From the IMG/VR virus record IMGVR_UViG_3300024344_000004, positions 1 to 64,000 of that record: 64,000 bases of DNA. One strand, given 5' to 3'. This DNA is from a virus. The position numbers and the translations under genes were made by a program. Positions within the stretch are counted from its first letter, which is position 1; every line of letters starts with the position of its first letter. Below the pieces are notes generated by a model that was not told where the DNA came from, did no database searches, and saw only the letters and a list, made by a program, of their open reading frames with translations. Below are positions 1 to 64,000 of the stretch, in pieces.

Positions 1-644
1 CTGAAAAAAATTCTACCAGTGAGTGGATTGTCTGTAACTCTGGTTGTTCTACCGTCTGTCCAGCTCATTGTAATACATCCAACACTGACAAGACTTTGTA
101 ATATCTCATCTTGTGTCTTACTAGTTAGATTTTGGTAATAATCTAAAAAATCCTGTACTTCCAAATAAGGTTTAGAATTAAAACCACCACTCACAAATCT
201 AGCTGATGTATCTAATGAAGTAATTGCTCCATCGAAATTTTCTTGTTGATACAAATTGTTACCATCTTCAGATGTTTGATGGTATGCAGCTAGAGTTGGG
301 CGTGTATTAGAATTGTCTGGGAGAGTTATATCACCCTCTCTAATAGGATAATCGTCTTGTAAACCATATAATTTTATAGTGGGAGATACTCCTGTTTCTC
401 CTACACTTGTGCCCGACACAAATGTACGCAAATAACCTCCAACCAAATCATATTGACCAGCTTTCACGTTTATATCAGTATTACCAGAGATAATTGAAAA
501 TACATTTCTATCTCCAGTAGATAATACTAAATTATTACCAGTAGCGGCTAAAGACAAATCAGGTAATTCTGCTACAACTGGAAGTGCTGCACCTGATGCA
601 ACGAGCTTTCTTTTATAGAAATGTTCCGGTTGCGTTCTTATCAT
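1..644 (-). CDS. Distal tail/virion protein, 3' end beyond window
   Basis: I read this frame directly. The ATG overlaps the tape-measure stop (ATGA) and the frame stays open to the window edge, giving 214 codons. The protein starts MIRTQPEHFYKRKLVASG and is rich in Ser, Thr, Gly and Asn with no recognised domain. Its place immediately after the tape measure is where distal-tail or tail-tip proteins lie in tailed viruses, so that role is inferred from order only. The C-terminus is missing. The large truncated gene at the other window edge has the same strand and composition and may be its neighbour or its continuation, although the two edges do not join in frame directly. Confidence 0.75.
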   Translation of the reverse strand, partial: MIRTQPEHFYKRKLVASGAALPVVAELPDLSLAATGNNLVLSTGDRNVFSIISGNTDINVKAGQYDLVGGYLRTFVSGTSVGETGVSPTIKLYGLQDDYPIREGDITLPDNSNTRPTLAAYHQTSEDGNNLYQQENFDGAITSLDTSARFVSGGFNSKPYLEVQDFLDYYQNLTSKTQDEILQSLVSVGCITMSWTDGRTTRVTDNPLTGRIFF

Positions 645-3241
645 GCCAATCCTCCAAAGGAATCCACTCCAATAGTAACATCTTTAAATACCACTTTACC
701 ACTTAACATATTTTCGGTTTGTGAATTATTTAAAACTTTGCCCGACTGAGTAGGCATAAAGAGTTCTGGTCCCATTTCTCCTACGAGATGAGGACGTCCA
801 CCACCCATACCACCACCAGCAGCCATACCCGGTATATATCCACCTGACTGTAAAACACCAGTGGCTTTAGCTATATCATAAGCTAACAAACCTCCCATAG
901 CAACAGCACCTATACCAGTTCCACCAAGTAATGCACCAGCTAATAATCTTTTAGCACCCCATTGACCAGTTTTCTTAGCAATCATCTTACCACCCGTTGC
1001 TGTACCACCACGTTTTACAGCTTCTCTACCTGCTTTATTAAGTCCTCCACCAGCTAAAGTTACATTTTTAAGAGCTTTACCTCTAACACCTATAACACCC
1101 GTAGCTGTAGAAAGTTGCATACTTTGTGCTACCGCTGCTGCTGTAGCTGCTGCGGCTAATCCCCTATAAACACGAGATAATGCCAAAACGGCGAGTGTTT
1201 GTACAGGTAAAATAACGTTTAAAGCTTTGAATATTAAAACCCATTTCATCAAATTAGGGTATTCTTTAAATAACATCGCTACTACTTTGAGAGGTGCTGC
1301 TATAATCTCTAGAAGTTGTGCGAAATCAACACCTGTTTTTTGTAATTCTACTATTCCTTCTATAAAATCTTGAATTAAATCTATAATTAATACCATCGAA
1401 TCAGTAGCAAATGCTTGTAACGATGCTCCAAACTCTGTTAATTGTTGTACTCCGTTCTTTTCCTCTACAATTAAGTCCTTAAAACCTTGAATCTGAGTAA
1501 CAATTGCTTCGTGGAAAGCGTTCATAAATTCAGTTCCTTCATATGAAGCATCTCTAAGTGCAAAAATAGAAAATATATTAGTTTTTAATATTTGTATTTG
1601 AGCTTGTAACGACTGATTCTGTATACGAACCATCTCATCTAACTGACCACCTGCGTTCGTGGTATCTTCAACAGCTTGAGTAAACTCATCCGAAGCTTGA
1701 ACTAAGTGGATAAACGCAGTAGCACCACGCACATTCAAGTCTTCAATTAAAGTTGTTAAAAGTTCAGTATTAGATATAGTTTCTGGCCCAACTGCGGCAG
1801 CGAACTGAGCAGCTATCTCAGTTAATTGCATCATTTCACCCTCAGCGTTTAATATCTCAACACCCATTTTACGGAATCCAGCTTCAGCATCCATAGCGCC
1901 TTCAGCAAATTCTGCTAATGCTTGTCTAAGACCCCTACCAGCTATACCAGCCTCTAAAGCTCTATTAGTCAAGACCTGTAAAGCCCCTAACAATTGGTCA
2001 ATAGATTGCCCTGTAGAGGTAAAGAAAGGTAGAGCAAACTTAACAGCGCTTGATAAATCTTGATATTCAATAAGAGATTTCTGTATAGCAAAGGCAAATT
2101 TATCGGTTAATAGAGCTGCTTGGTCCATTTCCATACCAAAACCAAACAATGTCTGAGCAGTCAGTTTAGAAATAGTATTATGGTCTCCCTGAACAGCCAT
2201 AGATAACTTTAAAGTCTCAGGTAAAATAGACATTGCTTCATTGGCTTCAAGACCTGCCGATGCAAGTTGGTATAAACCTTCTGCACCATTGTGAACCGCT
2301 ATACCAAATTTGTTACCAAACTCTGTAACAGTGTTTCCTACCCTAAATAACTCGTCATTAGTCAAATTAAACACAGAATTGGCGTTTAATAGCTCTCTTT
2401 CGAATTCTATGAGCTCTTGTGTGTTTTGGTTAAGCTTGTACCCTACAACAGTTAAAAGCGACACAGACGTCCTTAAAGCCTCATTGAACTTATTTCGCAT
2501 TGCATCTGCTGTTCCTAGTACTTTATCTCTAAAATCAGCAGCTTTAGTGTTCAAATCTCCATAGTCGCTTGTTATACCTGTTATTTCATTGTCAATATCT
2601 TCAAAATTTTGTTTGATATCTTTTTGTATCTGTAATTCTTCTTGTAATTTACCAAGTTTTTCTCGTTGTGTTTTAGCTTCGGCGGCTTTCTTTTCGCCTT
2701 GTTTTTCTAATTCGATAAATTTTTCTTTTTCTATTGTTAATTCTCTTTCACTTTGTGCTATAACTTTTCCTTGATTTCTGATGACTTCGGCTCTACCGGC
2801 TGCGTCCATTTTTTGCATGTTTGCTGCAATTTGGAGCTGACCTTCCATACCACCCTTACCACCTACTCCACCAAAAAGAGAATCTCTCATTGGTTTAGAC
2901 AGAACTGATTTTAATTTTCCATAATGTCCCTTTATTTTATTGAAATTATTAGCTACACTACTTGAAGTAGCTTTATTTAATGCTTCTAAATTTCTTTCTA
3001 AACGAATACGAACTTCGTTATTCATTTTATCCATAGCAGTAGTAGATTTATTGTTTAACCCTTGTAGACGGGCTGCATAATTTTCATTGAGACCTCCTCT
3101 GTTTTTAGCTAATTGTGCTTGTTTATAAATATCTTCTATACCTTTAGCTAATGCACCACCAGCTTTAGACATAGCCTGTGGACTCGGAACGGCTAAACCT
3201 ATAGCGACACGCGCTGCAAACAGTTGTCCTGCAAAACCCAT
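641..3241 (-). CDS. Tail tape measure protein
   Basis: An 866-residue protein that should set tail length and span the tail lumen. The N-terminal third (about 40-230) is charged, Lys/Glu/Gln-rich coiled coil. The middle (about 280-560) resembles the TP901-type tape-measure core, with small-residue helices such as LYQLASAGLEANEAMS. Hydrophobic segments follow at about 640-780. The C-terminus carries the familiar tape-measure signature with LVGEMGPELFMPTQSG. It lies directly downstream of the chaperone pair, the canonical order. By the usual rule of about 0.15 nm per residue the tail would be near 130 nm long; that is an estimate, not an observation. The ATG is 2 nt from the preceding stop, suggesting translational coupling. 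Confidence 0.95.
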   Translation of the reverse strand: MGFAGQLFAARVAIGLAVPSPQAMSKAGGALAKGIEDIYKQAQLAKNRGGLNENYAARLQGLNNKSTTAMDKMNNEVRIRLERNLEALNKATSSSVANNFNKIKGHYGKLKSVLSKPMRDSLFGGVGGKGGMEGQLQIAANMQKMDAAGRAEVIRNQGKVIAQSERELTIEKEKFIELEKQGEKKAAEAKTQREKLGKLQEELQIQKDIKQNFEDIDNEITGITSDYGDLNTKAADFRDKVLGTADAMRNKFNEALRTSVSLLTVVGYKLNQNTQELIEFERELLNANSVFNLTNDELFRVGNTVTEFGNKFGIAVHNGAEGLYQLASAGLEANEAMSILPETLKLSMAVQGDHNTISKLTAQTLFGFGMEMDQAALLTDKFAFAIQKSLIEYQDLSSAVKFALPFFTSTGQSIDQLLGALQVLTNRALEAGIAGRGLRQALAEFAEGAMDAEAGFRKMGVEILNAEGEMMQLTEIAAQFAAAVGPETISNTELLTTLIEDLNVRGATAFIHLVQASDEFTQAVEDTTNAGGQLDEMVRIQNQSLQAQIQILKTNIFSIFALRDASYEGTEFMNAFHEAIVTQIQGFKDLIVEEKNGVQQLTEFGASLQAFATDSMVLIIDLIQDFIEGIVELQKTGVDFAQLLEIIAAPLKVVAMLFKEYPNLMKWVLIFKALNVILPVQTLAVLALSRVYRGLAAAATAAAVAQSMQLSTATGVIGVRGKALKNVTLAGGGLNKAGREAVKRGGTATGGKMIAKKTGQWGAKRLLAGALLGGTGIGAVAMGGLLAYDIAKATGVLQSGGYIPGMAAGGGMGGGRPHLVGEMGPELFMPTQSGKVLNNSQTENMLSGKVVFKDVTIGVDSFGGLA

Positions 3242-3242
3242 T

Positions 3243-3533
3243 TTATATATCCTTAAACGTTAGTTTTTTACTCTTTCCAATCATATCATGATATCTTCTT
3301 TGCGTTTCTAAATACCTCGTGTAATTAGTTCTTACTTGAGGGTTCTCCTTTGCCATTTCACTGACTTGTTTATCCGTATAACCATCCATTGAATGGTATA
3401 CTCTGTATTCATTGTACGCACTAAGTAAACCTCTCAGTTCGTGTTTGGGCGTATTCTTGATTTCACTCCAACTCATCCCTAAATGTTCCATTAGGGGCAT
3501 ATATATCAATACCGCATCAGGCGTGTCCAGCAT
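3243..3533 (-). CDS. Tail assembly chaperone, second (T) part, -1 frame
   Basis: A 96-residue basic, Tyr-rich protein (MLDTPDAVLIYMPLMEHLGM...). It occupies the slot between the chaperone gene and the tape measure. Its ATG overlaps the upstream stop as ATGA and its frame is exactly -1 relative to that gene. The upstream gene ends with a slippery A_AAT_TTT heptamer, so this segment is probably made mainly as the C-terminal part of a frameshift fusion, as lambda gpGT and many tailed phages do. Independent initiation at its own ATG is the alternative. No enzymatic motif is seen. Confidence 0.7.
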   Translation of the reverse strand: MLDTPDAVLIYMPLMEHLGMSWSEIKNTPKHELRGLLSAYNEYRVYHSMDGYTDKQVSEMAKENPQVRTNYTRYLETQRRYHDMIGKSKKLTFKDI

Positions 3534-3895
3534 CAGTCGCGAAAATTTTCTGCGGCTTCTTCCTCGACACCTAATATTTTATTAGATATTGCATACCGAA
3601 GTGTTGTTGGGAGTAGTCCCCACTGTTCTTCAGTTATTATTGGACCTTCTGGGTCTTTTTCATTTGCTTTTAATATCATTTTTAGAACTCGTTGATTACC
3701 AAGTTCTTGATACTTTAACATTTTCTCTTCTTCTGGTAAACTATCTGATATACCAGTGAACTTAGGTTCTTCTTTTTCTGCTAATTCACAAAAATGAAAG
3801 TGAACCATTCCATCTCTATACTCTACTTCTTCGTTTTGCACTTCATCAGTGAGTGCTACTAATTCATCCATCGACCAAATTTTCTTTTCTGTCAT
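3533..3895 (-). CDS. Tail assembly chaperone (G-like)
   Basis: A 120-residue acidic protein. Its central region resembles tail-assembly chaperones of siphoviruses (LPEEEKMLKYQELGNQRVLKMI, then an ITEEQWGLLP-type helix and AISNKILG). Such proteins coat the tape measure before the tube polymerises. Its location between the tube genes and the tape measure fits. Its final codons GAA AAT TTT form a -1 slippery site that would fuse it to the next gene. Starts at ATG 3895 after an AGGAG Shine-Dalgarno. Confidence 0.75.
   Translation of the reverse strand: MTEKKIWSMDELVALTDEVQNEEVEYRDGMVHFHFCELAEKEEPKFTGISDSLPEEEKMLKYQELGNQRVLKMILKANEKDPEGPIITEEQWGLLPTTLRYAISNKILGVEEEAAENFRD
3542..3548 (-). other. 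Candidate programmed -1 frameshift heptamer A_AAT_TTT
   Basis: On the minus strand the in-frame codons are GCA GAA AAT TTT CGC GAC TGA. The heptamer fits X_XXY_YYZ in the correct phase, three codons before the stop. A -1 slip reads TCG CGA CTG ATG CTG GAC, which runs straight into the downstream gene. The predicted fusion is roughly 215 residues. I did not find a clear downstream pseudoknot by eye. Confidence 0.65.
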
Positions 3896-3907
3896 TTTTT
3901 ATCTCCT

Positions 3908-3929
3908 GAAGGGGACTCACGCCCCCCTC
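3908..3929 (-). terminator. Intergenic hairpin between tail-tube and chaperone genes
   Basis: A short GC-rich stem (GAGGGG pairing with CCCCTT, with one G-T pair) sits between the tube gene and the chaperone gene. Such a hairpin could reduce read-through from the abundant tube genes into the chaperones or stabilise mRNA 3' ends. There is no strong T tract after it, so termination is uncertain. Confidence 0.35.
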
Positions 3930-3945
3930 AAATTAATTATTATAT

Positions 3946-4527
3946 CTATAAGTTAGTTATTAAAGTATTACCAGTGTAATTAGCACCGCTAATAATAGGA
4001 GTAACCATAGATGATAATTCTATTGTTTCTTCGCTTGTACCATCTGCGCTCATAGTAACAGTATGACCAGCTACTACACAGTTTGGAATACTCATAACTT
4101 CAGAAGTTCCTGATAGGTGTACATATACTCGGTATCCATACTCGACCGTAGGTTCAGACAAACCATCCATAAGTGCAGTATCGTCAACAGTTGTACCTGT
4201 AACTCCATATCTACATTTATCATAGACAAATTCGTAATCAGGGGTACTCTTTTTCCTAGTTAAAGTAACCGTGGTTTCCTTTTTAATTTCAGCTTTTAAA
4301 GCTGTCCTCATACCAAAGTAGGTTATGTCTTCATCCATAGCTCCTATACTTAAATCTACAGCTGTTAAATCTGATTGTTCTGTAGCTGTACCGTCTAACT
4401 GCGCTGCAAATGTGGCTGTTGCTGTATTTACAACACTCGTACTTCCATCATCAACAGGCGTAACACCCAAGGTATCGTTTTCAGTAGTTAAAAATACTGC
4501 TACATCTTTTCCTAAGTAAAAAGCCAT
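3946..4527 (-). CDS. Tail tube protein paralogue B
   Basis: A 193-residue protein clearly paralogous to the adjacent upstream gene. Both begin MA-aromatic-LG(K/R)DV and share a DxxxGxMDED(I/T) segment, then a KKE.TV.LTRKK block and a C-terminal SADGTSEETIELSS-like strand pattern. Tail-tube proteins are all-beta and lie just before the chaperones, which fits. Having two suggests either a tube plus a variant tube, or a tube plus a related cap or ring. Ordinary ATG, 2 nt from the preceding stop. Confidence 0.75.
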   Translation of the reverse strand: MAFYLGKDVAVFLTTENDTLGVTPVDDGSTSVVNTATATFAAQLDGTATEQSDLTAVDLSIGAMDEDITYFGMRTALKAEIKKETTVTLTRKKSTPDYEFVYDKCRYGVTGTTVDDTALMDGLSEPTVEYGYRVYVHLSGTSEVMSIPNCVVAGHTVTMSADGTSEETIELSSMVTPIISGANYTGNTLITNL

Positions 4528-4529
4528 GC

Positions 4530-5222
4530 TTAGAACCCCTCTAATAATGTTAATGAGCTATTTAATTCATTACCAGCTGCTCCGTAGACTGCTGGTTGAT
4601 AAGAACTAAATTCTAATGTCTCTTCTTGAACGCCATCAGCGTTAAGCGTAGTTGTGTAAGCGGTTATACAACAGTTTTTAATACATAGAACTTCTTCGTT
4701 ACTATTACTTCCTGCTGTACCCGTTTTAAATTGTAAAGATACTCTATAACCATAACATGATTTGGTTGTTTCTGTACCATCTGCTATAGATTTAGGATTT
4801 ACTAATCCAGTACCAAGACCTGCGTTACCGCTACTCATACCGAATCTTGCTTTATTACCATTTTTATCTCCGTTATAAATTACATCCCAAAGATTGCTGT
4901 TTTTCTTTCTTGTTAAGGATACTGTGTATTCCTTTTTAATTTCAACCTTACCGGGTTGAGTCTGTCCAATATAAGAAGTGTCTTCATCCATGGTTCCTAG
5001 TGCTACATCTACTCCAACAATATCTGCATATGCAGTATAGCCAGTCAAAGCTGTGCCCGAGTTCATATCGTCTGCAAACATGTTTGTATTTGCTGTTGCC
5101 GGGTCGCCTAGTGTTATAACTGGTGCTGTAACACCGTTTGCTAATACACCTATTGCTTTGTTAGTTACTCTTGTTTCGGTCGTAATGAAAACATTTACAT
5201 CTCTTCCTAGAAAGTAAGCCAT
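4530..5222 (-). CDS. Major tail tube protein (paralogue A)
   Basis: A 230-residue all-beta protein, paralogue of the next gene, with the shared motifs LGRDVNVF, ALGTMDEDTSY, KKEYTVSLTRKK and NADGVQEETLEFSS. It is preceded by a near-perfect Shine-Dalgarno, GGAGGTGA, 7 nt before the ATG, and by its own promoter and leader. That fits a highly expressed structural protein. It is the better candidate for the major tube subunit because it is first in the transcript. No sheath gene is recognisable nearby, so a siphovirus-like tail is favoured. Confidence 0.75.
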   Translation of the reverse strand: MAYFLGRDVNVFITTETRVTNKAIGVLANGVTAPVITLGDPATANTNMFADDMNSGTALTGYTAYADIVGVDVALGTMDEDTSYIGQTQPGKVEIKKEYTVSLTRKKNSNLWDVIYNGDKNGNKARFGMSSGNAGLGTGLVNPKSIADGTETTKSCYGYRVSLQFKTGTAGSNSNEEVLCIKNCCITAYTTTLNADGVQEETLEFSSYQPAVYGAAGNELNSSLTLLEGF

Positions 5223-5266
5223 TAGAATTCACCTCCTTTTGCTATTTTATTGTGGGTATATACCAT
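5222..5266 (-). CDS. Putative 14-aa leader peptide upstream of tail tube
   Basis: Minus-strand ATG reading MVYTHNKIAKGGEF, preceded by its own AAAGGTGA Shine-Dalgarno. Its stop overlaps the tail-tube start as TAATG, and its codons contain the tube gene's GGAGGTGA site. The arrangement looks like translational coupling. The ORF is very short and may be fortuitous. Confidence 0.4.
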   Translation of the reverse strand: MVYTHNKIAKGGEF

Positions 5267-5345
5267 TTTTTCACCTTTTGTTTTTTTTGTGTCGACTTCC
5301 AGTACGTTACACTTCACTCGTTACCTTTAAATTAACTCGTCTTAC

Positions 5346-5353
5346 TATATAAA
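5346..5353 (-). promoter_or_regulatory. Archaeal TATA box for tail-tube operon
   Basis: TTTATATA within AAAAGCTTTATATAG on the minus strand. Using the 28-nt spacing seen elsewhere, transcription would start near 5325. That leaves a leader of about 100 nt, unlike the leaderless early genes. It lies just after the preceding gene's stop. Confidence 0.6.
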
Positions 5354-5361
5354 GCTTTTGC

Positions 5362-7044
5362 TTAATACTGATTAGCTCCTCCCCGTCTGAAAGCAGCAAC
5401 ACCAGCTCTACGCGAAGTTACTAAAGGAGATATAGAAAAGTTATAACCAGTCTCTGTCATACCTGTTCCTCTCCATGTATCGTCCATTACATCACTCCAC
5501 ACACCCAATAGATGTTTGCGTGGATTTCCTTTGTCATCTCCAAATATCCATTCGCTAGAAATAGTAGTTCCTTGTCTATTACCTTTTGGTCCGGGACCAA
5601 CTGCACGATACCAATCTTTTGTTAAATCATTACTTTGTTGTAATAATGCTTGATACCAATTAGCAAATGCCTGAGTAGATTGAGGGTTGTTATAATAGTC
5701 ATTGATTTGTTGCCTTAGGTTTTCGGCTATTTGTGTAGTAGTTAAATGTATTTTTCCTCCAGTTCCTGCTATATTGAGTTGTATATTATTAAAAAAATCT
5801 AAAGCCAGACCAGCTGTAGAAAATTCTCCTGTTCTTTCTACCCTATCTAATGTAGAAACTGATACAGCATTAGCTTCGTTGTGAGCTAAAAAAGCGATTT
5901 CTGAAATTAAAGTTGCACCTACTGAGTTTTGGCTTAACATCCAATCAGTAAAAGCATTTATAACATTTCCATCCAAAGCAGCTACAACTGCTACATTATC
6001 GCTATCAAAACCAATCTGAGGCATACCATTTTCATACAGTGGATAAAATGTAGCAAAACCAATAGTACTTGGTGTTAAGGTAACTTGATAAACATGCCTG
6101 ATAGGCTCTAATGCTCTACCTGCACTGTCCATCATAGTTTGACTTCTACCCACCCTATTTAAAAACTGTCTCATATCATAAGCGGCAGTGCCTCTAGTTG
6201 CAGAAGAAAACATGCCTTTAGCCATCTCAAAGTCTCTACCTGACATCGTAGCATTGTAACCAAAAGAAGTCCATTCATTAGCTATACGTGTATTCCATTC
6301 ATTTATATTTTGTTGAATGTGTGTAGTCCATGTAGACACAGCACTTGCTAAATCTGTTTCTGAAGTATCTATTTGTGCTAAAATCTTATGGCTAGCACTA
6401 CCACCTGCATCTCTAGCAACTTCAGCACTTTGTATGTTTAGATTTTGTGGTAATTCTGATTGAATAAACCTTCTAAAGGAATCATGCTCTTCTAAAAATA
6501 TATCGAAATCCTGAGACCGACCAAAGTCACCCGACCTATCAAATGCTTGGCCTGATTGGTCATCATTACCTTCAAGTGCTGAATATAAATTACTTAGCAT
6601 ACCTATTTCAATTTCATCTCTTATACGACTATTTAGAGCAACAGAACCGGGACGAGCACTTGCACTATCTAATAACTCTTGAAGTTGTTGTCCCATTATG
6701 TCTGAAGAAGCTTGACCAGCAATACCTCTAGCAGAAGCAAGAGCAACATCTTCTCTCGGCATCATAGCACTCATTATACGTGTACGACCTGCTCCTTTAC
6801 CTTGATAAATCTGTCTTCTTAAAACATAAGGATATCCATCACGTTCATTATCACCCAAAGAAGAATCATCTTGAGGAGATAAATCGAAATAACCCTCACT
6901 TGAAGCTCCAGCTACTGTAGGTGTAGTACCTCTCAGTTGCATTGCATAAGCTTGTGTAAAAGGTAAGTAGGGTTGAAAACCAACTGAGATACTTCTGAAT
7001 ACATTTTGTTCACCAAACTGCTCAATCATTCTGACATTAGGCAT
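5362..7044 (-). CDS. Virion protein of unknown role (560 aa)
   Basis: A 560-residue protein in the tail-completion neighbourhood. It starts MPNVRMIEQFGEQNVFRSIS. It is Gln/Asn/Ser-rich with alternating helical stretches and a basic C-terminus. No fold is recognised. In a contractile-tailed virus the sheath would lie just upstream of the tube, but I see no sheath signature, so this is only a weak alternative. The ATG is 3 nt from the preceding stop, within the tail-neck operon. Confidence 0.7.
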   Translation of the reverse strand: MPNVRMIEQFGEQNVFRSISVGFQPYLPFTQAYAMQLRGTTPTVAGASSEGYFDLSPQDDSSLGDNERDGYPYVLRRQIYQGKGAGRTRIMSAMMPREDVALASARGIAGQASSDIMGQQLQELLDSASARPGSVALNSRIRDEIEIGMLSNLYSALEGNDDQSGQAFDRSGDFGRSQDFDIFLEEHDSFRRFIQSELPQNLNIQSAEVARDAGGSASHKILAQIDTSETDLASAVSTWTTHIQQNINEWNTRIANEWTSFGYNATMSGRDFEMAKGMFSSATRGTAAYDMRQFLNRVGRSQTMMDSAGRALEPIRHVYQVTLTPSTIGFATFYPLYENGMPQIGFDSDNVAVVAALDGNVINAFTDWMLSQNSVGATLISEIAFLAHNEANAVSVSTLDRVERTGEFSTAGLALDFFNNIQLNIAGTGGKIHLTTTQIAENLRQQINDYYNNPQSTQAFANWYQALLQQSNDLTKDWYRAVGPGPKGNRQGTTISSEWIFGDDKGNPRKHLLGVWSDVMDDTWRGTGMTETGYNFSISPLVTSRRAGVAAFRRGGANQY

Positions 7045-7047
7045 TTA

Positions 7048-7596
7048 TCACGACCGTGTGTTTTTGAATACTATAACCATTGAAGCAACTGCTACCCAAT
7101 GTTCTAATTTAGGGTCATATCCTATATCTTTAAAACCACTAAAATGCCTCTCATCTACTTCAGTATCAGTCGTACTAAAATCAGTATCCATAAGTATATT
7201 AGCGCTATTAAGCATGAGATAATTAATCAAACGTCTCTGTTTATACTTAGTAGAGCCCCCTGTAGGAGTTAAAGAGCAATCTCTATCTACGATAAGATAT
7301 ATATTAAAGCCTACTCCATAGAGCTCCCCTATCTGCTCAGTAGCGCTTGTTCCATATGTTAACCTTTGTCCCATAAATTGAGTTTCTATTCCATTAGCTA
7401 CCATTTCTGTAATTATTGCTGGATACTTAGTTTGGTCTGTGGTTGGAAATTGCCCAAATACTGTTACATCAGTACCGTCAGCAGCCCATGCATTAGCGGT
7501 GCCTTTAGTACCACCAGTTATTTTGTTATATTGTCCTGCTCTCAGTTGGTCTATAAGTTTTCTCTCTACGTTATTAAGGTGGTCTGGAGGTGCCAT
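7048..7596 (-). CDS. Tail terminator/completion-like protein
   Basis: A 182-residue protein between the head-closure protein and the tail genes, the usual slot for the tail terminator. The N-terminus is a helix (NNVERKLIDQLRAG), followed by strands and a short helix (RRLINYLMLNSANILMD), a pattern reminiscent of that family. The similarity is by size, position and secondary-structure feel only. The ATG overlaps the upstream stop at 7596. Confidence 0.5.
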   Translation of the reverse strand: MAPPDHLNNVERKLIDQLRAGQYNKITGGTKGTANAWAADGTDVTVFGQFPTTDQTKYPAIITEMVANGIETQFMGQRLTYGTSATEQIGELYGVGFNIYLIVDRDCSLTPTGGSTKYKQRRLINYLMLNSANILMDTDFSTTDTEVDERHFSGFKDIGYDPKLEHWVAVASMVIVFKNTRS

Positions 7597-8576
7597 TATT
7601 CAGCTCGCCTCCTTGCGTCATCGCGTCCTGCGGTTCTAACGCAATTAAAAATAATATATCCATCAGTCATGTCTTTTAAAGAATGGACGTGCCATGACAC
7701 AGATTTATAAAATTCTATTTCTCTTAGTTTGATAGTATTTGTTACCCCAGTATATCCTGTGTAGTGGAATACTATAGAAGTTAAGTTACTTTCATAATTA
7801 AATGTAGTAGCTGAAGAAGTTACAGGAGTAGCATACCGAGCACCTGACTGATAAATACTGGTGTTGTCAGCTACTGTTCCTGAAACATAAGGTAAATCTA
7901 AAGTTAACCAAGCATCAGCTGTTACAGTTAATGCAGTGGGTGTATATGTAAGTGTTTGTGCTGCTGCGTTTGTAACAACAATTTTTGTTAGTCCCATAGC
8001 AAAATTAGGTTTAACTTTTAATCTTAATCTATCTGCTTCTAATATATTAACATTAGCTGCTGGAGCTGTGTATGTGGTGGTACCATTATTAGTTAAAGTG
8101 TTAGTAATTGATTCACCATCAGAAGTTATAGCTCCATGAGATGCACTCCATCCAGTTGTACCGCTCGTTTCTGCGTATAAGATAGACCTGTAATTTGTTA
8201 TTAATCTATCCCAGCCTTGTATTTCATTAAATTGTGCTGTACCAGTAAAATTACCTTGGTCAAAATTAGGATAGTTTTTTATAGTATTTATATTAGGAGT
8301 ATAAATTCTTGCTGCTCCAACTATATTGTTGCCAGCTCTCTCTTGTTGATAATCTGCTGTAACGGCAGGTCTAATAATTGCAGGTAAATCTGGAAGTAAT
8401 AGTTCTGGTGCAGCTTCATCACCATCAGGTACTCCATAAGCATCTGTTTCATAAATAGGTAAACGATGATATGTTACATATTGAGCTTGTTCGCTCCTGT
8501 ATCTCAATGCGCGAAAGATGCGGTTCATATTCAAAGCACCCGGACGGATACCTTGTGAACCAATCAACCCCGGCAT
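7596..8576 (-). CDS. Head-closure (neck) protein with inserted beta domain
   Basis: A 326-residue protein. The first 130 and last 40 residues look like one split small barrel typical of head-tail stoppers. It has IIRPAVTADYQQERAG and AARIYTP early, then YKSVSWHVHSLKDMTDGYIIF near the end. Residues about 130-285 are Thr/Ser/Asn-rich and read like a beta-sandwich (carbohydrate-binding-like), apparently inserted in a loop. A neck protein displaying an adhesive domain is inferred. The position between connector and terminator supports the neck assignment. Confidence 0.55.
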   Translation of the reverse strand: MPGLIGSQGIRPGALNMNRIFRALRYRSEQAQYVTYHRLPIYETDAYGVPDGDEAAPELLLPDLPAIIRPAVTADYQQERAGNNIVGAARIYTPNINTIKNYPNFDQGNFTGTAQFNEIQGWDRLITNYRSILYAETSGTTGWSASHGAITSDGESITNTLTNNGTTTYTAPAANVNILEADRLRLKVKPNFAMGLTKIVVTNAAAQTLTYTPTALTVTADAWLTLDLPYVSGTVADNTSIYQSGARYATPVTSSATTFNYESNLTSIVFHYTGYTGVTNTIKLREIEFYKSVSWHVHSLKDMTDGYIIFNCVRTAGRDDARRRAE

Positions 8577-8578
8577 TA

Positions 8579-9046
8579 TTATTCTCCCGTACCTCTTGGC
8601 CTTGGATACATATCTTTAGTAGAGTCGACACCAGTAACGTTTTTATCCCAATTAACTTTTCCAAGATATGGGTCTGCGTTATAAGTTGTAGTTTTAATAC
8701 TCAAAGCTTGTTTCATTACTAACTGTTGCTCTGCTAATTCTTTAAAGTGTATAAATTGGTCATCTTCATAATAGACTGCCAAATCTCCGACTTGTATTCT
8801 TTCTATACCCATACCATTTTGAGCAATAGATGCTAAATAACAAGTGTAGTAAGCTACTGCATTATCATAAGCAGCGGCAGCTGTGGCTACATCATATGCT
8901 GTACCAATTTGTTCTTCAAACCATTCTGTTGAAATACTAATTAAAATATCTAGTGTATCATTATCTAATTCTTCTTGTTCTATTCCAGCTAAGAGTCTAA
9001 TTCTATCTCTCAGTCCGGCGAGTGTTGTTATACTTGTTATTGCCAT
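8579..9046 (-). CDS. Head-tail connector/adaptor
   Basis: A 155-residue mostly helical protein (LRDRIRLLAGIEQEELDND, then helices rich in Ala/Tyr). This is typical of the gp6/gp15-type adaptors that dock under the portal. It precedes the head-closure gene, the canonical order. The C-terminus is an extended, Pro/Arg-rich tail (YPRPRGTGE). The assignment rests on pattern and synteny. Confidence 0.6.
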   Translation of the reverse strand: MAITSITTLAGLRDRIRLLAGIEQEELDNDTLDILISISTEWFEEQIGTAYDVATAAAAYDNAVAYYTCYLASIAQNGMGIERIQVGDLAVYYEDDQFIHFKELAEQQLVMKQALSIKTTTYNADPYLGKVNWDKNVTGVDSTKDMYPRPRGTGE

Positions 9047-9047
9047 T

Positions 9048-9254
9048 TTACATCATCCCCATTGCACCTGCACCACCAGCGGCAGTAACAGCTATACCTA
9101 CCCACCATCTCATTTGGCGGCGTAAATCATTCTCCCACATTTCGTGATGGGCTAAGTGATTCGTAAAGAGTGTTTCGAATTTATCCATTTTAGTAAAAAC
9201 GGTCTTGACGCGTTCGTCTATGCGAATCAATAGTTCTTTATCTGTTGCATCCAT
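9048..9254 (-). CDS. Small coiled-coil membrane protein (XhlA-like architecture)
   Basis: A 68-residue protein with a charged helical N-terminus (LLIRIDERVKTVFTKMDKFE) and a single C-terminal hydrophobic segment (WWVGIAVTAAGGAGAMGMM). This layout is shared with XhlA/hemolysin-type phage membrane proteins associated with lysis, but also with other small anchored proteins. Its location among neck genes is odd for a lysis gene. Role unknown. Confidence 0.6.
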   Translation of the reverse strand: MDATDKELLIRIDERVKTVFTKMDKFETLFTNHLAHHEMWENDLRRQMRWWVGIAVTAAGGAGAMGMM

Positions 9255-9270
9255 ATTTAAACCTTTCTCC

Positions 9271-12200
9271 CTAAGAGTTAATCAACTCCGTATTTGCATC
9301 TAAATCTCTTGTAAGTCTTACATCCCTATCGTCTGCGGTATCAGCATCTAACTGTTGAGCGTGGTCAATTGTAGGGAAATATTGATGTATGTCTCCAGTA
9401 CAATTTATAACCTGACCTGTAACCTTTAATTCTTCGTTTGTAACATCTAAGTTTTCTATTTTACCTACGACTGAATAGTTATTACCTGAAAAGAAACCAG
9501 ACTTTGCTGCTACTCCAGTAATTGTAGCTCCGGGACCTGCTGTAAATGTTCTTCCAGTATAGTCTCCTGTCAGCCCATTTGTATGAGAAAATATTAAACT
9601 ACCTGCGTCTATATTGAATGTAGTATTTGCATAGTGTATTGAACGTGGAGTTGTTAATGTTTGATTTTTTAAATCGAACCCTTCACCACTACTTATCGCA
9701 AAATATCCTGTACAAGTTATATCTCCAGTAGTTAATAAATCATTGTGTTGTGTAATTAAATATTGGTAAGTACCACCGGGCATATCTGTAGAGCTAGGCC
9801 AATAAGTAATATATAAACCTGATAAATTTGCTCCCGCAGTGTGTGAACCGGTACCGTAGAATGTTATATCTGCATTATTTATATCGGTCAGAGTTCCTCC
9901 ACCGTGTGTCAATAAATTATTAATTCGTGGTCTTCTTTCAGAACTACCTACACTGTTTATAGTTGTAGTTTTACCAGATGCAGCAACCTTAACGTTGTAA
10001 TAGTCTGTAGATGTATCAGATATAGCCCATTCGCCATCACCAGTAAAATCAAGAGTAGAAGTACCCATAGTAAATGTTCCTGCTCCTACCCAAGTTACAC
10101 TATTTACAAGAGTTCCATTATTACTTCCAACTTCATCATCAACATCTGTGCCTGTTCCTTCATCAAACTCGTAAGCTATTGCACAGTCTGTATTAGACGC
10201 TAAATTAGCATAGGTAGCAAACATATTAGCTCTCAGTTCGGATTGTGTTCTTTCATCAGTCCATATTCTTAACATAGCAAGCTCCCCCTCAAAAATTGAT
10301 TGACCTGTTCTTATGTTTGTAGAACCATCTTGTCTATTAACTCCAAAGTCAGGGAAAGCACCTGAAGTAGCTAAGGATACTCCGCTACCTAATTCAGTTT
10401 GTCCTTCCAGTTTACCATTTATGTAAAGTTTAACATCACCGCCTGCTCCTGTGCAGACTATAGCAACGTGACTCCATTTTCCAGTAGGGCACGTTACAGT
10501 TATACTTTTATTATTTTCGTGTGAGTAAAATGTTAAATTGTTTGAAGTAGTTTGATAAAGTTGCCACCTATTAGCTACACTTGCTTTGTAACCATTTATG
10601 ACACCTCTACTATTAGCGTTAGTATTAGCGTCTGCATACATCCAAAATTCAATTGTAGCATCTCCAGTTAGATTAACTAAATCATAAGGTACATCTAAAG
10701 CGTTTCCTGCTCCAGAAGGACTATCGCCGCCATCAGGGAATGACAAAGCACTCTTACCAATAAGACCACCACTCATAGTTAAATCTCCTGTTGCTGTAAC
10801 TGTTGATGAATTACCATCAAGTGTTCCACCAGTAGCAACTTGAATATTATTAAATGTAGTATCGTGAAGCACATCTAAATCTCCTGAACCAATCAAACAA
10901 GTCCCAAAGACATTTTGACCTGCCCAAGTATCAAATGCCCCACCATTAAAGAAAGCCGTATTCCATCCTCCGCCAGTAGCTCCCCAATAAATATTTCCTG
11001 AACCTGTTAATATTAAATCACTTGCACCAGAAATATTCCTTGTTGTTCCTGTGGTATCTATATTATTTAGAACTGCTAATGATTTGTTACCTCCATCTGT
11101 TAAACTACCTATAATATCTAATTTACCACTTGTTTCAATCCTCTGTCCATTCAAATCCAATTCTGCTCCACTACTTACTGTTACGGCATCAAACTCTGCA
11201 TCTCCTCCTAGCTTTATGTTAGTAGTTCCCATAGTTAAAGTGCCATCCCAATTGGTATCTGTAAGATTTAAATATGCTGTAGCACCGCCAGTGTCTCCTG
11301 ATGCTCCACTAATACTACCGTTGTAATCTATTAATGCAGGAAGAGTAGGCCCACCATTACCAGTAATATGTGTTTGACCGTTTGTTCCTAAATTTAAAGC
11401 GTCATTTATTTCAAACTCACCAGCTCTTACTCCTGCTTTACCAATGTAAATATGACCGTCATTGTTAAGATACCAAGTTTGACCTGCTTTAGTTTGTAAT
11501 TTATTTTCTACAGTGTATTTCTCATAAGAATCTACATAACCGGAACCATCTTGTGTAAGATTATAAAAATGAGTCCCTGTTGATGCCGTGCCTCCTCGTA
11601 GGATAGTATTGACACCACCCATTTTAACTGTTCCATCGTTGTGAACAAATGAAGTCGTTGGGTCTGTGCCATTGTTATCAAAGGTACCAGTAATAGTAGT
11701 AGTTCCGCTTGTTGCTACAAATGTTCCTCCACTTTCTGTTGTAAGTGAATTGAATGAATAAGCTCCTGTCTGGTTTGTTACACCTAATGTCCCCCCATCT
11801 TCAATAGTTACACCCCCTGTTACAGTCAATTCGGAATTATTATAGTCATACCCGTGTAGTGTTCCTTCTTCGATTGTTAGGTCTCCAGCTATTGTGGTAT
11901 TACCATTGTATTGTATTACACCACTTCCATCTTCATTGACTATTAAATTATTAAGTCCAACACCGCTTGAAGGAATTAAATCTAAAAGTTTGTCTCCAGT
12001 TACAGAAGTATCTATTTTGACAGTTCCACTATTGTGGGTAAAAAGTCCTGCTATTTGTATTATATAATTAGAACTATTCTTGTTAGTAATAGTAGTAGTT
12101 CCTTGTGTTGCTTCATAAGTTCCATCTCCTCCAATTGTAAGACTTCCAAAAGTTGCTGTTTTAGTACTACTTGCACTAAATTTTAAATTACTTACTTCTG

Positions 12201-14037
12201 AATCACTACCTACATCTACTTTTCCTACTACTTCTAAATTGTGATTAGAACCTGCATTTAATATTCCACGAGATACGGTTAAATCATTATCTACTTTAAC
12301 GTCTGTTCCATTATCTATAGATAGTGTTCTTGAATCTCCATTCATTTGTATAATTAAATTATGAAACGCATTGTTAGCGTGGCTTTCACTTCTCATAGAC
12401 ATTCTTGTATCAAAACCATTAAAATTAAATCTAACCGTTCCATTAGCATTATCAAAAGTATCTCCACCGTATTCTACTCTCCAAGCTTTGTTTGCACTAT
12501 TATTGTACCCATTTATGGTCATAACACCAGTTGTCATAGTAGCTTTAGCATTAGCACTTTGAGCCATATAAAGGCTTCCAACGGTATGAGTTCCTGTGCC
12601 GCCTACAAACGTTCCACCTATTTCTATATTCAAAGCATAATCTGCTTGTTGTCTTGTCGTGCCTAAACTAACTGCTGAAGCATTACAAGTTAATGTTGCT
12701 TGGTCTGCTGCACCACTGTCTGGTCCTATCGTTGTAGTTCCTGTTACTGTAAGTGCGTGGTTTGTAGCATTCGTCGTATTTGTATTCAATATTCCTGACG
12801 TTATTGTAAGGTCTGCTCCTACTTTAATATGAAATCCAACACTAGTTAAACCTTGTAAAGTAGAACTAGTTTTTTCAAGAGTTAAGTTGTTAAATTGTGT
12901 AAAATTATCTGCTTGTTGACCTGTGCTGTATAAATTCTGGTCATTTGAACTTGTAAATTTAACTGTTCCACTTCCATTAGAATATGTATTGTAACCATTT
13001 TGTGTGTCTAATCTAAAAGCCGTACCTGCTCCTGAACCATTAACTGCTCCTGTTATTGAAGTAACACCTGATGAAAGTGTAACATCTGCTCCTACTAAAA
13101 AATTAATACCTTGATATGAATGAGTTCCTGTTCCACCGTCGTAAATGGATTTAGGTGTATAATTGCTACCACCACTATTCCAAGTTCCTTGTGTTTCTAA
13201 TTTACCACTAACATTTACAACTGAAGCATAAGAAGTAAATTCTGCTTTTACATCCGTACCAGCACTTGCTGAAGGATGAAGTAATAAATCTCCACCTACA
13301 TCTAAATCACATTCTTCTACAGAAGAGTATTTAGTTAAAAATCTACCTCCCCTTATAGTTAAATTATTTGCGACAGTTAATTTTCTTCTTGGGCCTGTAG
13401 CACCATTACCCCATAATTGTAATTTATTAGCACTAGCAGTCGAGTCCAAATATACGTTATAAAGTGTAATATCGGCTCCGTATAATAAAATAATAGAATT
13501 GCTATAATTATCAACATCGAATATAACAGTTCCATTACTATGTGCTAATGTTCCTGCTGAAGTCTTTTGTAAAATACCTGCTGAAGAAGATGTCTCTGCA
13601 CCATTTAAAGTCATGGTTCCTTGTGTTAAATTACAAGTTCCGCCATTTACTTTGATACAACCAATAGTATGAAGACCATCTCCACCATTGAAAGTTCCAT
13701 TTGTTACTTGAAGTGTATAAACAGCACTTGTAACTCCATCTCCTATTTTTACAGTAGAGCCATTTGCATTAAATACTCCAGAAGATTGAAGATACATTTG
13801 CTCATCAACTGTTAAAGCATAATCATTACTTGAGTCTGTATCTAAAGTTCCACCACCGTTAAAGGTGATTTTATCACAGCGTGCTGCTGCATTTAATGTT
13901 ACAGTACCTGAATTACCATCAAAATAAACATCATCCCCATCAACGGGAACTGATTCACCAGTAGTCCCTCCTGAGGTAGCTGACCATGTAGAAGTGTCGT
14001 TCCAGTTGCCTGTGCCTACTGCATATCTATCTGCCAT
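9271..14037 (-). CDS. Giant repetitive surface protein with LamG-like domain
   Basis: A 1588-residue protein, very rich in Gly, Thr, Asn and Asp and almost free of Cys. It starts with a segment describing a beta-helix entry (GNWNDTSTWSATSGGT) and continues with many degenerate repeats of the form 'NNGT..V.GDLTI..G.L', typical of right-handed beta-helix adhesins. Around residues 1120-1310 lies a LamG/concanavalin-type domain (DATIEFWMYAD, GKWSHVAIVCTG, KLYINGKLEG, AMLRIWTDERTQSELR). It is probably an exposed fibre that binds host glycans. It lies between MCP and neck genes, so it may decorate the head or neck rather than the tail tip. No signal peptide. Confidence 0.85.
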   Translation of the reverse strand: MADRYAVGTGNWNDTSTWSATSGGTTGESVPVDGDDVYFDGNSGTVTLNAAARCDKITFNGGGTLDTDSSNDYALTVDEQMYLQSSGVFNANGSTVKIGDGVTSAVYTLQVTNGTFNGGDGLHTIGCIKVNGGTCNLTQGTMTLNGAETSSSAGILQKTSAGTLAHSNGTVIFDVDNYSNSIILLYGADITLYNVYLDSTASANKLQLWGNGATGPRRKLTVANNLTIRGGRFLTKYSSVEECDLDVGGDLLLHPSASAGTDVKAEFTSYASVVNVSGKLETQGTWNSGGSNYTPKSIYDGGTGTHSYQGINFLVGADVTLSSGVTSITGAVNGSGAGTAFRLDTQNGYNTYSNGSGTVKFTSSNDQNLYSTGQQADNFTQFNNLTLEKTSSTLQGLTSVGFHIKVGADLTITSGILNTNTTNATNHALTVTGTTTIGPDSGAADQATLTCNASAVSLGTTRQQADYALNIEIGGTFVGGTGTHTVGSLYMAQSANAKATMTTGVMTINGYNNSANKAWRVEYGGDTFDNANGTVRFNFNGFDTRMSMRSESHANNAFHNLIIQMNGDSRTLSIDNGTDVKVDNDLTVSRGILNAGSNHNLEVVGKVDVGSDSEVSNLKFSASSTKTATFGSLTIGGDGTYEATQGTTTITNKNSSNYIIQIAGLFTHNSGTVKIDTSVTGDKLLDLIPSSGVGLNNLIVNEDGSGVIQYNGNTTIAGDLTIEEGTLHGYDYNNSELTVTGGVTIEDGGTLGVTNQTGAYSFNSLTTESGGTFVATSGTTTITGTFDNNGTDPTTSFVHNDGTVKMGGVNTILRGGTASTGTHFYNLTQDGSGYVDSYEKYTVENKLQTKAGQTWYLNNDGHIYIGKAGVRAGEFEINDALNLGTNGQTHITGNGGPTLPALIDYNGSISGASGDTGGATAYLNLTDTNWDGTLTMGTTNIKLGGDAEFDAVTVSSGAELDLNGQRIETSGKLDIIGSLTDGGNKSLAVLNNIDTTGTTRNISGASDLILTGSGNIYWGATGGGWNTAFFNGGAFDTWAGQNVFGTCLIGSGDLDVLHDTTFNNIQVATGGTLDGNSSTVTATGDLTMSGGLIGKSALSFPDGGDSPSGAGNALDVPYDLVNLTGDATIEFWMYADANTNANSRGVINGYKASVANRWQLYQTTSNNLTFYSHENNKSITVTCPTGKWSHVAIVCTGAGGDVKLYINGKLEGQTELGSGVSLATSGAFPDFGVNRQDGSTNIRTGQSIFEGELAMLRIWTDERTQSELRANMFATYANLASNTDCAIAYEFDEGTGTDVDDEVGSNNGTLVNSVTWVGAGTFTMGTSTLDFTGDGEWAISDTSTDYYNVKVAASGKTTTINSVGSSERRPRINNLLTHGGGTLTDINNADITFYGTGSHTAGANLSGLYITYWPSSTDMPGGTYQYLITQHNDLLTTGDITCTGYFAISSGEGFDLKNQTLTTPRSIHYANTTFNIDAGSLIFSHTNGLTGDYTGRTFTAGPGATITGVAAKSGFFSGNNYSVVGKIENLDVTNEELKVTGQVINCTGDIHQYFPTIDHAQQLDADTADDRDVRLTRDLDANTELINS

Positions 14038-14042
14038 CTAAC

Positions 14043-14411
14043 CTAAGCCTGTCTTAGCATTGCCCAATCATGGGATAAAGAAGCATGTGTAGCGTCAGGA
14101 TTGATTGTAACTCCACACCAGTATAATCCAGTTGTAGAGATTGCTTTAAGTGAACTTGTTGAGCCACTTACTACAATATTATCTCCTATCTGCGTCCATT
14201 CTCCAGCATCTGCTAGAGTTCCGGATGTGGTAGCTAATCTACCCCAAACTTGAATTACATCTGTATTACCACCTGTAGTATCATTATTTATAAATTGAAA
14301 TGATAAACGGTCTTCGTTTTTAACGTTCACTGGACCTATGAGTTCTACTTGAGAAGTAGAGCTTCCTGTATAAGTGCCTGTGGTTAGTATTGCTGATTTA
14401 AAATTTGCCAT
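14043..14411 (-). CDS. Small beta-sandwich virion protein
   Basis: A 122-residue protein with alternating strands (ATLTTGTYTGSSTSQVELIG-like start, FQFINNDTTGG, VIQVWGRLATTSG). It lies between the two giant fibre genes. It could be a decoration or fibre-adaptor protein; nothing in the sequence decides. A promoter and a leader of about 50 nt precede it. Confidence 0.65.
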   Translation of the reverse strand: MANFKSAILTTGTYTGSSTSQVELIGPVNVKNEDRLSFQFINNDTTGGNTDVIQVWGRLATTSGTLADAGEWTQIGDNIVVSGSTSSLKAISTTGLYWCGVTINPDATHASLSHDWAMLRQA

Positions 14412-14477
14412 ATTGTATACCTCACTTCGCTGGCTCGCGCCATACGTTGTATATATTATAAAAATAAACAGTAATAG

Positions 14478-14486
14478 TATTTAAAG
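14478..14486 (-). promoter_or_regulatory. TATA-like box upstream of the 122-aa gene
   Basis: CTTTAAATA on the minus strand in an AT-rich 85-nt gap between the collagen-like gene and the 122-aa gene. The predicted start is near 14458. The leader holds GTGAGG about 9 nt before ATG 14411, and a short out-of-frame ATG (14443) that runs over the gene's start. Confidence 0.45.
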
Positions 14487-14496
14487 GTTTCTATGA

Positions 14497-17400
14497 TTAT
14501 GGTGACCATGAAGGCCAAGCACGTAAAGCACCGCCTACTGTAGCAGTTAAATATCCATTAGGTACACCTACGGTTGCCATGTCATACATTTCTACAGGTG
14601 CTCCAGATGGGAAATATGTTATAGGACCTCCACCAACGTCTGTTAGTGCTGAACCACCTGCACCTGCGTGTGAAATAGTAGTACCTCCACCACCACCGCC
14701 ACCGGTTGCTCCTGTAGTTCCTTGATTACCTTGATTTCCAGTAGTTCCTGTACTTCCCTGAGTTCCTGTATTACCTGTAGTTCCTTGATTACCAGTACCT
14801 GTAGTTCCTTGTCTGCCTTGAACACCCTGACGTCCTTGTGTACCTTGACGACCTTGTGTGCCTTGTTCTCCAGTAGTTCCTTGGTTACCGGTATTACCTG
14901 TATTACCTGTATTACCAGTATCTCCCTTTTCTCCTTGAATACCTTGACGTCCTTGTACACCCTGACGACCTTGTTCACCTTGACGACCTTGTGTGCCTTG
15001 TTCTCCGTCAGTACCTTGTTCACCGGTAGTTCCTTGAGTACCACCACCACCACCGCCACCAGAATTACCTTGTCTTCCTTGTATTCCTTGTTCCCCATCA
15101 GTACCTTGATTTCCAGTACCAGTAGTTCCTTGATTACCGATTGTACCTTGGTTACCTGTATTACCTGTAGTTCCTGTATTTCCTGTATCTCCCTTTTCTC
15201 CTTGCCTACCTTGTACACCCTGACGACCTTGTTCGCCTTGACGACCTTGTGTACCTTGTTCTCCAATAGTTCCTTGTCTACCCTGAGAACCTTGAGTACC
15301 ACCACCACCGCCACCACCAGCAGTACCTTGTGTACCTTGGTTACCAGCTTGTACAAATGTTATAACACAATCATCACCATTACTAAAATAACTACTATTA
15401 GCTACATATTGAACTTGAACTTCTTCATAAGCAGTGGAACCACCACCACCTGCTACATTTGCACCCGTAATATTAAATGTAACCCATGTAGTAGAATCAT
15501 CTGTTTTAAATATTCTTAAATGACCTCTCACTGCACCTGTTCCATCATCTAATGAATCGTTCCAAGCACTAACATCTACAGAGTTAATATCTAAATCTGA
15601 AATACCTACTTTACTTATTAAACCATAATTAGGAACACCACCACCACCGGGTACCGCAAGGTTAAATCCAAAGTTAGTTGCACCGGGTGAACCAGCACTA
15701 ATATCAAAACTACTATAATTAAATTCTATACTATTACCACCAAACAATCCATCAGTACCTTGTGAACCTGTGTTACCTTGTCTACCTTGAACACCCTGAC
15801 GTCCTTGTGTACCTTGTCGACCTTGTGTGCCTTGTTCTCCAGTAGTTCCTTGGTTTCCAGTACCACCATCAGAACCATCAGTACCTTGATTACCTGTAGT
15901 ACCAACATTTCCTTGTCTACCTTGAACACCTTGACGACCTTGTTCTCCTTGTCTTCCTTGTGCACCTTGTTCACCATCAGTACCTTGGTTTCCAGTACCA
16001 CCATCAGAACCATCAGTACCTTGATTACCTGTAGTACCAACATTTCCTTGTCTACCTTGAATACCCTGACGTCCTTGTGTACCTTGTTCACCATCAGTAC
16101 CTTGTTCTCCATCAGTACCTTGATTACCTGTATTACCTGTGTTACCAGTATCTCCTTTTTCTCCTTGAATACCTTGACGTCCTTGTTCACCTTGACGTCC
16201 TTGTATACCTTGTTCACCATCAGTACCTTGTTCTCCATCCGTACCTTGATTACCAATTGTACCAGTAGTTCCTTGATTACCAGTTGTACCAGTAGTTCCT
16301 TGAGTACCAGTTGTACCTTGGTTACCTACACCTCCAGTATCACCAGTATCTCCCTTTTCTCCTTGAATACCTTGACGTCCTTGTTCACCTTGACGTCCTT
16401 GTTCTCCTTGTATACCTTGTTCTCCGTCAGTACCTTGTTCACCGGTAGTTCCTTGACTACCACCACCACCACCGCCACCAGCATTACCTTGTCTTCCTTG
16501 TATTCCTTGTTCCCCATCAGTACCTTGATTTCCAGTACCAGTAGTTCCTTGATTACCGATTGTCCCATCAGTACCTTGTTCACCTATAGTTCCTTGATTA
16601 CCAATTGTACCAACATCTCCTTGACGTCCCTGTACACCTTGACGACCTTGTTCTCCTTGTCTTCCTTGTTCACCATCAGTACCTTGTTCTCCATCAGTAC
16701 CTTGATTACCAATTGTACCAACATCTCCTTGACGTCCCTGTATACCCTGACGTCCTTGTTCACCTTGTCTTCCTTGTATACCTTGTTCTCCGTCAGTACC
16801 TTGTTCACCATCAGTACCTTGTTCTCCATCCGTACCTTGATTACCAATTGTACCAGTAGTTCCTTGATTACCAGTTGTACCAGTAGTTCCTTGATTACCA
16901 GCTTGTACAAATGTTATAACGCAATCATCACCATTACTAAAGGTACCATTATTATCAACAAACTGTACTTGTACTTCTTCGTATGCTGTGACTCCTGTAC
17001 CTCCAGCTACATTTGAACCTGTAATATTAAATGTAATAAATACTGTAGAATCATCTGTTTTAAATATTCTTAAATGTCCGCGGGGAGAGCCTGAACCATC
17101 ATCTAATGAATCATTCCAATCTGAAACATCCGTACCATTAATATCAAAATCAGATATACCAACTTTAGTTGTTGAACTGTAACTTGGTATTCCTCCTCCT
17201 CCGGGTACTGGTATATTAAAACCAAAATTAGTTTGACCCGGAGAACCAGCACTAATGTCAAAACTACTATAATTAAATTCTATACTGTTTCCACCAAATA
17301 ATCCTGTAGTTCCCTGTATACCCTGACGTCCTTGTTCACCTTGTCTTCCTTGTATACCCTGACGTCCTTGTTCACCTTGTCTTCCTTGTATACCTTGTTC

Positions 17401-17811
17401 TCCGTCAGTACCTTGTTCACCTATAGTTCCTTGATTACCAATTGTACCAACATCTCCTTGACGTCCCTGTACACCTTGACGACCTTGTTCTCCTTGTCTT
17501 CCTTGTTCACCATCAGTACCTTGTTCTCCATCAGTACCTTGATTACCAATTGTACCAACATCTCCTTGACGTCCCTGTATACCCTGACGTCCTTGTTCAC
17601 CTTGTCTTCCTTGTATACCTTGTTCTCCGTCAGTACCTTGTTCACCTGTAGTTCCTTGATTACCAGTAGAACCTTGTGCACCGGTTCCTCCAGTACCTTG
17701 TCTACCTTGTGTACCTTGTGTTCCCTGAGTAATAGATTCTATTTCTTGAATCCTCTTTTTTCCCACTGCATTGTGGGGTAAACTGTTTAGTACTCTACGG
17801 TAAGACGGCAT
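14497..17811 (-). CDS. Collagen-like fibre protein with two beta domains
   Basis: An 1104-residue protein. After a short basic N-terminus it is mostly uninterrupted Gly-X-Y triplets such as NQGTTGEQGTDGEQGIQGRQG, so a collagen-like triple helix is expected. Unlike animal collagen there is virtually no proline; Gln, Thr, Glu and Arg fill X/Y. Two near-identical beta domains of about 130 residues interrupt it (residues about 180-310 and 700-830), each beginning LFGGNSIEFNYSSFDISAG. Poly-Gly hinges and a C-terminal knob (about 1040-1104) follow. It lies downstream of MCP after a hairpin, so it should be made in lower amounts. It is likely a head or neck fibre. Confidence 0.9.
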   Translation of the reverse strand: MPSYRRVLNSLPHNAVGKKRIQEIESITQGTQGTQGRQGTGGTGAQGSTGNQGTTGEQGTDGEQGIQGRQGEQGRQGIQGRQGDVGTIGNQGTDGEQGTDGEQGRQGEQGRQGVQGRQGDVGTIGNQGTIGEQGTDGEQGIQGRQGEQGRQGIQGRQGEQGRQGIQGTTGLFGGNSIEFNYSSFDISAGSPGQTNFGFNIPVPGGGGIPSYSSTTKVGISDFDINGTDVSDWNDSLDDGSGSPRGHLRIFKTDDSTVFITFNITGSNVAGGTGVTAYEEVQVQFVDNNGTFSNGDDCVITFVQAGNQGTTGTTGNQGTTGTIGNQGTDGEQGTDGEQGTDGEQGIQGRQGEQGRQGIQGRQGDVGTIGNQGTDGEQGTDGEQGRQGEQGRQGVQGRQGDVGTIGNQGTIGEQGTDGTIGNQGTTGTGNQGTDGEQGIQGRQGNAGGGGGGGSQGTTGEQGTDGEQGIQGEQGRQGEQGRQGIQGEKGDTGDTGGVGNQGTTGTQGTTGTTGNQGTTGTIGNQGTDGEQGTDGEQGIQGRQGEQGRQGIQGEKGDTGNTGNTGNQGTDGEQGTDGEQGTQGRQGIQGRQGNVGTTGNQGTDGSDGGTGNQGTDGEQGAQGRQGEQGRQGVQGRQGNVGTTGNQGTDGSDGGTGNQGTTGEQGTQGRQGTQGRQGVQGRQGNTGSQGTDGLFGGNSIEFNYSSFDISAGSPGATNFGFNLAVPGGGGVPNYGLISKVGISDLDINSVDVSAWNDSLDDGTGAVRGHLRIFKTDDSTTWVTFNITGANVAGGGGSTAYEEVQVQYVANSSYFSNGDDCVITFVQAGNQGTQGTAGGGGGGGTQGSQGRQGTIGEQGTQGRQGEQGRQGVQGRQGEKGDTGNTGTTGNTGNQGTIGNQGTTGTGNQGTDGEQGIQGRQGNSGGGGGGGTQGTTGEQGTDGEQGTQGRQGEQGRQGVQGRQGIQGEKGDTGNTGNTGNTGNQGTTGEQGTQGRQGTQGRQGVQGRQGTTGTGNQGTTGNTGTQGSTGTTGNQGNQGTTGATGGGGGGGTTISHAGAGGSALTDVGGGPITYFPSGAPVEMYDMATVGVPNGYLTATVGGALRAWPSWSP
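14690..17720 (-). repeat. Collagen-coding tandem repeats with duplicated blocks
   Basis: The DNA consists of 9-nt and 18-nt units coding Gly-X-Y, with larger copied blocks. For example, 16605-16680 and 17442-17515 are almost identical. The two beta-domain coding segments (about 15340-15740 and 16900-17300) are also copies. The pattern implies recurrent unequal recombination and likely length variation between related genomes. Frames on both strands stay open because of the triplet periodicity. Confidence 0.85.
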
Positions 17812-17834
17812 AAAAAATAATCCTAAATCTTAGT

Positions 17835-17855
17835 GAGGGGATTAAGGTTCCCCTC
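17835..17855 (-). terminator. Hairpin after MCP gene
   Basis: On the minus strand GAGGGGA and TCCCCTC form a perfect 7-bp stem around a 7-nt loop. A T-rich tract (ATTATTTTTTA) follows, just before the collagen gene's ATG. It follows the major capsid gene and probably attenuates transcription into the fibre genes. Confidence 0.6.
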
Positions 17856-17887
17856 GGACCTTATCTATTAAAATTAAACAATTAACT

Positions 17888-19030
17888 TTAACTGATGACG
17901 ATTTGACCGGCTTCTGGTCTAACGACCTTCAATCCGTATCTCATGGACATGTAAGAACCAACAATTCCGAATCCCGGATTTGCTTCTTCTACAGTCAATG
18001 GTCTTCTCTCTACGTAAGCCATTGGCTTAACGGAAAGGTCAAAGACACCAAATCTTCCGCTTGGAACCCATGCGTTCACTACAACGTTTAGACCGTAGAG
18101 ATTTCCTACTAATCCTCCTGTTGATAGCATTTGACCGAATGGTCCACTTCCTGCGGCGGTAGGCATAACGTTTCCACCATCTGCTGCTGTAACTGATTGA
18201 GCTGTGGTGAATACACTAGCGAAATCTGCCATCTTCAACATATTCTCGTATTGAGCTGGATTAATGAACATGTGTGTTGCATTGTATCCGTGCTTAGACA
18301 TACGTGAAATTGAAGCGGCGACGTCACTTAATGTAAATGAGTCAGTTCCTGTGGATGTAGCTGCGTTGTATGAAGCTGCTCCAGATAGGATGGTTACGCC
18401 TTGATTTGCGTAGTCGTCTAATCTGCTTGCAGTTCCTGTCAATGTAGCTTTTGCTCCAAGGAAACCACCGTTTTCTGCCTTACTGAAATCAGATATGTTT
18501 GATTCGTCGGAAGTAGCTGCTGCGTATGAACCACCAGATTGTGGGGTAATTGTGGAGTAAGCTCCTCCAGACAATACACCAGTTTGTAGAGTTGCGTCAC
18601 CGATACCAAATATTACGTTAGTAACGTGTTGGGTCATGTGCCTGTCTACAGCTCTGCGGGCTTCATTCAAAGCCATTTCTACTTCGTTGAATCTTGAATC
18701 TTCAATCATTCTTCGGGTTACACCAATTGCTATACCCCACTCTTTAACTGCTACTCTCTCGGAGCGTAGTTTTGTGTGTTGGTATTGCGGAGTTGTACCT
18801 TCTTCTAGTTGTTCTAGCTTCATGCTAGGTTTGCCGAAAGTAATATCAATATTACCCCCTGTATCAGTAGACATTGGGTCTGCAAAGAATTGCATAACTG
18901 GAAGGTCTGCGACCTTGTAATCAATAATTGCGTCTTTGTAGTCAATGAGTACTCTTTCACCTGTTCCACCAGTGTTGGCGTAGGAACCTGTGTTCAGGGT
19001 TGTCAATAGACCGGGAGTTGCGTCGACCAT
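17888..19030 (-). CDS. Major capsid protein, HK97 fold
   Basis: A 380-residue protein with the layout of HK97-like capsid subunits. It has an extended N-arm, then KDAIIDYKVADLPVMQFF and a long spine helix region (RRMIEDSRFNEVEMALNEARRAVDRHMTQH). The A-domain part is NAWVPSGRFGVFDLSVKP near the end. It follows protease/scaffold and decoration genes in canonical order. A strong AAGGAG Shine-Dalgarno lies 7 nt before the ATG. It should be the most abundant virion protein. The fold is inferred from pattern and synteny. Confidence 0.85.
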   Translation of the reverse strand: MVDATPGLLTTLNTGSYANTGGTGERVLIDYKDAIIDYKVADLPVMQFFADPMSTDTGGNIDITFGKPSMKLEQLEEGTTPQYQHTKLRSERVAVKEWGIAIGVTRRMIEDSRFNEVEMALNEARRAVDRHMTQHVTNVIFGIGDATLQTGVLSGGAYSTITPQSGGSYAAATSDESNISDFSKAENGGFLGAKATLTGTASRLDDYANQGVTILSGAASYNAATSTGTDSFTLSDVAASISRMSKHGYNATHMFINPAQYENMLKMADFASVFTTAQSVTAADGGNVMPTAAGSGPFGQMLSTGGLVGNLYGLNVVVNAWVPSGRFGVFDLSVKPMAYVERRPLTVEEANPGFGIVGSYMSMRYGLKVVRPEAGQIVIS

Positions 19031-19041
19031 AGTTTATCTCC

Positions 19042-19437
19042 TTAGAGAGTCTGACACTTGGTCAGTCCTGCTCCACTGTTGTTTTCTAATGTGACGGCTT
19101 GAGCTTTTGGTGCAGTTGCTGCGTTTGTAGCTGTGACCAATTCTCCGGGCGTTGCTGCCCCCATCATCATAATGATACCTGCATTGACGTTAGCACATGC
19201 AATGTTTAGAATTACTCCAACACCTGTTACTAGAGACACTATTGCTCCAGCGTCGGCATCGACTAATGCTATTCCTGCGTATGCAAACTTAGCGGCGGCG
19301 TCACCTGTATCTGCTAGCTGCAATTTACCATTGGCATCAACGGTACATGCAGAGCCGGCGGTTATTGCTTCAGCTGCTTCGTATGGTAAAATACGAGCTG
19401 GAGCTCCACCATCGTTAATTAAAATTTCTGTTGCCAT
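19042..19437 (-). CDS. Head decoration / capsid cement protein
   Basis: A 131-residue, Ala/Gly/Val-rich all-beta protein (ARILPYEAAEAITAGSACTVD, AYAGIALVDADAGAIVSLVTG). It resembles the DUF2190-type decoration proteins coded between protease and MCP in many tailed phages. It would bind the capsid surface after expansion. AAGGTGATT Shine-Dalgarno upstream of the ATG. Confidence 0.7.
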   Translation of the reverse strand: MATEILINDGGAPARILPYEAAEAITAGSACTVDANGKLQLADTGDAAAKFAYAGIALVDADAGAIVSLVTGVGVILNIACANVNAGIIMMMGAATPGELVTATNAATAPKAQAVTLENNSGAGLTKCQTL

Positions 19438-19439
19438 AT

Positions 19440-19937
19440 TTAATCACCTTTTAGATAGTAGTCTCTGTTCAATTTGATTTTTCCATCAACTACTTTCATA
19501 CCGAACTCTCTTTTGGTTTCTGGTACTTCACCTTCGTCAGATGATTTACCTTTTCCGAAAGAACGTTCGACGTCGTTGCTTGGCTCAGGCATTGCTGCTA
19601 GAGCGTCGCTAAATCCAGTCAATCTGGATTCATCCCAAGCGGAAAGTTCTTCGACACGAGCATCCTTTTTGTCTTCTTCGATTGAACCGAATAAGATTTC
19701 TTTGGATATAATTGCTTCTACTGCTTCAACTTTTCTTGCTTCTGCTTCTTTGGTTAATCGGTCTTCTTCTGCTTTCTTGAAAGTTTCTAATTCTTTCATA
19801 GCTGCTTTGAATTCAGATTCGATTTCCTTTTTAGATGCTTCTGCTTCTTCAAGTTGTGTGCGTAGAGAAGCGAACTCGCGTTCGACAATGCTTTCTGCGT
19901 CGGATTTTACAGTTGTTTCTTTTGTCTCTTCTGACAT
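19440..19937 (-). CDS. Candidate internal-start scaffold protein
   Basis: Inside the protease gene, in the same frame, AGAGGT lies about 5 nt before an ATG beginning MSEETKETTVKSDAESIV. It is exactly at the start of the coiled-coil scaffold region. The product would be 165 residues. Lambda makes Nu3 from the C gene in the same way. It is nested in the longer gene; internal initiation is inferred. Confidence 0.5.
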   Translation of the reverse strand: MSEETKETTVKSDAESIVEREFASLRTQLEEAEASKKEIESEFKAAMKELETFKKAEEDRLTKEAEARKVEAVEAIISKEILFGSIEEDKKDARVEELSAWDESRLTGFSDALAAMPEPSNDVERSFGKGKSSDEGEVPETKREFGMKVVDGKIKLNRDYYLKGD

Positions 19938-20696
19938 ATTTACCTCTGTTTGTTCTGACTCGCATCCACAATTTCCTTCTTGGCCACCACAACCACAGTC
20001 GTGGTCGTCTTCAGGTTCTTGTGAATCACATTTCGTTTCTATAGTACATTCTTTACAGACTGGGTCCATCTTTTCATTGTCAATGAAACTTACCTCTGTA
20101 GGACGAATATTAGTGGCATAATTGTCACCCATGACGTCAATATCATTTGAAAACCAATCAATACTAACATGTGTCATGTCTCCTTCCTTAACTTTATTCA
20201 TTACCTCTTGACCGCGGCCATGTTTATTAGATACTGTTGCCAACATCTTGATTGCGGTCTTTCCATTGTCCATCTCGACCAACTCAGGTTTCGTTGCCAT
20301 GCCGATTAGGTCCTCAGTTGTTCTCTGATGGTCTACATATATGGGGAGTTCTGAAAATTTAGTTAAACTATCTTTCAACATACCTCCTTCTATATAAACT
20401 TTATGTTCTTCTCCGTCAACCTCATATTCATGAGGTCCGGATGTAATAGCGATAACTGGGAATGATACAGAGTCGACTCCCTCATCGCTGGAAAATGTCA
20501 TATCTTCACCGTCAGCCACTGCTAATGCGAATGACCTACGAACAGGTTCAGTACTTTTGCCCTCTGCAAATTCCCGCTCTACGCCATTCTCATGAGCCCA
20601 CATGCTACACATGCCGGCTGCAATCTCTTCGGGGTTATCAAAACCCCTTTTCTTCAGGTTAGCTTTTGTGTCTAACATACATTTGTCGAATGTCAT
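19440..20696 (-). CDS. Prohead maturation protease fused to scaffold
   Basis: A 418-residue protein. Residues about 60-215 look like an HK97-type serine prohead protease. The candidate catalytic His is in YVDHQRTTEDLIG and the candidate Ser in THVSIDW, followed by PTEVSFIDNEKMDP. A Cys-rich linker follows (HDCGCGGQEGNCGC), then a Glu/Lys coiled-coil scaffold region. The N-terminal 55 residues form a small helical domain (CMLDTKANLKKRGFDNPEEIAAG). Its ATG overlaps the portal stop. An internal ribosome site could give the scaffold alone. Confidence 0.8.
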   Translation of the reverse strand: MTFDKCMLDTKANLKKRGFDNPEEIAAGMCSMWAHENGVEREFAEGKSTEPVRRSFALAVADGEDMTFSSDEGVDSVSFPVIAITSGPHEYEVDGEEHKVYIEGGMLKDSLTKFSELPIYVDHQRTTEDLIGMATKPELVEMDNGKTAIKMLATVSNKHGRGQEVMNKVKEGDMTHVSIDWFSNDIDVMGDNYATNIRPTEVSFIDNEKMDPVCKECTIETKCDSQEPEDDHDCGCGGQEGNCGCESEQTEVNMSEETKETTVKSDAESIVEREFASLRTQLEEAEASKKEIESEFKAAMKELETFKKAEEDRLTKEAEARKVEAVEAIISKEILFGSIEEDKKDARVEELSAWDESRLTGFSDALAAMPEPSNDVERSFGKGKSSDEGEVPETKREFGMKVVDGKIKLNRDYYLKGD

Positions 20697-22000
20697 GCTC
20701 TATCTCCTGTTGCGTTTGCGGAGGGTTTATTTCCCCTATTTTGTGCTCTAGCGGATTCTTCTTTCTTATCTTCGTTTTTTCCGCCAGAAATATTAGCATT
20801 CTTATCACTTTGTTCTTGTTTGATTGGTGATGCCTTAATATCTTCAGAAGTTTCCATATCTAGTTCAGCTACTCCTTCAGGGTCAAGACCTCTTTCCTCT
20901 CTCACTTCACCGGGTGATAATACACCTTCTGACAAATAAATCATATCTGTCTTAGCTTTAGTGAATGCGTCATCTGTATTAATTTGCCTAAACTTAAATT
21001 TAGCATCGCCTGACTCTAATTGAGGCATCAGCTGGGAATTAAGTGCTCCCTCTATCATTGTTTGTAGGTATCTAACGTAAGGTTCAAATATTGGACGAGC
21101 CTTTTCAGGGTCTGTCCACATTGTTTTTGGTGTTTTTAATGCTAAATGAATTTTATCTAATATATCATCTGTATATTTACCATATTCAAAAGCACGTTGT
21201 GTACCTTGTAACTCTTTGATAGTTATGTCGTTTCCATGGATTATATCTTCACCGGGCGCTAAAGTATTAAAAGCATCTACAATTTCATTAATTTTATCTG
21301 GACCATATGGCATATCTGGTAAACCACATGATACATCAAATCGACTAGATGCATATTTATTAAGGGCTGCACCAATATCTCTTTCTGCATAATCTTTTAA
21401 ATCCACTAAATAGAGAATAGGATGTATATCTGATAAACCATAAGCAAAATCATCGAATTGATTATTTTTCAACTCTATAATCTCACTTTCTTCAAACCTA
21501 ACGTTTTCTTCATCATCACCTATTTTTTGATAATAATATTCTATTTGTCCGTGCTCATTTCTTTTAACAAACATATTTTGACTAGAACGTACAATTAAAT
21601 TATCTCCTGTCCATTCTAAATACCCTGTACCAAAAATACGAGCATTTCTTATCCATCCATATAAAATATGTTCAATATTTATATCACGGAACATTTCTTC
21701 TAACTCTTCCCTTACATTGTCATCGGCTGTAACTATATCAAAATTATCTTTGACAGCATACAAGCAAGGTAAATCAATTAGACTTCTTACAATAGGGTCT
21801 GATAGGTAAACATTCATATAAGTTCTATTTTTACCAATGTGTGGCTCATAGTCCTTATTTTGTGCAAATCCACCGAATCCCTTATTTATTTTAAGTCTTT
21901 GAATTACTCCCGCACCGTAACTTCGTGGGTCGTCTTTTTTATACGCAGGATTGCCACCAACTCGGGCAAAAGTGCGTCTAACTCTATCTATAAACGACAT
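20693..22000 (-). CDS. Portal protein
   Basis: A 435-residue protein between TerL and the protease. The N-terminus is basic. The body contains stem and wing-like patterns (VRSLIDLPCLYAVKD, YASSRFDVSCGLPDM). Near the C-terminus lies LSPGEVREERGLDPEG, a turn-helix very common in phage portals. It ends in a hydrophilic Lys/Asp/Asn-rich tail. The dodecameric portal forms the packaging vertex. A near-leaderless start is predicted from the TATA box about 34 nt upstream. Confidence 0.85.
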   Translation of the reverse strand: MSFIDRVRRTFARVGGNPAYKKDDPRSYGAGVIQRLKINKGFGGFAQNKDYEPHIGKNRTYMNVYLSDPIVRSLIDLPCLYAVKDNFDIVTADDNVREELEEMFRDINIEHILYGWIRNARIFGTGYLEWTGDNLIVRSSQNMFVKRNEHGQIEYYYQKIGDDEENVRFEESEIIELKNNQFDDFAYGLSDIHPILYLVDLKDYAERDIGAALNKYASSRFDVSCGLPDMPYGPDKINEIVDAFNTLAPGEDIIHGNDITIKELQGTQRAFEYGKYTDDILDKIHLALKTPKTMWTDPEKARPIFEPYVRYLQTMIEGALNSQLMPQLESGDAKFKFRQINTDDAFTKAKTDMIYLSEGVLSPGEVREERGLDPEGVAELDMETSEDIKASPIKQEQSDKNANISGGKNEDKKEESARAQNRGNKPSANATGDRA

Positions 22001-22026
22001 GGCTATTTATAATTAACTCTGATGGG

Positions 22027-22034
22027 TATATAAA
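22027..22034 (-). promoter_or_regulatory. TATA box for portal/head operon
   Basis: AAACTTTATATACCC on the minus strand, 34 nt before portal ATG 22000, in the 41-nt gap after terL. It predicts a transcript with a leader of only a few nt and a fresh start for the head genes. Confidence 0.65.
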
Positions 22035-22041
22035 GTTTTTG

Positions 22042-23712
22042 TTAGATTCCCCTTAAGGATTGCTTTAAAAGTCTAGGATTGCGTCTAGTTGTCGCAAAAA
22101 GTGGCCGTTTACTATAGGTTCCTGCGTTATTAGCGTTATTTCTACTTATTGGTCTAGATACAACACCTGCACCATAGTTTCCTGTCATAGGTAGCATACT
22201 TAAAGTAGCATGTAACCCCATTGCAGAACTATCACAATAATCATCGTGTTTACCACTTGGTGCTGAAATCTTTTCAGTTTTATCAGCAGCATCCATTGTA
22301 TATTCTAAATCAATATGTTCTCTTGTCCACTTGTGAATTAACTTAGCTTCATTAGCAGGTAAGTTTTCAGGATTAGGTACTCTTACTCTTCCTTGTTGAA
22401 TATATGATTGGAAATCTCTGTACATCTGAGTTTTAGTCCCTTTGGGACCACCTGTAAAAACAAACGCCACAAAATGTATATTAGCATCTAAACACCCTAT
22501 CCGTAAGTCTTGTTCAACCGCACCACCAATACCAGTACAGTCCACAATGAGACGAGTAGCCCCAAGACCAAGGGCAACATCCATAATACGTTTACGTTGG
22601 TATGGAATATCATGTCCACCAGTTCTGGGGTTGATTTCTTCAACGTAAATAAGTCGTGCAATATTTTCTTTGTCAGATTTATCAAGGGACCATGCACTAA
22701 TGACAGTAGAATTAACAGATTTGCCAATGTCAACACTAACATTAATATTGCTTCCTCCCGACTGTCCATCCCCATCCAACCTAGTAAGTTTGTAATCATC
22801 ATAACACCTTTTTATTTTTTCTGCATTAAACACATTCGATACCGACTCTACAAATTCACATTCATATTCAGTTCGCCAATGTATGGAGTCTTCTCCCCAC
22901 TCCATCATTTTATCTAACATTTCTTCGTCTGTGTAAGGTGCTGAATAAGCTTCACCTTTGTTCACTGCATCTCTCCATGTATAGTGTAATCTTTTAAAAG
23001 TATCTGCATAGCCGTCGTCATATAAATATTTATACATGTGGTTATCTTTAGACTTAGGTGTACCCAAATTAATAAAAGGAGCTTTATTAGCAACAATAGA
23101 AGGCTCTACATTATCAATGAACAACTTATCGTCGATGAGTGGAGACTCATCAACAACTAAGAAAGTAGGGTGTTGCCCTCGTATAGCTTGACCTTGGTTA
23201 CTAGGCGCTAATGGAGCTCTACGCATTATTGTGCCCCCCTTAAGTGTTATATTGGGCTTGTTATGAAAACGATAATTCTTAACTAAGCCATTCAAAAAAG
23301 GGTTATCAGCAAAATGTCTATAACAATAATTAAATATTAAAGCTGCTTGGTCTTCTGTAGGAGCAAGTATAAATACTAAATCTCTAAATCTATTAAAAAA
23401 CATATATATAGTTACCGCTACAGACAATGCGAACGATTTCCCACTGCCTCGTGGAGCTAAGATAGCTAATTTGGTTTGTTTACCATCATCTCTTTCCATT
23501 AAACATTCTAATACTATATCTTCTTGTAGTGGTCTTAATTTTAAAGGACGTTGTTTACCATCAATTAAATATGTTGTACAAAAAGCTCTAAGCAATTTGC
23601 GCATTTTTTCTTTATCTCGTCTACAACTTTTGAATATATTCTCTAAAGAGCGTGAATCTAATCCACCTTTACCTGTCAACAGGCTCTTCAGAGGGCTTTT
23701 GGGTTTCGTCAT
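22042..23712 (-). CDS. terL: Terminase large subunit
   Basis: A 556-residue packaging motor. The ATPase part carries a Walker A (LAPRGSGKS, about residue 80), a Walker B with the catalytic acid (FLVVDESPL) and a coupling region. The RNase H-like nuclease part shows its first acid in NVSVDIGKS, a second in LIVDCTGIGG and a third in KHDDYCDSS. All key residues are present, so both translocation and cleavage should work. The start overlaps the upstream small-terminase gene by 44 nt. Confidence 0.95.
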   Translation of the reverse strand: MTKPKSPLKSLLTGKGGLDSRSLENIFKSCRRDKEKMRKLLRAFCTTYLIDGKQRPLKLRPLQEDIVLECLMERDDGKQTKLAILAPRGSGKSFALSVAVTIYMFFNRFRDLVFILAPTEDQAALIFNYCYRHFADNPFLNGLVKNYRFHNKPNITLKGGTIMRRAPLAPSNQGQAIRGQHPTFLVVDESPLIDDKLFIDNVEPSIVANKAPFINLGTPKSKDNHMYKYLYDDGYADTFKRLHYTWRDAVNKGEAYSAPYTDEEMLDKMMEWGEDSIHWRTEYECEFVESVSNVFNAEKIKRCYDDYKLTRLDGDGQSGGSNINVSVDIGKSVNSTVISAWSLDKSDKENIARLIYVEEINPRTGGHDIPYQRKRIMDVALGLGATRLIVDCTGIGGAVEQDLRIGCLDANIHFVAFVFTGGPKGTKTQMYRDFQSYIQQGRVRVPNPENLPANEAKLIHKWTREHIDLEYTMDAADKTEKISAPSGKHDDYCDSSAMGLHATLSMLPMTGNYGAGVVSRPISRNNANNAGTYSKRPLFATTRRNPRLLKQSLRGI

Positions 23713-24004
23713 CGGATAATTCTCCTAAAAACGAAGCAAATGCTTCAGTATTTTTCTCTACAGTTGTTGGCACTTCAATATTTAATGCTCTGAATTCAGT
23801 ATGTATGTCTTTAACGATTGTATTTCTTTGACGCAAGAGCTCTGTTCTCGCGTTAACATCCCGAATACATACAAGAATTTCTTCCCACAATATATCTTCA
23901 AGAGCAAGATTGCGCGCCAGAAGACGGACAAGCTCTTTATGACGTTCATATTCAGCTTCTCCTACCCTCTGACGTAATCTTTGCTCGTATTCCTCTACGT
24001 TCAA
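23669..24004 (-). CDS. Probable terminase small subunit
   Basis: A 111-residue, charged, mostly helical protein directly upstream of and overlapping terL. The helices RVGEAEYERHKELVRLLARN and LLRQRNTIVKDIHTEFRALN could form an oligomerisation core. The acidic tail resembles TerS tails. No helix-turn-helix is clear, so the call rests on position and size. The ATG overlaps the preceding stop (ATGA). Confidence 0.55.
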   Translation of the reverse strand: MNVEEYEQRLRQRVGEAEYERHKELVRLLARNLALEDILWEEILVCIRDVNARTELLRQRNTIVKDIHTEFRALNIEVPTTVEKNTEAFASFLGELSDDETQKPSEEPVDR

Positions 24005-24459
24005 AGCGCTTTGCCTTCATCAAGACTAGCCTTGACTTTGGACTTTACTAAGGCAGCAAGTTCATCGTCTTTTTCATCCCAAGCAGTAATTAAAACATTA
24101 CGAACTAAAGAATCTTTAACGTGTTTTTGTGCTGTCTCGTCTAGCTTTTCAAAAGCTTTTATCTGGGCTTTTGTTAGATTTTTATCAAGTAAATCCATCA
24201 ATTCAGCTTCATTGTTCTTTAAGTATTTAAAGACTAACTCTTTAACTGCTGGTACGGTATAGGCTACATAAGCTCCTAGACCTAATACTAAAGCAGCTAA
24301 GGCTGCTAATAATGGTTCATCCATTAATGCATCTAACATTCCAGATTCTTCTACAGTCTCGAGAATTGCAGTTATGTTTCCATCATCTGCTGTCTCATTT
24401 GCGGCTGTGTTATTATTTGTTTCATTCATATATTGATATTTCCATATTGGGACTCTCAC
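24001..24459 (-). CDS. Single-pass membrane protein (up to 152 aa)
   Basis: Hydrophilic Asn/Thr/Ala/Glu-rich N-terminus, one transmembrane segment (LLAALAALVLGLGAYVAYTV, about residues 60-80) and a charged helical C-terminus. Two starts are possible. GTG 24459 overlaps the stop of a short leader ORF as GTGA, which favours translational coupling. ATG 24429 (MNETNNNTAAN) has only a weak ribosome site. Lysis, membrane docking or a virion role are all possible. It is first in the packaging operon. Confidence 0.65.
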   Translation of the reverse strand: MRVPIWKYQYMNETNNNTAANETADDGNITAILETVEESGMLDALMDEPLLAALAALVLGLGAYVAYTVPAVKELVFKYLKNNEAELMDLLDKNLTKAQIKAFEKLDETAQKHVKDSLVRNVLITAWDEKDDELAALVKSKVKASLDEGKAL

Positions 24460-24512
24460 GTGGCACTTGCGATAAGAACCTGTGAGGCAATGGCCCTAAG
24501 GCGAGAGCCCAT
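24456..24512 (-). CDS. Putative leaderless 18-aa leader peptide
   Basis: Minus-strand ATG exactly 28 nt downstream of the TATA box, the spacing of confirmed-looking leaderless genes here. It reads MGSRLRAIASQVLIASAT and ends GTGA over the next gene's GTG. The whole ORF is enclosed by a stem (GGGCTCTC with GAGAGTCCC, one bulged A). It may be a regulatory leader or a coupling device. Confidence 0.45.
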   Translation of the reverse strand: MGSRLRAIASQVLIASAT

Positions 24513-24532
24513 ACATAATTAGAAGCTCTACC

Positions 24533-24540
24533 TATATAAA
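24533..24540 (-). promoter_or_regulatory. TATA box for packaging operon
   Basis: AAGCTTTATATAGG on the minus strand, placed right after the end of the 95-aa basic-protein gene. The predicted start is about 24512. Confidence 0.65.
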
Positions 24541-24542
24541 GC

Positions 24543-24830
24543 TTACCATTTAACTTTATTAGCCCAGTATGCAGCAGACATCTTTCCCCTTTTAATATTC
24601 TTAGCGTGACGCGCTTTAAAACTCTTTCTTCGGGCTTTGGATTTCTTGTCTGTTTTCTTACCTGCTGTAGTAACGCCTTGTTGACCGAACCTAATTAGTT
24701 TAGTTTTGGTTCCTTCTTTAGCTACAACTACGTGGGATTTTTTAGGATGATTAGGGGTTCTTTTAGGTTTGTTATAACCTGATACTCCTGCTCTAGTTAA
24801 TTTAGCATCTTTTTTCTTTTTAGGTGCCAT
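24543..24830 (-). CDS. Small basic protein (95 aa)
   Basis: Strongly basic (MAPKKKKDAKLTRAGVSGYN...; ends KRGKMSAAYWANKVKW). The middle and end have a distinctive conserved-looking core (TPNHPKKSHVVVAK, TKLIRFGQQGV, KARRKSFKARH). I recall similar short basic proteins in many marine phages, usually near virion genes, with no known function. It overlaps the upstream gene by one nt and belongs to a run of three Lys/Arg-rich genes. DNA compaction or an internal virion protein is inferred. Confidence 0.75.
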   Translation of the reverse strand: MAPKKKKDAKLTRAGVSGYNKPKRTPNHPKKSHVVVAKEGTKTKLIRFGQQGVTTAGKKTDKKSKARRKSFKARHAKNIKRGKMSAAYWANKVKW

Positions 24831-25102
24831 TATTTCTTTTTTCCTTTCTTTGGTCTTAAACTTGGATATTTCTTATATACAGCTCGTTTAATTCCAGCAG
24901 GACGTGGAGCATTGTGAGCTAACTTAAGAGCTGATTTAGCTCTCTTTAGTGTATTGATAGGAAAACTACCTTTGGGAGCTCCCCCTGAAGGTCCAGCAAA
25001 TGCTATACCTTTTTTATACTTTCCTACGTTAGAACCACCCTTTCTCTTACGTGCTGCTGCTTGTTTCTTTTTAACTGCTGTTGTTTTCTTCTTAGGTGCC
25101 AT
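24830..25102 (-). CDS. Small basic protein (90 aa)
   Basis: Lys/Arg/Ala-rich (MAPKKKTTAVKKKQAAARKR...). Its opening resembles that of the 95-aa neighbour, then it diverges (GPSGGAPKGSFPINTLKRAKSA). The C-terminus is RPKKGKKK. It resembles archaeal or eukaryotic histone-tail-like basic proteins only in composition. Likely nucleic-acid binding. Confidence 0.7.
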   Translation of the reverse strand: MAPKKKTTAVKKKQAAARKRKGGSNVGKYKKGIAFAGPSGGAPKGSFPINTLKRAKSALKLAHNAPRPAGIKRAVYKKYPSLRPKKGKKK

Positions 25103-25272
25103 TATTTCTTCTTCCTTTTGTAAGTCCTCTTCTTGGCAGTCTTAGCTGCTCTTTTGAACTGTTTTTTAGTAGGCGCACCTTTAGTTCCGGGTTTTCTCAT
25201 TTTTTCCTTAGAACCTTTTTTGATGCGTCGACGTTTAGCATGTATGTTAGCATATAAACCTTTTTTAGCCAT
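25102..25272 (-). CDS. Small basic protein (56 aa)
   Basis: I read this ORF directly: MAKKGLYANIHAKRRRIKKG..., ending KKRTYKRKKK. A GGAG site lies 6 nt before the ATG, and its stop overlaps the next ATG (TAATG). More than 40% Lys/Arg. It is the first of the three-gene basic cluster. Confidence 0.75.
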   Translation of the reverse strand: MAKKGLYANIHAKRRRIKKGSKEKMRKPGTKGAPTKKQFKRAAKTAKKRTYKRKKK

Positions 25273-25280
25273 ACTAACTC

Positions 25281-25523
25281 CTATTTGTATTTATTTTTAG
25301 AATGTTGCTTTTTGCCTATGTGGTGACCGTGTCTTTCTCTTATTTCTATTTCAGTTACGTCTCTGATTTGTTTGAGAGCTTCTTTTTTAGATATAGCTTT
25401 CTTTTCTAAAGCGTGGGTCTTACCACCTACATGGCTAAAAACTTTTTCCCCAGAACCACTCTTACGCATTGTAAGAGTCTTGTCAATGTTCTCTTTTTTA
25501 TTTGTTTTATATACACTTGCCAT
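25281..25523 (-). CDS. Hypothetical protein (80 aa)
   Basis: Lys/His-rich (SHVGGKTHALEKKAISKKEA, then RERHGHHIGKKQHSKNKYK). No family recognised. Co-directional with the basic-protein cluster with 8-nt gaps, so it is part of the same operon. Confidence 0.65.
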   Translation of the reverse strand: MASVYKTNKKENIDKTLTMRKSGSGEKVFSHVGGKTHALEKKAISKKEALKQIRDVTEIEIRERHGHHIGKKQHSKNKYK

Positions 25524-25530
25524 GGTTGAC

Positions 25531-25803
25531 CTATTGTGTGTTCCTATCTGAGTTTTTTACTCTTGGTGCGTCATCTGCAAAGTTGACGTTAGGTGTTTGA
25601 TTCTCGTAACCACCCATATACATTTCTTCTGTGCTAGGTTTATTTGCTGGTATAGCTTCTTTAAAAGATGTAATAGGCTTGTGATAAGCCATTTCATCTA
25701 TTTCAGCTTTTGTTGGTTTAGCAAAATCTAACTCCATGTCTGGGTTGTTTCCGTGAAAATGTTCACCTGCTTCTATTGATTTGTATTGTTTTTCTGTAGG
25801 CAT
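25531..25803 (-). CDS. Hypothetical protein (90 aa)
   Basis: Acidic and Asn/Pro-rich (HFHGNNPDMELDFAKPTKAEIDEM...), apparently extended. No domain recognised. Its ATG follows the stop of a Cys-rich micro-ORF by 2 nt. Confidence 0.65.
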   Translation of the reverse strand: MPTEKQYKSIEAGEHFHGNNPDMELDFAKPTKAEIDEMAYHKPITSFKEAIPANKPSTEEMYMGGYENQTPNVNFADDAPRVKNSDRNTQ

Positions 25804-25805
25804 GT

Positions 25806-25877
25806 TTATTCCTCGTCTTTACAGCAGTCACAACTGCATGTGCTGTCACAGCATCCGTTTATTGTATGTTCTATCAT
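25806..25877 (-). CDS. Cys-rich microprotein (23 aa)
   Basis: Reads MIEHTINGCCDSTCSCDCCKDEE: six cysteines within 12 residues. The ATG overlaps the upstream stop (ATGA) and the stop is 2 nt before the next ATG, so it fits the operon's coupling style. It could bind a metal. Very short, hence moderate confidence. Confidence 0.5.
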   Translation of the reverse strand: MIEHTINGCCDSTCSCDCCKDEE

Positions 25878-26404
25878 TTTTTTGTCTCCATTTTATGTTC
25901 TTGTTCTTGTGCCTTAGTTTCTATCATTTGGTCTTGTTTCTGAGCAGCATCGTTATAATCGATAACAGCTTGTGCTTTTATCTTATAGAATGCAGTCTTC
26001 TCAGCTTGTTCTTGTTTCCAAACATCTAAAGCATCTTTAATAATCAGAAGGGCTGGCCCACCTAATATAGCTATCAAAGTTGTATATGCTTCAATGTTTT
26101 CAAGGACGGCTGAATTGTTAAGTCCTGTGTGTATAACAAATCCAGCAAACCCAACCCAAAGTAAAACTAAAGGTACAGCAATCATAAACATAAAAATATC
26201 GTTGAAGGTTACTCCTTCTCCTTTTTCTTTACTCATTCTTGGTATCTCCTTTTTTGTTTTTTCTTTTGGCACTTCTACTAGTTGAGGTTTTCTTTTTCTT
26301 AATGCGTGGCGCGCAAAATTCACAAGTACCCCGAAAGCAAGCACAACGGCCAATAAAGCCATTAGAACTGCTAATATTTCTAGTATTACAATCCATTCAA
26401 TCAT
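25874..26404 (-). CDS. Multi-pass membrane protein, holin candidate
   Basis: 176 residues with three hydrophobic segments (about 4-30, a second containing FMFMIAVPLVLLWVGFAGFV, and a third containing LIAILGGPALLIIKDALDVW). A long Gln/Lys/Glu coiled-coil tail follows. A small membrane protein with a charged C-tail next to late genes resembles a holin, but no peptidoglycan hydrolase is present and archaeal lysis is poorly understood. Membrane topology is inferred. Confidence 0.65.
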   Translation of the reverse strand: MIEWIVILEILAVLMALLAVVLAFGVLVNFARHALRKRKPQLVEVPKEKTKKEIPRMSKEKGEGVTFNDIFMFMIAVPLVLLWVGFAGFVIHTGLNNSAVLENIEAYTTLIAILGGPALLIIKDALDVWKQEQAEKTAFYKIKAQAVIDYNDAAQKQDQMIETKAQEQEHKMETKK

Positions 26405-26541
26405 TCCTCCTCATCCACTCCACTGTAGTTGTCTAAAAAGGATTCGTTTACTGAATCTCTAATCATTGCTTTTAAGTCATCTACTTCTGATATAAGTTTA
26501 GCTAACATGTTGGTTAGAATGAGCATTTGTGGTGCTTTCAC
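26401..26541 (-). CDS. Small helical protein (46 aa, GTG start)
   Basis: Begins at GTG overlapping the previous stop as GTGA. Sequence VKAPQMLILTNMLAKLISEV..., acidic end GVDEEE. It is amphipathic and could be a coiled coil. Coupled on both sides. Confidence 0.55.
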   Translation of the reverse strand: MKAPQMLILTNMLAKLISEVDDLKAMIRDSVNESFLDNYSGVDEEE

Positions 26542-26588
26542 TCTTCTTCCTCCCCTATAGCTTCTAAAAGTTTCTTATATCGTTTCAT
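26538..26588 (-). CDS. Micro-ORF (16 aa)
   Basis: MKRYKKLLEAIGEEEE, preceded by a GGAGG site 4 nt before the ATG. The ATG overlaps the upstream stop (ATGA) and the stop overlaps the next GTG. Possibly only a coupling device. Confidence 0.4.
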   Translation of the reverse strand: MKRYKKLLEAIGEEEE

Positions 26589-27535
26589 GGTTCCTCCAGT
26601 GTTATATCAGTCGCCCACCAAGAGCTAACGTATTCATACGTTCCATTTCTTCCCCAATCTGCATACAAGCTAGTATAAATAGTATACCACCCAGTATAAG
26701 GTGAGGTAAAATATTCTGGACCAGAACTTAACTGATGTTCGTTCTCTTCCCATCCAGTAATATTAAAAAAGTAATTGTTATACATATAACCGTTCCATAC
26801 TGTTTCATTATCTTCTACCTTTATATGACCTACGTCATACCATATCATTACAGGTAGTGTATCTTGGTCACAGTTGGTGTCTATATCTACTGTAATATTT
26901 AAAGAGTTGTCTTCTCTAGAATAGTTTCCATATTGTAAACCATTGTAATAATAAGTTTGGTTAGATGTACATTCGTATTCTTCATACTCACAACTACCGT
27001 CATCTTCTTCAGCTCGGTCGTTGTAGTTCTGTGCTTCTATATCCATACAACCATAAACTGTTTCATTGGTTTGTGTTTGATTACCAGTGCCATTGTCTAT
27101 TGGTCCGCCAAGGAACTGACACCTACCATTATCATGAGTAGCTTGTGGGTTATAATTATCTGCATCGGGGTTAGTACATCCATACACAACAGGAGGAGGG
27201 AATACACAACTACCATTGTCAAAAGTTGCATCTTTTTTATAATTGACAGCTGAAACGTCCATACATCCACCCTTTGATATGGGCTCTTCCTCTCCTCCGA
27301 AAATGTCTTCAAACGCACTTAAATCTCCTCCGCCTCCAAAAAAGGCTATAATTAAAACTGTAAGAATTGAACCAAGTTTTTTACCTAGTTGTGTCTCACC
27401 AAGTTTATCTCCAGCCTTTCCGATAGTCTCAAAAAGACCTTCATCATCTTCATCAGGTTTTCTACCTCCTATCCCTAATGCTTCTCTTTCTTCATCAGAG
27501 ATTACAGAGATAGCTCCATAATCATCGCGCGCCAT
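26585..27535 (-). CDS. Membrane-anchored protein with GC(M/T)D repeats
   Basis: 316 residues. An acidic cytoplasm-facing N-terminus is followed by a hydrophobic segment (LGSILTVLIIAFFGGGG, about 54-70). Three Cys-paired repeats of the form GC(M/T)(D/N)xxAxNYxxxAxxDxGxC come next, then a beta-rich Asn/Tyr/Thr domain with many N-x-S/T sequons. This repeat is known from surface proteins of marine bacteria and Marine Group II archaea, so it points to the host group. Expected at the infected-cell surface or on the virion. Starts at the ATG served by a TATA box 31 nt upstream. Confidence 0.8.
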   Translation of the reverse strand: MARDDYGAISVISDEEREALGIGGRKPDEDDEGLFETIGKAGDKLGETQLGKKLGSILTVLIIAFFGGGGDLSAFEDIFGGEEEPISKGGCMDVSAVNYKKDATFDNGSCVFPPPVVYGCTNPDADNYNPQATHDNGRCQFLGGPIDNGTGNQTQTNETVYGCMDIEAQNYNDRAEEDDGSCEYEEYECTSNQTYYYNGLQYGNYSREDNSLNITVDIDTNCDQDTLPVMIWYDVGHIKVEDNETVWNGYMYNNYFFNITGWEENEHQLSSGPEYFTSPYTGWYTIYTSLYADWGRNGTYEYVSSWWATDITLEEP

Positions 27536-27557
27536 GTATTTATTTACATGACGCTGG

Positions 27558-27566
27558 TATTTAAAG
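27558..27566 (-). promoter_or_regulatory. TATA-like box for the GCxD-repeat membrane protein
   Basis: CTTTAAATA on the minus strand, 31 nt before ATG 27535, in the 38-nt gap after the nuclease gene. Predicts a leaderless or near-leaderless transcript. Confidence 0.55.
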
Positions 27567-27573
27567 ATTGTCC

Positions 27574-28548
27574 TTAATCGAAGTCAGGAAACTGTGATTG
27601 CGATTCTACATCTAACTCTTTTTTCAAAGATGTATCAATGTCTGAATAGTTTTCTTTTTTACGTTTCTTAAACTTAGGTTCCCACTTAGGTACTTCAGCG
27701 TCACAAGGCCCACCGTTACTTTTATGGAAAGAACACCACTTACATAAATTCTGAGGCTTTTGCTCATATCTATCTTCGTACTCTTCGCGTTCCTTTATAC
27801 AGTCATGTACCATCTTAATTAAGTCTTTAGCTTCATCAAGCACTTCTTGATTAACCTTAACGAAAAAGGTATCATCAAAGCGGAGGTAATTAACGCCTAC
27901 GAATGTCGGCATCTCGCCCATCTCTAATGTGTATAAGAAAGCATAGATAATCAACTGGCGATAATATTCCTCTGGTAAGTATGCTCCGTAGCGCTTACTC
28001 GTTTTATAATCGAGCAATGTAGTACCACCATCAAAGTCACTACATACAACATCAATGACTCCTACTATTGCATACTCTTTTGACTTAACCCATTTCTCAG
28101 CATACTTAGGTGCTACTGCGTTCCATGCTTGTTGTTTATTCTTATATATCTTCCACGAAACCATCTCAGTTAGTTTCTTGTCGACGGAGTCGACGAAGTT
28201 CTGTAGTAGAGCTTCAGTTTCTTTGTACATCGCATCCATCTCTTCGTTAGTGTGTACTTCCCATAACCATTTATGTTTAGCTATCTTTTCTTCCCATCCA
28301 TCTTCAAACTGTCTTTGTACCCAAAGTTTAGGGACTCCTTTCTCCCACTGAGGTAATGTCTTGAATTGTTTCTTAAACAAGTCTTCTAATACTTGGTGGA
28401 CTAGTGTACCTCTAAATAAATGTATAGTTTTCTTTTGAGGTAACTTAGCTATATAATTATAATAGAACTCTCTAGGACATTTAAGGTATGTATTAATCTT
28501 AGAGGGACTTAACCTCATGTGACTGGCAGTCCATTTAGTGCTCGACAT
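27574..28548 (-). CDS. RecB/Cas4-family PD-(D/E)XK nuclease
   Basis: 324 residues. The N-terminal SPSKINTYLKCPREFYYNYI and GTLVHQVLEDLF are typical of RecB/AddB/Cas4-type nucleases. The active site is formed by H56, the Asp in VGVIDVV and LLDYKTSKR (D..YKT). A first Cys (KCPREF) and three C-terminal ones (LCKWCSFHKSNGGPC) fit a 4Fe-4S clamp. Such enzymes resect DNA ends during recombination or genome processing. The gene overlaps the oxygenase gene by 14 nt. Cas4 in the strict sense is unlikely, as no cas genes are present. Confidence 0.85.
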   Translation of the reverse strand: MSSTKWTASHMRLSPSKINTYLKCPREFYYNYIAKLPQKKTIHLFRGTLVHQVLEDLFKKQFKTLPQWEKGVPKLWVQRQFEDGWEEKIAKHKWLWEVHTNEEMDAMYKETEALLQNFVDSVDKKLTEMVSWKIYKNKQQAWNAVAPKYAEKWVKSKEYAIVGVIDVVCSDFDGGTTLLDYKTSKRYGAYLPEEYYRQLIIYAFLYTLEMGEMPTFVGVNYLRFDDTFFVKVNQEVLDEAKDLIKMVHDCIKEREEYEDRYEQKPQNLCKWCSFHKSNGGPCDAEVPKWEPKFKKRKKENYSDIDTSLKKELDVESQSQFPDFD

Positions 28549-29281
28549 TGTCTTCCTCCCTTTCTAGGTTAAAGAAAAATAATTGAAATAGTCTACTATT
28601 ATGAATATTATCTCCAAAGTAAGCAGATGCTGAGTGTACTTTTCTAGCATCCCAGATTACTAACCTATTGTATATGTTTGCTACTTCATCTGTTTTTTCC
28701 CACTCAGTACCATCTAAGAAGTTTGCTTCATTATCTTCGTATTTACCAAACATTAAATTATGTACTTCTTGCCAAGACCGTCCCATGTATTTTTGACACT
28801 CTTCATCTGTTTGTGGCATCCAGTCTAAACCTGTAGTTTTGTGTCTCCAAAAGCTAGTTCCTCCTTCTCTAGGTGCATCTGGAGTTAAAAATATAGCTCC
28901 TGCGTATTGTTGACTATCTGCATGATAAACAATAGGTGTTCCAGCTGGGCACCATTGGAAACAACCATTAGTACTATAGTCCCAACCACCGTGTTGAGAA
29001 CCAGAAACTATTTTACCATTCATAATCTTTTCTATACATTCTTTTGTGTTGTCGAATATTTTTCTTCCTTCTTCGCTCCTATAACCCACAGCTCCGTGGT
29101 CTTCAGGATTTTTAAATTTACATTCCCCAATAGCCCAGTTTCTTACCTCGTCTGGGTCGTTAAAGAAATGGTCTACTACTACAATAGAGGGTGTTCTAAC
29201 TGTAGCTGCTCTAATTTGTCCGGTATGTAATTTTTCCATACCATCTTCTGTGTATACTTTTTCATAGAATTCGTCTTTCAT
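28535..29281 (-). CDS. 2-oxoglutarate/Fe(II) oxygenase-like protein (DUF6445-like)
   Basis: 248 residues from ATG 29281, chosen because it overlaps the upstream stop as ATGA; the longer upstream extension would lie inside the methyltransferase gene. The double-stranded beta-helix shows an HxD metal site (VYHADSQQYAG), a distal His (KVHSAS) and an Arg for 2-oxoglutarate (NSRLFQLFFF). Tailed-phage relatives hydroxylate unknown substrates. Neighbouring FkbM and glycosidase-like genes suggest modification of glycans or virion proteins. Function inferred. Confidence 0.75.
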   Translation of the reverse strand: MKDEFYEKVYTEDGMEKLHTGQIRAATVRTPSIVVVDHFFNDPDEVRNWAIGECKFKNPEDHGAVGYRSEEGRKIFDNTKECIEKIMNGKIVSGSQHGGWDYSTNGCFQWCPAGTPIVYHADSQQYAGAIFLTPDAPREGGTSFWRHKTTGLDWMPQTDEECQKYMGRSWQEVHNLMFGKYEDNEANFLDGTEWEKTDEVANIYNRLVIWDARKVHSASAYFGDNIHNSRLFQLFFFNLEREEDNVEH

Positions 29282-29928
29282 TGTTTCTCCTTGTGTGCTA
29301 TATACATTTCTAATGAAGATGCACTGGATATAGTATATCCCATATCTTTTAAAAATGCCCATAGTCTTTCTTTTAGTTCTGGAATGTCCCAACACTCAAA
29401 TATAATAGGTGGGTATTCGTTTTGTATTATAGTTCTTTTTGCTCCTTGTAGTACTTCGTACTCGTGTCCTTCGACATCTATTTTAATTAAACCTATATTT
29501 TCTATTATGTAACTATCAAGAGTTTGAGTTTCTAATTTATAAGAATCATAACTCTCTGTTAAGTAGGGTGTGTTCAATCCGTTTGTACCACCATCGTCAG
29601 CTCTTTCATGAAATGAAACTTCTTTAGATTGATAAGATAAAGGAACATTATAAGTAGTTACTTTATGTGATAGCTGTGATAATGCAATGTTACCACAGAG
29701 TATATTATAAATATGTTTAGTCGGTTCGAACGCAATTACTTCTTTACAATAAGGGGCAACTGACCATGTGTATGTACCAACATGAGCACCTATGTCTATA
29801 AAACATTTTGAACTATCTATATTATTTTTACACCATTCTATAACAGTACTTTCTGGAAGCTCATTGTTAGCTCCTAGGTATTGTTCCATATTGTCTGGTA
29901 TATAAAATTTATTATCTATAAGTTTCAT
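29278..29928 (-). CDS. FkbM-family SAM methyltransferase
   Basis: 216 residues. The SAM-binding motif I is CFIDIGAHVGTYTW, an acid follows in VIAFEPTKH, and the FkbM hallmark LIKIDVEGHEYEVLQGA is clear. These enzymes O-methylate sugars or polyketides. It lies between a TPR gene and an oxygenase gene, all in overlapping ATGA arrangement. Methylation of a surface or virion glycan is the simplest reading. Confidence 0.9.
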   Translation of the reverse strand: MKLIDNKFYIPDNMEQYLGANNELPESTVIEWCKNNIDSSKCFIDIGAHVGTYTWSVAPYCKEVIAFEPTKHIYNILCGNIALSQLSHKVTTYNVPLSYQSKEVSFHERADDGGTNGLNTPYLTESYDSYKLETQTLDSYIIENIGLIKIDVEGHEYEVLQGAKRTIIQNEYPPIIFECWDIPELKERLWAFLKDMGYTISSASSLEMYIAHKEKQ

Positions 29929-30608
29929 CTACCCATGTTCCTCCCTTTATTCTTTATAAGATTAGATAGATTATTTTCAATCAACTTTTGTATACTTTTA
30001 GGATAATCGTTTCTCTTTAATATTTCCTCAAATAACTCACGAGATTCATCACATCTACCAACCCACCATAATGTTACTGCTTGTTGAAACAAAAAGAAAT
30101 GAGAACCATAGTAATCTATATCACTCTGGAGTGGTTGGTGTTTATTGTCTGCGACAGATTCCCCTATGCATGCATAAGTGTAGGAATCCCACCATCTCTG
30201 ATTATCTTCACTGTGAGCTATTCTTTCATAAACTAATGATAAAAGAAAATAAGCTTCTGGTCTATCTGGTATCAAAGCAATAGCCATTAGTAAAGAATTC
30301 TTTTCGTGTGCTTTCCTATCTCCTTGTTCTCTATAACAAATAGACATTCTTAGTAAACACTCATAACTTAAATTGTTATTATCAGTTCTTTCAGCACATT
30401 GGTGATAGAAACCTATAGCTGAGGCTGTCTGACCAAAAGCTTCGTACTCTTGGGCCACATAAAACATATTCTCTGGTGTTGGGTCGTCTATATAGTTTTT
30501 TAGATTCCTTATGTGTGGTGTAGGGTGATATTGTAGTTCAGGTCTATTATCTAACTCTTTTTGGAGTTCTATCACTTGTTGTTTTAATTCGTCGTAAGTA
30601 GGTTTCAT
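29925..30608 (-). CDS. TPR-repeat protein
   Basis: 227 residues with at least three TPR-like helical hairpins (NMFYVAQEYEAFGQTASAIGFYHQCAE, LLRMSICYREQGD, EAYFLLSLVYERIA). The start is a short coiled coil. In bacterial phages similar TPR segments are found with glycosyltransferases, and here it sits in a glycan cassette. Likely a scaffold for its neighbours. Confidence 0.75.
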   Translation of the reverse strand: MKPTYDELKQQVIELQKELDNRPELQYHPTPHIRNLKNYIDDPTPENMFYVAQEYEAFGQTASAIGFYHQCAERTDNNNLSYECLLRMSICYREQGDRKAHEKNSLLMAIALIPDRPEAYFLLSLVYERIAHSEDNQRWWDSYTYACIGESVADNKHQPLQSDIDYYGSHFFLFQQAVTLWWVGRCDESRELFEEILKRNDYPKSIQKLIENNLSNLIKNKGRNMGR

Positions 30609-31636
30609 AATTTCTCCTTAGGTAAGCTATCCATAAATTTGAATGGTACTCTAAATAAATACGCTGAATTATCTTGATAACCAAACGTTATATACATTAT
30701 ATCATCCTCTATGACTAACCCACATACAAATTCTATTTTACCATGCATAAATTTCCACGGTTGTGTTATACTAACTAAATTCCAATCTTTATCCCATACT
30801 ATCATTCTATGGTTGTAGTGACCATCTCTATCTCCTTTTTCACTTTGCCATGGGTCTACACTGTGTGTAATAGCTACTCTGTAGTCTCCATGTGTTACTA
30901 CTTGAGAACCTCCTCTAGGGTCAATAGTTTTAAATGGTAATTCTTTACCTAGGTGAATTTGTTCTGCTTTATCATTAACAAGGTCTACTTTAACTATTTC
31001 TAAAGGGTTCATCCACTTTACAAAGTGAAATGGCATATCTAGAATAGGCATCCAGTTCTTTTCACAGTATGATGATTTATCGGGTACCTCAATTATATGC
31101 CTCTCTTGTTCTGTAACTGCATTATTTGTGAGTTGTAACCTAGACATTTGCATTCTACCTTTACCGTCTGGTGCATGTCTTCTAACACCAGCAAACCACA
31201 ATTGGTCATCCCATTTCATAAGTCTACCATCCTCATGCCCTATAAATTCCCAATCAGGCATTTTAGGAAACTTATCAGTATTAATCTTATGATATCTTTC
31301 TATACCCCATCCAAGATTTAAATAACCTACATAGTTATCTGTTCTAAGGTATGGGTCGTTGTCAGGTCTTACATAGTTCAAAGGTCCCCATGGTGTTTGG
31401 AATTTACCATCTTGATTATCTCCTTCTATGTATTCAGGGTCACAATGATGTAAAGTATAGGAAACATTACGAACATTGACAATCCAATCGTCGCCATCTT
31501 TTAAGATAGAAGGATTCATTAATCCTAACCCGCCCGTCAGGGCGGCGTCTATTATCAAAGGCGTTACAACACCTTCTTCACCAGCATCTCTAATCACTGA
31601 AGTCGTACATAATTTCTCAAACATATTAAGCTCCAC
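30605..31636 (-). CDS. Five-bladed beta-propeller glycosidase/phosphorylase-like (GH130/GH43-type)
   Basis: 343 residues. Motifs resemble GH130-type mannoside phosphorylases and related propellers: GLMNPSILKDGDDWIVNVRN, GHEDGRLMKWDDQLWFAGVR, EKNWMPI, DPRGGSQVV and IEFVCGLVIEDDIMYITFGYQD. The repeated 'GLMNPSI'/'EDGRL' strand pattern supports a propeller. It could cut or build host or virion glycans. Whether the catalytic acids are complete cannot be judged by eye. Overlaps both neighbours. Confidence 0.65.
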   Translation of the reverse strand: MELNMFEKLCTTSVIRDAGEEGVVTPLIIDAALTGGLGLMNPSILKDGDDWIVNVRNVSYTLHHCDPEYIEGDNQDGKFQTPWGPLNYVRPDNDPYLRTDNYVGYLNLGWGIERYHKINTDKFPKMPDWEFIGHEDGRLMKWDDQLWFAGVRRHAPDGKGRMQMSRLQLTNNAVTEQERHIIEVPDKSSYCEKNWMPILDMPFHFVKWMNPLEIVKVDLVNDKAEQIHLGKELPFKTIDPRGGSQVVTHGDYRVAITHSVDPWQSEKGDRDGHYNHRMIVWDKDWNLVSITQPWKFMHGKIEFVCGLVIEDDIMYITFGYQDNSAYLFRVPFKFMDSLPKEKL

Positions 31637-32043
31637 TAATCACTGCTTTTTTCGAACACCGTAACCTTTGCATCCTTTGGTAGCTCTAAGCTCCATGGAG
31701 GTACGTACCCTGTATCGCATTCACAATTATGCCACCCGTGTTCACAATTGCACGTGGTCCATACAGTCTCCTTGCTGCCGCTACGCTCCCGCGAAACTTT
31801 GAGCAAGATTAAATATCCTATGAGGTCATCAAGTGTGTCCTCTGTGTTGTCATCAAGCCCTACATTCTTTATTCTGCTGAGCTTGTCATCGATTCGTGCA
31901 CAGATAGCCTGTGCATTGTCGAGCTTACTAAAAATGTTGTCAGGTTCTAACGCACTATCGCCATAAGCTTTGTTCTTAGCTAATAGCAAATCCCTGATTT
32001 CATTACATGTCCATTTAATGGAGTTTTGCGTTTTCTTTGTCAT
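31636..32043 (-). CDS. Nucleotide-modification-associated domain 1 protein with Cys-rich tail
   Basis: 135 residues. Residues 10-85 match the pattern of the DUF1599 / nucleotide-modification-associated domain seen in phages (LLAKNKAYGDSAL, IFSKLD, ARIDDKLSRIKN, DTLDDLIGYLILLK). The C-terminal part is unusual: WTTCNCEHGWHNCECDTGY, with His and Cys suited to metal binding. First gene of the left operon, driven by a strong TATA box. Confidence 0.7.
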   Translation of the reverse strand: MTKKTQNSIKWTCNEIRDLLLAKNKAYGDSALEPDNIFSKLDNAQAICARIDDKLSRIKNVGLDDNTEDTLDDLIGYLILLKVSRERSGSKETVWTTCNCEHGWHNCECDTGYVPPWSLELPKDAKVTVFEKSSD

Positions 32044-32068
32044 ACAATTATATTTTAACCTTTGACCC

Positions 32069-32076
32069 TATATAAA
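32069..32076 (-). promoter_or_regulatory. TATA box of the leftward operon
   Basis: AACCTTTATATAGGG on the minus strand, 33 nt before ATG 32043. It drives the long co-directional minus-strand gene run and lies back-to-back with the rightward promoter. Confidence 0.75.
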
Positions 32077-32353
32077 GGTTACTGTTCCCAAACTGAGGAG
32101 TGCTATATAGAGCTTAGTATTGTTATTAATAGTAGCTTACCTATTATATCTATATATAGCTATATAATGACTTTCAAAATTTCACTCGATTTGTTTAAAG
32201 GGGTAGTCAAAGAAAATAGACGATGTGCCTTATAATTTTAGACGGGGGGCTGAGATACTGAGAGACTACGCGAGAAGCTGAGAATATGAGCCTTAACCGG
32301 TGTTCTTTTTGGAGCTATAGATTAGAGAGCTAAGCACGGATTGACCTAAAATC
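32077..32353. other. Divergent intergenic region
   Basis: About 300 nt between the leftward and rightward promoters with no credible ORF. It holds AT-rich runs (32130-32170, many TATA/ATAT steps), one TAGAGC motif (32108), a G-run (GACGGGGGGCTGAG) and several GAGA/CTGAG steps. Likely holds operators for both arms. No strong stem was found. Confidence 0.5.
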
Positions 32354-32360
32354 TTTATAA
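32354..32360 (+). promoter_or_regulatory. TATA box of the first rightward gene
   Basis: ATCTTTATAAGTAGG, exactly 28 nt before ATG 32382, predicting a leaderless mRNA. Confidence 0.7.
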
Positions 32361-32381
32361 GTAGGTTGCTATTCTCACATT

Positions 32382-32594
32382 ATGGTAAAAAACCATTTAT
32401 CCGACAGCGAGTTAATCCAAATAGGATTTGAAGAGGACACTATAAGCGGTGACCTCTATAGAGACGAAATGTCTAAAGACATCGAGATTTTTTGTGAACC
32501 ATGTTTTGACCTTTTTAAAGAAAAAGTCGAAGCATCACACGAAAGCCATAATGTAGAAATGTGTTATGATTGTTATATGGAGTTCAATGAATAA
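32382..32594 (+). CDS. Small CxxC-containing protein (70 aa)
   Basis: Acidic 70-residue protein with two CxxC pairs (CEPCFDLF and CYDCYMEF) 20 residues apart, a possible zinc ribbon. Leaderless start. First gene of the rightward arm and so possibly an early regulator; that role is inference. Confidence 0.65.
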   Translation: MVKNHLSDSELIQIGFEEDTISGDLYRDEMSKDIEIFCEPCFDLFKEKVEASHESHNVEMCYDCYMEFNE

Positions 32595-32922
32595 TCAAAA
32601 GTATTTTGTGTATCGATTAGCCCAACAATCAGAAAAGACTTCATATCATTTTGTAGGTGCTGACTTCGGCAGTGAAGCCACTAAGGAAGCCGTGTATTAC
32701 GGTATCACCTCAGACCCTCAAAGCCGTCTATCTAAGCACCGACCTAAAAAGGGTCAAGATATCAGCCTAATAGTTATGGCTGAATTTGAAAATGTTTTTG
32801 AGGGCTTAGCTCATGAAGCTAACTTAGTTTGGGAGCATATCAAGAAATACGGTAAAGAACCAAAGTTTCAAGGTATGGCCGGTATAGGTAACAAAGGTTA
32901 TACTTACGGGGGTAACAAGTAA
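32587..32922 (+). CDS. GIY-YIG nuclease-like protein
   Basis: 111 residues from ATG 32587, which overlaps the previous stop by 8 nt; an in-frame upstream ATG lies inside the previous gene. A degenerate GIY-YIG pattern is seen: KYFVYRL, then AVYYGITSDPQSRLSKHR, a Glu helix (GLAHEANLVWEHI) and GNKGYTYGGN. These small nucleases act in repair, homing or restriction of rival DNA. It stands alone, without an intron, so it is free-standing. Confidence 0.7.
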   Translation: MNNQKYFVYRLAQQSEKTSYHFVGADFGSEATKEAVYYGITSDPQSRLSKHRPKKGQDISLIVMAEFENVFEGLAHEANLVWEHIKKYGKEPKFQGMAGIGNKGYTYGGNK

Positions 32923-32935
32923 ACTGATAGGTGAC

Positions 32936-32956
32936 CTTAGCTCTCCGGAGCTAGGG
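32936..32956 (+). terminator. Hairpin with UCCG tetraloop
   Basis: CCTTAGCTC-TCCG-GAGCTAGGG gives a 9-bp stem (one G-T) closed by a C(UCCG)G tetraloop, 14 nt after the GIY-YIG gene. There is no T run after it, so it may be a processing or stabilising element. Confidence 0.5.
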
Positions 32957-32990
32957 CACTAAATATCAAATACTGATATAGGAAAAAAAT

Positions 32991-33233
32991 ATGAACGTAA
33001 AAACATATATGAAAAGGGCATACGCAACAACGGACATGAATAGGGCAAACTATCATGAATCGAACGCATTACACCATTTAATGGGGCAATTAATGTATCT
33101 CTCAGATACTGCCGGCATGAAGGGTCATGAATTGAATAAATACGGTCGTCATGTAATCGAGCGATTACAAACCATCGTTAAAGAATTCGAGACAGGTAAA
33201 AACGAAGGAATCAATACAAAGGGAGGTGAATAA
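32991..33233 (+). CDS. Hypothetical protein (80 aa)
   Basis: Helical, His/Met-rich (ALHHLMGQLMYLSDTAGMKGHEL). No family recognised. Its last codons contain GGAGGTGA, which is the ribosome site of the next gene. Confidence 0.6.
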   Translation: MNVKTYMKRAYATTDMNRANYHESNALHHLMGQLMYLSDTAGMKGHELNKYGRHVIERLQTIVKEFETGKNEGINTKGGE

Positions 33234-33374
33234 GTGAAATTCGAAATAGAATTAAATAAGTATGATATCGACCAAATGAATAAAAATCGATATGGACATG
33301 ATGATGTGATAACTTATGGCTATATGTTAGACATACTACATAACATCGTCGACCAAATACACGACCAACAATAA
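33234..33374 (+). CDS. Small protein (46 aa, GTG start)
   Basis: VKFEIELNKYDIDQMNKNRYG..., ending DQIHDQQ. A perfect GGAGGTGA Shine-Dalgarno precedes GTG by 5 nt. Acidic with amphipathic strands and helices; unknown role. Confidence 0.6.
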   Translation: MKFEIELNKYDIDQMNKNRYGHDDVITYGYMLDILHNIVDQIHDQQ

Positions 33375-33390
33375 AGGCCGTGTGGGGGGT

Positions 33391-33412
33391 ATGGGAGGGC
33401 TCCGGCCCTCTC
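33391..33412 (+). terminator. GC hairpin with UCCG tetraloop
   Basis: GAGGGC-TCCG-GCCCTC, a perfect stem closed by C(UCCG)G, between two small genes. Downstream is TCAACC rather than a T run. Confidence 0.5.
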
Positions 33413-33443
33413 AACCTATACCTAATACATGGAGGTAACTAAA

Positions 33444-33575
33444 ATGGATAACAAAACATCAATAGCTGTAATTAGTGCATTGAAATATAAACTTCAAAAC
33501 GAAGATTGTAAAATCAATTTACCAAAAGCAACTTATGCAAAAGCATTAAGAAATAGTCTTATCAGACTAAGATAA
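33444..33575 (+). CDS. Small basic protein (43 aa)
   Basis: MDNKTSIAVISALKYKLQNE..., ends LRNSLIRLR. GGAGGTAAC Shine-Dalgarno 8 nt before the ATG. No family recognised. Confidence 0.55.
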   Translation: MDNKTSIAVISALKYKLQNEDCKINLPKATYAKALRNSLIRLR

Positions 33576-33608
33576 ATATCTAAGGCCCTTAAATACGAGG
33601 GATTTTAA

Positions 33609-33672
33609 CCTGCGTAGGTGAGAACCTGCGTGGGTGAGAAACAGCATGAGTGAGAAACAGCATGAGTGAGAA
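33609..33672 (+). repeat. Four tandem 16-bp repeats
   Basis: Two copies of CCTGCGT(A/G)GGTGAGAA followed by two identical copies of ACAGCATGAGTGAGAA, then a partial AGTGAGA. All share the TGAGAA end. The array ends 8 nt before the first operator/TATA cassette. Likely binding sites for a regulator or replication protein. Confidence 0.75.
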
Positions 33673-33679
33673 AGTGAGA

Positions 33680-33711
33680 TTTTCCACTCGTGTGAAAAAA
33701 CCTTTATATAG
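33680..33711 (+). promoter_or_regulatory. Operator/TATA cassette 1
   Basis: TTTTCCACTCGTGTGAAAAAA joined to CCTTTATATAG. TTTATATA starts 29 nt before ATG 33732. The CAC-4 nt-GTG dyad with flanking T and A runs is shared by five sites in this region. Confidence 0.8.
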
Positions 33712-33731
33712 GGTAGTGTTCTTGGTATATT

Positions 33732-33854
33732 ATGAGCAGAGGAGAACCATTTGGCAGTTGCGAGGACTGCGGGCTTGATGAGGTCGAACTATTCGGCGGA
33801 CTATGTGAAGATTGCGAGTGTGAGATGTTTGCAACATTCTGGACAGGAGACTGA
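33732..33854 (+). CDS. Zinc-ribbon mini-protein (40 aa)
   Basis: MSRGEPFGSCEDCGLDEVEL... with CEDC and CEDCEC, spaced like a zinc ribbon. Leaderless from cassette 1. Acidic, so protein binding is more likely than DNA binding. Confidence 0.65.
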   Translation: MSRGEPFGSCEDCGLDEVELFGGLCEDCECEMFATFWTGD

Positions 33855-33862
33855 GAGAAACC

Positions 33863-33870
33863 CTTATATA
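33863..33870 (+). promoter_or_regulatory. TATA box
   Basis: CTTATATA in AAACCCTTATATAGGG, 28 nt before ATG 33891; leaderless. Confidence 0.7.
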
Positions 33871-33890
33871 GGGTCACTCTATGGTATAGT

Positions 33891-34007
33891 ATGGCAAAAC
33901 ACCCGTGGGCGCATTTATCTTTAAAACAGATTTATGCCAATACAGAAAAACTAAAAAGAATACGCAAAGAAATGGAAAAGGAATTAGAAGGTGAATTAAC
34001 TATTTAG
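33891..34007 (+). CDS. Small helical protein (38 aa)
   Basis: MAKHPWAHLSLKQIYANTEK... ending EKELEGELTI. One amphipathic helix with heptad-like Leu/Ile. Leaderless. Unknown role. Confidence 0.55.
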   Translation: MAKHPWAHLSLKQIYANTEKLKRIRKEMEKELEGELTI

Positions 34008-34016
34008 ATTCCATGA

Positions 34017-34239
34017 GTCCCCAACACTGTAAGATGTGGCCGTAGGAGTAGGTGCACCATTTGGAAGTGGCAAGTGTATGAGTGAGTTTAATAAACTTTC
34101 CAGCATGGGGACAAGAGGAGACGCCTGACAAGTGATGGCGAAGGGCCAGTGGCATAAGTCCGCCCGAGCGTTAAACGTAGCGACGCATCTCCAGCCCAGT
34201 GAGCCGGCCTACTACGGTGGGACAGCTGGGCGCCCTTTT
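34017..34239 (+). ncRNA. Structured non-coding interval D
   Basis: No credible ORF. GTCCCCA (34017) pairs with TGGGGAC (34106); inside it AGTTT-AAT-AAACT forms a small hairpin. GGAGACGC (34117) pairs with GCATCTCC (34185) with one mismatch. GCCCAG (34194) pairs with CTGGGC (34226) and is followed by TTTT. GC content is well above the surroundings. It would be co-transcribed with the 38-aa gene. Could be a small RNA or a structured 3' UTR with terminator. Confidence 0.5.
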
Positions 34240-34267
34240 CCACTCATGTGAAAAAACCTTTATATAG
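34236..34267 (+). promoter_or_regulatory. Operator/TATA cassette 2
   Basis: TTTTCCACTCATGTGAAAAAA joined to CCTTTATATAG. TTTATATA starts 28 nt before ATG 34287. Its T tract directly follows a GC hairpin and so may also end the upstream transcript. Confidence 0.8.
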
Positions 34268-34286
34268 ACACACCCGTTGGTAATAT

Positions 34287-34436
34287 ATGACTAGAAAACA
34301 TTTTGTAGCAATAGCTCAGTTATTAGCCAAGCATGACGCAGACCTTAACATGGTCCGAGACTTTGCCGGTATGTGTGCCGAACACAACCCACGCTTCGAC
34401 AGAGAAACCTTTATAAAGGCCTGCTCAATGGAGTAA
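34287..34436 (+). CDS. Conserved phage mini-protein (49 aa)
   Basis: MTRKHFVAIAQLLAKHDADL..., ends NPRFDRETFIKACSME. The TRKHF...A and NPRFDR..F..AC pattern is very common in short proteins of diverse phages, function unknown to me. Leaderless. Its 3' codons (ACC TTT ATA AAG) contain the TATA box of the next gene. Confidence 0.75.
   Translation: MTRKHFVAIAQLLAKHDADLNMVRDFAGMCAEHNPRFDRETFIKACSME
34410..34417 (+). promoter_or_regulatory. TATA box inside the 49-aa gene
   Basis: TTTATAAA within the coding sequence, 28 nt before ATG 34438. Coding and promoter functions overlap. Confidence 0.65.
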
Positions 34437-34437
34437 T

Positions 34438-34581
34438 ATGAGCAAAATACAAGACATGAGAAACACCCACCGTTTCCGCAGAGTAGCACGCAGAACCATA
34501 ACCAAAAACAAGATTGACTTAGGAGTCCATGAGCAACTTATGGCTATCCGTTTGGGTCTTGCTGAGGATGTGAGAAATTGA
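34438..34581 (+). CDS. Small Arg-rich protein (47 aa)
   Basis: MSKIQDMRNTHRFRRVARRT... with a basic first half and an acidic helical end (LGLAEDVRN). Possible nucleic-acid binding. Leaderless from the internal TATA box. Confidence 0.6.
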   Translation: MSKIQDMRNTHRFRRVARRTITKNKIDLGVHEQLMAIRLGLAEDVRN

Positions 34582-34694
34582 AAAGCATCTTAGATATTTT
34601 AGATGACATGGTCATCTCTGGTATAAGCGAAGCAGGGGACTACATTGTTCTCTGCGGGTGTGAAGACGCACCTTGCTGTGGGTGCAACCTGTGA
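34578..34694 (+). CDS. Cys-rich mini-protein (38 aa, TTG start)
   Basis: TTG overlaps the upstream stop (ATTGA). Reads LKSILDILDDMVISGISEAG and ends CGCEDAPCCGCNL with five Cys. Possible metal binding. An internal ATG (11th codon) is an alternative start. Confidence 0.5.
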   Translation: MKSILDILDDMVISGISEAGDYIVLCGCEDAPCCGCNL

Positions 34695-34765
34695 GCTACG
34701 ACAAACCACTCAAACGCAGTTGGAAAAAAGAAACAAATAAGATTATCAAAAAGGCCAGCCAATAG
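34691..34765 (+). CDS. Basic micro-ORF (24 aa, GTG start)
   Basis: VSYDKPLKRSWKKETNKIIK..., GTG overlapping the previous stop. Strongly basic. Small, so only moderate support. Confidence 0.4.
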   Translation: MSYDKPLKRSWKKETNKIIKKASQ

Positions 34766-34789
34766 CTCGTTTGTTTTTCGGACACCTCC

Positions 34790-34816
34790 GGGGGGTAGGG
34801 CCTCCCCCCACCTTTT
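34790..34816 (+). terminator. G6/C6 hairpin plus T tract
   Basis: GGGGGG (34790) and CCCCCC (34804) pair around an 8-nt loop, followed by ACC and TTTT. The T tract is the beginning of cassette 3. Confidence 0.65.
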
Positions 34817-34844
34817 CCACTTGCGTGAAAAAACCTTTATATAG
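34813..34844 (+). promoter_or_regulatory. Operator/TATA cassette 3
   Basis: TTTTCCACTTGCGTGAAAAAA joined to CCTTTATATAG, TTTATATA starting 28 nt before ATG 34864. The four-base spacer differs from the other copies while the arms are kept. Confidence 0.8.
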
Positions 34845-34863
34845 ACATACTCATTAGTATATT

Positions 34864-35100
34864 ATGAGCAAAAACTTATGTGGTAAGACACGCAAGACTG
34901 ATGACCCTTATGAGGTCTGGACTGGCCCACGTGGCTTTGAATGGAGAGTATTAAAAAAATACCAGAACGCTGAGAACGAAGCAAAGAATCCTCACGCCAG
35001 ATGGTTCTGTGCTGTTAAGTCAGACTTTACCTATGGTTCTTTTGAACTTGGTGATGTGTATGTCAGTGAGATTAAGAGCATGGGGGAAAAGCTTATATAG
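34864..35100 (+). CDS. Conserved phage hypothetical protein (78 aa)
   Basis: MSKNLCGKTRKTDDPYEVWT... with WEWRVLKKYQ-like and NPHARWFCAVKS motifs that I recognise from many phage genomes, function unknown. A small alpha/beta fold is likely. Its last codons (AAG CTT ATA TAG) are the TATA box for the downstream structured interval. Confidence 0.8.
   Translation: MSKNLCGKTRKTDDPYEVWTGPRGFEWRVLKKYQNAENEAKNPHARWFCAVKSDFTYGSFELGDVYVSEIKSMGEKLI
35092..35099 (+). promoter_or_regulatory. TATA box driving structured RNA A
   Basis: CTTATATA at the very end of the 78-aa gene. At the local 28-nt spacing transcription starts about 35120. No ATG is there; instead an 8-bp hairpin begins at 35123. Confidence 0.65.
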
Positions 35101-35120
35101 GGATACCCTATTGGTTATTA

Positions 35121-35535
35121 TCGAGTGGGGAGCCCAAATTACCCCCACTCACTTATGGTTATCGGCCATAACACGTGACCTGAACTTAAAGACAAGAATA
35201 GACCATACGCCAACATACGACAAGCAATAACAAACTCAAGCTGAACAAGTGCTGACCAATCCCTTTCCGGTCGATGCGCATCTTAGTTGATTAACGACGT
35301 GTAGCTAAAATTTTGTATCACCTTTTGCCTCACTGATTCCCTGTTATAAACTTAAGCGTATACAGCTATGAAGGAATTCTCTTTATCTTTTAGTGTCTCC
35401 GTCTCCTGACCGTTCGCGGTTTGACTCGGAGCAGGTCACACCCTAATGGACAAAACCTAGTTTGTCCTGTGGCAACCGCTCCTCAAGGTAGGCTTTAAAT
35501 TCTAATTAGAGCCTTGGGTGAAGTTGCCACTTTTT
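35121..35535 (+). ncRNA. Structured non-coding RNA A (about 415 nt)
   Basis: A free-standing transcription unit without a credible ORF. Perfect stems are GAGTGGGG (35123)/CCCCACTC (35143); TTATGG/CCATAA (about 35153-35171); ACCG-TTCG-CGGT (35409-35420) inside CTCCG/CGGAG; GGACAAA (35448)/TTTGTCC (35461); and GTGGCAAC (35469)/GTTGCCAC (35523) enclosing CAAGG/CCTTG. The last stem is followed at once by TTTTT. The predicted 5' end, multiple stems, UUCG tetraloop and terminal T run all fit a dedicated RNA gene. It matches no RNA family I know. Confidence 0.65.
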
Positions 35536-35563
35536 CCACTCTTGTGAAAAAAGCTTTATATAG
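35532..35563 (+). promoter_or_regulatory. Operator/TATA cassette 4
   Basis: TTTTCCACTCTTGTGAAAAAA joined to GCTTTATATAG, TTTATATA starting 29 nt before ATG 35584. Its T tract follows the terminal stem of RNA A. Confidence 0.8.
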
Positions 35564-35583
35564 GGGTAGCCCCTTGGTAATAC

Positions 35584-35823
35584 ATGAGCCAAGCAACTCA
35601 GACTAAGACCAATCTTCCTTGGAAGAATGGAAGCAAGGAGGTCGACTACTACGTAGAAATCGGCACGACTCCGTATGGAAAATACGGATTATACAAAGAA
35701 ATGATTCCTGTCGGCACAGGGAGCAGAGGAAGACACATGGAACTCGCTCGTGAGATTCGTCTGTCCAATCCAGAAATCTTTGAGGATTTAGAACTAAGAC
35801 AAGTTGTCAGTAGGAGCAGATAA
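35584..35823 (+). CDS. Hypothetical protein (79 aa)
   Basis: MSQATQTKTNLPWKNGSKEV..., Tyr/Gly-rich middle (IGTTPYGKYGLYKEM), basic end. No family recognised. Leaderless. Confidence 0.65.
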   Translation: MSQATQTKTNLPWKNGSKEVDYYVEIGTTPYGKYGLYKEMIPVGTGSRGRHMELAREIRLSNPEIFEDLELRQVVSRSR

Positions 35824-35824
35824 G

Positions 35825-35832
35825 CTTATAAA
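35825..35832 (+). promoter_or_regulatory. TATA box
   Basis: CTTATAAA, 28 nt before ATG 35853; starts 2 nt after the preceding stop. Confidence 0.7.
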
Positions 35833-35852
35833 GGCACACCTATTGGTATAGT

Positions 35853-36185
35853 ATGACTAAAGCAAAGATGGATTACCTTTGGGCTCCAAAGGATGAAAAA
35901 CTCGTGAGTTCTTTATTGGACTCGCTGGGATTTGCTCGTGTTGGTGTATCTCAACGATACCCAACCGGAGTAAAGTATGACTGCCTTGTAGCTATATGTG
36001 ATGTTATCGGTTCAAACGATAAAACAGCATCTATGGTTGCATCTCGCACTCATGAACTGCAATCCAAACGGAAAGCAACAGGTAAGGCACCTTCAGTTGA
36101 TTCAGTCGTTTCTGCACTTGCATCTGGTAAGATGTCAGAAGCTGATTTGAAGAAAGCAATGAAGAAAGCTGGACTATTGAAATAG
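35853..36185 (+). CDS. Hypothetical helical protein (110 aa)
   Basis: Contains WAPKDEKLVSSLLDSLGFAR and a C-terminal pair of short helices (ASGKMSEADLKKAMKKAGLL), possibly a small DNA-binding end. No family recognised. Leaderless. Confidence 0.65.
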   Translation: MTKAKMDYLWAPKDEKLVSSLLDSLGFARVGVSQRYPTGVKYDCLVAICDVIGSNDKTASMVASRTHELQSKRKATGKAPSVDSVVSALASGKMSEADLKKAMKKAGLLK

Positions 36186-36201
36186 ATAGATAATAAGCAC
36201 C

Positions 36202-36508
36202 TGAGCAAGTCAGAAAACTGCTCACCTTATATTTATGGAAGTAGCTCTTCCGTAATCGGGTATGGCCGAACAAGTCCGCCACGGACTAAGGCACAGGACT
36301 GCGCAAACCGAGAAGCGACTGCTGGAGGAATGCAAAACTGGTATGGGTTCTACTATGTAGTGGCATAAACCCATTGGAGGTATACATTAAATCCTCCTAC
36401 CCATCCTTACATTGACGCCCCTTGACTTCCGTTATCGAATGCAAAAACATCGAGGAAGGAATGCTTTACCACCGGTGGTATATAAGTCAGGGGCTCATCT
36501 CTTTTTTT
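36202..36508 (+). ncRNA. Structured non-coding interval B (about 305 nt)
   Basis: No credible ORF. Stems: TGAGCA (36202)/TGCTCA (36219); GGAAG (36237)/CTTCC (36247); AGTCCG-CCA-CGGACT (36273-36287); TGGGTT (36344)/AACCCA (36368) with CTAC/GTAG inside; GGAGG/CCTCC (36376-36397); and a long closing stem GCCCCTTGACTT (36417)/AAGTCAGGGGC (36484) enclosing the palindrome TACCACCGGTGGTA. Seven T follow (36502-36508). Promoter not certain; CCTTATATTTA at 36225 is possible. Confidence 0.55.
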
Positions 36509-36535
36509 CCACTCAAGTGAAACTTTTTCAAGATG
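36505..36535 (+). promoter_or_regulatory. Operator copy 5 without TATA box
   Basis: TTTTCCACTCAAGTGAAA matches the operator half, but the following CTTTTTCAAG is not a TATA box and no gene follows. It may be a decayed cassette or serve only as operator/terminator. Confidence 0.55.
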
Positions 36536-36539
36536 CCTC

Positions 36540-37030
36540 AGCTCAACAAACCCCTCCTCCTCAGTTCGCTCTACAGAGCTCGTGAGAAATCGTTATCGGG
36601 CAGTGAGAAACTGCGCTCTCAGTTCAGGTTCAAACCAGAACCAATGGTCAGTAGGGCCAGATGAGAAAATAGTCTCAGTTAAGCACAAGCTCTACTAAGA
36701 TTTTCGGTAGGCTACAATGAGAAAATGCTTAATGGAGCTTAGTTCGACACGTAATGTGTTCGTGCTCGAACTGTAGTAGTAATAGTTATCAGCCTATATT
36801 ATCTCAGTTAAGCTTTATTATAATGCTCTACTACGCAAAGCTCTACTGAGTAATTAAGCTTTACTTAGTTAAGCTTTACTAAGCTCTTTACTTACAGCAA
36901 TAATATGCATAACTAAGCTATATCTTAATATAGTTAATATAGGGAACACGAACTATATAAAGTTTTGCATGAAAAAGCACCCCGTTTTTTATCTCAGTAT
37001 AAAATCCGTGCGGGGCTCTCAGTCCACAAA
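36540..37030 (+). other. AT-rich, repeat-rich gene-free region; candidate replication origin
   Basis: About 490 nt with no credible ORF. CTCAGTT and (A/G)TGAGAAA motifs recur in the first half. A long hairpin, AGTTCGACACG/CGTGCTCGAACT, lies at about 36738-36772. From 36800 it is very AT-rich, with three TTAAGCTTTA copies and GCTCTA at 36568, 36689, 36825 and 36840. It separates mini-genes from the AAA/replication arm. An origin is inferred from these features. Confidence 0.45.
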
Positions 37031-37038
37031 GGGAAACG

Positions 37039-37046
37039 CTTATATA
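37039..37046 (+). promoter_or_regulatory. TATA box for the AAA/VWA gene group
   Basis: CTTATATA in ACGCTTATATAGGGG, 30 nt before ATG 37069. Confidence 0.7.
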
Positions 37047-37068
37047 GGGGTATATTGATGTAGATACG

Positions 37069-37287
37069 ATGACTATGACCGACATCGACACATTAGCAAT
37101 ACAACTAAAAAGCATGACTGCCAAACAGTTACAACAACTGTTAAGTGCAACCCCGAACCGAGACGGTTCCGCAATCAAAGCCCGTAAGATACGTGCAACT
37201 GAGACATACTTCAGGAATGTAAAGAACAATGGATTATATCCACATAACTTTGAGTCCTTCCCTCAGTTCAGAGAGGTCTTACCTTGA
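37069..37287 (+). CDS. Hypothetical protein (72 aa)
   Basis: MTMTDIDTLAIQLKSMTAKQ..., two helices and a loop rich in Asn/Arg, possible small DNA-binding protein. Overlaps the next gene by 4 nt. Leaderless. Confidence 0.65.
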   Translation: MTMTDIDTLAIQLKSMTAKQLQQLLSATPNRDGSAIKARKIRATETYFRNVKNNGLYPHNFESFPQFREVLP

Positions 37288-37631
37288 GTGACGTAATCGT
37301 TAAGTTCAATAACTACATGACTCAGCACACAGACAAAGTCCCTTTGTTAAGTGTTCAGTCAACTGATGATAAACGTTTCACAGTGCTGAGGGAATTATTA
37401 AATTCCGTCTTCGATGATGTAGAAGACAATGCTTGGTCAGTATCAGTGAACTTAGGAAAGTTCGTAGATGCCCTCAGCACAATGGAACAAAAAGATATAG
37501 ATACTATATCACGAACAGTGAAGAAGTATCAAGTCAAAGGCACTTCGAGTGGTATCTCAGGTGAGAGAACCTATGGATATGACCGAAGCCGTGTTGACCG
37601 TAAGATGATTAGAAGAAGGAGAGCCAACTGA
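37284..37631 (+). CDS. Hypothetical protein (115 aa)
   Basis: Starts at GTG or TTG overlapping the previous stop. Helical with a basic Arg/Tyr-rich C-terminus (YDRSRVDRKMIRRRRAN), suggestive of nucleic-acid contact. No family recognised. Confidence 0.65.
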   Translation: MSDVIVKFNNYMTQHTDKVPLLSVQSTDDKRFTVLRELLNSVFDDVEDNAWSVSVNLGKFVDALSTMEQKDIDTISRTVKKYQVKGTSSGISGERTYGYDRSRVDRKMIRRRRAN

Positions 37632-37744
37632 TGAACTGCGTAGATTGTGGTGAATACAGTTGGACTGATAATGGTGGACATGAAATAAATAAATCATGTT
37701 GTGAACACTGTTTAGTAAATGATTATATAACAGGTGAACTATGA
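37631..37744 (+). CDS. Zinc-ribbon mini-protein (37 aa)
   Basis: MNCVDCGEYSWTDNGGHEIN... with CVDC and CCEHC. ATG overlaps the preceding stop and its own stop overlaps the AAA ATPase ATG. Confidence 0.65.
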   Translation: MNCVDCGEYSWTDNGGHEINKSCCEHCLVNDYITGEL

Positions 37745-38919
37745 GTAGAAGAGAAGGAAGACCATCACCAACTGAGTCAGCTACTGAGTTCCCTCTACAC
37801 TATGAACGTGTAGGCGGAGACGGTAGATATTGGCACGTAAGTGAAGACAAGCGTGGAGTAAGAAGATGGAAGAAGGGATTATATCATGGTTCAGATGAGG
37901 ATAAACTTCTCAGTTCAACAACCGAAACGCTTATAAAGGATGATATATCTGGAGATACAATGGAAGACAAAACCGACCACAGAGGACTCGACAGTCTATT
38001 CGACCGAGACAGTCCCATGCCAGCAGAGGAACCTACCCCCGAAGAAGTGGTAGAAGTAGAGAAAGACACAGTGATGTCTAAACTAAGAGGGTCAGTCAAT
38101 GTGCCCGAAGAGTTTAAATTCGCTGATGACATGACATTCTATACTATGTTGAGAAACATATTTAGAGGTAAGAACATTCTTATCACAGGTCCCTCAGGAT
38201 GTGGTAAGTCAAGTCTCGGTAAGATATTAGCTGATATCACTGCAAAAGACTTTTATAGTTTTAACTTCGGTGACACTATGAATCCCTCAGCTAAGTTATT
38301 GGGTGACACTAAGTATGATAAAGAAGCCGGAACATGGTTCAAACCATCTCGGTTCGTCAATGCAATACAAGGTGATTCATTCATTATGTTAGATGAGGTA
38401 ACACGTGACCGAACAGGTGACTTAGCTAACATTCTCATGCCGGTATTAGATGGTCAAAAGTATTTAGCTCTCGATGAGAGTGAAGATAGTGATACTGTCT
38501 CAGTTAGTAAAGGTGCGTTCTTTTACGCTACTGCTAACATAGGTAGAGAGTATCTCGGTGCATCTCATGATTTAGACCGAGCATGGAAAGATAGATTCAC
38601 AGGTGGTATATATGAATTAGAATACTTACCACCACAGAAAGAGAAAGAACTGATACAGAACAGAAACCCTCAGCTTACAGACTACGATGCTGATAAGATT
38701 GTAGACTTTGCTAAGAGAGTGCGTGACTTACATTCTTCAGACGAACTCAATACTGCTGTTTCAACACGTATGTGTTTAGCATCAGCTGAGTTAGTTGTTG
38801 ATGGGATGCCTTTAGTCGATGCACTGAAACACACCTGTTTACCGTTCTACCCTGTTCAGGGTGGTGACGATACTGAGAGAGTTCGTATTATACAAGTTAT
38901 TCAATCAATGGGTGAATAG
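37741..38919 (+). CDS. MoxR/CobS-type AAA+ ATPase
   Basis: 392 residues. After a 130-residue acidic N-terminal extension the AAA core shows Walker A (ITGPSGCGKSSLGK, about 148), Walker B (FIMLDEVTRD), sensor 1 (FYATANIG) and an Arg-finger region (LDRAWKDRF). The layout matches MoxR/CobS-like unfoldases that act with VWA-domain partners, and such a partner lies two genes downstream. Role may be metal insertion or remodelling of a replication or virion complex. An internal TATA box would give a form lacking 73 residues. Confidence 0.85.
   Translation: MSRREGRPSPTESATEFPLHYERVGGDGRYWHVSEDKRGVRRWKKGLYHGSDEDKLLSSTTETLIKDDISGDTMEDKTDHRGLDSLFDRDSPMPAEEPTPEEVVEVEKDTVMSKLRGSVNVPEEFKFADDMTFYTMLRNIFRGKNILITGPSGCGKSSLGKILADITAKDFYSFNFGDTMNPSAKLLGDTKYDKEAGTWFKPSRFVNAIQGDSFIMLDEVTRDRTGDLANILMPVLDGQKYLALDESEDSDTVSVSKGAFFYATANIGREYLGASHDLDRAWKDRFTGGIYELEYLPPQKEKELIQNRNPQLTDYDADKIVDFAKRVRDLHSSDELNTAVSTRMCLASAELVVDGMPLVDALKHTCLPFYPVQGGDDTERVRIIQVIQSMGE
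37930..37937 (+). promoter_or_regulatory. Internal TATA box in AAA ATPase gene
   Basis: CTTATAAAGG lies 30 nt before the in-frame ATG 37960 (MEDKTDHRGLDSLFDRD). The spacing equals that of other leaderless genes here. Confidence 0.45.
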
Positions 38920-39306
38920 ATGGTTAAGAAGAAAGTATTACGTAGAAAGCACACATATTGGCATCAGTTGGCTAAGTTCCTTATACTGAATGGTTACAAA
39001 CCAACAATGATAGGAAAGATAATCAAGGATGTATTTCCCGAGACTGAGGTCAATGGTAGACACGTAGGTGCATACAAACGTAGATTGATACAAGATGAGG
39101 ATATTCTCATCCCAAACAAACCAACTATGAATATCAATGAAGTAAGAGAAATAGCTGAAGGCTTAGTTACTAACGAAGATATGTTTATATATAAATGTGT
39201 TATCGGTTCAGCTAAGAGAAGTCTTAAGTGCTTCGAGTATAAGTTCCGTAGTGAGGATAAAGATTTAGTAAGTGAGGTAGATAAATGGATTATGGCGATT
39301 CAATAG
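38920..39306 (+). CDS. Hypothetical basic protein (128 aa)
   Basis: MVKKKVLRRKHTYWHQLAKF..., with a helix-turn-helix-like stretch (LNGYKPTMIGKIIKDVFPETEV) and a basic surface. It lies between the AAA ATPase and the VWA protein, overlapping the latter by 22 nt, so it probably belongs to the same complex. DNA binding inferred. Confidence 0.65.
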   Translation: MVKKKVLRRKHTYWHQLAKFLILNGYKPTMIGKIIKDVFPETEVNGRHVGAYKRRLIQDEDILIPNKPTMNINEVREIAEGLVTNEDMFIYKCVIGSAKRSLKCFEYKFRSEDKDLVSEVDKWIMAIQ

Positions 39307-41399
39307 ATGAATGGACTGAGGACAGTGAAAATGATTTCTGTTATGCGTGTGACGATTGGACTGATGCCGACGGTCATGGCAACTGTAAAGATTGTGGCAA
39401 CAGTTACACTACAGTAGACCCATTCGTCAGTCCGACTATAGCAAAGACATACAGTTCACCCGCACCTACTGTCTCAGCACATGGTGACCTTTGGAATAGG
39501 GGTTCGGGTTTCACATGGGGTGGTAGTTCATATTGGTCCGGTGGTGGAGCTACATCATGGGGTGGTTGGTCTCAGTCTACAAACGACAGTGCTCGTATGC
39601 TTAAACATAAAAGACATTTAGATTCTCTTTGTAAAGTAGTAGACCCAACTGTAAAGCATTCATTACATTTCGCAACTGAGTCGAAGAACTATTCGAACAT
39701 GTCTAATGGAACTATATATGTAGATGGGACTCTCATTGAACACGATGATGACAAACTCGACATATTAGCTGGTCTCTCAATACATGAGAAGTTACACTTA
39801 GTTCATACTCAACCATTAACTAAATGGGAACGTGAGTATAGTCACCAAAACAATCTTAGTTCAGCACAGGAAAGATTACTACATAACATATGTAATATCA
39901 TAGAAGATGAATATATAGAATCTCAGTTAGCTAAGACTCATGCCGGATACACTATGTATATTGAGAAGGTTAAACAACACTTCTTTGGTAAGCATGGTCA
40001 CAAGATAGATGAGTTCAACGGTAATCCTATCGCTGACATAATGAATACATTGTTAGCTATGGTAAGATATCCACAATCTATCTCAGCTGACCGTAGAAAG
40101 AAACACGCTAAGCATATTCAGTTCTTTGCCCGTGCGTTAACAGATGCATTAACTGATAGACATTCAACCTTTATGGCTATGGATAGTATTTATTGTTATA
40201 TGAATCAACTCGCTAAAGAAGAAGCAGAGAAGCATGAAGGCACCGACGAAGAAGAAATACTACGACGTGCTGATGACAGGCTCAAAGACCTTTTAGGTGA
40301 GTGGGGTGAATCAGTTGGTGAAGAAATGTCAGCTGAAGACATGGAACGTATCAAAGATAGACTTATAGAAAAAGAACGTGACGAAGCTGAACGTGGTGAT
40401 AGATATGACCGTAAAGAGAAATTGTCTCGAGCTTTGGATAAGTTCGCAAAAGAACTCGCTGATTATGGTTTAGATAGAGACACTATTTCAGATGCACTCG
40501 GTAGAGATATAGATGAGTTAGCTGACAGTGACTATACTGAAGAGAAGTGGGATGTGTCCCGTGCTCTCGGTTTGAAACAAGGTGGTAAAGTTACATGGCG
40601 TAATCAAAGAGCCTCTTCAGACTATGATAAGAGTAAATACACTGAGGCTGAAAGAAATATGAAATCAGCAATTGGTCAACTAAAGAGAAAGATACAACTA
40701 TATGGTGACACACGTATTAACACCATTCGTAACCAACGAAGAGGTAAGTTAGATAAACGTATGCTACATAAGATACCTCTCGGTCGACCCGACTTATTCA
40801 AGAATGTAATTATTGACGAAGACAAGCCACTCGATGTATGTCTCTTAGTCGATGAGTCAGGTAGTATGGGTTCATGGAAGATGGCTAAAGCACGTGAGAC
40901 TGCGATTGCTTTACGTGAATCACTCAAAGATAATCAAGCTCTCAACTTATGGGTGTTTGGTCACACAGCTGACGGTTATGAATGGGATGGTAAAGGTGAC
41001 ACTAATATGTCAGTATATTGGTCACCTACATATAAATCAGATATAAAGGCTATGGGTGCTATGACAGCACGTAGTGAAAACAGAGATGGTATGGCTATTC
41101 TCGCATCAGCTGAAAGAGTCAAAGCTGAGTCACCATCAATGGGTAGCAATAAACTTATGATTGTTATCTCAGACGGTGAACCATCAGCAGACAAATACAG
41201 ATTCCCAATCAGTGTGCCACATACTAAGAAGTGTGTCAGACACATTGAGGGACAGGGATGGAATGTAATTCAAATAGGCATCTCAGGTGCACGTGAATAT
41301 ATTATGAAAGATATGTTTACTAATTACATCCTGTGTGATGATACAGCTGACTTACCAACTAAGGTAAGTAAAGTAATTAGAAGGGTGATAAAAGTATGA
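39285..41399 (+). CDS. VWA-domain protein with zinc ribbon and HExxH motif
   Basis: 704 residues. The N-terminus has a CxxC...CxxC zinc ribbon (C19, C22, C34, C37), then a Gly/Ser/Trp-rich linker. A putative metallopeptidase core follows, with HEKLH at 167-171 and a downstream acidic helix (NIIEDEYIE) that could supply the third ligand. A charged coiled-coil region (300-440) follows. The C-terminal VWA domain has a complete MIDAS DxSGS (VCLLVDESGSMGS), a Thr region and VISDGEPS. With the upstream AAA ATPase it resembles MoxR-VWA chaperone pairs. Confidence 0.8.
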   Translation: MDYGDSIDEWTEDSENDFCYACDDWTDADGHGNCKDCGNSYTTVDPFVSPTIAKTYSSPAPTVSAHGDLWNRGSGFTWGGSSYWSGGGATSWGGWSQSTNDSARMLKHKRHLDSLCKVVDPTVKHSLHFATESKNYSNMSNGTIYVDGTLIEHDDDKLDILAGLSIHEKLHLVHTQPLTKWEREYSHQNNLSSAQERLLHNICNIIEDEYIESQLAKTHAGYTMYIEKVKQHFFGKHGHKIDEFNGNPIADIMNTLLAMVRYPQSISADRRKKHAKHIQFFARALTDALTDRHSTFMAMDSIYCYMNQLAKEEAEKHEGTDEEEILRRADDRLKDLLGEWGESVGEEMSAEDMERIKDRLIEKERDEAERGDRYDRKEKLSRALDKFAKELADYGLDRDTISDALGRDIDELADSDYTEEKWDVSRALGLKQGGKVTWRNQRASSDYDKSKYTEAERNMKSAIGQLKRKIQLYGDTRINTIRNQRRGKLDKRMLHKIPLGRPDLFKNVIIDEDKPLDVCLLVDESGSMGSWKMAKARETAIALRESLKDNQALNLWVFGHTADGYEWDGKGDTNMSVYWSPTYKSDIKAMGAMTARSENRDGMAILASAERVKAESPSMGSNKLMIVISDGEPSADKYRFPISVPHTKKCVRHIEGQGWNVIQIGISGAREYIMKDMFTNYILCDDTADLPTKVSKVIRRVIKV

Positions 41400-41491
41400 A
41401 TGATGATAATAATATGAAAGAAGCTCAGTGGTTTATATTAATCGCTGGGTTCATGATGTTATGGATGGTCATGATTATGATGCTGGGTTAA
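41396..41491 (+). CDS. Single-TM mini-protein (31 aa)
   Basis: MNDDNNMKEAQWFILIAGFM..., one Met-rich transmembrane helix. ATG overlaps the VWA stop. Possibly a membrane tether or lysis-related peptide. Confidence 0.55.
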   Translation: MNDDNNMKEAQWFILIAGFMMLWMVMIMMLG

Positions 41492-41499
41492 GGGTGACA

Positions 41500-41900
41500 G
41501 GTAATAAGTTGAGAATTTATTTTACTTAGTCGGTTTTGCTCATAGCTCAGCTTATTACCCACCAAACGCACGAAGACTTTGAACTTTGAAGCTCAGTTTG
41601 TTTATCAGGCCACGCTGACCGCTCCCTCATTAGAGGCAACGTCAGTAGTAGGACAGTATAAACAGAGAGGTAGCTATCGGTATGGTGATAGCTGAATACA
41701 AAGGAACCAAATATATCGTTTAGCCTAATCATTATGGCGACGAGTATATGTCAAGCATACCTCAGTATACCCCTGTAAATCTATCGTGACAGTTATGTCA
41801 GATGAGTTTGGAATGCTACATAGTAGCGTGGTATACGAAAAAAGAAAGAGCACGATAGTTTCAGTTGCGAAGCTACACGACTCTTACTGAGAAGTCGTTC
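41500..41900 (+). ncRNA. Structured non-coding interval C (about 400 nt)
   Basis: About 480 gene-free nt. GGTAATAAGTTGAG (41500) pairs with CTCAGCTTATTACC (41546) over 14 bp with one G-T. AGCTATC (41672) pairs with GATAGCT (41687). CTATCGTG (41781) pairs with CACGATAG (41851) and encloses GACA-GTTA-TGTC and GCTAC-ATA-GTAGC. ACGACT (41877) pairs with AGTCGT (41893). No terminal T run and no clear own promoter, so it may be a long structured 3' UTR of the VWA operon or a processed RNA. Confidence 0.5.
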
Positions 41901-41920
41901 TCTCTTCGTGCACCACAACC

Positions 41921-41928
41921 TTTATATA
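41921..41928 (+). promoter_or_regulatory. TATA box
   Basis: AACCTTTATATAGG; predicted start about 41949, giving a leader of about 24 nt with AAAGGAATTG before ATG 41973. Confidence 0.7.
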
Positions 41929-41972
41929 GGATAATCAAATATATTGAAATATAATCAAAAGGAATTGAAAAT

Positions 41973-42410
41973 ATGCAAACATTTTTACCAACAAAAAACT
42001 TTAGAACATCAGCCAAACTATTAGACTATCGTCGTCTCGGTAAGCAAAGAGTGGAAGGGCTTCAGCTCATCAACTCACTTAGTCCGGACTACGATAAAAA
42101 AGGTTGGCTCAACCACCCCGCACGTTTGATGTGGGTTGGTTACGAAAACGCTTTGAAACATTACACTAACGTAATGATAGAAGAGTGGGTTGCACGTGGA
42201 TATAACAACACGATGCAATTATATAAAATAGAAGGGCCGATAGTATACCCTCAATGGTTAGGCTATCCGGAACTGCATAAGTCACATCGAATGAACCTAC
42301 TTCGTAAGGATTACGACTTTTATAAACAGCACTTCGATGACGATGCACAAACGGACCTCACAATCATAAACGAGTATGAATACTATTGGCCACCGGAGAA
42401 AGAAAGATGA
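41973..42410 (+). CDS. Pyrimidine-dimer DNA glycosylase-like protein (MSMEG_6728 family)
   Basis: 145 residues. The opening MQTFLPTKNFRTSAKLLDYR and the following RLGKQRVEGLQ, GWLNHPARLMWVGYENAL and EWVARGY motifs match the family related to T4 endonuclease V that is widespread in phages and bacteria. The second part has HKSHRMNLLRKDYDFYKQHF. Repair of UV damage in sunlit water is a natural role, though activity is unproved for most members. Confidence 0.8.
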   Translation: MQTFLPTKNFRTSAKLLDYRRLGKQRVEGLQLINSLSPDYDKKGWLNHPARLMWVGYENALKHYTNVMIEEWVARGYNNTMQLYKIEGPIVYPQWLGYPELHKSHRMNLLRKDYDFYKQHFDDDAQTDLTIINEYEYYWPPEKER

Positions 42411-42508
42411 TAAGAGAATTATTAGTGTGGATAGATAAGAAGTTTGGTTTGAACCGAACTAAGAAACTTATGATAAGACCACGTAAATACGGAGCAAAGA
42501 AAAAATGA
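42407..42508 (+). CDS. Basic mini-protein (33 aa)
   Basis: MIRELLVWIDKKFGLNRTKK..., basic tail RKYGAKKK. ATGA overlaps on both sides. Confidence 0.55.
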   Translation: MIRELLVWIDKKFGLNRTKKLMIRPRKYGAKKK

Positions 42509-42693
42509 ACTTAGAACAAGAGAACATGGAACTCAAAGAGATGTTAGCTGGTGCACAGTTAACTGAGGAAAACTTAAAGGATTACCTTTTCGAGATTTGT
42601 GATTATATTCACTACGAGATGCCACTCAAGGAACAGGACCGATGGCTTGAGAGGATGATTGAACTCGGACTATACACACCGGAGTTTGACTAA
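42505..42693 (+). CDS. Acidic hypothetical protein (62 aa)
   Basis: Coiled-coil-like start (LEQENMELKEMLAGAQL) and aromatic acidic end. Overlaps neighbours at start and stop. No family recognised. Confidence 0.65.
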   Translation: MNLEQENMELKEMLAGAQLTEENLKDYLFEICDYIHYEMPLKEQDRWLERMIELGLYTPEFD

Positions 42694-42962
42694 TGGTCAC
42701 AACTACAGGCGACGCAGTTCACTTTATGAAGATTGTTTTAGATTGGTGTTCACCGAAGGTAGCCCGAATGATGATGGATGATTTAGATTTCTACATCGCT
42801 GAGACTACTGATAACGAATCAGTTCGTGATTCTATTAAGATGGTTAGAGAGTTAATCTATGCGAGAGCAGAAGAGAACTTAGAGTTAGAAGCTGAAGAAG
42901 CAGAATGGCAAACAGCTCAAGAAATTATAGACGAACAGAGAAAGATAGGCAAACCAGAATGA
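42693..42962 (+). CDS. Acidic helical protein (89 aa)
   Basis: Three predicted helices, strongly acidic in the second half (EENLELEAEEAEWQTAQEII). ATG shares one base with the preceding TAA. Unknown role. Confidence 0.65.
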   Translation: MVTTTGDAVHFMKIVLDWCSPKVARMMMDDLDFYIAETTDNESVRDSIKMVRELIYARAEENLELEAEEAEWQTAQEIIDEQRKIGKPE

Positions 42963-43069
42963 AGTGTCTCAATAAAAAGTGTAGAGAGAATCTTTATGAT
43001 ATGCCCCCACTTAAACAAGTAACCTGTCCCTACTGTGGACTAACACAGGTGCACCCTCCAGAATATTAA
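42959..43069 (+). CDS. Zinc-ribbon mini-protein (36 aa)
   Basis: MKCLNKKCRENLYDMPPLKQ... with C.....C and CPYC, the layout of rubredoxin-like zinc ribbons. Overlaps both neighbours. Confidence 0.65.
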   Translation: MKCLNKKCRENLYDMPPLKQVTCPYCGLTQVHPPEY

Positions 43070-43176
43070 TGTCATTAGCATGGACTGAGTGTAGGAAATG
43101 TGGCAAACGTATCTCAATAGGTGAAGATGGTTTGTTAGACGGAAGATGTTTCCTATGCTCTATAAAGACATTATAA
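43069..43176 (+). CDS. Zinc-ribbon mini-protein (35 aa)
   Basis: MSLAWTECRKCGKRISIGED... with CRKC and CFLC about 18 residues apart. TAATG overlap with the previous gene. Confidence 0.65.
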   Translation: MSLAWTECRKCGKRISIGEDGLLDGRCFLCSIKTL

Positions 43177-43193
43177 GCTCCACTTAGCAAAGC

Positions 43194-43201
43194 TTTATAT
43201 A
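43194..43201 (+). promoter_or_regulatory. TATA box for the resolvase/phytoene-synthase operon
   Basis: AGCTTTATATATC; predicted start about 43222. The leader of about 80 nt holds two TAGAGCATG(A/G) copies and GCTCTA, and ends with a GTGAGG site before ATG 43305. Confidence 0.6.
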
Positions 43202-43304
43202 TCTCTAAAGGGGAGATATAATAGAGCATGGTTTATAGAGCATGATTAATTAAGCAATTAAGTAGCTCTATACTTACCTCAATATTTGCTCAGTGAGGCC
43301 CATT

Positions 43305-43808
43305 ATGGGAAGAAAGGATACAGGAAAGAATTTCGAAAACGAAATAAGAAGAAGCTTGAAAAGCAGTCGCCACATATGGTGGTTTAGAATACAAGATACC
43401 AATGACATTAACAGATTCGTCAAAGTCGCAGTCGCTGAGAAGCAACCCGCCGATTTCTTTACAGTCTACAGAAGTAGACCAATTATGCTTGAGGCTAAAA
43501 CTTCTCGGAATCTTACTTCTTTTCCTTTACATTATGGTAATACCCCTGCTATCGCTAAGCATCAGATAAGAGAGGGAGCTAAGTTGGAGAGAGCTGGTGG
43601 ACTAAGTTTTATCTTGATAAGAAGAGAAGAATACAGAAACAAAAAGACATATGCAATTACACCATCACAGGCTAAGTATTTATACAGTAAGTCTTTCAAA
43701 AGAAAGTCAGTTAAATGGAGCTGGTTTGATGAACACGCATACATTGTCGAAAGATTAAAAGCACCCTTGAGGTGGAATTTACAAAAACTATATGAAGAAG
43801 CAATATGA
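43305..43808 (+). CDS. Holliday-junction-resolvase-like PD-(D/E)XK nuclease
   Basis: 167 residues from ATG 43305; GTG 43293 is a possible longer start, but GTGAGG 6 nt upstream favours the ATG. It opens GRKDTGKNFENEIRRSL (catalytic Glu), then QPADFFTVYRSRPIMLEAKTS with D and E-x-K as in RecU/Hjc-like nucleases. A basic C-terminus follows. It would resolve recombination or replication junctions before packaging. Confidence 0.75.
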   Translation: MGRKDTGKNFENEIRRSLKSSRHIWWFRIQDTNDINRFVKVAVAEKQPADFFTVYRSRPIMLEAKTSRNLTSFPLHYGNTPAIAKHQIREGAKLERAGGLSFILIRREEYRNKKTYAITPSQAKYLYSKSFKRKSVKWSWFDEHAYIVERLKAPLRWNLQKLYEEAI

Positions 43809-43942
43809 AGAAAAGAGCAACTAAAATACCCTACGAAGGATATACTCTACCCCCATCAGCTGAGAAGGGTGGTATGTTTGTAGACTTCAATAAGATTATA
43901 CAGAGAAAACCTGTTAAAAAAGTAAGGATAAAAAAGAAATGA
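43805..43942 (+). CDS. Basic mini-protein (45 aa)
   Basis: MKKRATKIPYEGYTLPPSAE..., Lys/Arg-rich end. Overlaps the nuclease stop and the next ATG; unknown role. Confidence 0.55.
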   Translation: MKKRATKIPYEGYTLPPSAEKGGMFVDFNKIIQRKPVKKVRIKKK

Positions 43943-44538
43943 AAGACATAATGAAAGAATACAGCACAACATTCTACGAATGTTTAGATGCGTGGCCAGA
44001 TGATATCAAAGAAGATATATACAAACTATATGCATACCTCAGAGTGTGTGATGAGATGGTCGAAGGTGAGAAGACACTACATGACTTCAAGAATTGGAGA
44101 GATGTTATAGAACAGTTCTATGAAGTTAGTGATAAGTATCAGTTCGATGGTCAATGGTTAGCTGACTTCCACGTCAGTATGTATCAAGATATGGTAAAGA
44201 AAGAACACACAATTGTATCTATGTTAGATTACTGTAAAGGTTCAGCTGAATCAGTTGGTATGATGATGTCTAAGATATTAGGATGTAACCCACGTTGTGA
44301 GATACACGCAAGGGCTCTCGGCAGAGCTTATCAGATTATTAACTTCATAAGAGATTATGATGAGGATGTAGCCAATGGTTATCATTACATCACTGATAAC
44401 TTCAGTGCATACTTAGAGATATTTTATCAAGACATAGATAATGGTATGGATGGTTTAAATTATATTCCAGAAGAGTTACAAGAGCCTATCATAATGGCTA
44501 CTAAAAAATATATGGAAGTAGCGGGTGAATTCAACTAA
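43939..44538 (+). CDS. Squalene/phytoene synthase family protein
   Basis: 199 residues, shorter than cellular enzymes (about 280-300). Recognisable family motifs in order: STTFYECLDAWPDDIKEDIY, first Asp-rich motif in YAYLRVCDEMVEG (DExxE instead of DDxxD), YCKGSAESVGMMMSKILG, and second Asp-rich motif in QIINFIRDYDEDVANGYHYI with D139 and D143 retained. These would bind two prenyl diphosphates through Mg2+. The product could be phytoene (towards carotenoids and retinal) or a related C30/C40 chain. It lies in a plus-strand operon with ATGA overlaps, so it is not a stray insertion. Confidence 0.85.
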   Translation: MKDIMKEYSTTFYECLDAWPDDIKEDIYKLYAYLRVCDEMVEGEKTLHDFKNWRDVIEQFYEVSDKYQFDGQWLADFHVSMYQDMVKKEHTIVSMLDYCKGSAESVGMMMSKILGCNPRCEIHARALGRAYQIINFIRDYDEDVANGYHYITDNFSAYLEIFYQDIDNGMDGLNYIPEELQEPIIMATKKYMEVAGEFN

Positions 44539-44785
44539 ACCGCCATATTACAAAGCTCTGTGGCACAACTGCAACATCTGTAGGATACATTATATGAGTG
44601 AAGAACCTCATTTGAGAGCTTATCTTTGTAATGAGTGTTGGAATAAGACACCTCAGTTTGTTGTGAAAACACCTAAAAAAGAAATAAAAAAGAAAAACGA
44701 TATAAATATGAAGACAATAATATTATATACTATAGGTAATCTATTATGTTTAGGGGTAATCGCATATTATTTGTGGTTTAATTAA
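44525..44785 (+). CDS. Zinc-ribbon protein with C-terminal TM helix (86 aa)
   Basis: GTG start overlapping the previous gene. CNIC and CNEC pairs in the first half, a Lys-rich linker, then TIILYTIGNLLCLGVIAYYL as a membrane anchor. It follows the prenyl-synthase-like gene directly; a membrane partner is conceivable but unproved. Confidence 0.65.
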   Translation: MNSTKPPYYKALWHNCNICRIHYMSEEPHLRAYLCNECWNKTPQFVVKTPKKEIKKKNDINMKTIILYTIGNLLCLGVIAYYLWFN

Positions 44786-44787
44786 TT

Positions 44788-44880
44788 ATGAGTGAATGTA
44801 ATAGATGTTTTAAGAGAGCGTTCTTCGTCGGTATAGATGGAAGAAAAAGGTGTGTTCACTGCTCACCATATAAAGAATAG
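44788..44880 (+). CDS. Zinc-ribbon mini-protein (30 aa)
   Basis: MSECNRCFKRAFFVGIDGRK..., CNRC and CVHC. Complete minimal zinc ribbon. Confidence 0.6.
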   Translation: MSECNRCFKRAFFVGIDGRKRCVHCSPYKE

Positions 44881-44973
44881 ATGGATATAATACCGTTAGA
44901 AATACCAATACGAGACCAACTGAGAGTGTATGCTATACAAGTCTCAGTTTACATTACCATAACCTTTATATAG
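44881..44973 (+). CDS. Putative mini-protein (30 aa)
   Basis: MDIIPLEIPIRDQLRVYAIQ..., directly after the previous stop. Its last codons ACC TTT ATA TAG are the next gene's TATA box, as seen for other genes here. Weakly supported. Confidence 0.4.
   Translation: MDIIPLEIPIRDQLRVYAIQVSVYITITFI
44965..44972 (+). promoter_or_regulatory. TATA box
   Basis: AACCTTTATATAGGG; predicted start about 44993, 5 nt before GTG 44998 and 14 nt before ATG 45007. Confidence 0.65.
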
Positions 44974-44997
44974 GGAGGTGGTTTTGGATAAATTACA

Positions 44998-45312
44998 GTG
45001 ATTAAAATGGATAGAACAAAACAAATCAACGCATTGATGGATGCTGTAAAGCATTATCAAAAGACAGGAAAGCACAAACAGGTTAGTATTCAATACAACC
45101 CTGTAAACAGAACACAGTTTGACTTCGCTTCATGGAAGCACAGTTCAGACAGTGACTCTGTAAGGAAAATCCTACCCGAAGACATTAGAATGTCCTCAGA
45201 AGGAAACTTCTATGTAGTAGGTAAAGATAACAGATACAATCTAAAACAATATGCGTCTCAGTTCGCACAGAGACCACGTGCATATAGATTAGATAGGCTG
45301 GTAGTAAAATGA
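44998..45312 (+). CDS. Hypothetical protein (101-104 aa)
   Basis: Either GTG 44998 or ATG 45007. Basic, Gln/Tyr/Arg-rich (KHYQKTGKHKQVSIQYNPVN). No family recognised. Its end overlaps the next ATG. Confidence 0.65.
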   Translation: MIKMDRTKQINALMDAVKHYQKTGKHKQVSIQYNPVNRTQFDFASWKHSSDSDSVRKILPEDIRMSSEGNFYVVGKDNRYNLKQYASQFAQRPRAYRLDRLVVK

Positions 45313-45476
45313 AACAAGTAAGTAGTATAAAAAGAATAAGTGAATACAAGTCAGTATATATTCCAGATGTAATTTTGGAAGATATGAACATGGGCAGTGG
45401 CGACAATGTCGTTTGGTTCCAGAATGATGATGGTCATTACCTCATCAAAAAAGTTCAAGTGGATATATTGGATTAA
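45309..45476 (+). CDS. AbrB/SpoVT-like swapped-hairpin protein (55 aa)
   Basis: MKQVSSIKRISEYKSVYIPD..., with the strand-turn pattern of AbrB-type DNA-binding domains (VYIPDVILEDMNMGSGDNVVWF, then GHYLIKKV). Could be a small transcription regulator, and a candidate for the operator family upstream. Weak by eye. Confidence 0.5.
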   Translation: MKQVSSIKRISEYKSVYIPDVILEDMNMGSGDNVVWFQNDDGHYLIKKVQVDILD

Positions 45477-45478
45477 AC

Positions 45479-45811
45479 ATGAATGAAATGTTAGAAGGCT
45501 TTCTAAGTAAAGCTAAAGATAATGAGTCAGCATTAGATTTGAAAGAACTTATGACAGCTGACGAATCTCTTCAGTGGGAAATATTAGTAAAAGCTATGGA
45601 CTCTATCGATATTATGAATATAGGTAGAGACCTTGAAAAGATTACTAAAACATATCAGTTAGAGAAATGGCAAGAAATGTCTATCTTAGCTTATGTTAAA
45701 GTATTAGAGATGATGGTTAGACAGGCAAAAGAGAATACACCAGAAGCTTTCTCACCCGAAGCCCCACAACCACCTCAACACGATTCATACACAGGAAGTA
45801 TGTTCGGATGA
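45479..45811 (+). CDS. Acidic helical protein (110 aa)
   Basis: Helical (FLSKAKDNESALDLKELMTA, KWQEMSILAYVKVLEMMVRQ) with a Pro-rich C-terminal tail (PEAPQPPQHD). No family recognised. Confidence 0.65.
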   Translation: MNEMLEGFLSKAKDNESALDLKELMTADESLQWEILVKAMDSIDIMNIGRDLEKITKTYQLEKWQEMSILAYVKVLEMMVRQAKENTPEAFSPEAPQPPQHDSYTGSMFG

Positions 45812-45921
45812 ACTGTGGCCTTTGTAAGTGGGAGTTGGCTCCAGAATATATTAGATATAGAGACGTCAATGGTAATCCATACTGTCAACAATGTTATCAA
45901 ATCATTGGAGGTCAGATATGA
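45808..45921 (+). CDS. Zinc-ribbon mini-protein (37 aa)
   Basis: MNCGLCKWELAPEYIRYRDV... with CGLC and CQQC. Its coding end holds GGAGGT, the Shine-Dalgarno of the next gene. Confidence 0.65.
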   Translation: MNCGLCKWELAPEYIRYRDVNGNPYCQQCYQIIGGQI

Positions 45922-46241
45922 ATGAAAGATGGGGAGCCTTTGACCGTATATGGGCTAAGGGTAAAACAGGTAAGATGGTTCAACGTCTCAAAGAGAAATG
46001 CATAATGAGGGGTTTAGAACCAACTGAGGAAAACTGTCGTGACTATTGGATGGGATATATTCGATATTATGTTGATGGTTGGACAGGACAGGGTCATCAT
46101 GTGAACCCACGTAAAAACAAAATACTCATGAAACAACTAAAAAGGAATCAAAACAGTGACAATAGAAGAAGACAGAAAGGCGGAAGAAAACCACCACACA
46201 AGATGGGCGGAAGAAATTCGCAAAAGAAACGCAAGGTATAG
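45918..46241 (+). CDS. Basic hypothetical protein (107 aa)
   Basis: Start ATG 45918 chosen for the GGAGGTCAG site upstream and the ATGA overlap. Trp-rich N-half (WGAFDRIWAKG, DYWMGYIRYY) and a very basic C-terminal tail (RRRQKGGRKPPHKMGGRNSQ). Nucleic-acid binding likely. Confidence 0.65.
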   Translation: MNERWGAFDRIWAKGKTGKMVQRLKEKCIMRGLEPTEENCRDYWMGYIRYYVDGWTGQGHHVNPRKNKILMKQLKRNQNSDNRRRQKGGRKPPHKMGGRNSQKKRKV

Positions 46242-46422
46242 TGAAGAAAGTAATTGGTTTCCATTTGTTCAAAATATAGAAGATGTCTTATCTAGAATAG
46301 ATAAGATGTCAGAACGCTTTGATGATTTGGAAAACAAAATAGGAGAGACACAAGGTATGATAAAGAACCTAAGAAAAATATTAATTAAGTTGGAGGTTAT
46401 CGATGACAGATTCATCTTCTGA
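46156..46422 (+). CDS. Coiled-coil protein (88 aa, GTG start)
   Basis: Overlaps the previous gene by 86 nt in another frame. Charged N-terminus, then a long coiled coil (IDKMSERFDDLENKIGETQG). The long overlap is unusual; a later start is possible. Confidence 0.55.
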   Translation: MTIEEDRKAEENHHTRWAEEIRKRNARYSEESNWFPFVQNIEDVLSRIDKMSERFDDLENKIGETQGMIKNLRKILIKLEVIDDRFIF

Positions 46423-46654
46423 GCCCGACATGGGTGAGATGGCTGGTCAGTTAATGATGGCTAAAATGGATGCGAGTAAGATGACACATCTTTTACGCAT
46501 CGGGACATTTCAATTAGAGATAAATCCTACATCAGAAGTTGATGTAGAAAAATTCTTTAGTGAAACATTAGATAAATTAATCTCAGCATATGGTGAAAAA
46601 CTATTAGAGATTGATATCAAAACCGCTTCTGTGCACGGCACAATGCATGGATAA
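46403..46654 (+). CDS. Hypothetical protein (83 aa)
   Basis: Met-rich start (MGEMAGQLMMAKMDASKM), then an alpha/beta segment (FQLEINPTSEVDVEKFFSET). Overlaps the previous gene by 20 nt. No family recognised. Confidence 0.65.
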   Translation: MTDSSSEPDMGEMAGQLMMAKMDASKMTHLLRIGTFQLEINPTSEVDVEKFFSETLDKLISAYGEKLLEIDIKTASVHGTMHG

Positions 46655-46672
46655 TGAAAGGAGGAAATAAAT

Positions 46673-46879
46673 ATGGCAGAAAAAAATAGCTTAGAACTAA
46701 CAGCCGGATTGTTCCGGAACACTGATAAGAACGGAAACATCTACTACTCAGGTAAGTCCGAAGGTGGAGATGAATATGTTATGTTCAGGAATACCTATTG
46801 GAAAGAAGGAAGTAACAAACCATACTTCAGACTAATGAAAAGAACTGATGGAGCATCTACTCCAACAGTGGAGGACTAA
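46673..46879 (+). CDS. Conserved phage-type small protein (68 aa)
   Basis: AAGGAGGAAA Shine-Dalgarno before the ATG. LELTAGLFRNTDKNGNIYYS followed by short strands and aromatic residues resembles a small protein common in phages, of unknown function. Confidence 0.65.
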   Translation: MAEKNSLELTAGLFRNTDKNGNIYYSGKSEGGDEYVMFRNTYWKEGSNKPYFRLMKRTDGASTPTVED

Positions 46880-46880
46880 A

Positions 46881-47252
46881 ATGTATGGAAGAGATGCAGA
46901 CCGTATGATGGATATGTGGTTGGACTTACTATCACAGATAGAACAAGTTCCCTCAGGCCGTCATGCCCTATCTACACTAAGTAGAAAGGATGTCTCAGTA
47001 AATGTAGAGAATGGCACCATAACAATCACAGCTGAATTAGCTGGTTTGGATAAAGAACAGGTTGATGTGGAAGTCAGTAGTAGAACAGTCACTATCGTAG
47101 CCAACTCAGAGAGAAAGAACTTCAAATGGGAAGAGACTTTTCTATTTGAGTTAGACCCAGAGTCTACAAAAGCTACTATGGTGAATGGTATACTAGACTT
47201 AGTCATAGAAAAGAAAGTGAAGACATCAGCTAAGAAAGTAGAGATAGAATGA
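46881..47252 (+). CDS. Hsp20/alpha-crystallin small heat-shock protein
   Basis: 123 residues from ATG 46881. The crystallin-type beta-sandwich is recognisable: VSVNVENGTITITAELAGLD, KEQVDVEVSSRTVTIVA, ETFLFELDPEST and ATMVNGILDLVIEKK. The usual I-x-I tail is not seen. It would hold unfolding proteins during infection; cyanophages also carry hsp20, so it is a known type of marine viral gene. Confidence 0.85.
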   Translation: MYGRDADRMMDMWLDLLSQIEQVPSGRHALSTLSRKDVSVNVENGTITITAELAGLDKEQVDVEVSSRTVTIVANSERKNFKWEETFLFELDPESTKATMVNGILDLVIEKKVKTSAKKVEIE

Positions 47253-47920
47253 GTAGAGACACAGATTGGTGCCAATCTACTAAAAGCGAGAGAGTTTGGT
47301 TATTAGACTCAATGACTGCTTTAGGACAATTTGCATTCATAGCCCCTATACACAGGGTAAAACATTGGAACCCCACTACCAAGAAAAGAAATAAATGCTG
47401 GGCAAAAGAAGGTGAGTGTGTGTTTTGTAAGAATAGCACACCTAAGATAAATGAATTCACCTATGGGTTATACATATCGTCAGATAAGACTATTAAATAT
47501 CTCACGCTTACAGTAGCATCTCATACACAAGCACAACGTATTTTTTCTTCTTTGATAGAGAAAGGCATCAATCCTACTGATGTAGTCTTTGAATTTTCTT
47601 TTGGAAAAGTTAAGACTTCTTTCGGTAAGAGTGTCAATGGTTATCAGATAGAACAAACTGAGAACGAAGTATTCGTAGCTGAGAAGTTCAGACCAAGTCT
47701 AACTAACAGCGAAGAACAATCATATACATGGACTGTGCCAGAAGAGATAGTAGAGTATCTGAAAGATAAAGATGGAGAACCAATAACAATGATAGATTTA
47801 TTTTTATTGATGAAAGAACAATTCCCAGCAATAGAAGAGAAAGAACTTAAAAAGTATGCAGTAAAGTTATGTGAACATAATGTTCTCAACTTATTAAATG
47901 CGAGGCAGAAATGGATTTGA
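47249..47920 (+). CDS. Zinc-containing protein, possible ssDNA-binding protein
   Basis: 223 residues. Early segment HRVKHWNPTTKKRNKCWAKE followed by GECVFC gives a His/Cys set for zinc. The beta-rich middle (YLTLTVASHTQ, VVFEFSFGKVKTSFG) could be an OB fold. It lies directly upstream of the helicase in the replication operon. An SSB or gp32-like role is inferred from position and layout; there is no firm family match. Confidence 0.5.
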   Translation: MSRDTDWCQSTKSERVWLLDSMTALGQFAFIAPIHRVKHWNPTTKKRNKCWAKEGECVFCKNSTPKINEFTYGLYISSDKTIKYLTLTVASHTQAQRIFSSLIEKGINPTDVVFEFSFGKVKTSFGKSVNGYQIEQTENEVFVAEKFRPSLTNSEEQSYTWTVPEEIVEYLKDKDGEPITMIDLFLLMKEQFPAIEEKELKKYAVKLCEHNVLNLLNARQKWI

Positions 47921-48003
47921 TAGAGTATATAACAATAATGATGATTGTAGATGGCCCTATACTAGGTGCCTTTTACTTTTTATATAGGAAAATAACAAAA
48001 TGA
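47911..48003 (+). CDS. Single-TM mini-protein (30 aa)
   Basis: MDLIEYITIMMIVDGPILGA..., one hydrophobic helix and a basic end (YRKITK). Overlaps both neighbours. Confidence 0.5.
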   Translation: MDLIEYITIMMIVDGPILGAFYFLYRKITK

Positions 48004-49472
48004 AAAAATATGAAATATACGATTTGCTAAGATATTTTCACAATGCAAAGAAAAAAGACGGAACACTTTTCCCTATACTAGGAGAGGATTCGTTAGCTCT
48101 AACTACAAGTCTATCTTACTTGTTAGAAGATACTAACTTCTGTATTAAAGCATACAGTGGAACAGGTAAGACTGTATTGATGGAAGCTGTGGCAAACCTA
48201 CTTCCAGAGGAGTATGTCTACTCAGTAGAACATATGTCAGAGACAGCAATATGGTATGATGAGGATAAAATCAACAAAGCTAGATTTGTTTTTATTCCAG
48301 AAGCACAAAAGATACCAGAGGGTGTCATGGAAATCATTAAAACATGGGCAGACGGGCGAACAGCCCAACGTAAAAAGACAGATGTTACTATCAAGATGGC
48401 AGTAACACAGTGGTTAAAACCTAAATATGTTTTGATGGCAGTAGCAGTAGAGAATGATAAAGGTTCAGCTATGTTTGATGCTGAGTTAGAACGTAGATGT
48501 ATGATTATGCATACAAACCCTACAGTCAAACAGACAGAAAGAGTTATCAAACATAAACTTTTACATTCAGCTTCACCAAAAGCCTCTATGTCTTCAATGT
48601 CAGATAAAGAAATAAAAGATTTAAAGAAACACATACTAACTACATTGAGAGAAAGAGACGAAGATGATGCGACTGTATTAAAGAATCCATGCGCCCCATT
48701 TCTATTTGACGCAATACCATCAGCATTCCCTGTATCACGGTCGAAGGTTCAGTATCTATTGAAGTTGATTAATGCTATAGCAAGGTTTTATCCAGATGAG
48801 ATAGTTAAAGTCAAACAAGATGGTATACAATATGGACTAGTATCACCTAAACATAACTGGCTCGGACTGAGAATATATCTTAACTCATTTGTAGAAGAAT
48901 GCTTACATATGCCAAGTCATGGAACAGACATACTTAAACTATTTCCCGAAACTAGATTAGATAGGTTTGGTTTTGCAGATAGTGAGACAGTTAAGATGTC
49001 AGAGAATGAATTGAAAAAGGCTGCTAAATCAGCTGGTCTACCATTTACCAAATTAAGACCAGTTATAGCAGGTTTAATGATGACAGGGTTCTTAGAGTGT
49101 GATGAAGAAGGAAGTAAAAAACTTTACTATAAGAGCCCACTCATTACAGAACCAGTATCAAAAATAAATTGGAGTGATTTAATTGAAGAAACGAAAGAGT
49201 TTATACGAAAAGAGTGGCCTAAAGTATCTGATGAATACATTGGGCGCAGTTGTAGCAGTATCAGGATTGTTGACCCGTTTAGTGGGGACAACATTGAACT
49301 GGGTGCGAGAGCAGAGACAGCGGTAGAAGTTGACACTGGTGATTATCCGTCAGTGTTCAAGTCTTCTAGTGACGCTAAGATTAAAGACTACGAGTCTTTT
49401 CTACTAAATGCAGAGGGAGATTACAATGACGAAGAAGACAAAGCAGTCAGAGAATACTTTCAGAAGAAGTAG
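48000..49472 (+). CDS. AAA+ ATPase, putative replicative helicase
   Basis: 490 residues. Walker A (IKAYSGTGKTVL, about 55), a degenerate Walker B with Glu (RFVFIPEAQKIPEG), sensor 1 near YVLMAVAVEN and an Arg-finger helix (FDAELERRCMI). The C-terminus has a winged-helix-like segment (SENELKKAAKSAGLPFTKLR, MMTGFLECDE). The layout is MCM-like, but the Walker B acid pair is altered. Context (SSB-like gene, PolB, primase) supports a helicase. Confidence 0.7.
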   Translation: MKKYEIYDLLRYFHNAKKKDGTLFPILGEDSLALTTSLSYLLEDTNFCIKAYSGTGKTVLMEAVANLLPEEYVYSVEHMSETAIWYDEDKINKARFVFIPEAQKIPEGVMEIIKTWADGRTAQRKKTDVTIKMAVTQWLKPKYVLMAVAVENDKGSAMFDAELERRCMIMHTNPTVKQTERVIKHKLLHSASPKASMSSMSDKEIKDLKKHILTTLRERDEDDATVLKNPCAPFLFDAIPSAFPVSRSKVQYLLKLINAIARFYPDEIVKVKQDGIQYGLVSPKHNWLGLRIYLNSFVEECLHMPSHGTDILKLFPETRLDRFGFADSETVKMSENELKKAAKSAGLPFTKLRPVIAGLMMTGFLECDEEGSKKLYYKSPLITEPVSKINWSDLIEETKEFIRKEWPKVSDEYIGRSCSSIRIVDPFSGDNIELGARAETAVEVDTGDYPSVFKSSSDAKIKDYESFLLNAEGDYNDEEDKAVREYFQKK

Positions 49473-49740
49473 ACTTCCTAAGCGAGATGAGATGTTTGCA
49501 GTAGTCATAGAGATGTCAGGGGGTTCTAGAATGAGAGCCCTCTGTGCAGACAGTAAAACCCGCATGATTAGAATCGGTGGTAAACTGAAGAAAAGAATGT
49601 GGTGTAGAGAGAATGATTTAATTATAGTTAAGCCTTGGGTTATACAGAGTGACCAAAAGGCAGACTTAGTTTATAGGTATCTCCCTACTGAGAGAAAGAA
49701 TATAAGTAAAAAAATACCAGAGGAGTTAAACATATGGTGA
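49426..49740 (+). CDS. Archaeal translation initiation factor aIF1A
   Basis: 104 residues from ATG 49426, chosen for the GGGAG site 7 nt upstream and the normal aIF1A length; it overlaps the helicase by 47 nt. The whole S1/OB-type core is readable: RLPKRDEMFAVVIEMSGGSR, MRALCADSKTRMIRIGGKLK, KRMWCRENDLIIVKPWVIQ and ADLVYRYLP. It should bind the ribosomal A site and help start-codon choice. The N-tail is basic. Its C-terminal tail differs from cellular forms. Lying inside the replication operon, it is not a contaminating host gene. Confidence 0.9.
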   Translation: MTKKTKQSENTFRRSRLPKRDEMFAVVIEMSGGSRMRALCADSKTRMIRIGGKLKKRMWCRENDLIIVKPWVIQSDQKADLVYRYLPTERKNISKKIPEELNIW

Positions 49741-50054
49741 AAGGAATAGAAGCTACCTATTTGGATTTTACTCGCAAGACAGCGAAATATCCAAAGCGTA
49801 GAGAGAAAGAATACCTAATGATAGGTTTGATGAATGAGGCCGGAGAAGTCGGTGGTGCATTCAAAAAAGAAATACGAGATAGAGTAGACAACACAGAACT
49901 CATTATAGATGAGATGGGTGATGTTTTATGGTATCTCCAGAGATTGTGTGATGTTTATGATATAAAGTTATCAGAACTCATGGTCAACAATATGGACAAA
50001 CTATTTAATAGAATGTCACCGGAAGAAGCTGAAGCATTCAGAGAAGGTCAATGA
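49734..50054 (+). CDS. MazG-like nucleotide pyrophosphohydrolase
   Basis: 106 residues. The metal-binding motifs MNEAGEVGGAFKKE and LIIDEMGDVLWYLQRLC give E..E plus E..D, as in the all-alpha NTP-PPase family. It would remove non-canonical dNTPs or adjust ppGpp-like signals. Overlaps both neighbours by 4-7 nt. Confidence 0.85.
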   Translation: MVKGIEATYLDFTRKTAKYPKRREKEYLMIGLMNEAGEVGGAFKKEIRDRVDNTELIIDEMGDVLWYLQRLCDVYDIKLSELMVNNMDKLFNRMSPEEAEAFREGQ

Positions 50055-50317
50055 CCAAAATACAAACAGCTGCATCTTCCAACCCCTCACTAACAGTGAG
50101 CACAGAAGATGAGAAAGAACAATGGATTCAAATACTTACAGCAGCTGCTAACTACCATTGGGATATGTCAGGTCAATTTGAACCTGATATTAAAACCTCA
50201 GACCAGAGTGGTGAGATGGAACAGGTAGCTAAGGTTCACAGAGGGTGGGCCAGAGCTATCCAAGAATCAGTTCAATTGATAAGATTTTGGAAAGCTGAGA
50301 AGGAAGAAGAAGAATGA
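50051..50317 (+). CDS. Hypothetical helical protein (88 aa)
   Basis: WIQILTAAANYHWDMSGQFE and WARAIQESVQLIRFWKAEKE. Two aromatic helices and an acidic end. Coupled to MazG and PolB by ATGA overlaps. No family recognised. Confidence 0.65.
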   Translation: MTKIQTAASSNPSLTVSTEDEKEQWIQILTAAANYHWDMSGQFEPDIKTSDQSGEMEQVAKVHRGWARAIQESVQLIRFWKAEKEEEE

Positions 50318-52548
50318 AAGTTCCCCTCATAGCTAGTATTAACAAACGCACAATCAACTTAACAGATAAATCTTTGATGGTCAAGATGTATAGGAATGGT
50401 GAAGTCGACGCAGTTAAGTCACCTTACACACCATACTTCTATACTGAGGACGAAACGGGAGAAACGAAGAAACTCGTTGGTTCAGACAAAACAGTGAACC
50501 TAAAGAAACACACCTACACACCGGGTAGAGACCACGTTCCTACCCACGCACTCTTTGATGGTGGAAGGGAAGCATTACTCGAAAGGTTATGCATAGAACA
50601 TCCTAAGTTCTTTGCAGACTATCCTAACGACAAAGATGTAAAATGCCTAGTGTTCGATATAGAAACACACTCCCCAGATGGGACATTTCCTTTTGGAGAA
50701 AAGTATCCCATTGTTGCCATTGGCATTGTAACTTCTACTGGAGAGCGCAAAGTGTTCTTATGGGATAATGAGAAAGAAGATGATAAACAACTATTATGGG
50801 ACTTCGCTAATTATATACAAGATTATGACCCTGACATTATTACGGGGTGGAATCTTGTGGGTTATGATATTCCACAGATTCTCCACAGGGTTCGTTACAA
50901 TCATATAAATGAGTCTCAGTATAAGAAACACCTGAACCGAGATGGTTCGGACTGGGGGTATGAACCACCCAAAGACAACAGAGAACTTAAGATGAACGCT
51001 GGTGGTAGAGTCATACTAGACCTACTACGATGGGCTAGATTAGATTATAGTCTATCAGGATTACCACGCGGTCTCAAGCAAGTATCACAAGCATTCGGAC
51101 TAGACCCTATCGAGCTCGACTTCGCACACAAAACTCTGATGGACTACTCACTACAAGAAATCGAAGACTACGTTCTGTCTGATGTGGACTGCACAATGTT
51201 TATGTATAACCACTACTTTCCACAAATACAATACGTAGCAGAGGTTCTCTGTGTCCCCTTAGCGACCTATATAAACGCCCCCAGTAGCTACATTACGAAA
51301 ATTCTACAGGGCAGGTCTCTCTATGAGCAGGGCATAGTAGCGCTTGATAGAAATAGAGAGCGACATCCAGATATATTTAGATTTGATAAAGGTAATTATC
51401 AAGCTGCACATATCCAATTGTATAAACCGGGCTTCGAAGCTAAGAACTTCAAGATTGATTTCAGTTCGTATTATCCCTCTATAGCGATGGCTCTCAACTT
51501 AGGGCCTGATACGACTAGAATCGTAGGCTATGACGACTATACACCAGACATAGAGTTTAAGGATGGAATCCTCTATGTTCCCGATAATAAAGTAGATAAA
51601 AGATTGATGGTCAAGATTGATAGAAGTAAGAACAGTTGTTTGTATGATATGTGTTCTACATTTAAAGAGATGCGTAAACCTTATAAACTTGGAAAGACTA
51701 AAGAGGACAAGAGTAAATCCGATGCTCTTAAAATAATGGTGAATACATTCTATGGTGCAAATGCTAATCCTTATATTTCTTACGGCGACATGGCTGTGGG
51801 TATTACTATCACCGCGATGGCAAGGTTCCTCATTCTTTCAGCGGTCGATATCATCCGTGGCAGATATGGAAAAGATGCTGTGGTATATGTTCATACAGAT
51901 GGGATTAATACTAATGTGGATGTGGACGAAAGATGGTTAACTAATAGGCTACGTAAACTTTTAGATTATAAATTAAATAGTCAGTGTGAATCAGTTCATA
52001 TAGATATGGATAAAGATGAATACCTCGAAGGAGTATGGATTCAGGTTGGTAATTATATATTACGTAACTTGGATGGTAGTGTTACGAAGCATGGAAGCAC
52101 GTTTAAATCTAAGAGCCGCTCTATATTCTATAATAAGGTGTTAGATAGGTTATCCGACGCTCGGTTAAATAACACCGTTACAAATTCATTTGTAGATAAA
52201 TTATATAACTTAGATGGATATGTATTAGAAGATTTTATTATGCGTAGGTCAACTAATAGAGGGTATGATGATTATAAATCAGATACCGATTTAACAGTTC
52301 AACTAATGAATCTAGGTATACAAATAGGAATGGAACCAGCAGAAGGAACTACTTACTTCTATGCTAAGACAAAGGAAGGTTATCGTCTTAAAGAACAAAT
52401 CAAATCAGTTGATGAAATAGATATTACATACTATTGGGACACAATATCTAACCTATTAATTAAATTTAATTTAAAAGATTATGTAAAGAAGAAGCCACCT
52501 TTAACATTATTAGATAAAAAACAACAATCACTAGCGGAGTGGATATAA
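50314..52548 (+). CDS. polB: Family-B DNA polymerase
   Basis: 744 residues with proofreading and polymerase parts. Exo I: VFDIETHSPDG. Exo II: DPDIITGWNLVGYD. Exo III: YVLSDVDC. Motif A: IDFSSYYPSIAM. Motif B: KIMVNTFYGANANP. Motif C is VYVHTDGINTN, where the usual DTD is HTD; the second Asp, the metal ligand in known structures, remains. No intein. It should replicate the viral genome together with the primase and AAA helicase. Ends overlapping the HNH gene's ATG. Confidence 0.95.
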   Translation: MKVPLIASINKRTINLTDKSLMVKMYRNGEVDAVKSPYTPYFYTEDETGETKKLVGSDKTVNLKKHTYTPGRDHVPTHALFDGGREALLERLCIEHPKFFADYPNDKDVKCLVFDIETHSPDGTFPFGEKYPIVAIGIVTSTGERKVFLWDNEKEDDKQLLWDFANYIQDYDPDIITGWNLVGYDIPQILHRVRYNHINESQYKKHLNRDGSDWGYEPPKDNRELKMNAGGRVILDLLRWARLDYSLSGLPRGLKQVSQAFGLDPIELDFAHKTLMDYSLQEIEDYVLSDVDCTMFMYNHYFPQIQYVAEVLCVPLATYINAPSSYITKILQGRSLYEQGIVALDRNRERHPDIFRFDKGNYQAAHIQLYKPGFEAKNFKIDFSSYYPSIAMALNLGPDTTRIVGYDDYTPDIEFKDGILYVPDNKVDKRLMVKIDRSKNSCLYDMCSTFKEMRKPYKLGKTKEDKSKSDALKIMVNTFYGANANPYISYGDMAVGITITAMARFLILSAVDIIRGRYGKDAVVYVHTDGINTNVDVDERWLTNRLRKLLDYKLNSQCESVHIDMDKDEYLEGVWIQVGNYILRNLDGSVTKHGSTFKSKSRSIFYNKVLDRLSDARLNNTVTNSFVDKLYNLDGYVLEDFIMRRSTNRGYDDYKSDTDLTVQLMNLGIQIGMEPAEGTTYFYAKTKEGYRLKEQIKSVDEIDITYYWDTISNLLIKFNLKDYVKKKPPLTLLDKKQQSLAEWI

Positions 52549-52937
52549 TGCCAGCAAGAAAATATAAAGACCCGTTTGGTAGATTATGGTATAATGTAAA
52601 GAAGAGTGCAGACTATGGACCTAAGGGTTATGCAGGTCAAAAGAAATTAAAACCTAACTATAAACCAAAGAAGATAGATTTCGATGCAGATGATTTAAAA
52701 GATATATTTTTTAATAAACAGAATGGTAAGTGTTATTGGTTGAACATACCGTTAGACCCAGAATGGACTAATGTGTCATGGCACCCACTTGCATTAAGTG
52801 TAGATAGAATCCGTTGCGGAGAAGATTACACCAAAGACAATATTGTGATATGTTCTCGTATGTCCAATGTTGGTAGAAGTAAATATGACGAGGAAAAATT
52901 TAAGGAAGTAATATCTTATATCAAGGCAAATCTTTAA
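52548..52937 (+). CDS. HNH-type endonuclease-like protein
   Basis: 129 residues from ATG 52548. NKQNGKCYWLNIPLD, then WHPLALSVDRIRCGEDYTKDN and IVICSRMSNVGRS match the phage HNH pattern (zinc half-site unclear; D-R-I...DYT.DN). It directly follows PolB without an intron, so a free-standing homing or processing nuclease is likely. Confidence 0.7.
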   Translation: MPARKYKDPFGRLWYNVKKSADYGPKGYAGQKKLKPNYKPKKIDFDADDLKDIFFNKQNGKCYWLNIPLDPEWTNVSWHPLALSVDRIRCGEDYTKDNIVICSRMSNVGRSKYDEEKFKEVISYIKANL

Positions 52938-52940
52938 ATA
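52932..52940 (+). promoter_or_regulatory. TATA-like box and leader hairpin
   Basis: CTTTAAATA at the end of the HNH gene; predicted start about 52961. The leader (about 48 nt) opens with AAGGACAGC-TCGTT-GCTGCTCCTT, a 9-bp stem with one bulge, before ATG 53009. Confidence 0.45.
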
Positions 52941-53008
52941 CTTCTGTAGGTAATAATTATATTAAGGACAGCTCGTTGCTGCTCCTTACCCCCGTGGGAA
53001 GTGATATA

Positions 53009-53203
53009 ATGGATGAAAAAGAAAGTAAACCGTTGTCAGCCTTTTTGTCTGACGCAGAAGTCAAAGTGGTTTGGCGTGAAGAAGAAAGAACTAAAGTAGG
53101 AAGAGGAATGATAACGAATGATGATGAAAATTTTGTATACCTTACTGGAGAAAAGGGAACCGTTATTGTTAATAAAAGAGATATTATTGCTATAAAACAA
53201 TAG
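53009..53203 (+). CDS. Small beta-barrel protein (64 aa)
   Basis: Start ATG 53009 (MDEKESKPLSAFLSDAEVKV). The second half (VGRGMITNDDENFVYLTGEK, GTVIVNKRDIIAI) has the strand rhythm of an Sm/SH3-like barrel, so it might bind RNA. Family not certain. Confidence 0.6.
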   Translation: MDEKESKPLSAFLSDAEVKVVWREEERTKVGRGMITNDDENFVYLTGEKGTVIVNKRDIIAIKQ

Positions 53204-53211
53204 AGGAATTG

Positions 53212-54699
53212 ATGAATACAGAGACAACAGTAGGTCGTAGAGACATTGAATTAAAGTGGGAACACCCTAAAAAAGGTAAGTTAAGAATAATGCCAATATC
53301 AGATAGCCCTTGGGCTCCAACTGGTTTTGGAACTAACACAAAAAATCTAAGTTGTGTATTGCATAACGAGGGTCATCACATAGGTTTTGCAGGATGTCAG
53401 AACCCTGCACACGCTAAGTGGTGGACACCATGGCCTTTAGGTCAAACTGAGAAAGAATCTTACTTTGAGTTATTACCATTAATGCATCCGGGCCAAGAGA
53501 AGTTTGGAGAAAAATCTTTTCCAACATGGGTTAAAAACTTTAAACCAGATTTAATATTAGGACATTTAGATTTTCAGATGTTTAAACATATCACAGATTC
53601 TAAAGCTCCTACTCATGTTCAGTTTCCTTTAGTCAATGAAAAAGGAGATTTGTTATCAAGAACAGAGAGAGTAAAACTTTTAAATAAAGCATATAAAGAT
53701 TATGCTAAAGGGACTCCATGGAAATTAGGTGTAATAATACCTTATGATGGTGAACCTTCTATGCCTAGTTGGAAGCTACAATTGAATCAGATTGATTATC
53801 CTATAGCTATGTCTCGTTATGGTCAACAAGGACTACTTAAAGACTTCGACGTAGAGGCTACATATATACCTCATGGTGTAGATACTAATCTCTTTAAACC
53901 TATTCTCAATCCTACTTATGAATTTAATGGTAAAACAATTACTAGACCTAAATCGTTTGTAGTAGGTTGTGTAGCTAGAAACCAACATAGAAAGAACATA
54001 CCTAGGTTAATCAAAGGATTTGCTCAGTTTGTAAAGGAGCATAATCTCAGTCCAGATGATGCTAAGTTATTATTGCATATGGATTGGAGTGATTATATGG
54101 GTTGGAAGTTCCCTGAGTTTGCTGCCCAATATGGTGTAGCCGAATATCTTATGGAACCAACTATGGGAACTCTAGATACAGGACAAGCACTTACTGAAGA
54201 AGGAATGGCAAATCTCTACAATATGATGGATGTGTTTGTATTACCTACAGCTGGTGAAGGTTTTGGTATACCTACTCTGGAGGCGATGTCGTGTGGTGTC
54301 CCTATTTGTGTAACAAACTATACTACAGGGTGGGAATTAGTAAAGAGTGACGACCCTGAGAAAGAAGACATACCTATGTATCCTTTGGGTGGTCATCACA
54401 ATGACGCATCACCAAATGGTAGAGACCATCTAGAAGAAGAAGATATTTGTGAAAGAGGTATATTATTACCTTATAAAGATATGTGGTGGGATACACCACA
54501 GAGAGCAGCTCCACAAAGAGCTATATGTAGTGAAAATGCTATAAGTCAAGCATTAACACACTACTACAAAGATATATCTGCTAAACTAAATGCAGGTAAA
54601 GCAGCCAGAAAACATGCAGTAAAACACTATAGTTGGGAAGTTATAGGGCAGAAATGGATAGATTGGGCTGAAAAAGTAACAGAGGAAATAAAGAAATGA
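53212..54699 (+). CDS. GT4-type glycosyltransferase
   Basis: 495 residues. N-terminal Rossmann part begins LRIMPISDSPWAPTGFGTNT. C-terminal part has VVGCVARNQHRKNIPRLIKG, YNMMDVFVLPTAGEGFGIPT and LEAMSCGVPICVTN, the E-x7-E donor-sugar region of GT-B retaining enzymes. It transfers a sugar, perhaps to viral DNA, virion or host surface. Placed between replication genes, which would fit DNA glycosylation, but this is open. Confidence 0.85.
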   Translation: MNTETTVGRRDIELKWEHPKKGKLRIMPISDSPWAPTGFGTNTKNLSCVLHNEGHHIGFAGCQNPAHAKWWTPWPLGQTEKESYFELLPLMHPGQEKFGEKSFPTWVKNFKPDLILGHLDFQMFKHITDSKAPTHVQFPLVNEKGDLLSRTERVKLLNKAYKDYAKGTPWKLGVIIPYDGEPSMPSWKLQLNQIDYPIAMSRYGQQGLLKDFDVEATYIPHGVDTNLFKPILNPTYEFNGKTITRPKSFVVGCVARNQHRKNIPRLIKGFAQFVKEHNLSPDDAKLLLHMDWSDYMGWKFPEFAAQYGVAEYLMEPTMGTLDTGQALTEEGMANLYNMMDVFVLPTAGEGFGIPTLEAMSCGVPICVTNYTTGWELVKSDDPEKEDIPMYPLGGHHNDASPNGRDHLEEEDICERGILLPYKDMWWDTPQRAAPQRAICSENAISQALTHYYKDISAKLNAGKAARKHAVKHYSWEVIGQKWIDWAEKVTEEIKK

Positions 54700-55061
54700 A
54701 TTTAGTATTTGGAATGGATGGAGTCATATGTACTCCATGTAAAGACTACAGTGATGTAGAAAGAGCTAAACCATTAGCTAACGTAAAAGATTTTATGACA
54801 TGGTTAATGAAGAATGAACACCACATAACTATATGGTGTAAAAGACCTAACTCTTTAGATTGGGTTATGGCAACAAAAGAATGGTTAGCTGACAATGCTA
54901 TACCTTACAGTCGTTTGTTATTTGACAGACCTTACAATCCTGTAATGGTAAGTGAAACCCCAAGTAATGCTAAATATTATAAGCATGAAGGTGATTTAGG
55001 TATTGTTTCTCAATTGTTCGAGGAGTGGAAAGATGACTACGTTGCACAACAAAAAAGTTAA
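54696..55061 (+). CDS. HAD-like protein lacking the nucleophile Asp
   Basis: 121 residues. The start LVFGMDGVICTP aligns with the HAD motif DxDG(V/I), but the first Asp (nucleophile) is Gly. Later parts (HITIWCKRPNSLDW, FDRPYNPVMV) fit a small HAD fold. Phosphatase activity is therefore doubtful; a binding or regulatory role is possible. ATGA overlap with the glycosyltransferase. Confidence 0.6.
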   Translation: MNLVFGMDGVICTPCKDYSDVERAKPLANVKDFMTWLMKNEHHITIWCKRPNSLDWVMATKEWLADNAIPYSRLLFDRPYNPVMVSETPSNAKYYKHEGDLGIVSQLFEEWKDDYVAQQKS

Positions 55062-55434
55062 TACTAGAAACGGACAGATGTTAGATAACACTAAGAGAAA
55101 GGGTGAAACCTTAGGTAGTGTTGGTCCGTTTGTAAAGGTAACTTGGAACGATGCAGCTAGCACTTTTAAAACATATGTAATAAATGGAGACAATCCATCA
55201 GAACACCTTACAATATGTGAAACAGTAGGTGAATTAGTTGCTAAAGATGATAAAGCAATAGTTGTGATAATGCACGGCTCACAGTGTGATGGGTGTGATA
55301 TCATGGCGATACCAACAGATTGGTGTCAAAAGATAGAAGTATTAGAAAAGGTAGGAGAATGTATTTCAGAGAATTTGGAATCCCAGCAAGAATTGGAAGA
55401 TGCTACAACATCGACCAACTTGAAGAAAGAGTAA
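55033..55434 (+). CDS. Hypothetical protein (133 aa)
   Basis: Start ATG 55033, 29 nt inside the previous gene. Alpha/beta feel (FVKVTWNDAASTFKTYVING, KAIVVIMHGSQCDGCDIMAI) with a CDGC pair that might be redox-active or bind metal. Overlaps the primase gene by 76 nt. Confidence 0.6.
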   Translation: MTTLHNKKVNTRNGQMLDNTKRKGETLGSVGPFVKVTWNDAASTFKTYVINGDNPSEHLTICETVGELVAKDDKAIVVIMHGSQCDGCDIMAIPTDWCQKIEVLEKVGECISENLESQQELEDATTSTNLKKE

Positions 55435-56432
55435 AAGAATTTAACGGTCAAAAGAATTGCTATACTAGTGTATATGTTTTTGATGATACTAAAGACAGAG
55501 TAGAAGGTAAAACTAATTACGACTCTGCTGTATTAAACACTATATGGTTTGATTTTGATGATGAAAAGAATGTGAAAAAATGTTTAATGGACGTAAGAAG
55601 ATTTATAAGAGTGTTCTGCAAACCTCGAGAAATTACCCCAAGGATATATCTTACAGGGGGGAAGGGCTTTCAAATGAATATAGACCTATACTCCCACGTG
55701 GACTTATCGGATGGTATCAAGAGAGACATGTTAAGAAATTACTTAACATCTATAAAGAAAGATTATAAACTTAAAACACTAGACCAAGCATGTATCAACA
55801 ACAGCGTAGCTTGTCTACGAAGAATACCAAACACAAAGTATATATCTAAATTAACTCAAGAACCTACAGGAGTGTGGTGTATACAACTTACGGTAGAGGA
55901 AGTAATGAAGATGTCTATCGAAGAAATATATGGTATGGCTGCGGAGCCACGAACTGATAAGTTTGAATCAACCAAAAGTAAAAAAGCATATAGACACTTT
56001 GTTGAGTTTATGTGTGACGAATTAGATATAGAGCATAATGTATCATTAAGCGTTAATTATCTTTTAGATAAGATTAATAATGCAACAATAAGCTCTACTA
56101 AGCATAAAGGCTCTATAGAGAGTGATTATATAATGCCCTTAAGGGGGTGTATAATAGAGCTCATAGAGCGTAATATAGAGCGTGGACATAGCAGTCACGA
56201 AGAAAATAAAATAATAGGTATGGAGTTAATCAATGCTGGTTACTCCAACGCTGACATTCACTTTGTATTCGCTAGTATATACAACGAGCCCGGCCGAGAC
56301 TGGGGTTGGTATACTGAGAATCCTAACACAGCTGGACACATAATACACAACATGAGAGAGAAAGCTTTAAATAGGTATTCAAAGGATAAATTAATACAAA
56401 TGAAAATATGCAGGGACGATTGTCCTTGCTAG
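55359..56432 (+). CDS. Archaeo-eukaryotic primase with PriL-like C-terminus
   Basis: 357 residues from ATG 55359. The AEP catalytic core is visible: TIWFDFDDEKN (metal-binding acids), IYLTGGKGFQMNIDLYSH and ACLRRIPNTKY. The last third has four cysteines: RGC at about 265, then a final CRDDCPC. With the helices between (GMELINAGYSNADIHFVFAS) this resembles the PriL 4Fe-4S domain. It thus looks like PriS and a PriL C-domain in one chain. It would make primers for PolB. Confidence 0.85.
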   Translation: MYFREFGIPARIGRCYNIDQLEERVKEFNGQKNCYTSVYVFDDTKDRVEGKTNYDSAVLNTIWFDFDDEKNVKKCLMDVRRFIRVFCKPREITPRIYLTGGKGFQMNIDLYSHVDLSDGIKRDMLRNYLTSIKKDYKLKTLDQACINNSVACLRRIPNTKYISKLTQEPTGVWCIQLTVEEVMKMSIEEIYGMAAEPRTDKFESTKSKKAYRHFVEFMCDELDIEHNVSLSVNYLLDKINNATISSTKHKGSIESDYIMPLRGCIIELIERNIERGHSSHEENKIIGMELINAGYSNADIHFVFASIYNEPGRDWGWYTENPNTAGHIIHNMREKALNRYSKDKLIQMKICRDDCPC

Positions 56433-56444
56433 GAAAGGTCAAAT

Positions 56445-56813
56445 ATGGCAACATTGAAAAGAATAGAGAAACGTATGAACGATGTAGAAGCATGGGTAAA
56501 AGAATTTGAGAAAGGCACTGGTCCTGCTCAAGTTATGGATAATATAAGTTGGTTATTAACACAGCTACGTATGACTGGAGAAAGGCTGCAAAGCACTGAA
56601 CAGAACCTAATGCAACTACAACAAGGTATGCAAAGTAATACTGAAATAGTTCAAGGCTTTGTTGAGAAGAATGATTTAGTTCATGATTGGCAAGCACACC
56701 TTGCAGAAATACAAAAGGAGAACGAAGATGCCCTTCAAGAGCAAGAAACAGAGAGCTTGGATGCACAAGAACAAGCCGGCGATGGCGAAGAGATGGGAGA
56801 AGGAGACGCCTAA
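56445..56813 (+). CDS. Coiled-coil protein (122 aa)
   Basis: Long heptad-like helices (MNDVEAWVKEFEKGTGPAQV, MTGERLQSTEQNLMQLQQGM) and a strongly acidic Gln/Glu tail. Overlapped out of frame by the next gene. Unknown. Confidence 0.65.
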   Translation: MATLKRIEKRMNDVEAWVKEFEKGTGPAQVMDNISWLLTQLRMTGERLQSTEQNLMQLQQGMQSNTEIVQGFVEKNDLVHDWQAHLAEIQKENEDALQEQETESLDAQEQAGDGEEMGEGDA

Positions 56814-56889
56814 AGGCGCTAAACTTCCAACTAAAGTCAAACGTAAGGCAAAAAGAAAAACTACGGGACGCCGTAAAAAGAAAAAGTGA
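56728..56889 (+). CDS. Small basic phage protein (53 aa)
   Basis: MPFKSKKQRAWMHKNKPAMA..., followed by KRWEKETPKGAKLPTKVK and a Lys/Arg tail. This 'FKSK.QR....PE.AK.WEKETP' layout is common in marine phages. AAAGGAG site 7 nt upstream. It overlaps the previous gene by 86 nt in another frame; both look real. Confidence 0.75.
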   Translation: MPFKSKKQRAWMHKNKPAMAKRWEKETPKGAKLPTKVKRKAKRKTTGRRKKKK

Positions 56890-56893
56890 TATC

Positions 56894-57004
56894 ATGGTAG
56901 ATAAAAAAGCTAGCAAAAAAGACGTTGACGTCAAAGAAGAAGTAAAACCTAAGACCGTCATGAAGATGATTGGTGGTAGGATGAGAGAGATAGAGGTAGA
57001 ATAA
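56894..57004 (+). CDS. Small protein (36 aa)
   Basis: MVDKKASKKDVDVKEEVKPK..., ends MIGGRMREIEVE. Lys/Glu/Val-rich. Stop shares a base with the next ATG (TAATG). Confidence 0.55.
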   Translation: MVDKKASKKDVDVKEEVKPKTVMKMIGGRMREIEVE

Positions 57005-57186
57005 TGGCCAAGAAAGAAGTAAAGAAAGAAACTAAAAAGGCTGCGCCTAAAAAGAAAGAAGTAGTAGCTAATCCATGGGATGGGTTAGAAGGACCTACTA
57101 AACATCCTGACCACAGAGGAAAGGATATATATCTTAAAGATGGTGTTCACGGATATTTCGTGGATGGTGTCTTTAAAAAAGTGTGA
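57004..57186 (+). CDS. Small protein (60 aa)
   Basis: Lys-rich N-tail, then PWDGLEGPTKHPDHRGKDIY and LKDGVHGYFVDGVFKKV, a compact beta segment. No family recognised. Confidence 0.6.
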   Translation: MAKKEVKKETKKAAPKKKEVVANPWDGLEGPTKHPDHRGKDIYLKDGVHGYFVDGVFKKV

Positions 57187-57272
57187 GTTTATTAACTTCA
57201 CAAAGTCGATGTAAGTGTGATTCACCAAAGAATTGCACTTGCGCTCGGCGTGTCTTAACAGACTTTAAATAG
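57183..57272 (+). CDS. Cys-containing micro-ORF (29 aa, GTG start)
   Basis: GTG overlaps the previous stop. Reads VSLLTSQSRCKCDSPKNCTC, ARRVLTDFK. CKC and CTC may bind a metal. Moderate support. Confidence 0.4.
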   Translation: MSLLTSQSRCKCDSPKNCTCARRVLTDFK

Positions 57273-57295
57273 TATTTTTTAAAATTAGAAAAAAG

Positions 57296-57303
57296 CTTAT
57301 ATA
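57296..57303 (+). promoter_or_regulatory. TATA box for ribonucleotide reductase
   Basis: AAAAGCTTATATAG; predicted start about 57324, giving a leader of about 22 nt with TTGGAGTGG before ATG 57346. Confidence 0.65.
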
Positions 57304-57345
57304 GTAGCTCAAACTATAAAATGAAACCGCAATTGGAGTGGTAAA

Positions 57346-59211
57346 ATGTTTAAGAACGAAGTAGCAGAATTTATATATAAAAGAACGTATTCACGTTGGT
57401 TAGAAGAAGAGAACAGGCGAGAAGATTGGCCTGAGACGATAGAAAGATTTATTGGTTTTATAATTTCAGAAAGACCAGATATACCAGATAAGACTATTAA
57501 CAAGATTAGAAAGTATATGTTAGAGTTTGCGGTAATGCCATCGATGCGTTTCTTATGGGCAGCAGGTCCAGCAGCTAAAGCAGATAATACTTGCATATAC
57601 AACTGCTCCTTTGCGAAAATTAATTCTGTTGAAGCATTTGCAGAATGTTTATATGTATTAATGTGTGGTACTGGTTTTGGTTTCTCAGTTGAGAAAGAAG
57701 AAGTATCTAAATTACCAGAAGTACCAGAAATTAAATCAGCACAAGGTAATGCTAAGTTTGTTATTGAAGATTCAAAAGCAGGTTGGGCAGACTCAGTTAA
57801 AGATTTAATGGGAAGTTTATACAAAGGACAAAATATTTATTTTGATTATTCTAAAATAAGAGGTGAAGGAGCTAGACTTATGACTATGGGTGGTCGTGCA
57901 TCTGGTCCTGCACCATTAGTTAAACTACACGATTTTATTCGTGAAACTATGCACAACGCTCAAGGTAGAAAAATGACTACACTAGAAGCTCACGACATCT
58001 GTAACCAGATAGCTGAGATAGTTGTAGTAGGTGGAGTAAGACGTAGCTCCCAGATATCCTTGAGTGATTTAACTGATAAAGAAATGAGGCACGCAAAGGA
58101 ATGGCCCTTTCCTATTAAGAGAGCAATGGCAAACAACAGTGCTATCTACAGAGAAAAACCATCCGCAGCAGATTTTTTAATTGAATGGGGTGCGTTAGCT
58201 AAATCAGGAACAGGTGAGAGAGGTATATTTAATCTCTCCTCAGCTCAAGCTAAAGCCCCTGCACGTCGTTACGCTCCACTCATACAGGGTACAAATCCTT
58301 GTGGAGAAATAATGTTACGAGATATGCAATTTTGTAACCTTTCGGAAGTAGTAGTAAGAGAAGACGATGACCTTGATACGTTGTTAGACAAGGTTGAGAC
58401 AGCAACATGGCTTGGTGTTATACAAAGTTCTTTCACAAATTTTCCATATCTCAGAAAAGAGTGGAAAAAGAATTGTGACGTAGAAGCGCTTCTAGGTGTC
58501 AGTTTGACAGGTCAGATGGATAACCCTTCGATATTAACATCAGAGGCATTAGCGGCCCTTAAAAGCCGTGTTTTACGTATATCTCGTAAATCATCTGGTA
58601 TACTAGGAACTAAAATGCCAGCAGCGACCACTTGTGTAAAGCCATCAGGAACTGTTTCACAGCTTGTAGACTCAGCGTCTGGAGTTCACCCAAGATATTC
58701 TCAGTATTATATCCGTCGTTACAGAATTGCGGCTCGTGACCCACTGTTTAATTTAATGAAAGATAGTGGTATAAAATGTAACCCAGAGAATGGACAGAAT
58801 AAAAAAGACGCTAGTACATGGGTACTAGAATTCCCAGTCAAATCACCAGACGGTTGTGTTACTAGAAAGGATGTGTCTGCTTTAGACCAATTAAAACATT
58901 ATAAAAACTTACAACACAATTGGTGTGAACACAATGCTAGTATGACTGTATATGTTAGAGATGATGAATGGTTCGAAGTTGGTAATTGGGTGTATCAAAA
59001 TTGGGAAATTATAAACGGAGTATCTTTCTTACCTTACTCAGGTGGTAAGTATAAATTAGCTCCATATGAAGAAATTGACCACAGAACCTACGAAAGGCTT
59101 ATAAAGGCTCAACCCGTAATTGATTATAAGCAATTGTCACAATATGAGACTCAAGACAATACCCAAGGTAAGTCTGAGTTTGCTTGTGTTGGAGATAAGT
59201 GTGAAATCTAA
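57346..59211 (+). CDS. nrdJ: Class II (B12-dependent) ribonucleotide reductase
   Basis: 621 residues, the size of a monomeric class II enzyme. Motifs: CIYNCSFAKI (redox Cys), MCGTGFGFSVEKEEV (typical of NrdJ), TNPCGEIMLRDMQFCN (radical and redox Cys with Glu), MPAATTCVKPSGTVSQLVDS and the C-terminal redox tail FACVGDKCEI (C-x4-C). It reduces ribonucleotides using adenosylcobalamin, so the host should have B12. Class II enzymes are oxygen-independent. SD-led start. Confidence 0.9.
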   Translation: MFKNEVAEFIYKRTYSRWLEEENRREDWPETIERFIGFIISERPDIPDKTINKIRKYMLEFAVMPSMRFLWAAGPAAKADNTCIYNCSFAKINSVEAFAECLYVLMCGTGFGFSVEKEEVSKLPEVPEIKSAQGNAKFVIEDSKAGWADSVKDLMGSLYKGQNIYFDYSKIRGEGARLMTMGGRASGPAPLVKLHDFIRETMHNAQGRKMTTLEAHDICNQIAEIVVVGGVRRSSQISLSDLTDKEMRHAKEWPFPIKRAMANNSAIYREKPSAADFLIEWGALAKSGTGERGIFNLSSAQAKAPARRYAPLIQGTNPCGEIMLRDMQFCNLSEVVVREDDDLDTLLDKVETATWLGVIQSSFTNFPYLRKEWKKNCDVEALLGVSLTGQMDNPSILTSEALAALKSRVLRISRKSSGILGTKMPAATTCVKPSGTVSQLVDSASGVHPRYSQYYIRRYRIAARDPLFNLMKDSGIKCNPENGQNKKDASTWVLEFPVKSPDGCVTRKDVSALDQLKHYKNLQHNWCEHNASMTVYVRDDEWFEVGNWVYQNWEIINGVSFLPYSGGKYKLAPYEEIDHRTYERLIKAQPVIDYKQLSQYETQDNTQGKSEFACVGDKCEI

Positions 59212-59213
59212 AC

Positions 59214-59468
59214 ATGGAATTCGAAACAGATATTACTGGATACGGCCGCAAGATGGGTCGAGACGCAGGACTTACTTCTGAAGGTAGAATAGATTCCGTC
59301 GTTAAAGTAGGTGGTGGAGAATTTGAAGGTATGCAACCAGCAGGAACCATATCTGCCAGAACTATGAACCCCGGTGGTTCTGAAGTATCTGGTGGTGGAG
59401 CAAACGCTGGAGACTACGCACCTACCAAAGCTAGAAACGATGGAATTATTGGTAATCCAAGAGACTAA
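59214..59468 (+). CDS. Gly-rich hypothetical protein (84 aa)
   Basis: GRKMGRDAGLTSEGRIDSVV and ARTMNPGGSEVSGGGANAGD. Looks extended or disordered. Its stop overlaps the end of the convergent baseplate gene. No family recognised. Confidence 0.6.
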   Translation: MEFETDITGYGRKMGRDAGLTSEGRIDSVVKVGGGEFEGMQPAGTISARTMNPGGSEVSGGGANAGDYAPTKARNDGIIGNPRD

Positions 59469-60517
59469 TTATCTTGTTGTGCTATAAACTCTGCTAACGT
59501 TGGTGGTTTTCTATTTATATTTAATCCTATAGCAAAACCCCCGGGTGTAAATGCAATCTTTTTACCCCTTACCCTATAGTTACCAGAGAACTCAGGGTCA
59601 TCTGTTTTAATAGTTATAACATCATTTTCTTCTAAGTATACTCCTTCGAAAGAATCTATACCATATTCATATTGAGTTTCTAAATTAGCTCTAAATACTT
59701 TTTGTGCAAAATCTTTACAAGCAGCAGGGGATTGTAATTTATCATTATTTACTTCTAGATATGTTTTATCAAATGCATCTACGGCTGTTTGATGGGAATA
59801 CTGACCCTTTACTCCATTAGCTCCATTAACTATTATAATAGTCGGTACCTTTTTATTAATTATCTTTAGGCTTGTTATATTATCATACTCAGTAAACACC
59901 ATAGTAGGAGCAGTAGTTTTTAAATCACTTTCTAATTCTATTACGAACTGAGACTTACCCCCATCATCTATTAACTTAGCAATATTAGGCCTTGGTAAAT
60001 CACCACTATCATCAACAGCTCTACCTAACAAATCTTTTATTATATCTTCTAAGCTCATCGTACCTCTCAAGGGGGGTCTAGAAGAGCTAATCAAAGGCGT
60101 AGTATCGCCTATACAATCAGTTCCTATTTTATCACTCAGTTCAGCTATACTGATTGCTTTACGAATAGCGTTACCTACAGTTAAACCATCTATATTATTT
60201 CTATCATCTAGTGGTACCATTGCTTTAGATACATCACCAGCTAATTTTAAATAGCCCAAAGCATCTTGTGCAAAAACTTCTATATAATCAAATGTCTCTT
60301 TTAACCTTCTTATGTAACCTCTAAACAAAGGTGAGCCTTCAAAATCATTAAAGTACATAAGAACCTCTTGATTCCATAGAGCCATATTACCGGCTTCTGT
60401 TAATGGTAATTTAAACTGTAAACTTGCAGCAGTTAGTCCACCGGTAGAAGTTAGAGCACCATCTAAAAAATCTACATCTCTTCCATTAATAGATATTCTA
60501 GGTGTAAGCTTTCTCAT
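59465..60517 (-). CDS. Baseplate hub-like tail protein
   Basis: 350 residues. It opens RISINGRDVDFLDGALTSTG, then small barrel and helical parts (LFRGYIRRLKETFDYIEVFA) and a C-terminal barrel (NDVITIKTDDPEFSGNYRVR). This resembles gp27/gpD-like hub proteins of phage tails. It is last in the minus-strand tail block and overlaps the upstream giant gene by 20 nt. Assignment by pattern and position. Confidence 0.65.
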   Translation of the reverse strand: MRKLTPRISINGRDVDFLDGALTSTGGLTAASLQFKLPLTEAGNMALWNQEVLMYFNDFEGSPLFRGYIRRLKETFDYIEVFAQDALGYLKLAGDVSKAMVPLDDRNNIDGLTVGNAIRKAISIAELSDKIGTDCIGDTTPLISSSRPPLRGTMSLEDIIKDLLGRAVDDSGDLPRPNIAKLIDDGGKSQFVIELESDLKTTAPTMVFTEYDNITSLKIINKKVPTIIIVNGANGVKGQYSHQTAVDAFDKTYLEVNNDKLQSPAACKDFAQKVFRANLETQYEYGIDSFEGVYLEENDVITIKTDDPEFSGNYRVRGKKIAFTPGGFAIGLNINRKPPTLAEFIAQQDN

Positions 60518-63500
60518 GCTGTAAGCCTCCTAGAGGATAAATGTCTGTCATTAAGTTACCAGAGGAATCTATCAAAGCTATATTTTCTACTCCTAAAGTA
60601 AATGTAAAGTCTACTACTCTACGAGGTCCTTGAGGTCTAGCGACTTCACTTACGTTTTGAACTACACCAAACAACCGTACAAATGTACCATCCTTCTGTG
60701 GTTCATCCCAATAAACTCTACAATCCTCTGCTTGTATTTTACGTAGAGTGTGTAAATGTCCATATAATGTGTCTGGACCGTGGTCATCAAAAGCAGTAGA
60801 TGAATTCTCATCACCTAAAGCTACACTACTAAACCCAACTTCTTCCATAGCAATACCAGTTTTAGTTATAAATACCTTTCCTTTGCGGGTTATTGCTTTA
60901 AAGTATTGCCCTGTTCTTCCTATACTAATACTACTTGTAATAGCCAAAGAGTTAAGATTGTAAGCAGAGTTATCTACGACATCAATAATATTATGATATC
61001 CCTTACTTGCATCATATATGTTCCACAATTCAGGATATAGATTAATAGGTGTACCACCAGAAGTATTATCTGCGGTTCCTGAAATAGAAATTTTCACAGC
61101 ATATTTTTCCTGTCCTTGCCATAATCCTTTAAGAGCATCTGCTGCATCTGCACCTCCTATATTAAAATCATTATCCCAACCTGTAACTGGGTAATAATTA
61201 TCTACTGAAGGTAATTTATTATTAGTACCTCCACTTGGTAAATAAATTTTACTAAACCCATCTATGGCATCATAACCATTAATACGCTGTATAGTAAACT
61301 TTAAATCACCACCTAACCTTTCTGCTCCCCCTCTCATGAAGCTACCAGTATCTCCTATGTGGAAATACAAAGCATCATCAGCTTCTTTATAACCATCTTC
61401 ACCATCTTTACTAATCCAGAAAGCGTTACCACTGGCTGAACTATACATAGTATACATCAATACAGCACTTGTAGTATCTATGGCAGCATTAGCTGCATTA
61501 AATAAATACAATCGTTCATCTGTAGAGAAAGGTCCTCCTGTTGTCATTGGTCCCCATACAGTTTCTCCATTCGTACCAGACACAGAATCTATTCTCATTA
61601 CCTTGGAAGCTGAACCATAGGTAGCATTATTTGTTAATTGATTTGTAGCTACTGGGTTAGAACTAAATGTGGCATCATAGGTTAACATAGTGTATTGACT
61701 ACCTGAAAAGGGTAATGCTATATATTTAAATGAACCTATATCTTCATCATTAGTACCTGATAAAGGAGTTGTTATCTTACCAGCAGTTGCACCCGTTATA
61801 GTAAAGTAGTCTCCATATAAACTACCGGCAGTTGCATTAGAACCTACTGTTCCCGACACACTACCCGTAATAACACCAAAACCATAATCTCCAGCAGTTT
61901 CTGGTATAGTAGTTGTGTTTATTCTACCTCCATATAGATTTTCTAATTTTATAGACTCCCACCCAGCAGGTGGATTAAAGGACACAACACCACTTTTAGA
62001 TAGACTATACTCATAACTATCATAAGTATCGTTGGTTGTGTTCCTGCGTTCCCGTACAACAGAGGTACCATCCTCAAACTCTACAGGTTCCCAATGTACA
62101 CTTTGCACATTAGTTCCTGAATTTTCTATCATCAACACTGAAACATCATTTATACCATATGGGGGTGCAGTCGTTGTAGCAGACTGAATACCCTTAGCAT
62201 AGTTAGTCATGTTAAAAAACAATTTGTCAGGTTTTTCATCAAATAATAATAATAAATACTCATTAAGGTTAGTGGCTCTAGTGTTCCCACCCATGTCCTT
62301 TTGAGTTCCAACATTAACATCTTCTAAACTAATAGCACTTCCACTACTGTTACTCATGTTTTTAGTAGAGTAGTCAGTAGAGTGTGTGGTATTACTTCCA
62401 CTGCTTAATATTTTAGTAGGAAAATCTCTAGCGTTAGCTTCACTAGCTGTTCCTCCAGCTGCGTTTTGATTCCAAGATTTAGCTGGTGTTATTCTAAAAA
62501 CACATGGAACATCTAAATCACTTCTATAACTATTAGCAGAGCTTGGTTCTGTTTGTAATCTAACGATGTGTGATTGAGGTACTAGACGTCCGAAGTCATC
62601 CATCAAGAATTGGTCCATAACTATACTACCTGATGTATATGTATTAGATAAAGCATTAGTTGTAGTCCAAGGAGAATCGTAAGTAGTGCCTGTTTTAAAT
62701 GGCATTGCTTTATGAGATAAAGATTTACCATAAGGATTTACTAAATATGTATAAGATACAGAACGTTGCTTGTTTGTTTGATATGCTCTGTCTTTTCCTA
62801 TACCTTTGAGTTGCCAATACTCACGTTGTTGAGTTGCGTTAAAAAAGAAACCTACATTGACATTACTTCCATCTGCATGAGTACTAGCTGTTGAACTAGC
62901 GAATCCTCTAGTACAATTTAAAAAAGATGTAGCAGTTATATTTGTATAATGAACCATCTCCGAGCCTACATGCATAGTACCACTTGCTGGAAATTGTGCA
63001 GTAGAAACCACAGGTATACTTGTGGCAGCAGCAGATAATGTACCACCATTATTTACAGTAGTAGGGTTTGCCCCTCCATCACCAGCATTCCACGGAAAAG
63101 CAGGTGAAAAATACATTTTACCATTGTCATAGTAATATTTACTCATACTGACATTCGATGCAGCTGCACGACTCTGAGAGAAATCCATAATCAATTGTCT
63201 TTCTATATCATCAGCTTTTTTAATTGGGTCTCCCGGTGTAATATAACATATGGGATAACCAGTAGCACTGAGTTGACCGGGTACACCAGCCACAAAGAAA
63301 CCTACTTTAAGTCTATTGTAAACTTCATTAGCAGTGTAGTCAGTAGCACCAGAAGCTCCTACGTATTTAGGATTTTTATATTTGACTTCTAACACTTTTC
63401 TAACAGTAGCTCCTGATAATAAAGCAGTTCTATTATTAGCACCATCTTGAAGTACATTTACTAAAAAATTCAAAGATGGAGTTGTAACATAAGTACCAGA

Positions 63501-64000
63501 CAACACCACTTCTACCTTTTCTATACTACTACCACCACCCCCACTAGCATCGATAGAATCAACACTATCACTAGCCCCAGATAATAATACATTATCAACT
63601 AAAAGGGTAAGGTCTATTTTAATAGGTAAAGCATATTCTATTTCGGTGTTGGTAAGTGTAGGAAATATTGAAACATATAGTTCTTGAGAACCATACACGT
63701 CAAACAGAGAATTGTCTATACCTGATTTTAATGTTTTGTTCTGAGTTCTCATTACAGAGGTAGATGTAAAATCTGTAACAGGAAGAGAAGCTATATTAGT
63801 ATCTTGGCTAAAAGGTCTTACATCTGACTCAGTAGCGTTTGCACTATAATAACGAGAAGCTATTCCTTCTGAATTAATTGTTTGTATAATAGGTTTGAAG
63901 GTACCCGTTGCATTGTATGTGTGAGTAGCCGTAGCACCACTTACTGGTTCTGTAAATTGTAACCATTGATAATTAGATTCTTCTTTTTTATTAGATGAAC
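60498..64000 (-). CDS. Large tail-tip protein, 5' end beyond window
   Basis: The frame continues in phase from an internal ATG (63752) to the window edge, so the start lies outside; at least 1167 residues are present. The N-most part reads like a PKD-type strand pattern (EPVSGATATHTYNATGTFKP). Around 63.0 kb lies a recurrent phage-tail motif (GGTLSAAATSIPVVSTAQFP, then GSEMVHYTNITATSF and NCTRGFASSTASTHADG). The rest is Ser/Thr/Gly/Asn-rich. The C-terminus (CRVYWDEPQKDGTFVRLFGV) resembles distal-tail attachments. It precedes the hub gene. Confidence 0.8.
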   Translation of the reverse strand, partial: SSNKKEESNYQWLQFTEPVSGATATHTYNATGTFKPIIQTINSEGIASRYYSANATESDVRPFSQDTNIASLPVTDFTSTSVMRTQNKTLKSGIDNSLFDVYGSQELYVSIFPTLTNTEIEYALPIKIDLTLLVDNVLLSGASDSVDSIDASGGGGSSIEKVEVVLSGTYVTTPSLNFLVNVLQDGANNRTALLSGATVRKVLEVKYKNPKYVGASGATDYTANEVYNRLKVGFFVAGVPGQLSATGYPICYITPGDPIKKADDIERQLIMDFSQSRAAASNVSMSKYYYDNGKMYFSPAFPWNAGDGGANPTTVNNGGTLSAAATSIPVVSTAQFPASGTMHVGSEMVHYTNITATSFLNCTRGFASSTASTHADGSNVNVGFFFNATQQREYWQLKGIGKDRAYQTNKQRSVSYTYLVNPYGKSLSHKAMPFKTGTTYDSPWTTTNALSNTYTSGSIVMDQFLMDDFGRLVPQSHIVRLQTEPSSANSYRSDLDVPCVFRITPAKSWNQNAAGGTASEANARDFPTKILSSGSNTTHSTDYSTKNMSNSSGSAISLEDVNVGTQKDMGGNTRATNLNEYLLLLFDEKPDKLFFNMTNYAKGIQSATTTAPPYGINDVSVLMIENSGTNVQSVHWEPVEFEDGTSVVRERRNTTNDTYDSYEYSLSKSGVVSFNPPAGWESIKLENLYGGRINTTTIPETAGDYGFGVITGSVSGTVGSNATAGSLYGDYFTITGATAGKITTPLSGTNDEDIGSFKYIALPFSGSQYTMLTYDATFSSNPVATNQLTNNATYGSASKVMRIDSVSGTNGETVWGPMTTGGPFSTDERLYLFNAANAAIDTTSAVLMYTMYSSASGNAFWISKDGEDGYKEADDALYFHIGDTGSFMRGGAERLGGDLKFTIQRINGYDAIDGFSKIYLPSGGTNNKLPSVDNYYPVTGWDNDFNIGGADAADALKGLWQGQEKYAVKISISGTADNTSGGTPINLYPELWNIYDASKGYHNIIDVVDNSAYNLNSLAITSSISIGRTGQYFKAITRKGKVFITKTGIAMEEVGFSSVALGDENSSTAFDDHGPDTLYGHLHTLRKIQAEDCRVYWDEPQKDGTFVRLFGVVQNVSEVARPQGPRRVVDFTFTLGVENIALIDSSGNLMTDIYPLGGLQHEKAYT

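Follow-up and report, generated by a model that had tools for sequence, protein, structure and literature searches.

A compact, virus-borne branch of the squalene/phytoene synthase superfamily

The synthase-like gene and its viral neighbourhood

The stretch of DNA analysed here (the window; 64,000 nucleotides, positions 1 to 64,000 of the IMG/VR record IMGVR_UViG_3300024344_000004) belongs to a tailed virus, with genes for a tape measure, a major head protein, a portal and a large terminase on the minus strand. The plus strand is the replication side and encodes a CobS-like AAA protein, a VWA protein, a pyrimidine-dimer glycosylase, RecU, the synthase-like gene that is the subject of this study and an 86-residue ORF, together with Hsp20, an IF1A-type factor, MazG, a family B polymerase, a glycosyltransferase and a B12-type ribonucleotide reductase. 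The synthase-like gene occupies 43939-44538 (+), an uninterrupted frame at exactly these coordinates, which starts with ATG and encodes 199 residues at a GC content of 35.5% (vs 38.0% for the window). Its upstream neighbour is a RecU-like Holliday junction resolvase (43293..43808, +; PF03838, 44.2 bits) with homologues at 16 of 24 related loci, while the 86-residue ORF (44525..44785, +) overlaps its end by 14 bases. Further downstream, the IF1A-type translation initiation factor (49408-49740, +; PF01176) has homologues at 15 of the 24 loci. On the far side of RecU, the CobS/NorQ-like AAA ATPase precedes a VWA protein whose similarity to CobT is weak and below the cut-off (37741-41399, +); the pair resembles MoxR-VWA or cobaltochelatase modules, and a cobalamin role appears doubtful. 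Among the structural genes, a 1104-residue protein (14497-17811, −) contains eight stretches of collagen triple-helix repeats (291.5 bits) and is perhaps a tail or fibre protein.

The original prediction, made from the letters of the window, had described a phytoene/squalene-synthase-like gene in a virus, and this assignment is borne out by the profile and the fold, which agree, and by the terminase, portal, major head and tape-measure genes of the record. The profile search that it had proposed matched the protein to the Pfam family SQS_PSY (PF00494) with 83.2 bits against a cut-off of 26 (E = 3.3e-23), the only SQS_PSY match in the whole 69,348-base virus record. The alignment joins residues 6-151 of the viral protein to positions 2-172 of the 263 in the model, the last third of which finds no match. 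As a control for chance, a profile built from cellular homologues only gave the viral protein 165.1 bits, compared with 13.1 bits for the best of 2000 residue shuffles, and a chance ORF or spurious motif is ruled out by the Pfam score and this control. Cellular contamination is likewise ruled out, since the gene sits among virus replication genes and occupies the same place in relatives. The 199-residue form and the central GSAESVGMMMSKILG segment, both pointed out beforehand, are found in the 43939-44538 ORF.

Below the level of the superfamily, the viral protein scored far under every NCBIfam equivalog cut-off listed for it, which would count against a function as a phytoene synthase. Its best score was to HpnD (TIGR03465; 48.9 bits, cut-off 278.6), followed by HpnC (TIGR03464; 48.2 bits, cut-off 250.45), and the three CrtB models NF042419, NF045921 and NF045686 gave 34.4, 34.1 and 30.8 bits against cut-offs of 480, 500 and 550. 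The haloarchaeal copy from Natrialba also falls below the three CrtB cut-offs (95.7-136.7 bits), and these sub-cut-off matches of the viral protein are to members of the squalene/phytoene synthase superfamily. A profile search of the PDB sequences returned nine distinct sequences (best E 2.8e-13), consisting only of CrtM-type chains, one entry named phytoene synthase, and HpnC, and none of the PHROG families matched the viral protein at E 0.01. The viral enzyme should not be filed under CrtB, CrtM, HpnC or HpnD.

Active-site residues and predicted fold

Conservation was assessed by comparing 25 compact viral rows with 88 distinct cellular SQS_PSY ORFs, some of them partial, of which 76 came from Poseidoniales-order genomes and 12 from plasmids. 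Both Asp-rich motifs had been predicted, and this stands for the second of them. In its region, QIINFIRDYDED (Q132-D143; 44332..44367, +), the canonical D139-Y-D-E-D143 is present, all 25 compact rows follow the pattern QxxNxxRDxxxD, and Q132, N135, R138, D139 and D143 are invariant. The first motif, D38-E-M-V-E42 (44050..44064, +), departs from the prediction in that it reads DxxxE and not DxxxD in 25/25 compact rows, whereas the column of E42 holds Asp in all 70 ungapped cellular rows (18 more are gapped there). Another replacement lies in the segment GYHYI (44377..44391, +), where Tyr takes the place of the Arg of GRxYxP. This Arg, which we treated as defining, occurs in 88/88 cellular rows and 0/25 compact viral rows, position 148 being Tyr in 24 of the latter and Phe in one; position 152 is T, G, S or N in the compact rows vs Pro in 87 of the 88 cellular ones. 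The central helix YCKGSAESVG (Y98-G107; 44230..44259, +) carries two viral-specific residues, namely K100, in a column that is Tyr in 72/88 cellular rows, and E104, which is found in all 25 compact rows where the cellular rows have Ser (46 of 88) or Gly (34). Tyr191 (44509..44511, +), which aligns with CrtM Tyr248, is Tyr in 25/25 compact rows and 45/88 cellular rows. The residues kept in the compact rows include Y31, R35, D38, D84, Y98, G107, Q132, N135, R138, D139, D143 and Y150, and the alignment shows that the predicted core Mg/diphosphate residues (D38, D139, D143, Q132, N135, R35, R138, Y98, Y31 and Y191) are retained. The CrtM residue numbers used for these comparisons are in part those of PMC13304436 and of PDB titles, the title of 3vjd in the case of Tyr248.

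The viral protein is also shortened internally and at its end. In the viral rows the two Asp motifs are 100-104 residues apart, whereas the cellular rows have a median spacing of 155 and none below 111; the stretch that separates the second motif from the column of Y191 measures 52 vs 75-80 residues. Because the protein stops at the residue aligned with CrtM 256, the C-terminal region past the Tyr248 helix is missing and CrtM Arg265 has no counterpart; according to PMC13304436, simulations of CrtM identify Arg265 as one of three Arg that hold the diphosphate. The change from DxxxD to DxxxE, the replacement of the GRxYxP Arg by Tyr and the loss of the Arg265 region, all at otherwise invariant sites, would argue against the phytoene-type reading that we favour below.

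The structure prediction that had likewise been called for was obtained with AlphaFold2 from the 25-row alignment (pLDDT 86.4, pTM 0.84; this replaced a 9-row model with pLDDT 63) and gave a CrtM-like fold. The top Foldseek matches were CrtM-type enzymes (best E 4.6e-6), next HpnC, then further CrtM entries and then YisP. VIA-align placed all 199 residues of the model over CrtM 11-256 (3vjd; Z 21.8, rmsd 2.6), followed by HpnC and YisP (Z 19.9 each), the carbazole prenyltransferases CqsB4 (18.0) and LvqB4 (17.5) and human squalene synthase (~17), with the best polyprenyl synthase (14.4) below CrtM, HpnC, YisP and squalene synthase. The model accordingly has the class-I all-helical prenyl synthase fold and is closest to CrtM and squalene synthase, and a library of viral structures held no match to it at E 0.001 or better. 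To judge from its residues and fold, the protein would work like a class-I prenyl synthase. The predicted fold alone does not fix the reaction, because the phosphatase YisP and the carbazole prenyltransferases are among its neighbours.

These neighbours and the altered residues bear on a serious rival reading, though one that we think less likely than not, in which the chemistry has changed, so that one prenyl diphosphate would be bound and phytoene would no longer be made. The protein could then hydrolyse GGPP or FPP to the alcohol, halt once the cyclopropyl diphosphate has formed, or pass the prenyl group on to a different acceptor, which would starve or remodel lipid or carotenoid synthesis in the host. 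Such a change would fit the virus-wide Y/F148, E42, E104 and K100, themselves conserved in the compact family, the lost C-terminal region with its diphosphate-holding Arg265 (PMC13304436), and the presence among the nearest folds of both carbazole prenyltransferases and YisP (179 residues, rmsd 1.9), which according to PMC10148934 is a phosphatase of farnesyl diphosphate. However, Y98, Q132 and N135, implicated in condensation or Mg binding, are retained, as are the two Asp motifs if the conservative Glu is allowed for, and CrtM outranks YisP in the fold comparison. The existence of a deeper viral branch with DxxxD and a longer C-terminus (see below) further implies that some of the changes may be late and may amount to tuning.

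Distribution, selection and origin of the compact form

Scans of IMG/VR, which used the protein, the alignment, single relatives and a back-translated motif as queries, recovered the compact form in at least 24 further contigs (55-93% identity to the window protein), and further scans added at least three relatives of the deeper branch, counts that are lower bounds as the scans rest on exact short patterns. Single-protein scans with two of the relatives (L017 and L019) as queries found no additional relatives. The deeper branch consists of three contigs (L208 2740-3402, L212 7001-7660 and L213 2626-3300) whose products of 220-225 residues retain a canonical DNIVD motif and a basic C-terminus. 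The L208 copy (41% identity) was found by a polymerase-based scan, L212 and L213 were then found with it as query, and it gave 116.1 bits to PF00494 as the member of the relatives that was scanned with Pfam. In another variation, the product of L011 and L012 (8001-8684), two of the 24 compact relatives, has 228 residues and a Cys-rich CxC...CxC C-terminal tail, and a segment similar to this tail opens a separate downstream gene in L018 and L161, which suggests that a small metal-binding module was either fused to the enzyme or split from it.

Polymerase matches define 22 loci, 10 of which, with polymerases 83-100% identical, extend to the RecU homologue, while the remaining 12 begin downstream of the gene site. 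All 10 contigs that reach the site carry the gene, L208 with its divergent copy and the other nine with a compact one, and it therefore looks fixed, not sporadic, in the virus lineage of the window. Five contigs (L011, L012, L018, L161 and L162) combine an enzyme 58-69% identical to that of the window with a polymerase of just 23-25% identity and with different neighbouring genes; the simplest reading of these sequences would be that virus lineages far apart have exchanged the enzyme gene. In L012, L161 and L162 the ribonucleotide reductase is also well kept (67-68%), and the enzyme is thus not the sole such gene. The median dN/dS of 0.18, calculated from the 154 pairs out of 300 whose dS exceeded 0 but stayed under 1.5 (other pairs excluded), shows that the synthase-like gene is under purifying selection. 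We conclude that the gene is real and maintained by selection, and that it represents a compact branch of the squalene/phytoene synthase superfamily carried by viruses. In a separate collection of phages, the sole matches were crtM-like and fell in two unannotated 'Staphylococcus phage' records, OR844999.1 and OR849911.1, where they are likely host DNA in the deposited records.

Selection also bears on the proposal that the protein is a pseudoenzyme, i.e., a non-catalytic binder that regulates host prenyl synthases or replaces one of their subunits. The loss of an otherwise invariant Arg and the shortened protein would suit this proposal, and the small Cys-rich membrane-type ORF that overlaps the gene in many relatives could be a partner, yet core Mg/diphosphate residues kept in 25/25 rows and a low dN/dS are unexpected without catalysis, and we regard a purely non-catalytic role as very improbable.

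The overlapping 86-residue ORF itself has an N-terminus with Cys pairs, zinc-ribbon-like by eye, and one hydrophobic C-terminal segment, and it matched no Pfam family. At 17 of the 24 related loci there are homologues, which have two Cys pairs and, at the C-terminus, a hydrophobic segment. Across 19 loci including the window, the overlap with the enzyme end is 8-26 bases in 11, a gap of 103 bases precedes the ORF in one, and in seven the enzyme is followed by a different ORF; in L208, the synthase-like gene comes after, not before, the zinc-ribbon/TM ORF. As described in PMC13304436, phytoene synthases keep an amphipathic Helix-13 in their C-terminal part, for which the viral protein is too short, and it is possible that the product of the 86-residue ORF acts as a membrane tether for the enzyme in trans. 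We infer this functional link from the sequences. Two loci speak against it, namely L017, where the enzyme is away from an ORF of this type and adjoins a gene homologous to MazG of the window, and L016, which has no homologue of the ORF in the available sequence.

In order to place the viral branch among cellular enzymes, Poseidoniales genomes were picked out by a 16S pattern, and 318 genomes of the order were searched with the viral profile. Two or more SQS_PSY genes were present in 11 of 13 genomes searched for this family, and the remaining two, from other Thermoplasmata, had none. The viral profile matched 192 of the 318 Poseidoniales-order genomes with a best score of 51.7 bits, and the compact viral form was absent among these matches. 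Trees of 55 and 63 rows were built with 40 of the 88 cellular rows and, in the second, 23 of the 28 virus rows, near-identical rows being omitted. The virus rows formed one clade with support of 100/100 in both trees, on a stem of 2.7 changes per column that fell to 1.88 after the deeper branch was added, and the neighbours of this clade were haloarchaeal and Streptomyces rows, a placement with weak support of 82/71 in the first tree and 90/79 in the second. Several rows including the virus clade are on long branches, and joins between such rows carry a warning from the tool.

A tree with the crtB of MGII had been suggested, and its outcome is mixed: the viral clade is not nested in the sampled MGII copies, while AU tests allow kinship with the three Poseidoniales CrtB rows, a rarer type (p 0.14). 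The same tests did not reject union with the three haloarchaeal rows alone (p 0.10) and rejected union with 12 copies of the second Poseidoniales type (p 0.0001), which is HpnD-like and CrtI-adjacent in several genomes. They covered the second-type, CrtB-type and haloarchaeal unions, and the N-extended HpnD-like and HpnC-like types were placed in the tree only. Recent capture from the presumed host is rejected for the 12 sampled second-type copies by this p value, and it finds no support in the 318 genomes, where the best match is 51.7 bits. The origin would thus be old, and the AU tests are compatible with a source in either haloarchaeal or Poseidoniales CrtB kinship. The CrtI-adjacent Poseidoniales type, which adjoins CrtI in five genomes (G002, G004, G006, G010 and G011), is here taken to be a phytoene synthase. 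In one further Poseidoniales-order genome (G302, contig C36, locus L118), a 764-residue frame combines the CrtI family (residues 3-488) with an SQS_PSY domain (~502-750), in an apparent natural fusion of phytoene desaturase and SQS_PSY domain.

Host, candidate products and known systems

The host of the virus is probably archaeal, and the sequences make a Poseidoniales host plausible. The virus IF1A is 46-51% identical to its counterparts in eight Poseidoniales-order genomes (69.2-77.6 bits; a ninth gave no match), 48 and 52% identical to those of two other Thermoplasmata (94.2 and 92.5 bits, the top of 12 genomes) and 38% identical to that of a nanoarchaeon (70.7 bits). By these scores the gene appears to indicate an affinity to Thermoplasmatota which, if anything, lies outside the Poseidoniales rows. 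The virus also carries CobS/CobT-like genes, as do magroviruses, for which CobS and CobT are reported as AMGs (PMC10160649). A search of the 318 Poseidoniales genomes with the virus terminase, a query with no positive control, gave 0 matches at E 1e-10, and the B12-type ribonucleotide reductase had a full-length match in only 1 of 12 genomes, at 30% identity.

If the host is a member of the Poseidoniales, a downstream carotenoid pathway would be available, because the CrtI family is above cut-off in 88 of 115 Poseidoniales genomes and rhodopsin is present in 75; these presumed hosts already carry a synthase of their own. High transcription of proteorhodopsin in Poseidoniales and transcription of crtI/crtD in Thalassarchaeaceae are reported in PMC9723583. 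Among the 25 virus records, which may be fragments, none has a CrtI-type (PF01593) or GGPP synthase (PF00348) gene, with 14/14 control genomes positive, and the absence of these genes, many of the records possibly being fragments, counts against the phytoene reading. Rhodopsin was also found in 0/25 records, with 0 controls positive there, by the same model that matched the 75 Poseidoniales genomes. A virus-encoded carotenoid pathway finds no support, as no desaturase or prenyl synthase partner occurs in the 25 records, and support of retinal or rhodopsin synthesis by the virus is possible, with no gene for it found in the virus.

Our best explanation, which we judge about evenly poised between right and wrong, is that the gene encodes an active, miniaturised class-I prenyl-diphosphate enzyme (Mg2+-dependent and all-helical) that uses host GGPP, is most likely of phytoene type and serves marine tailed viruses as an AMG. 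The enzyme would draw GGPP, the archaeal lipid precursor, from the host and condense it pairwise, head to head. The resulting prephytoene diphosphate or phytoene could be taken into carotenoids by CrtI and later enzymes of the host; alternatively, the product might remain an apolar membrane isoprenoid. The virus would provide the entry step alone. Phytoene is plausible as a product on the basis of the residues, and by analogy with known enzymes its formation from GGPP is the single most likely outcome.

The choice of substrate rests on the position aligned with CrtM Phe26, which is L, V or M in 25/25 compact viral rows and T in the deeper branch. Since GGPP use and phytoene formation are reported for CrtM with F26A, F26S or F26L (PMC13304436), a residue other than Phe would favour a C20 over a C15 substrate. 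The rule may not hold widely, because Phe occupies this column in 47/88 cellular rows, mostly Poseidoniales paralogues that include the one type taken as phytoene synthase; the Staphylococcus copy also has Phe. In two of the three haloarchaeal records examined, a carotenoid gene adjoins the synthase copy.

The same position weighs on a C30 alternative, by which FPP would be converted to presqualene diphosphate or dehydrosqualene and give rise to squalene-type apolar membrane lipids and not carotenoids. The nearest solved relatives are mostly C30 CrtM enzymes, the top NCBIfam score of the viral protein is to HpnD, far under the cut-off as it is, and Poseidoniales genomes contain tandem HpnD-like/HpnC-like pairs, all of which would accord with such an activity. 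Against this, archaea make GGPP for their lipids, and no member of the compact family has Phe at the Phe26 position, in contrast to the Staphylococcus copy. The ranking of CrtM may mirror the absence of a solved CrtB structure noted in PMC13304436, and PDB 5iys has the molecule name phytoene synthase and the title dehydrosqualene synthase. We consider the C30 alternative improbable.

A more far-reaching version of altered chemistry, which we offer tentatively and think rather unlikely, is that viruses have evolved a branch of ~200 residues with a rebuilt active site (DxxxE, Tyr148, Glu104 and Lys100) that performs a reaction on GGPP other than phytoene or squalene formation, possibly with the overlapping-ORF zinc-ribbon membrane protein as partner. 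If true, this branch would redirect the membrane or pigment synthesis of infected marine archaea.

Under the phytoene-type reading as well, the gene would sit at a branch point, as prenyl diphosphates feed both archaeal membranes and carotenoids, and would offer a handle on possible viral steering of lipid and pigment metabolism in abundant marine archaea. Such steering is hard to study in Poseidoniales because their viruses are known from metagenomes alone, and Magrovirales are likewise known only through metagenomes (PMC12999244). The gene can be expressed in laboratory E. coli with neither virus nor host, and as a natural minimal enzyme of 199 residues, with an intact catalytic core and altered residues at otherwise invariant positions, it makes the roles of these positions directly testable. 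The compact single-gene form was not found in the literature on phytoene synthase or squalene with Poseidoniales, marine or archaeal viruses, or AMGs, a scope outside which key Poseidoniales-virus studies lie. A magrovirus survey (PMC10160649) gives an AMG category 'metabolism of terpenoids and polyketides' with the gene unnamed in its main text, and its supplement may already have noticed this gene.

Virus-borne phytoene synthase is already known from giant viruses of eukaryotes (PMC6792449). According to that source, cPacV-1605, the second case after the ChoanoViruses, encodes phytoene synthase, desaturase, lycopene cyclase, a retinal-forming enzyme and rhodopsin, i.e., a full cassette, whereas a single gene is present here. 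Among cellular enzymes, the closest rows in the tree are the haloarchaeal and Streptomyces CrtB-like proteins (90/79), with the best E-value, among 40 of 69 plasmid matches listed, in Natrialba magadii (2e-13, 24% identity), with which the RGSA segment is shared. Unlike the viral protein, the haloarchaeal and Streptomyces rows are longer and keep DxxxD and the Arg ahead of xYxP (DRIYLP in Natrialba). The HpnD-like, HpnC-like and CrtB-like paralogues of Poseidoniales share the superfamily with the viral protein. YisP of Bacillus subtilis is a short member of the same fold with 16% identity to the viral protein (rmsd 1.9 over 179 residues), but is an FPP phosphatase, whereas the viral protein gives no sign of being one. 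The fullest comparison is with CrtM of Staphylococcus aureus (PDB 2zco, 3vjd), whose fold is shared over all 199 viral residues and whose second Asp motif and Tyr129, Gln165, Asn168, Arg45, Arg171 and Tyr248 have equivalents in the viral protein. The latter is 47 residues shorter inside the span aligned to CrtM 11-256, lacks the region past 256 with Arg265, and has Glu for Asp52, Tyr for Arg181 and Leu, Val or Met for Phe26.
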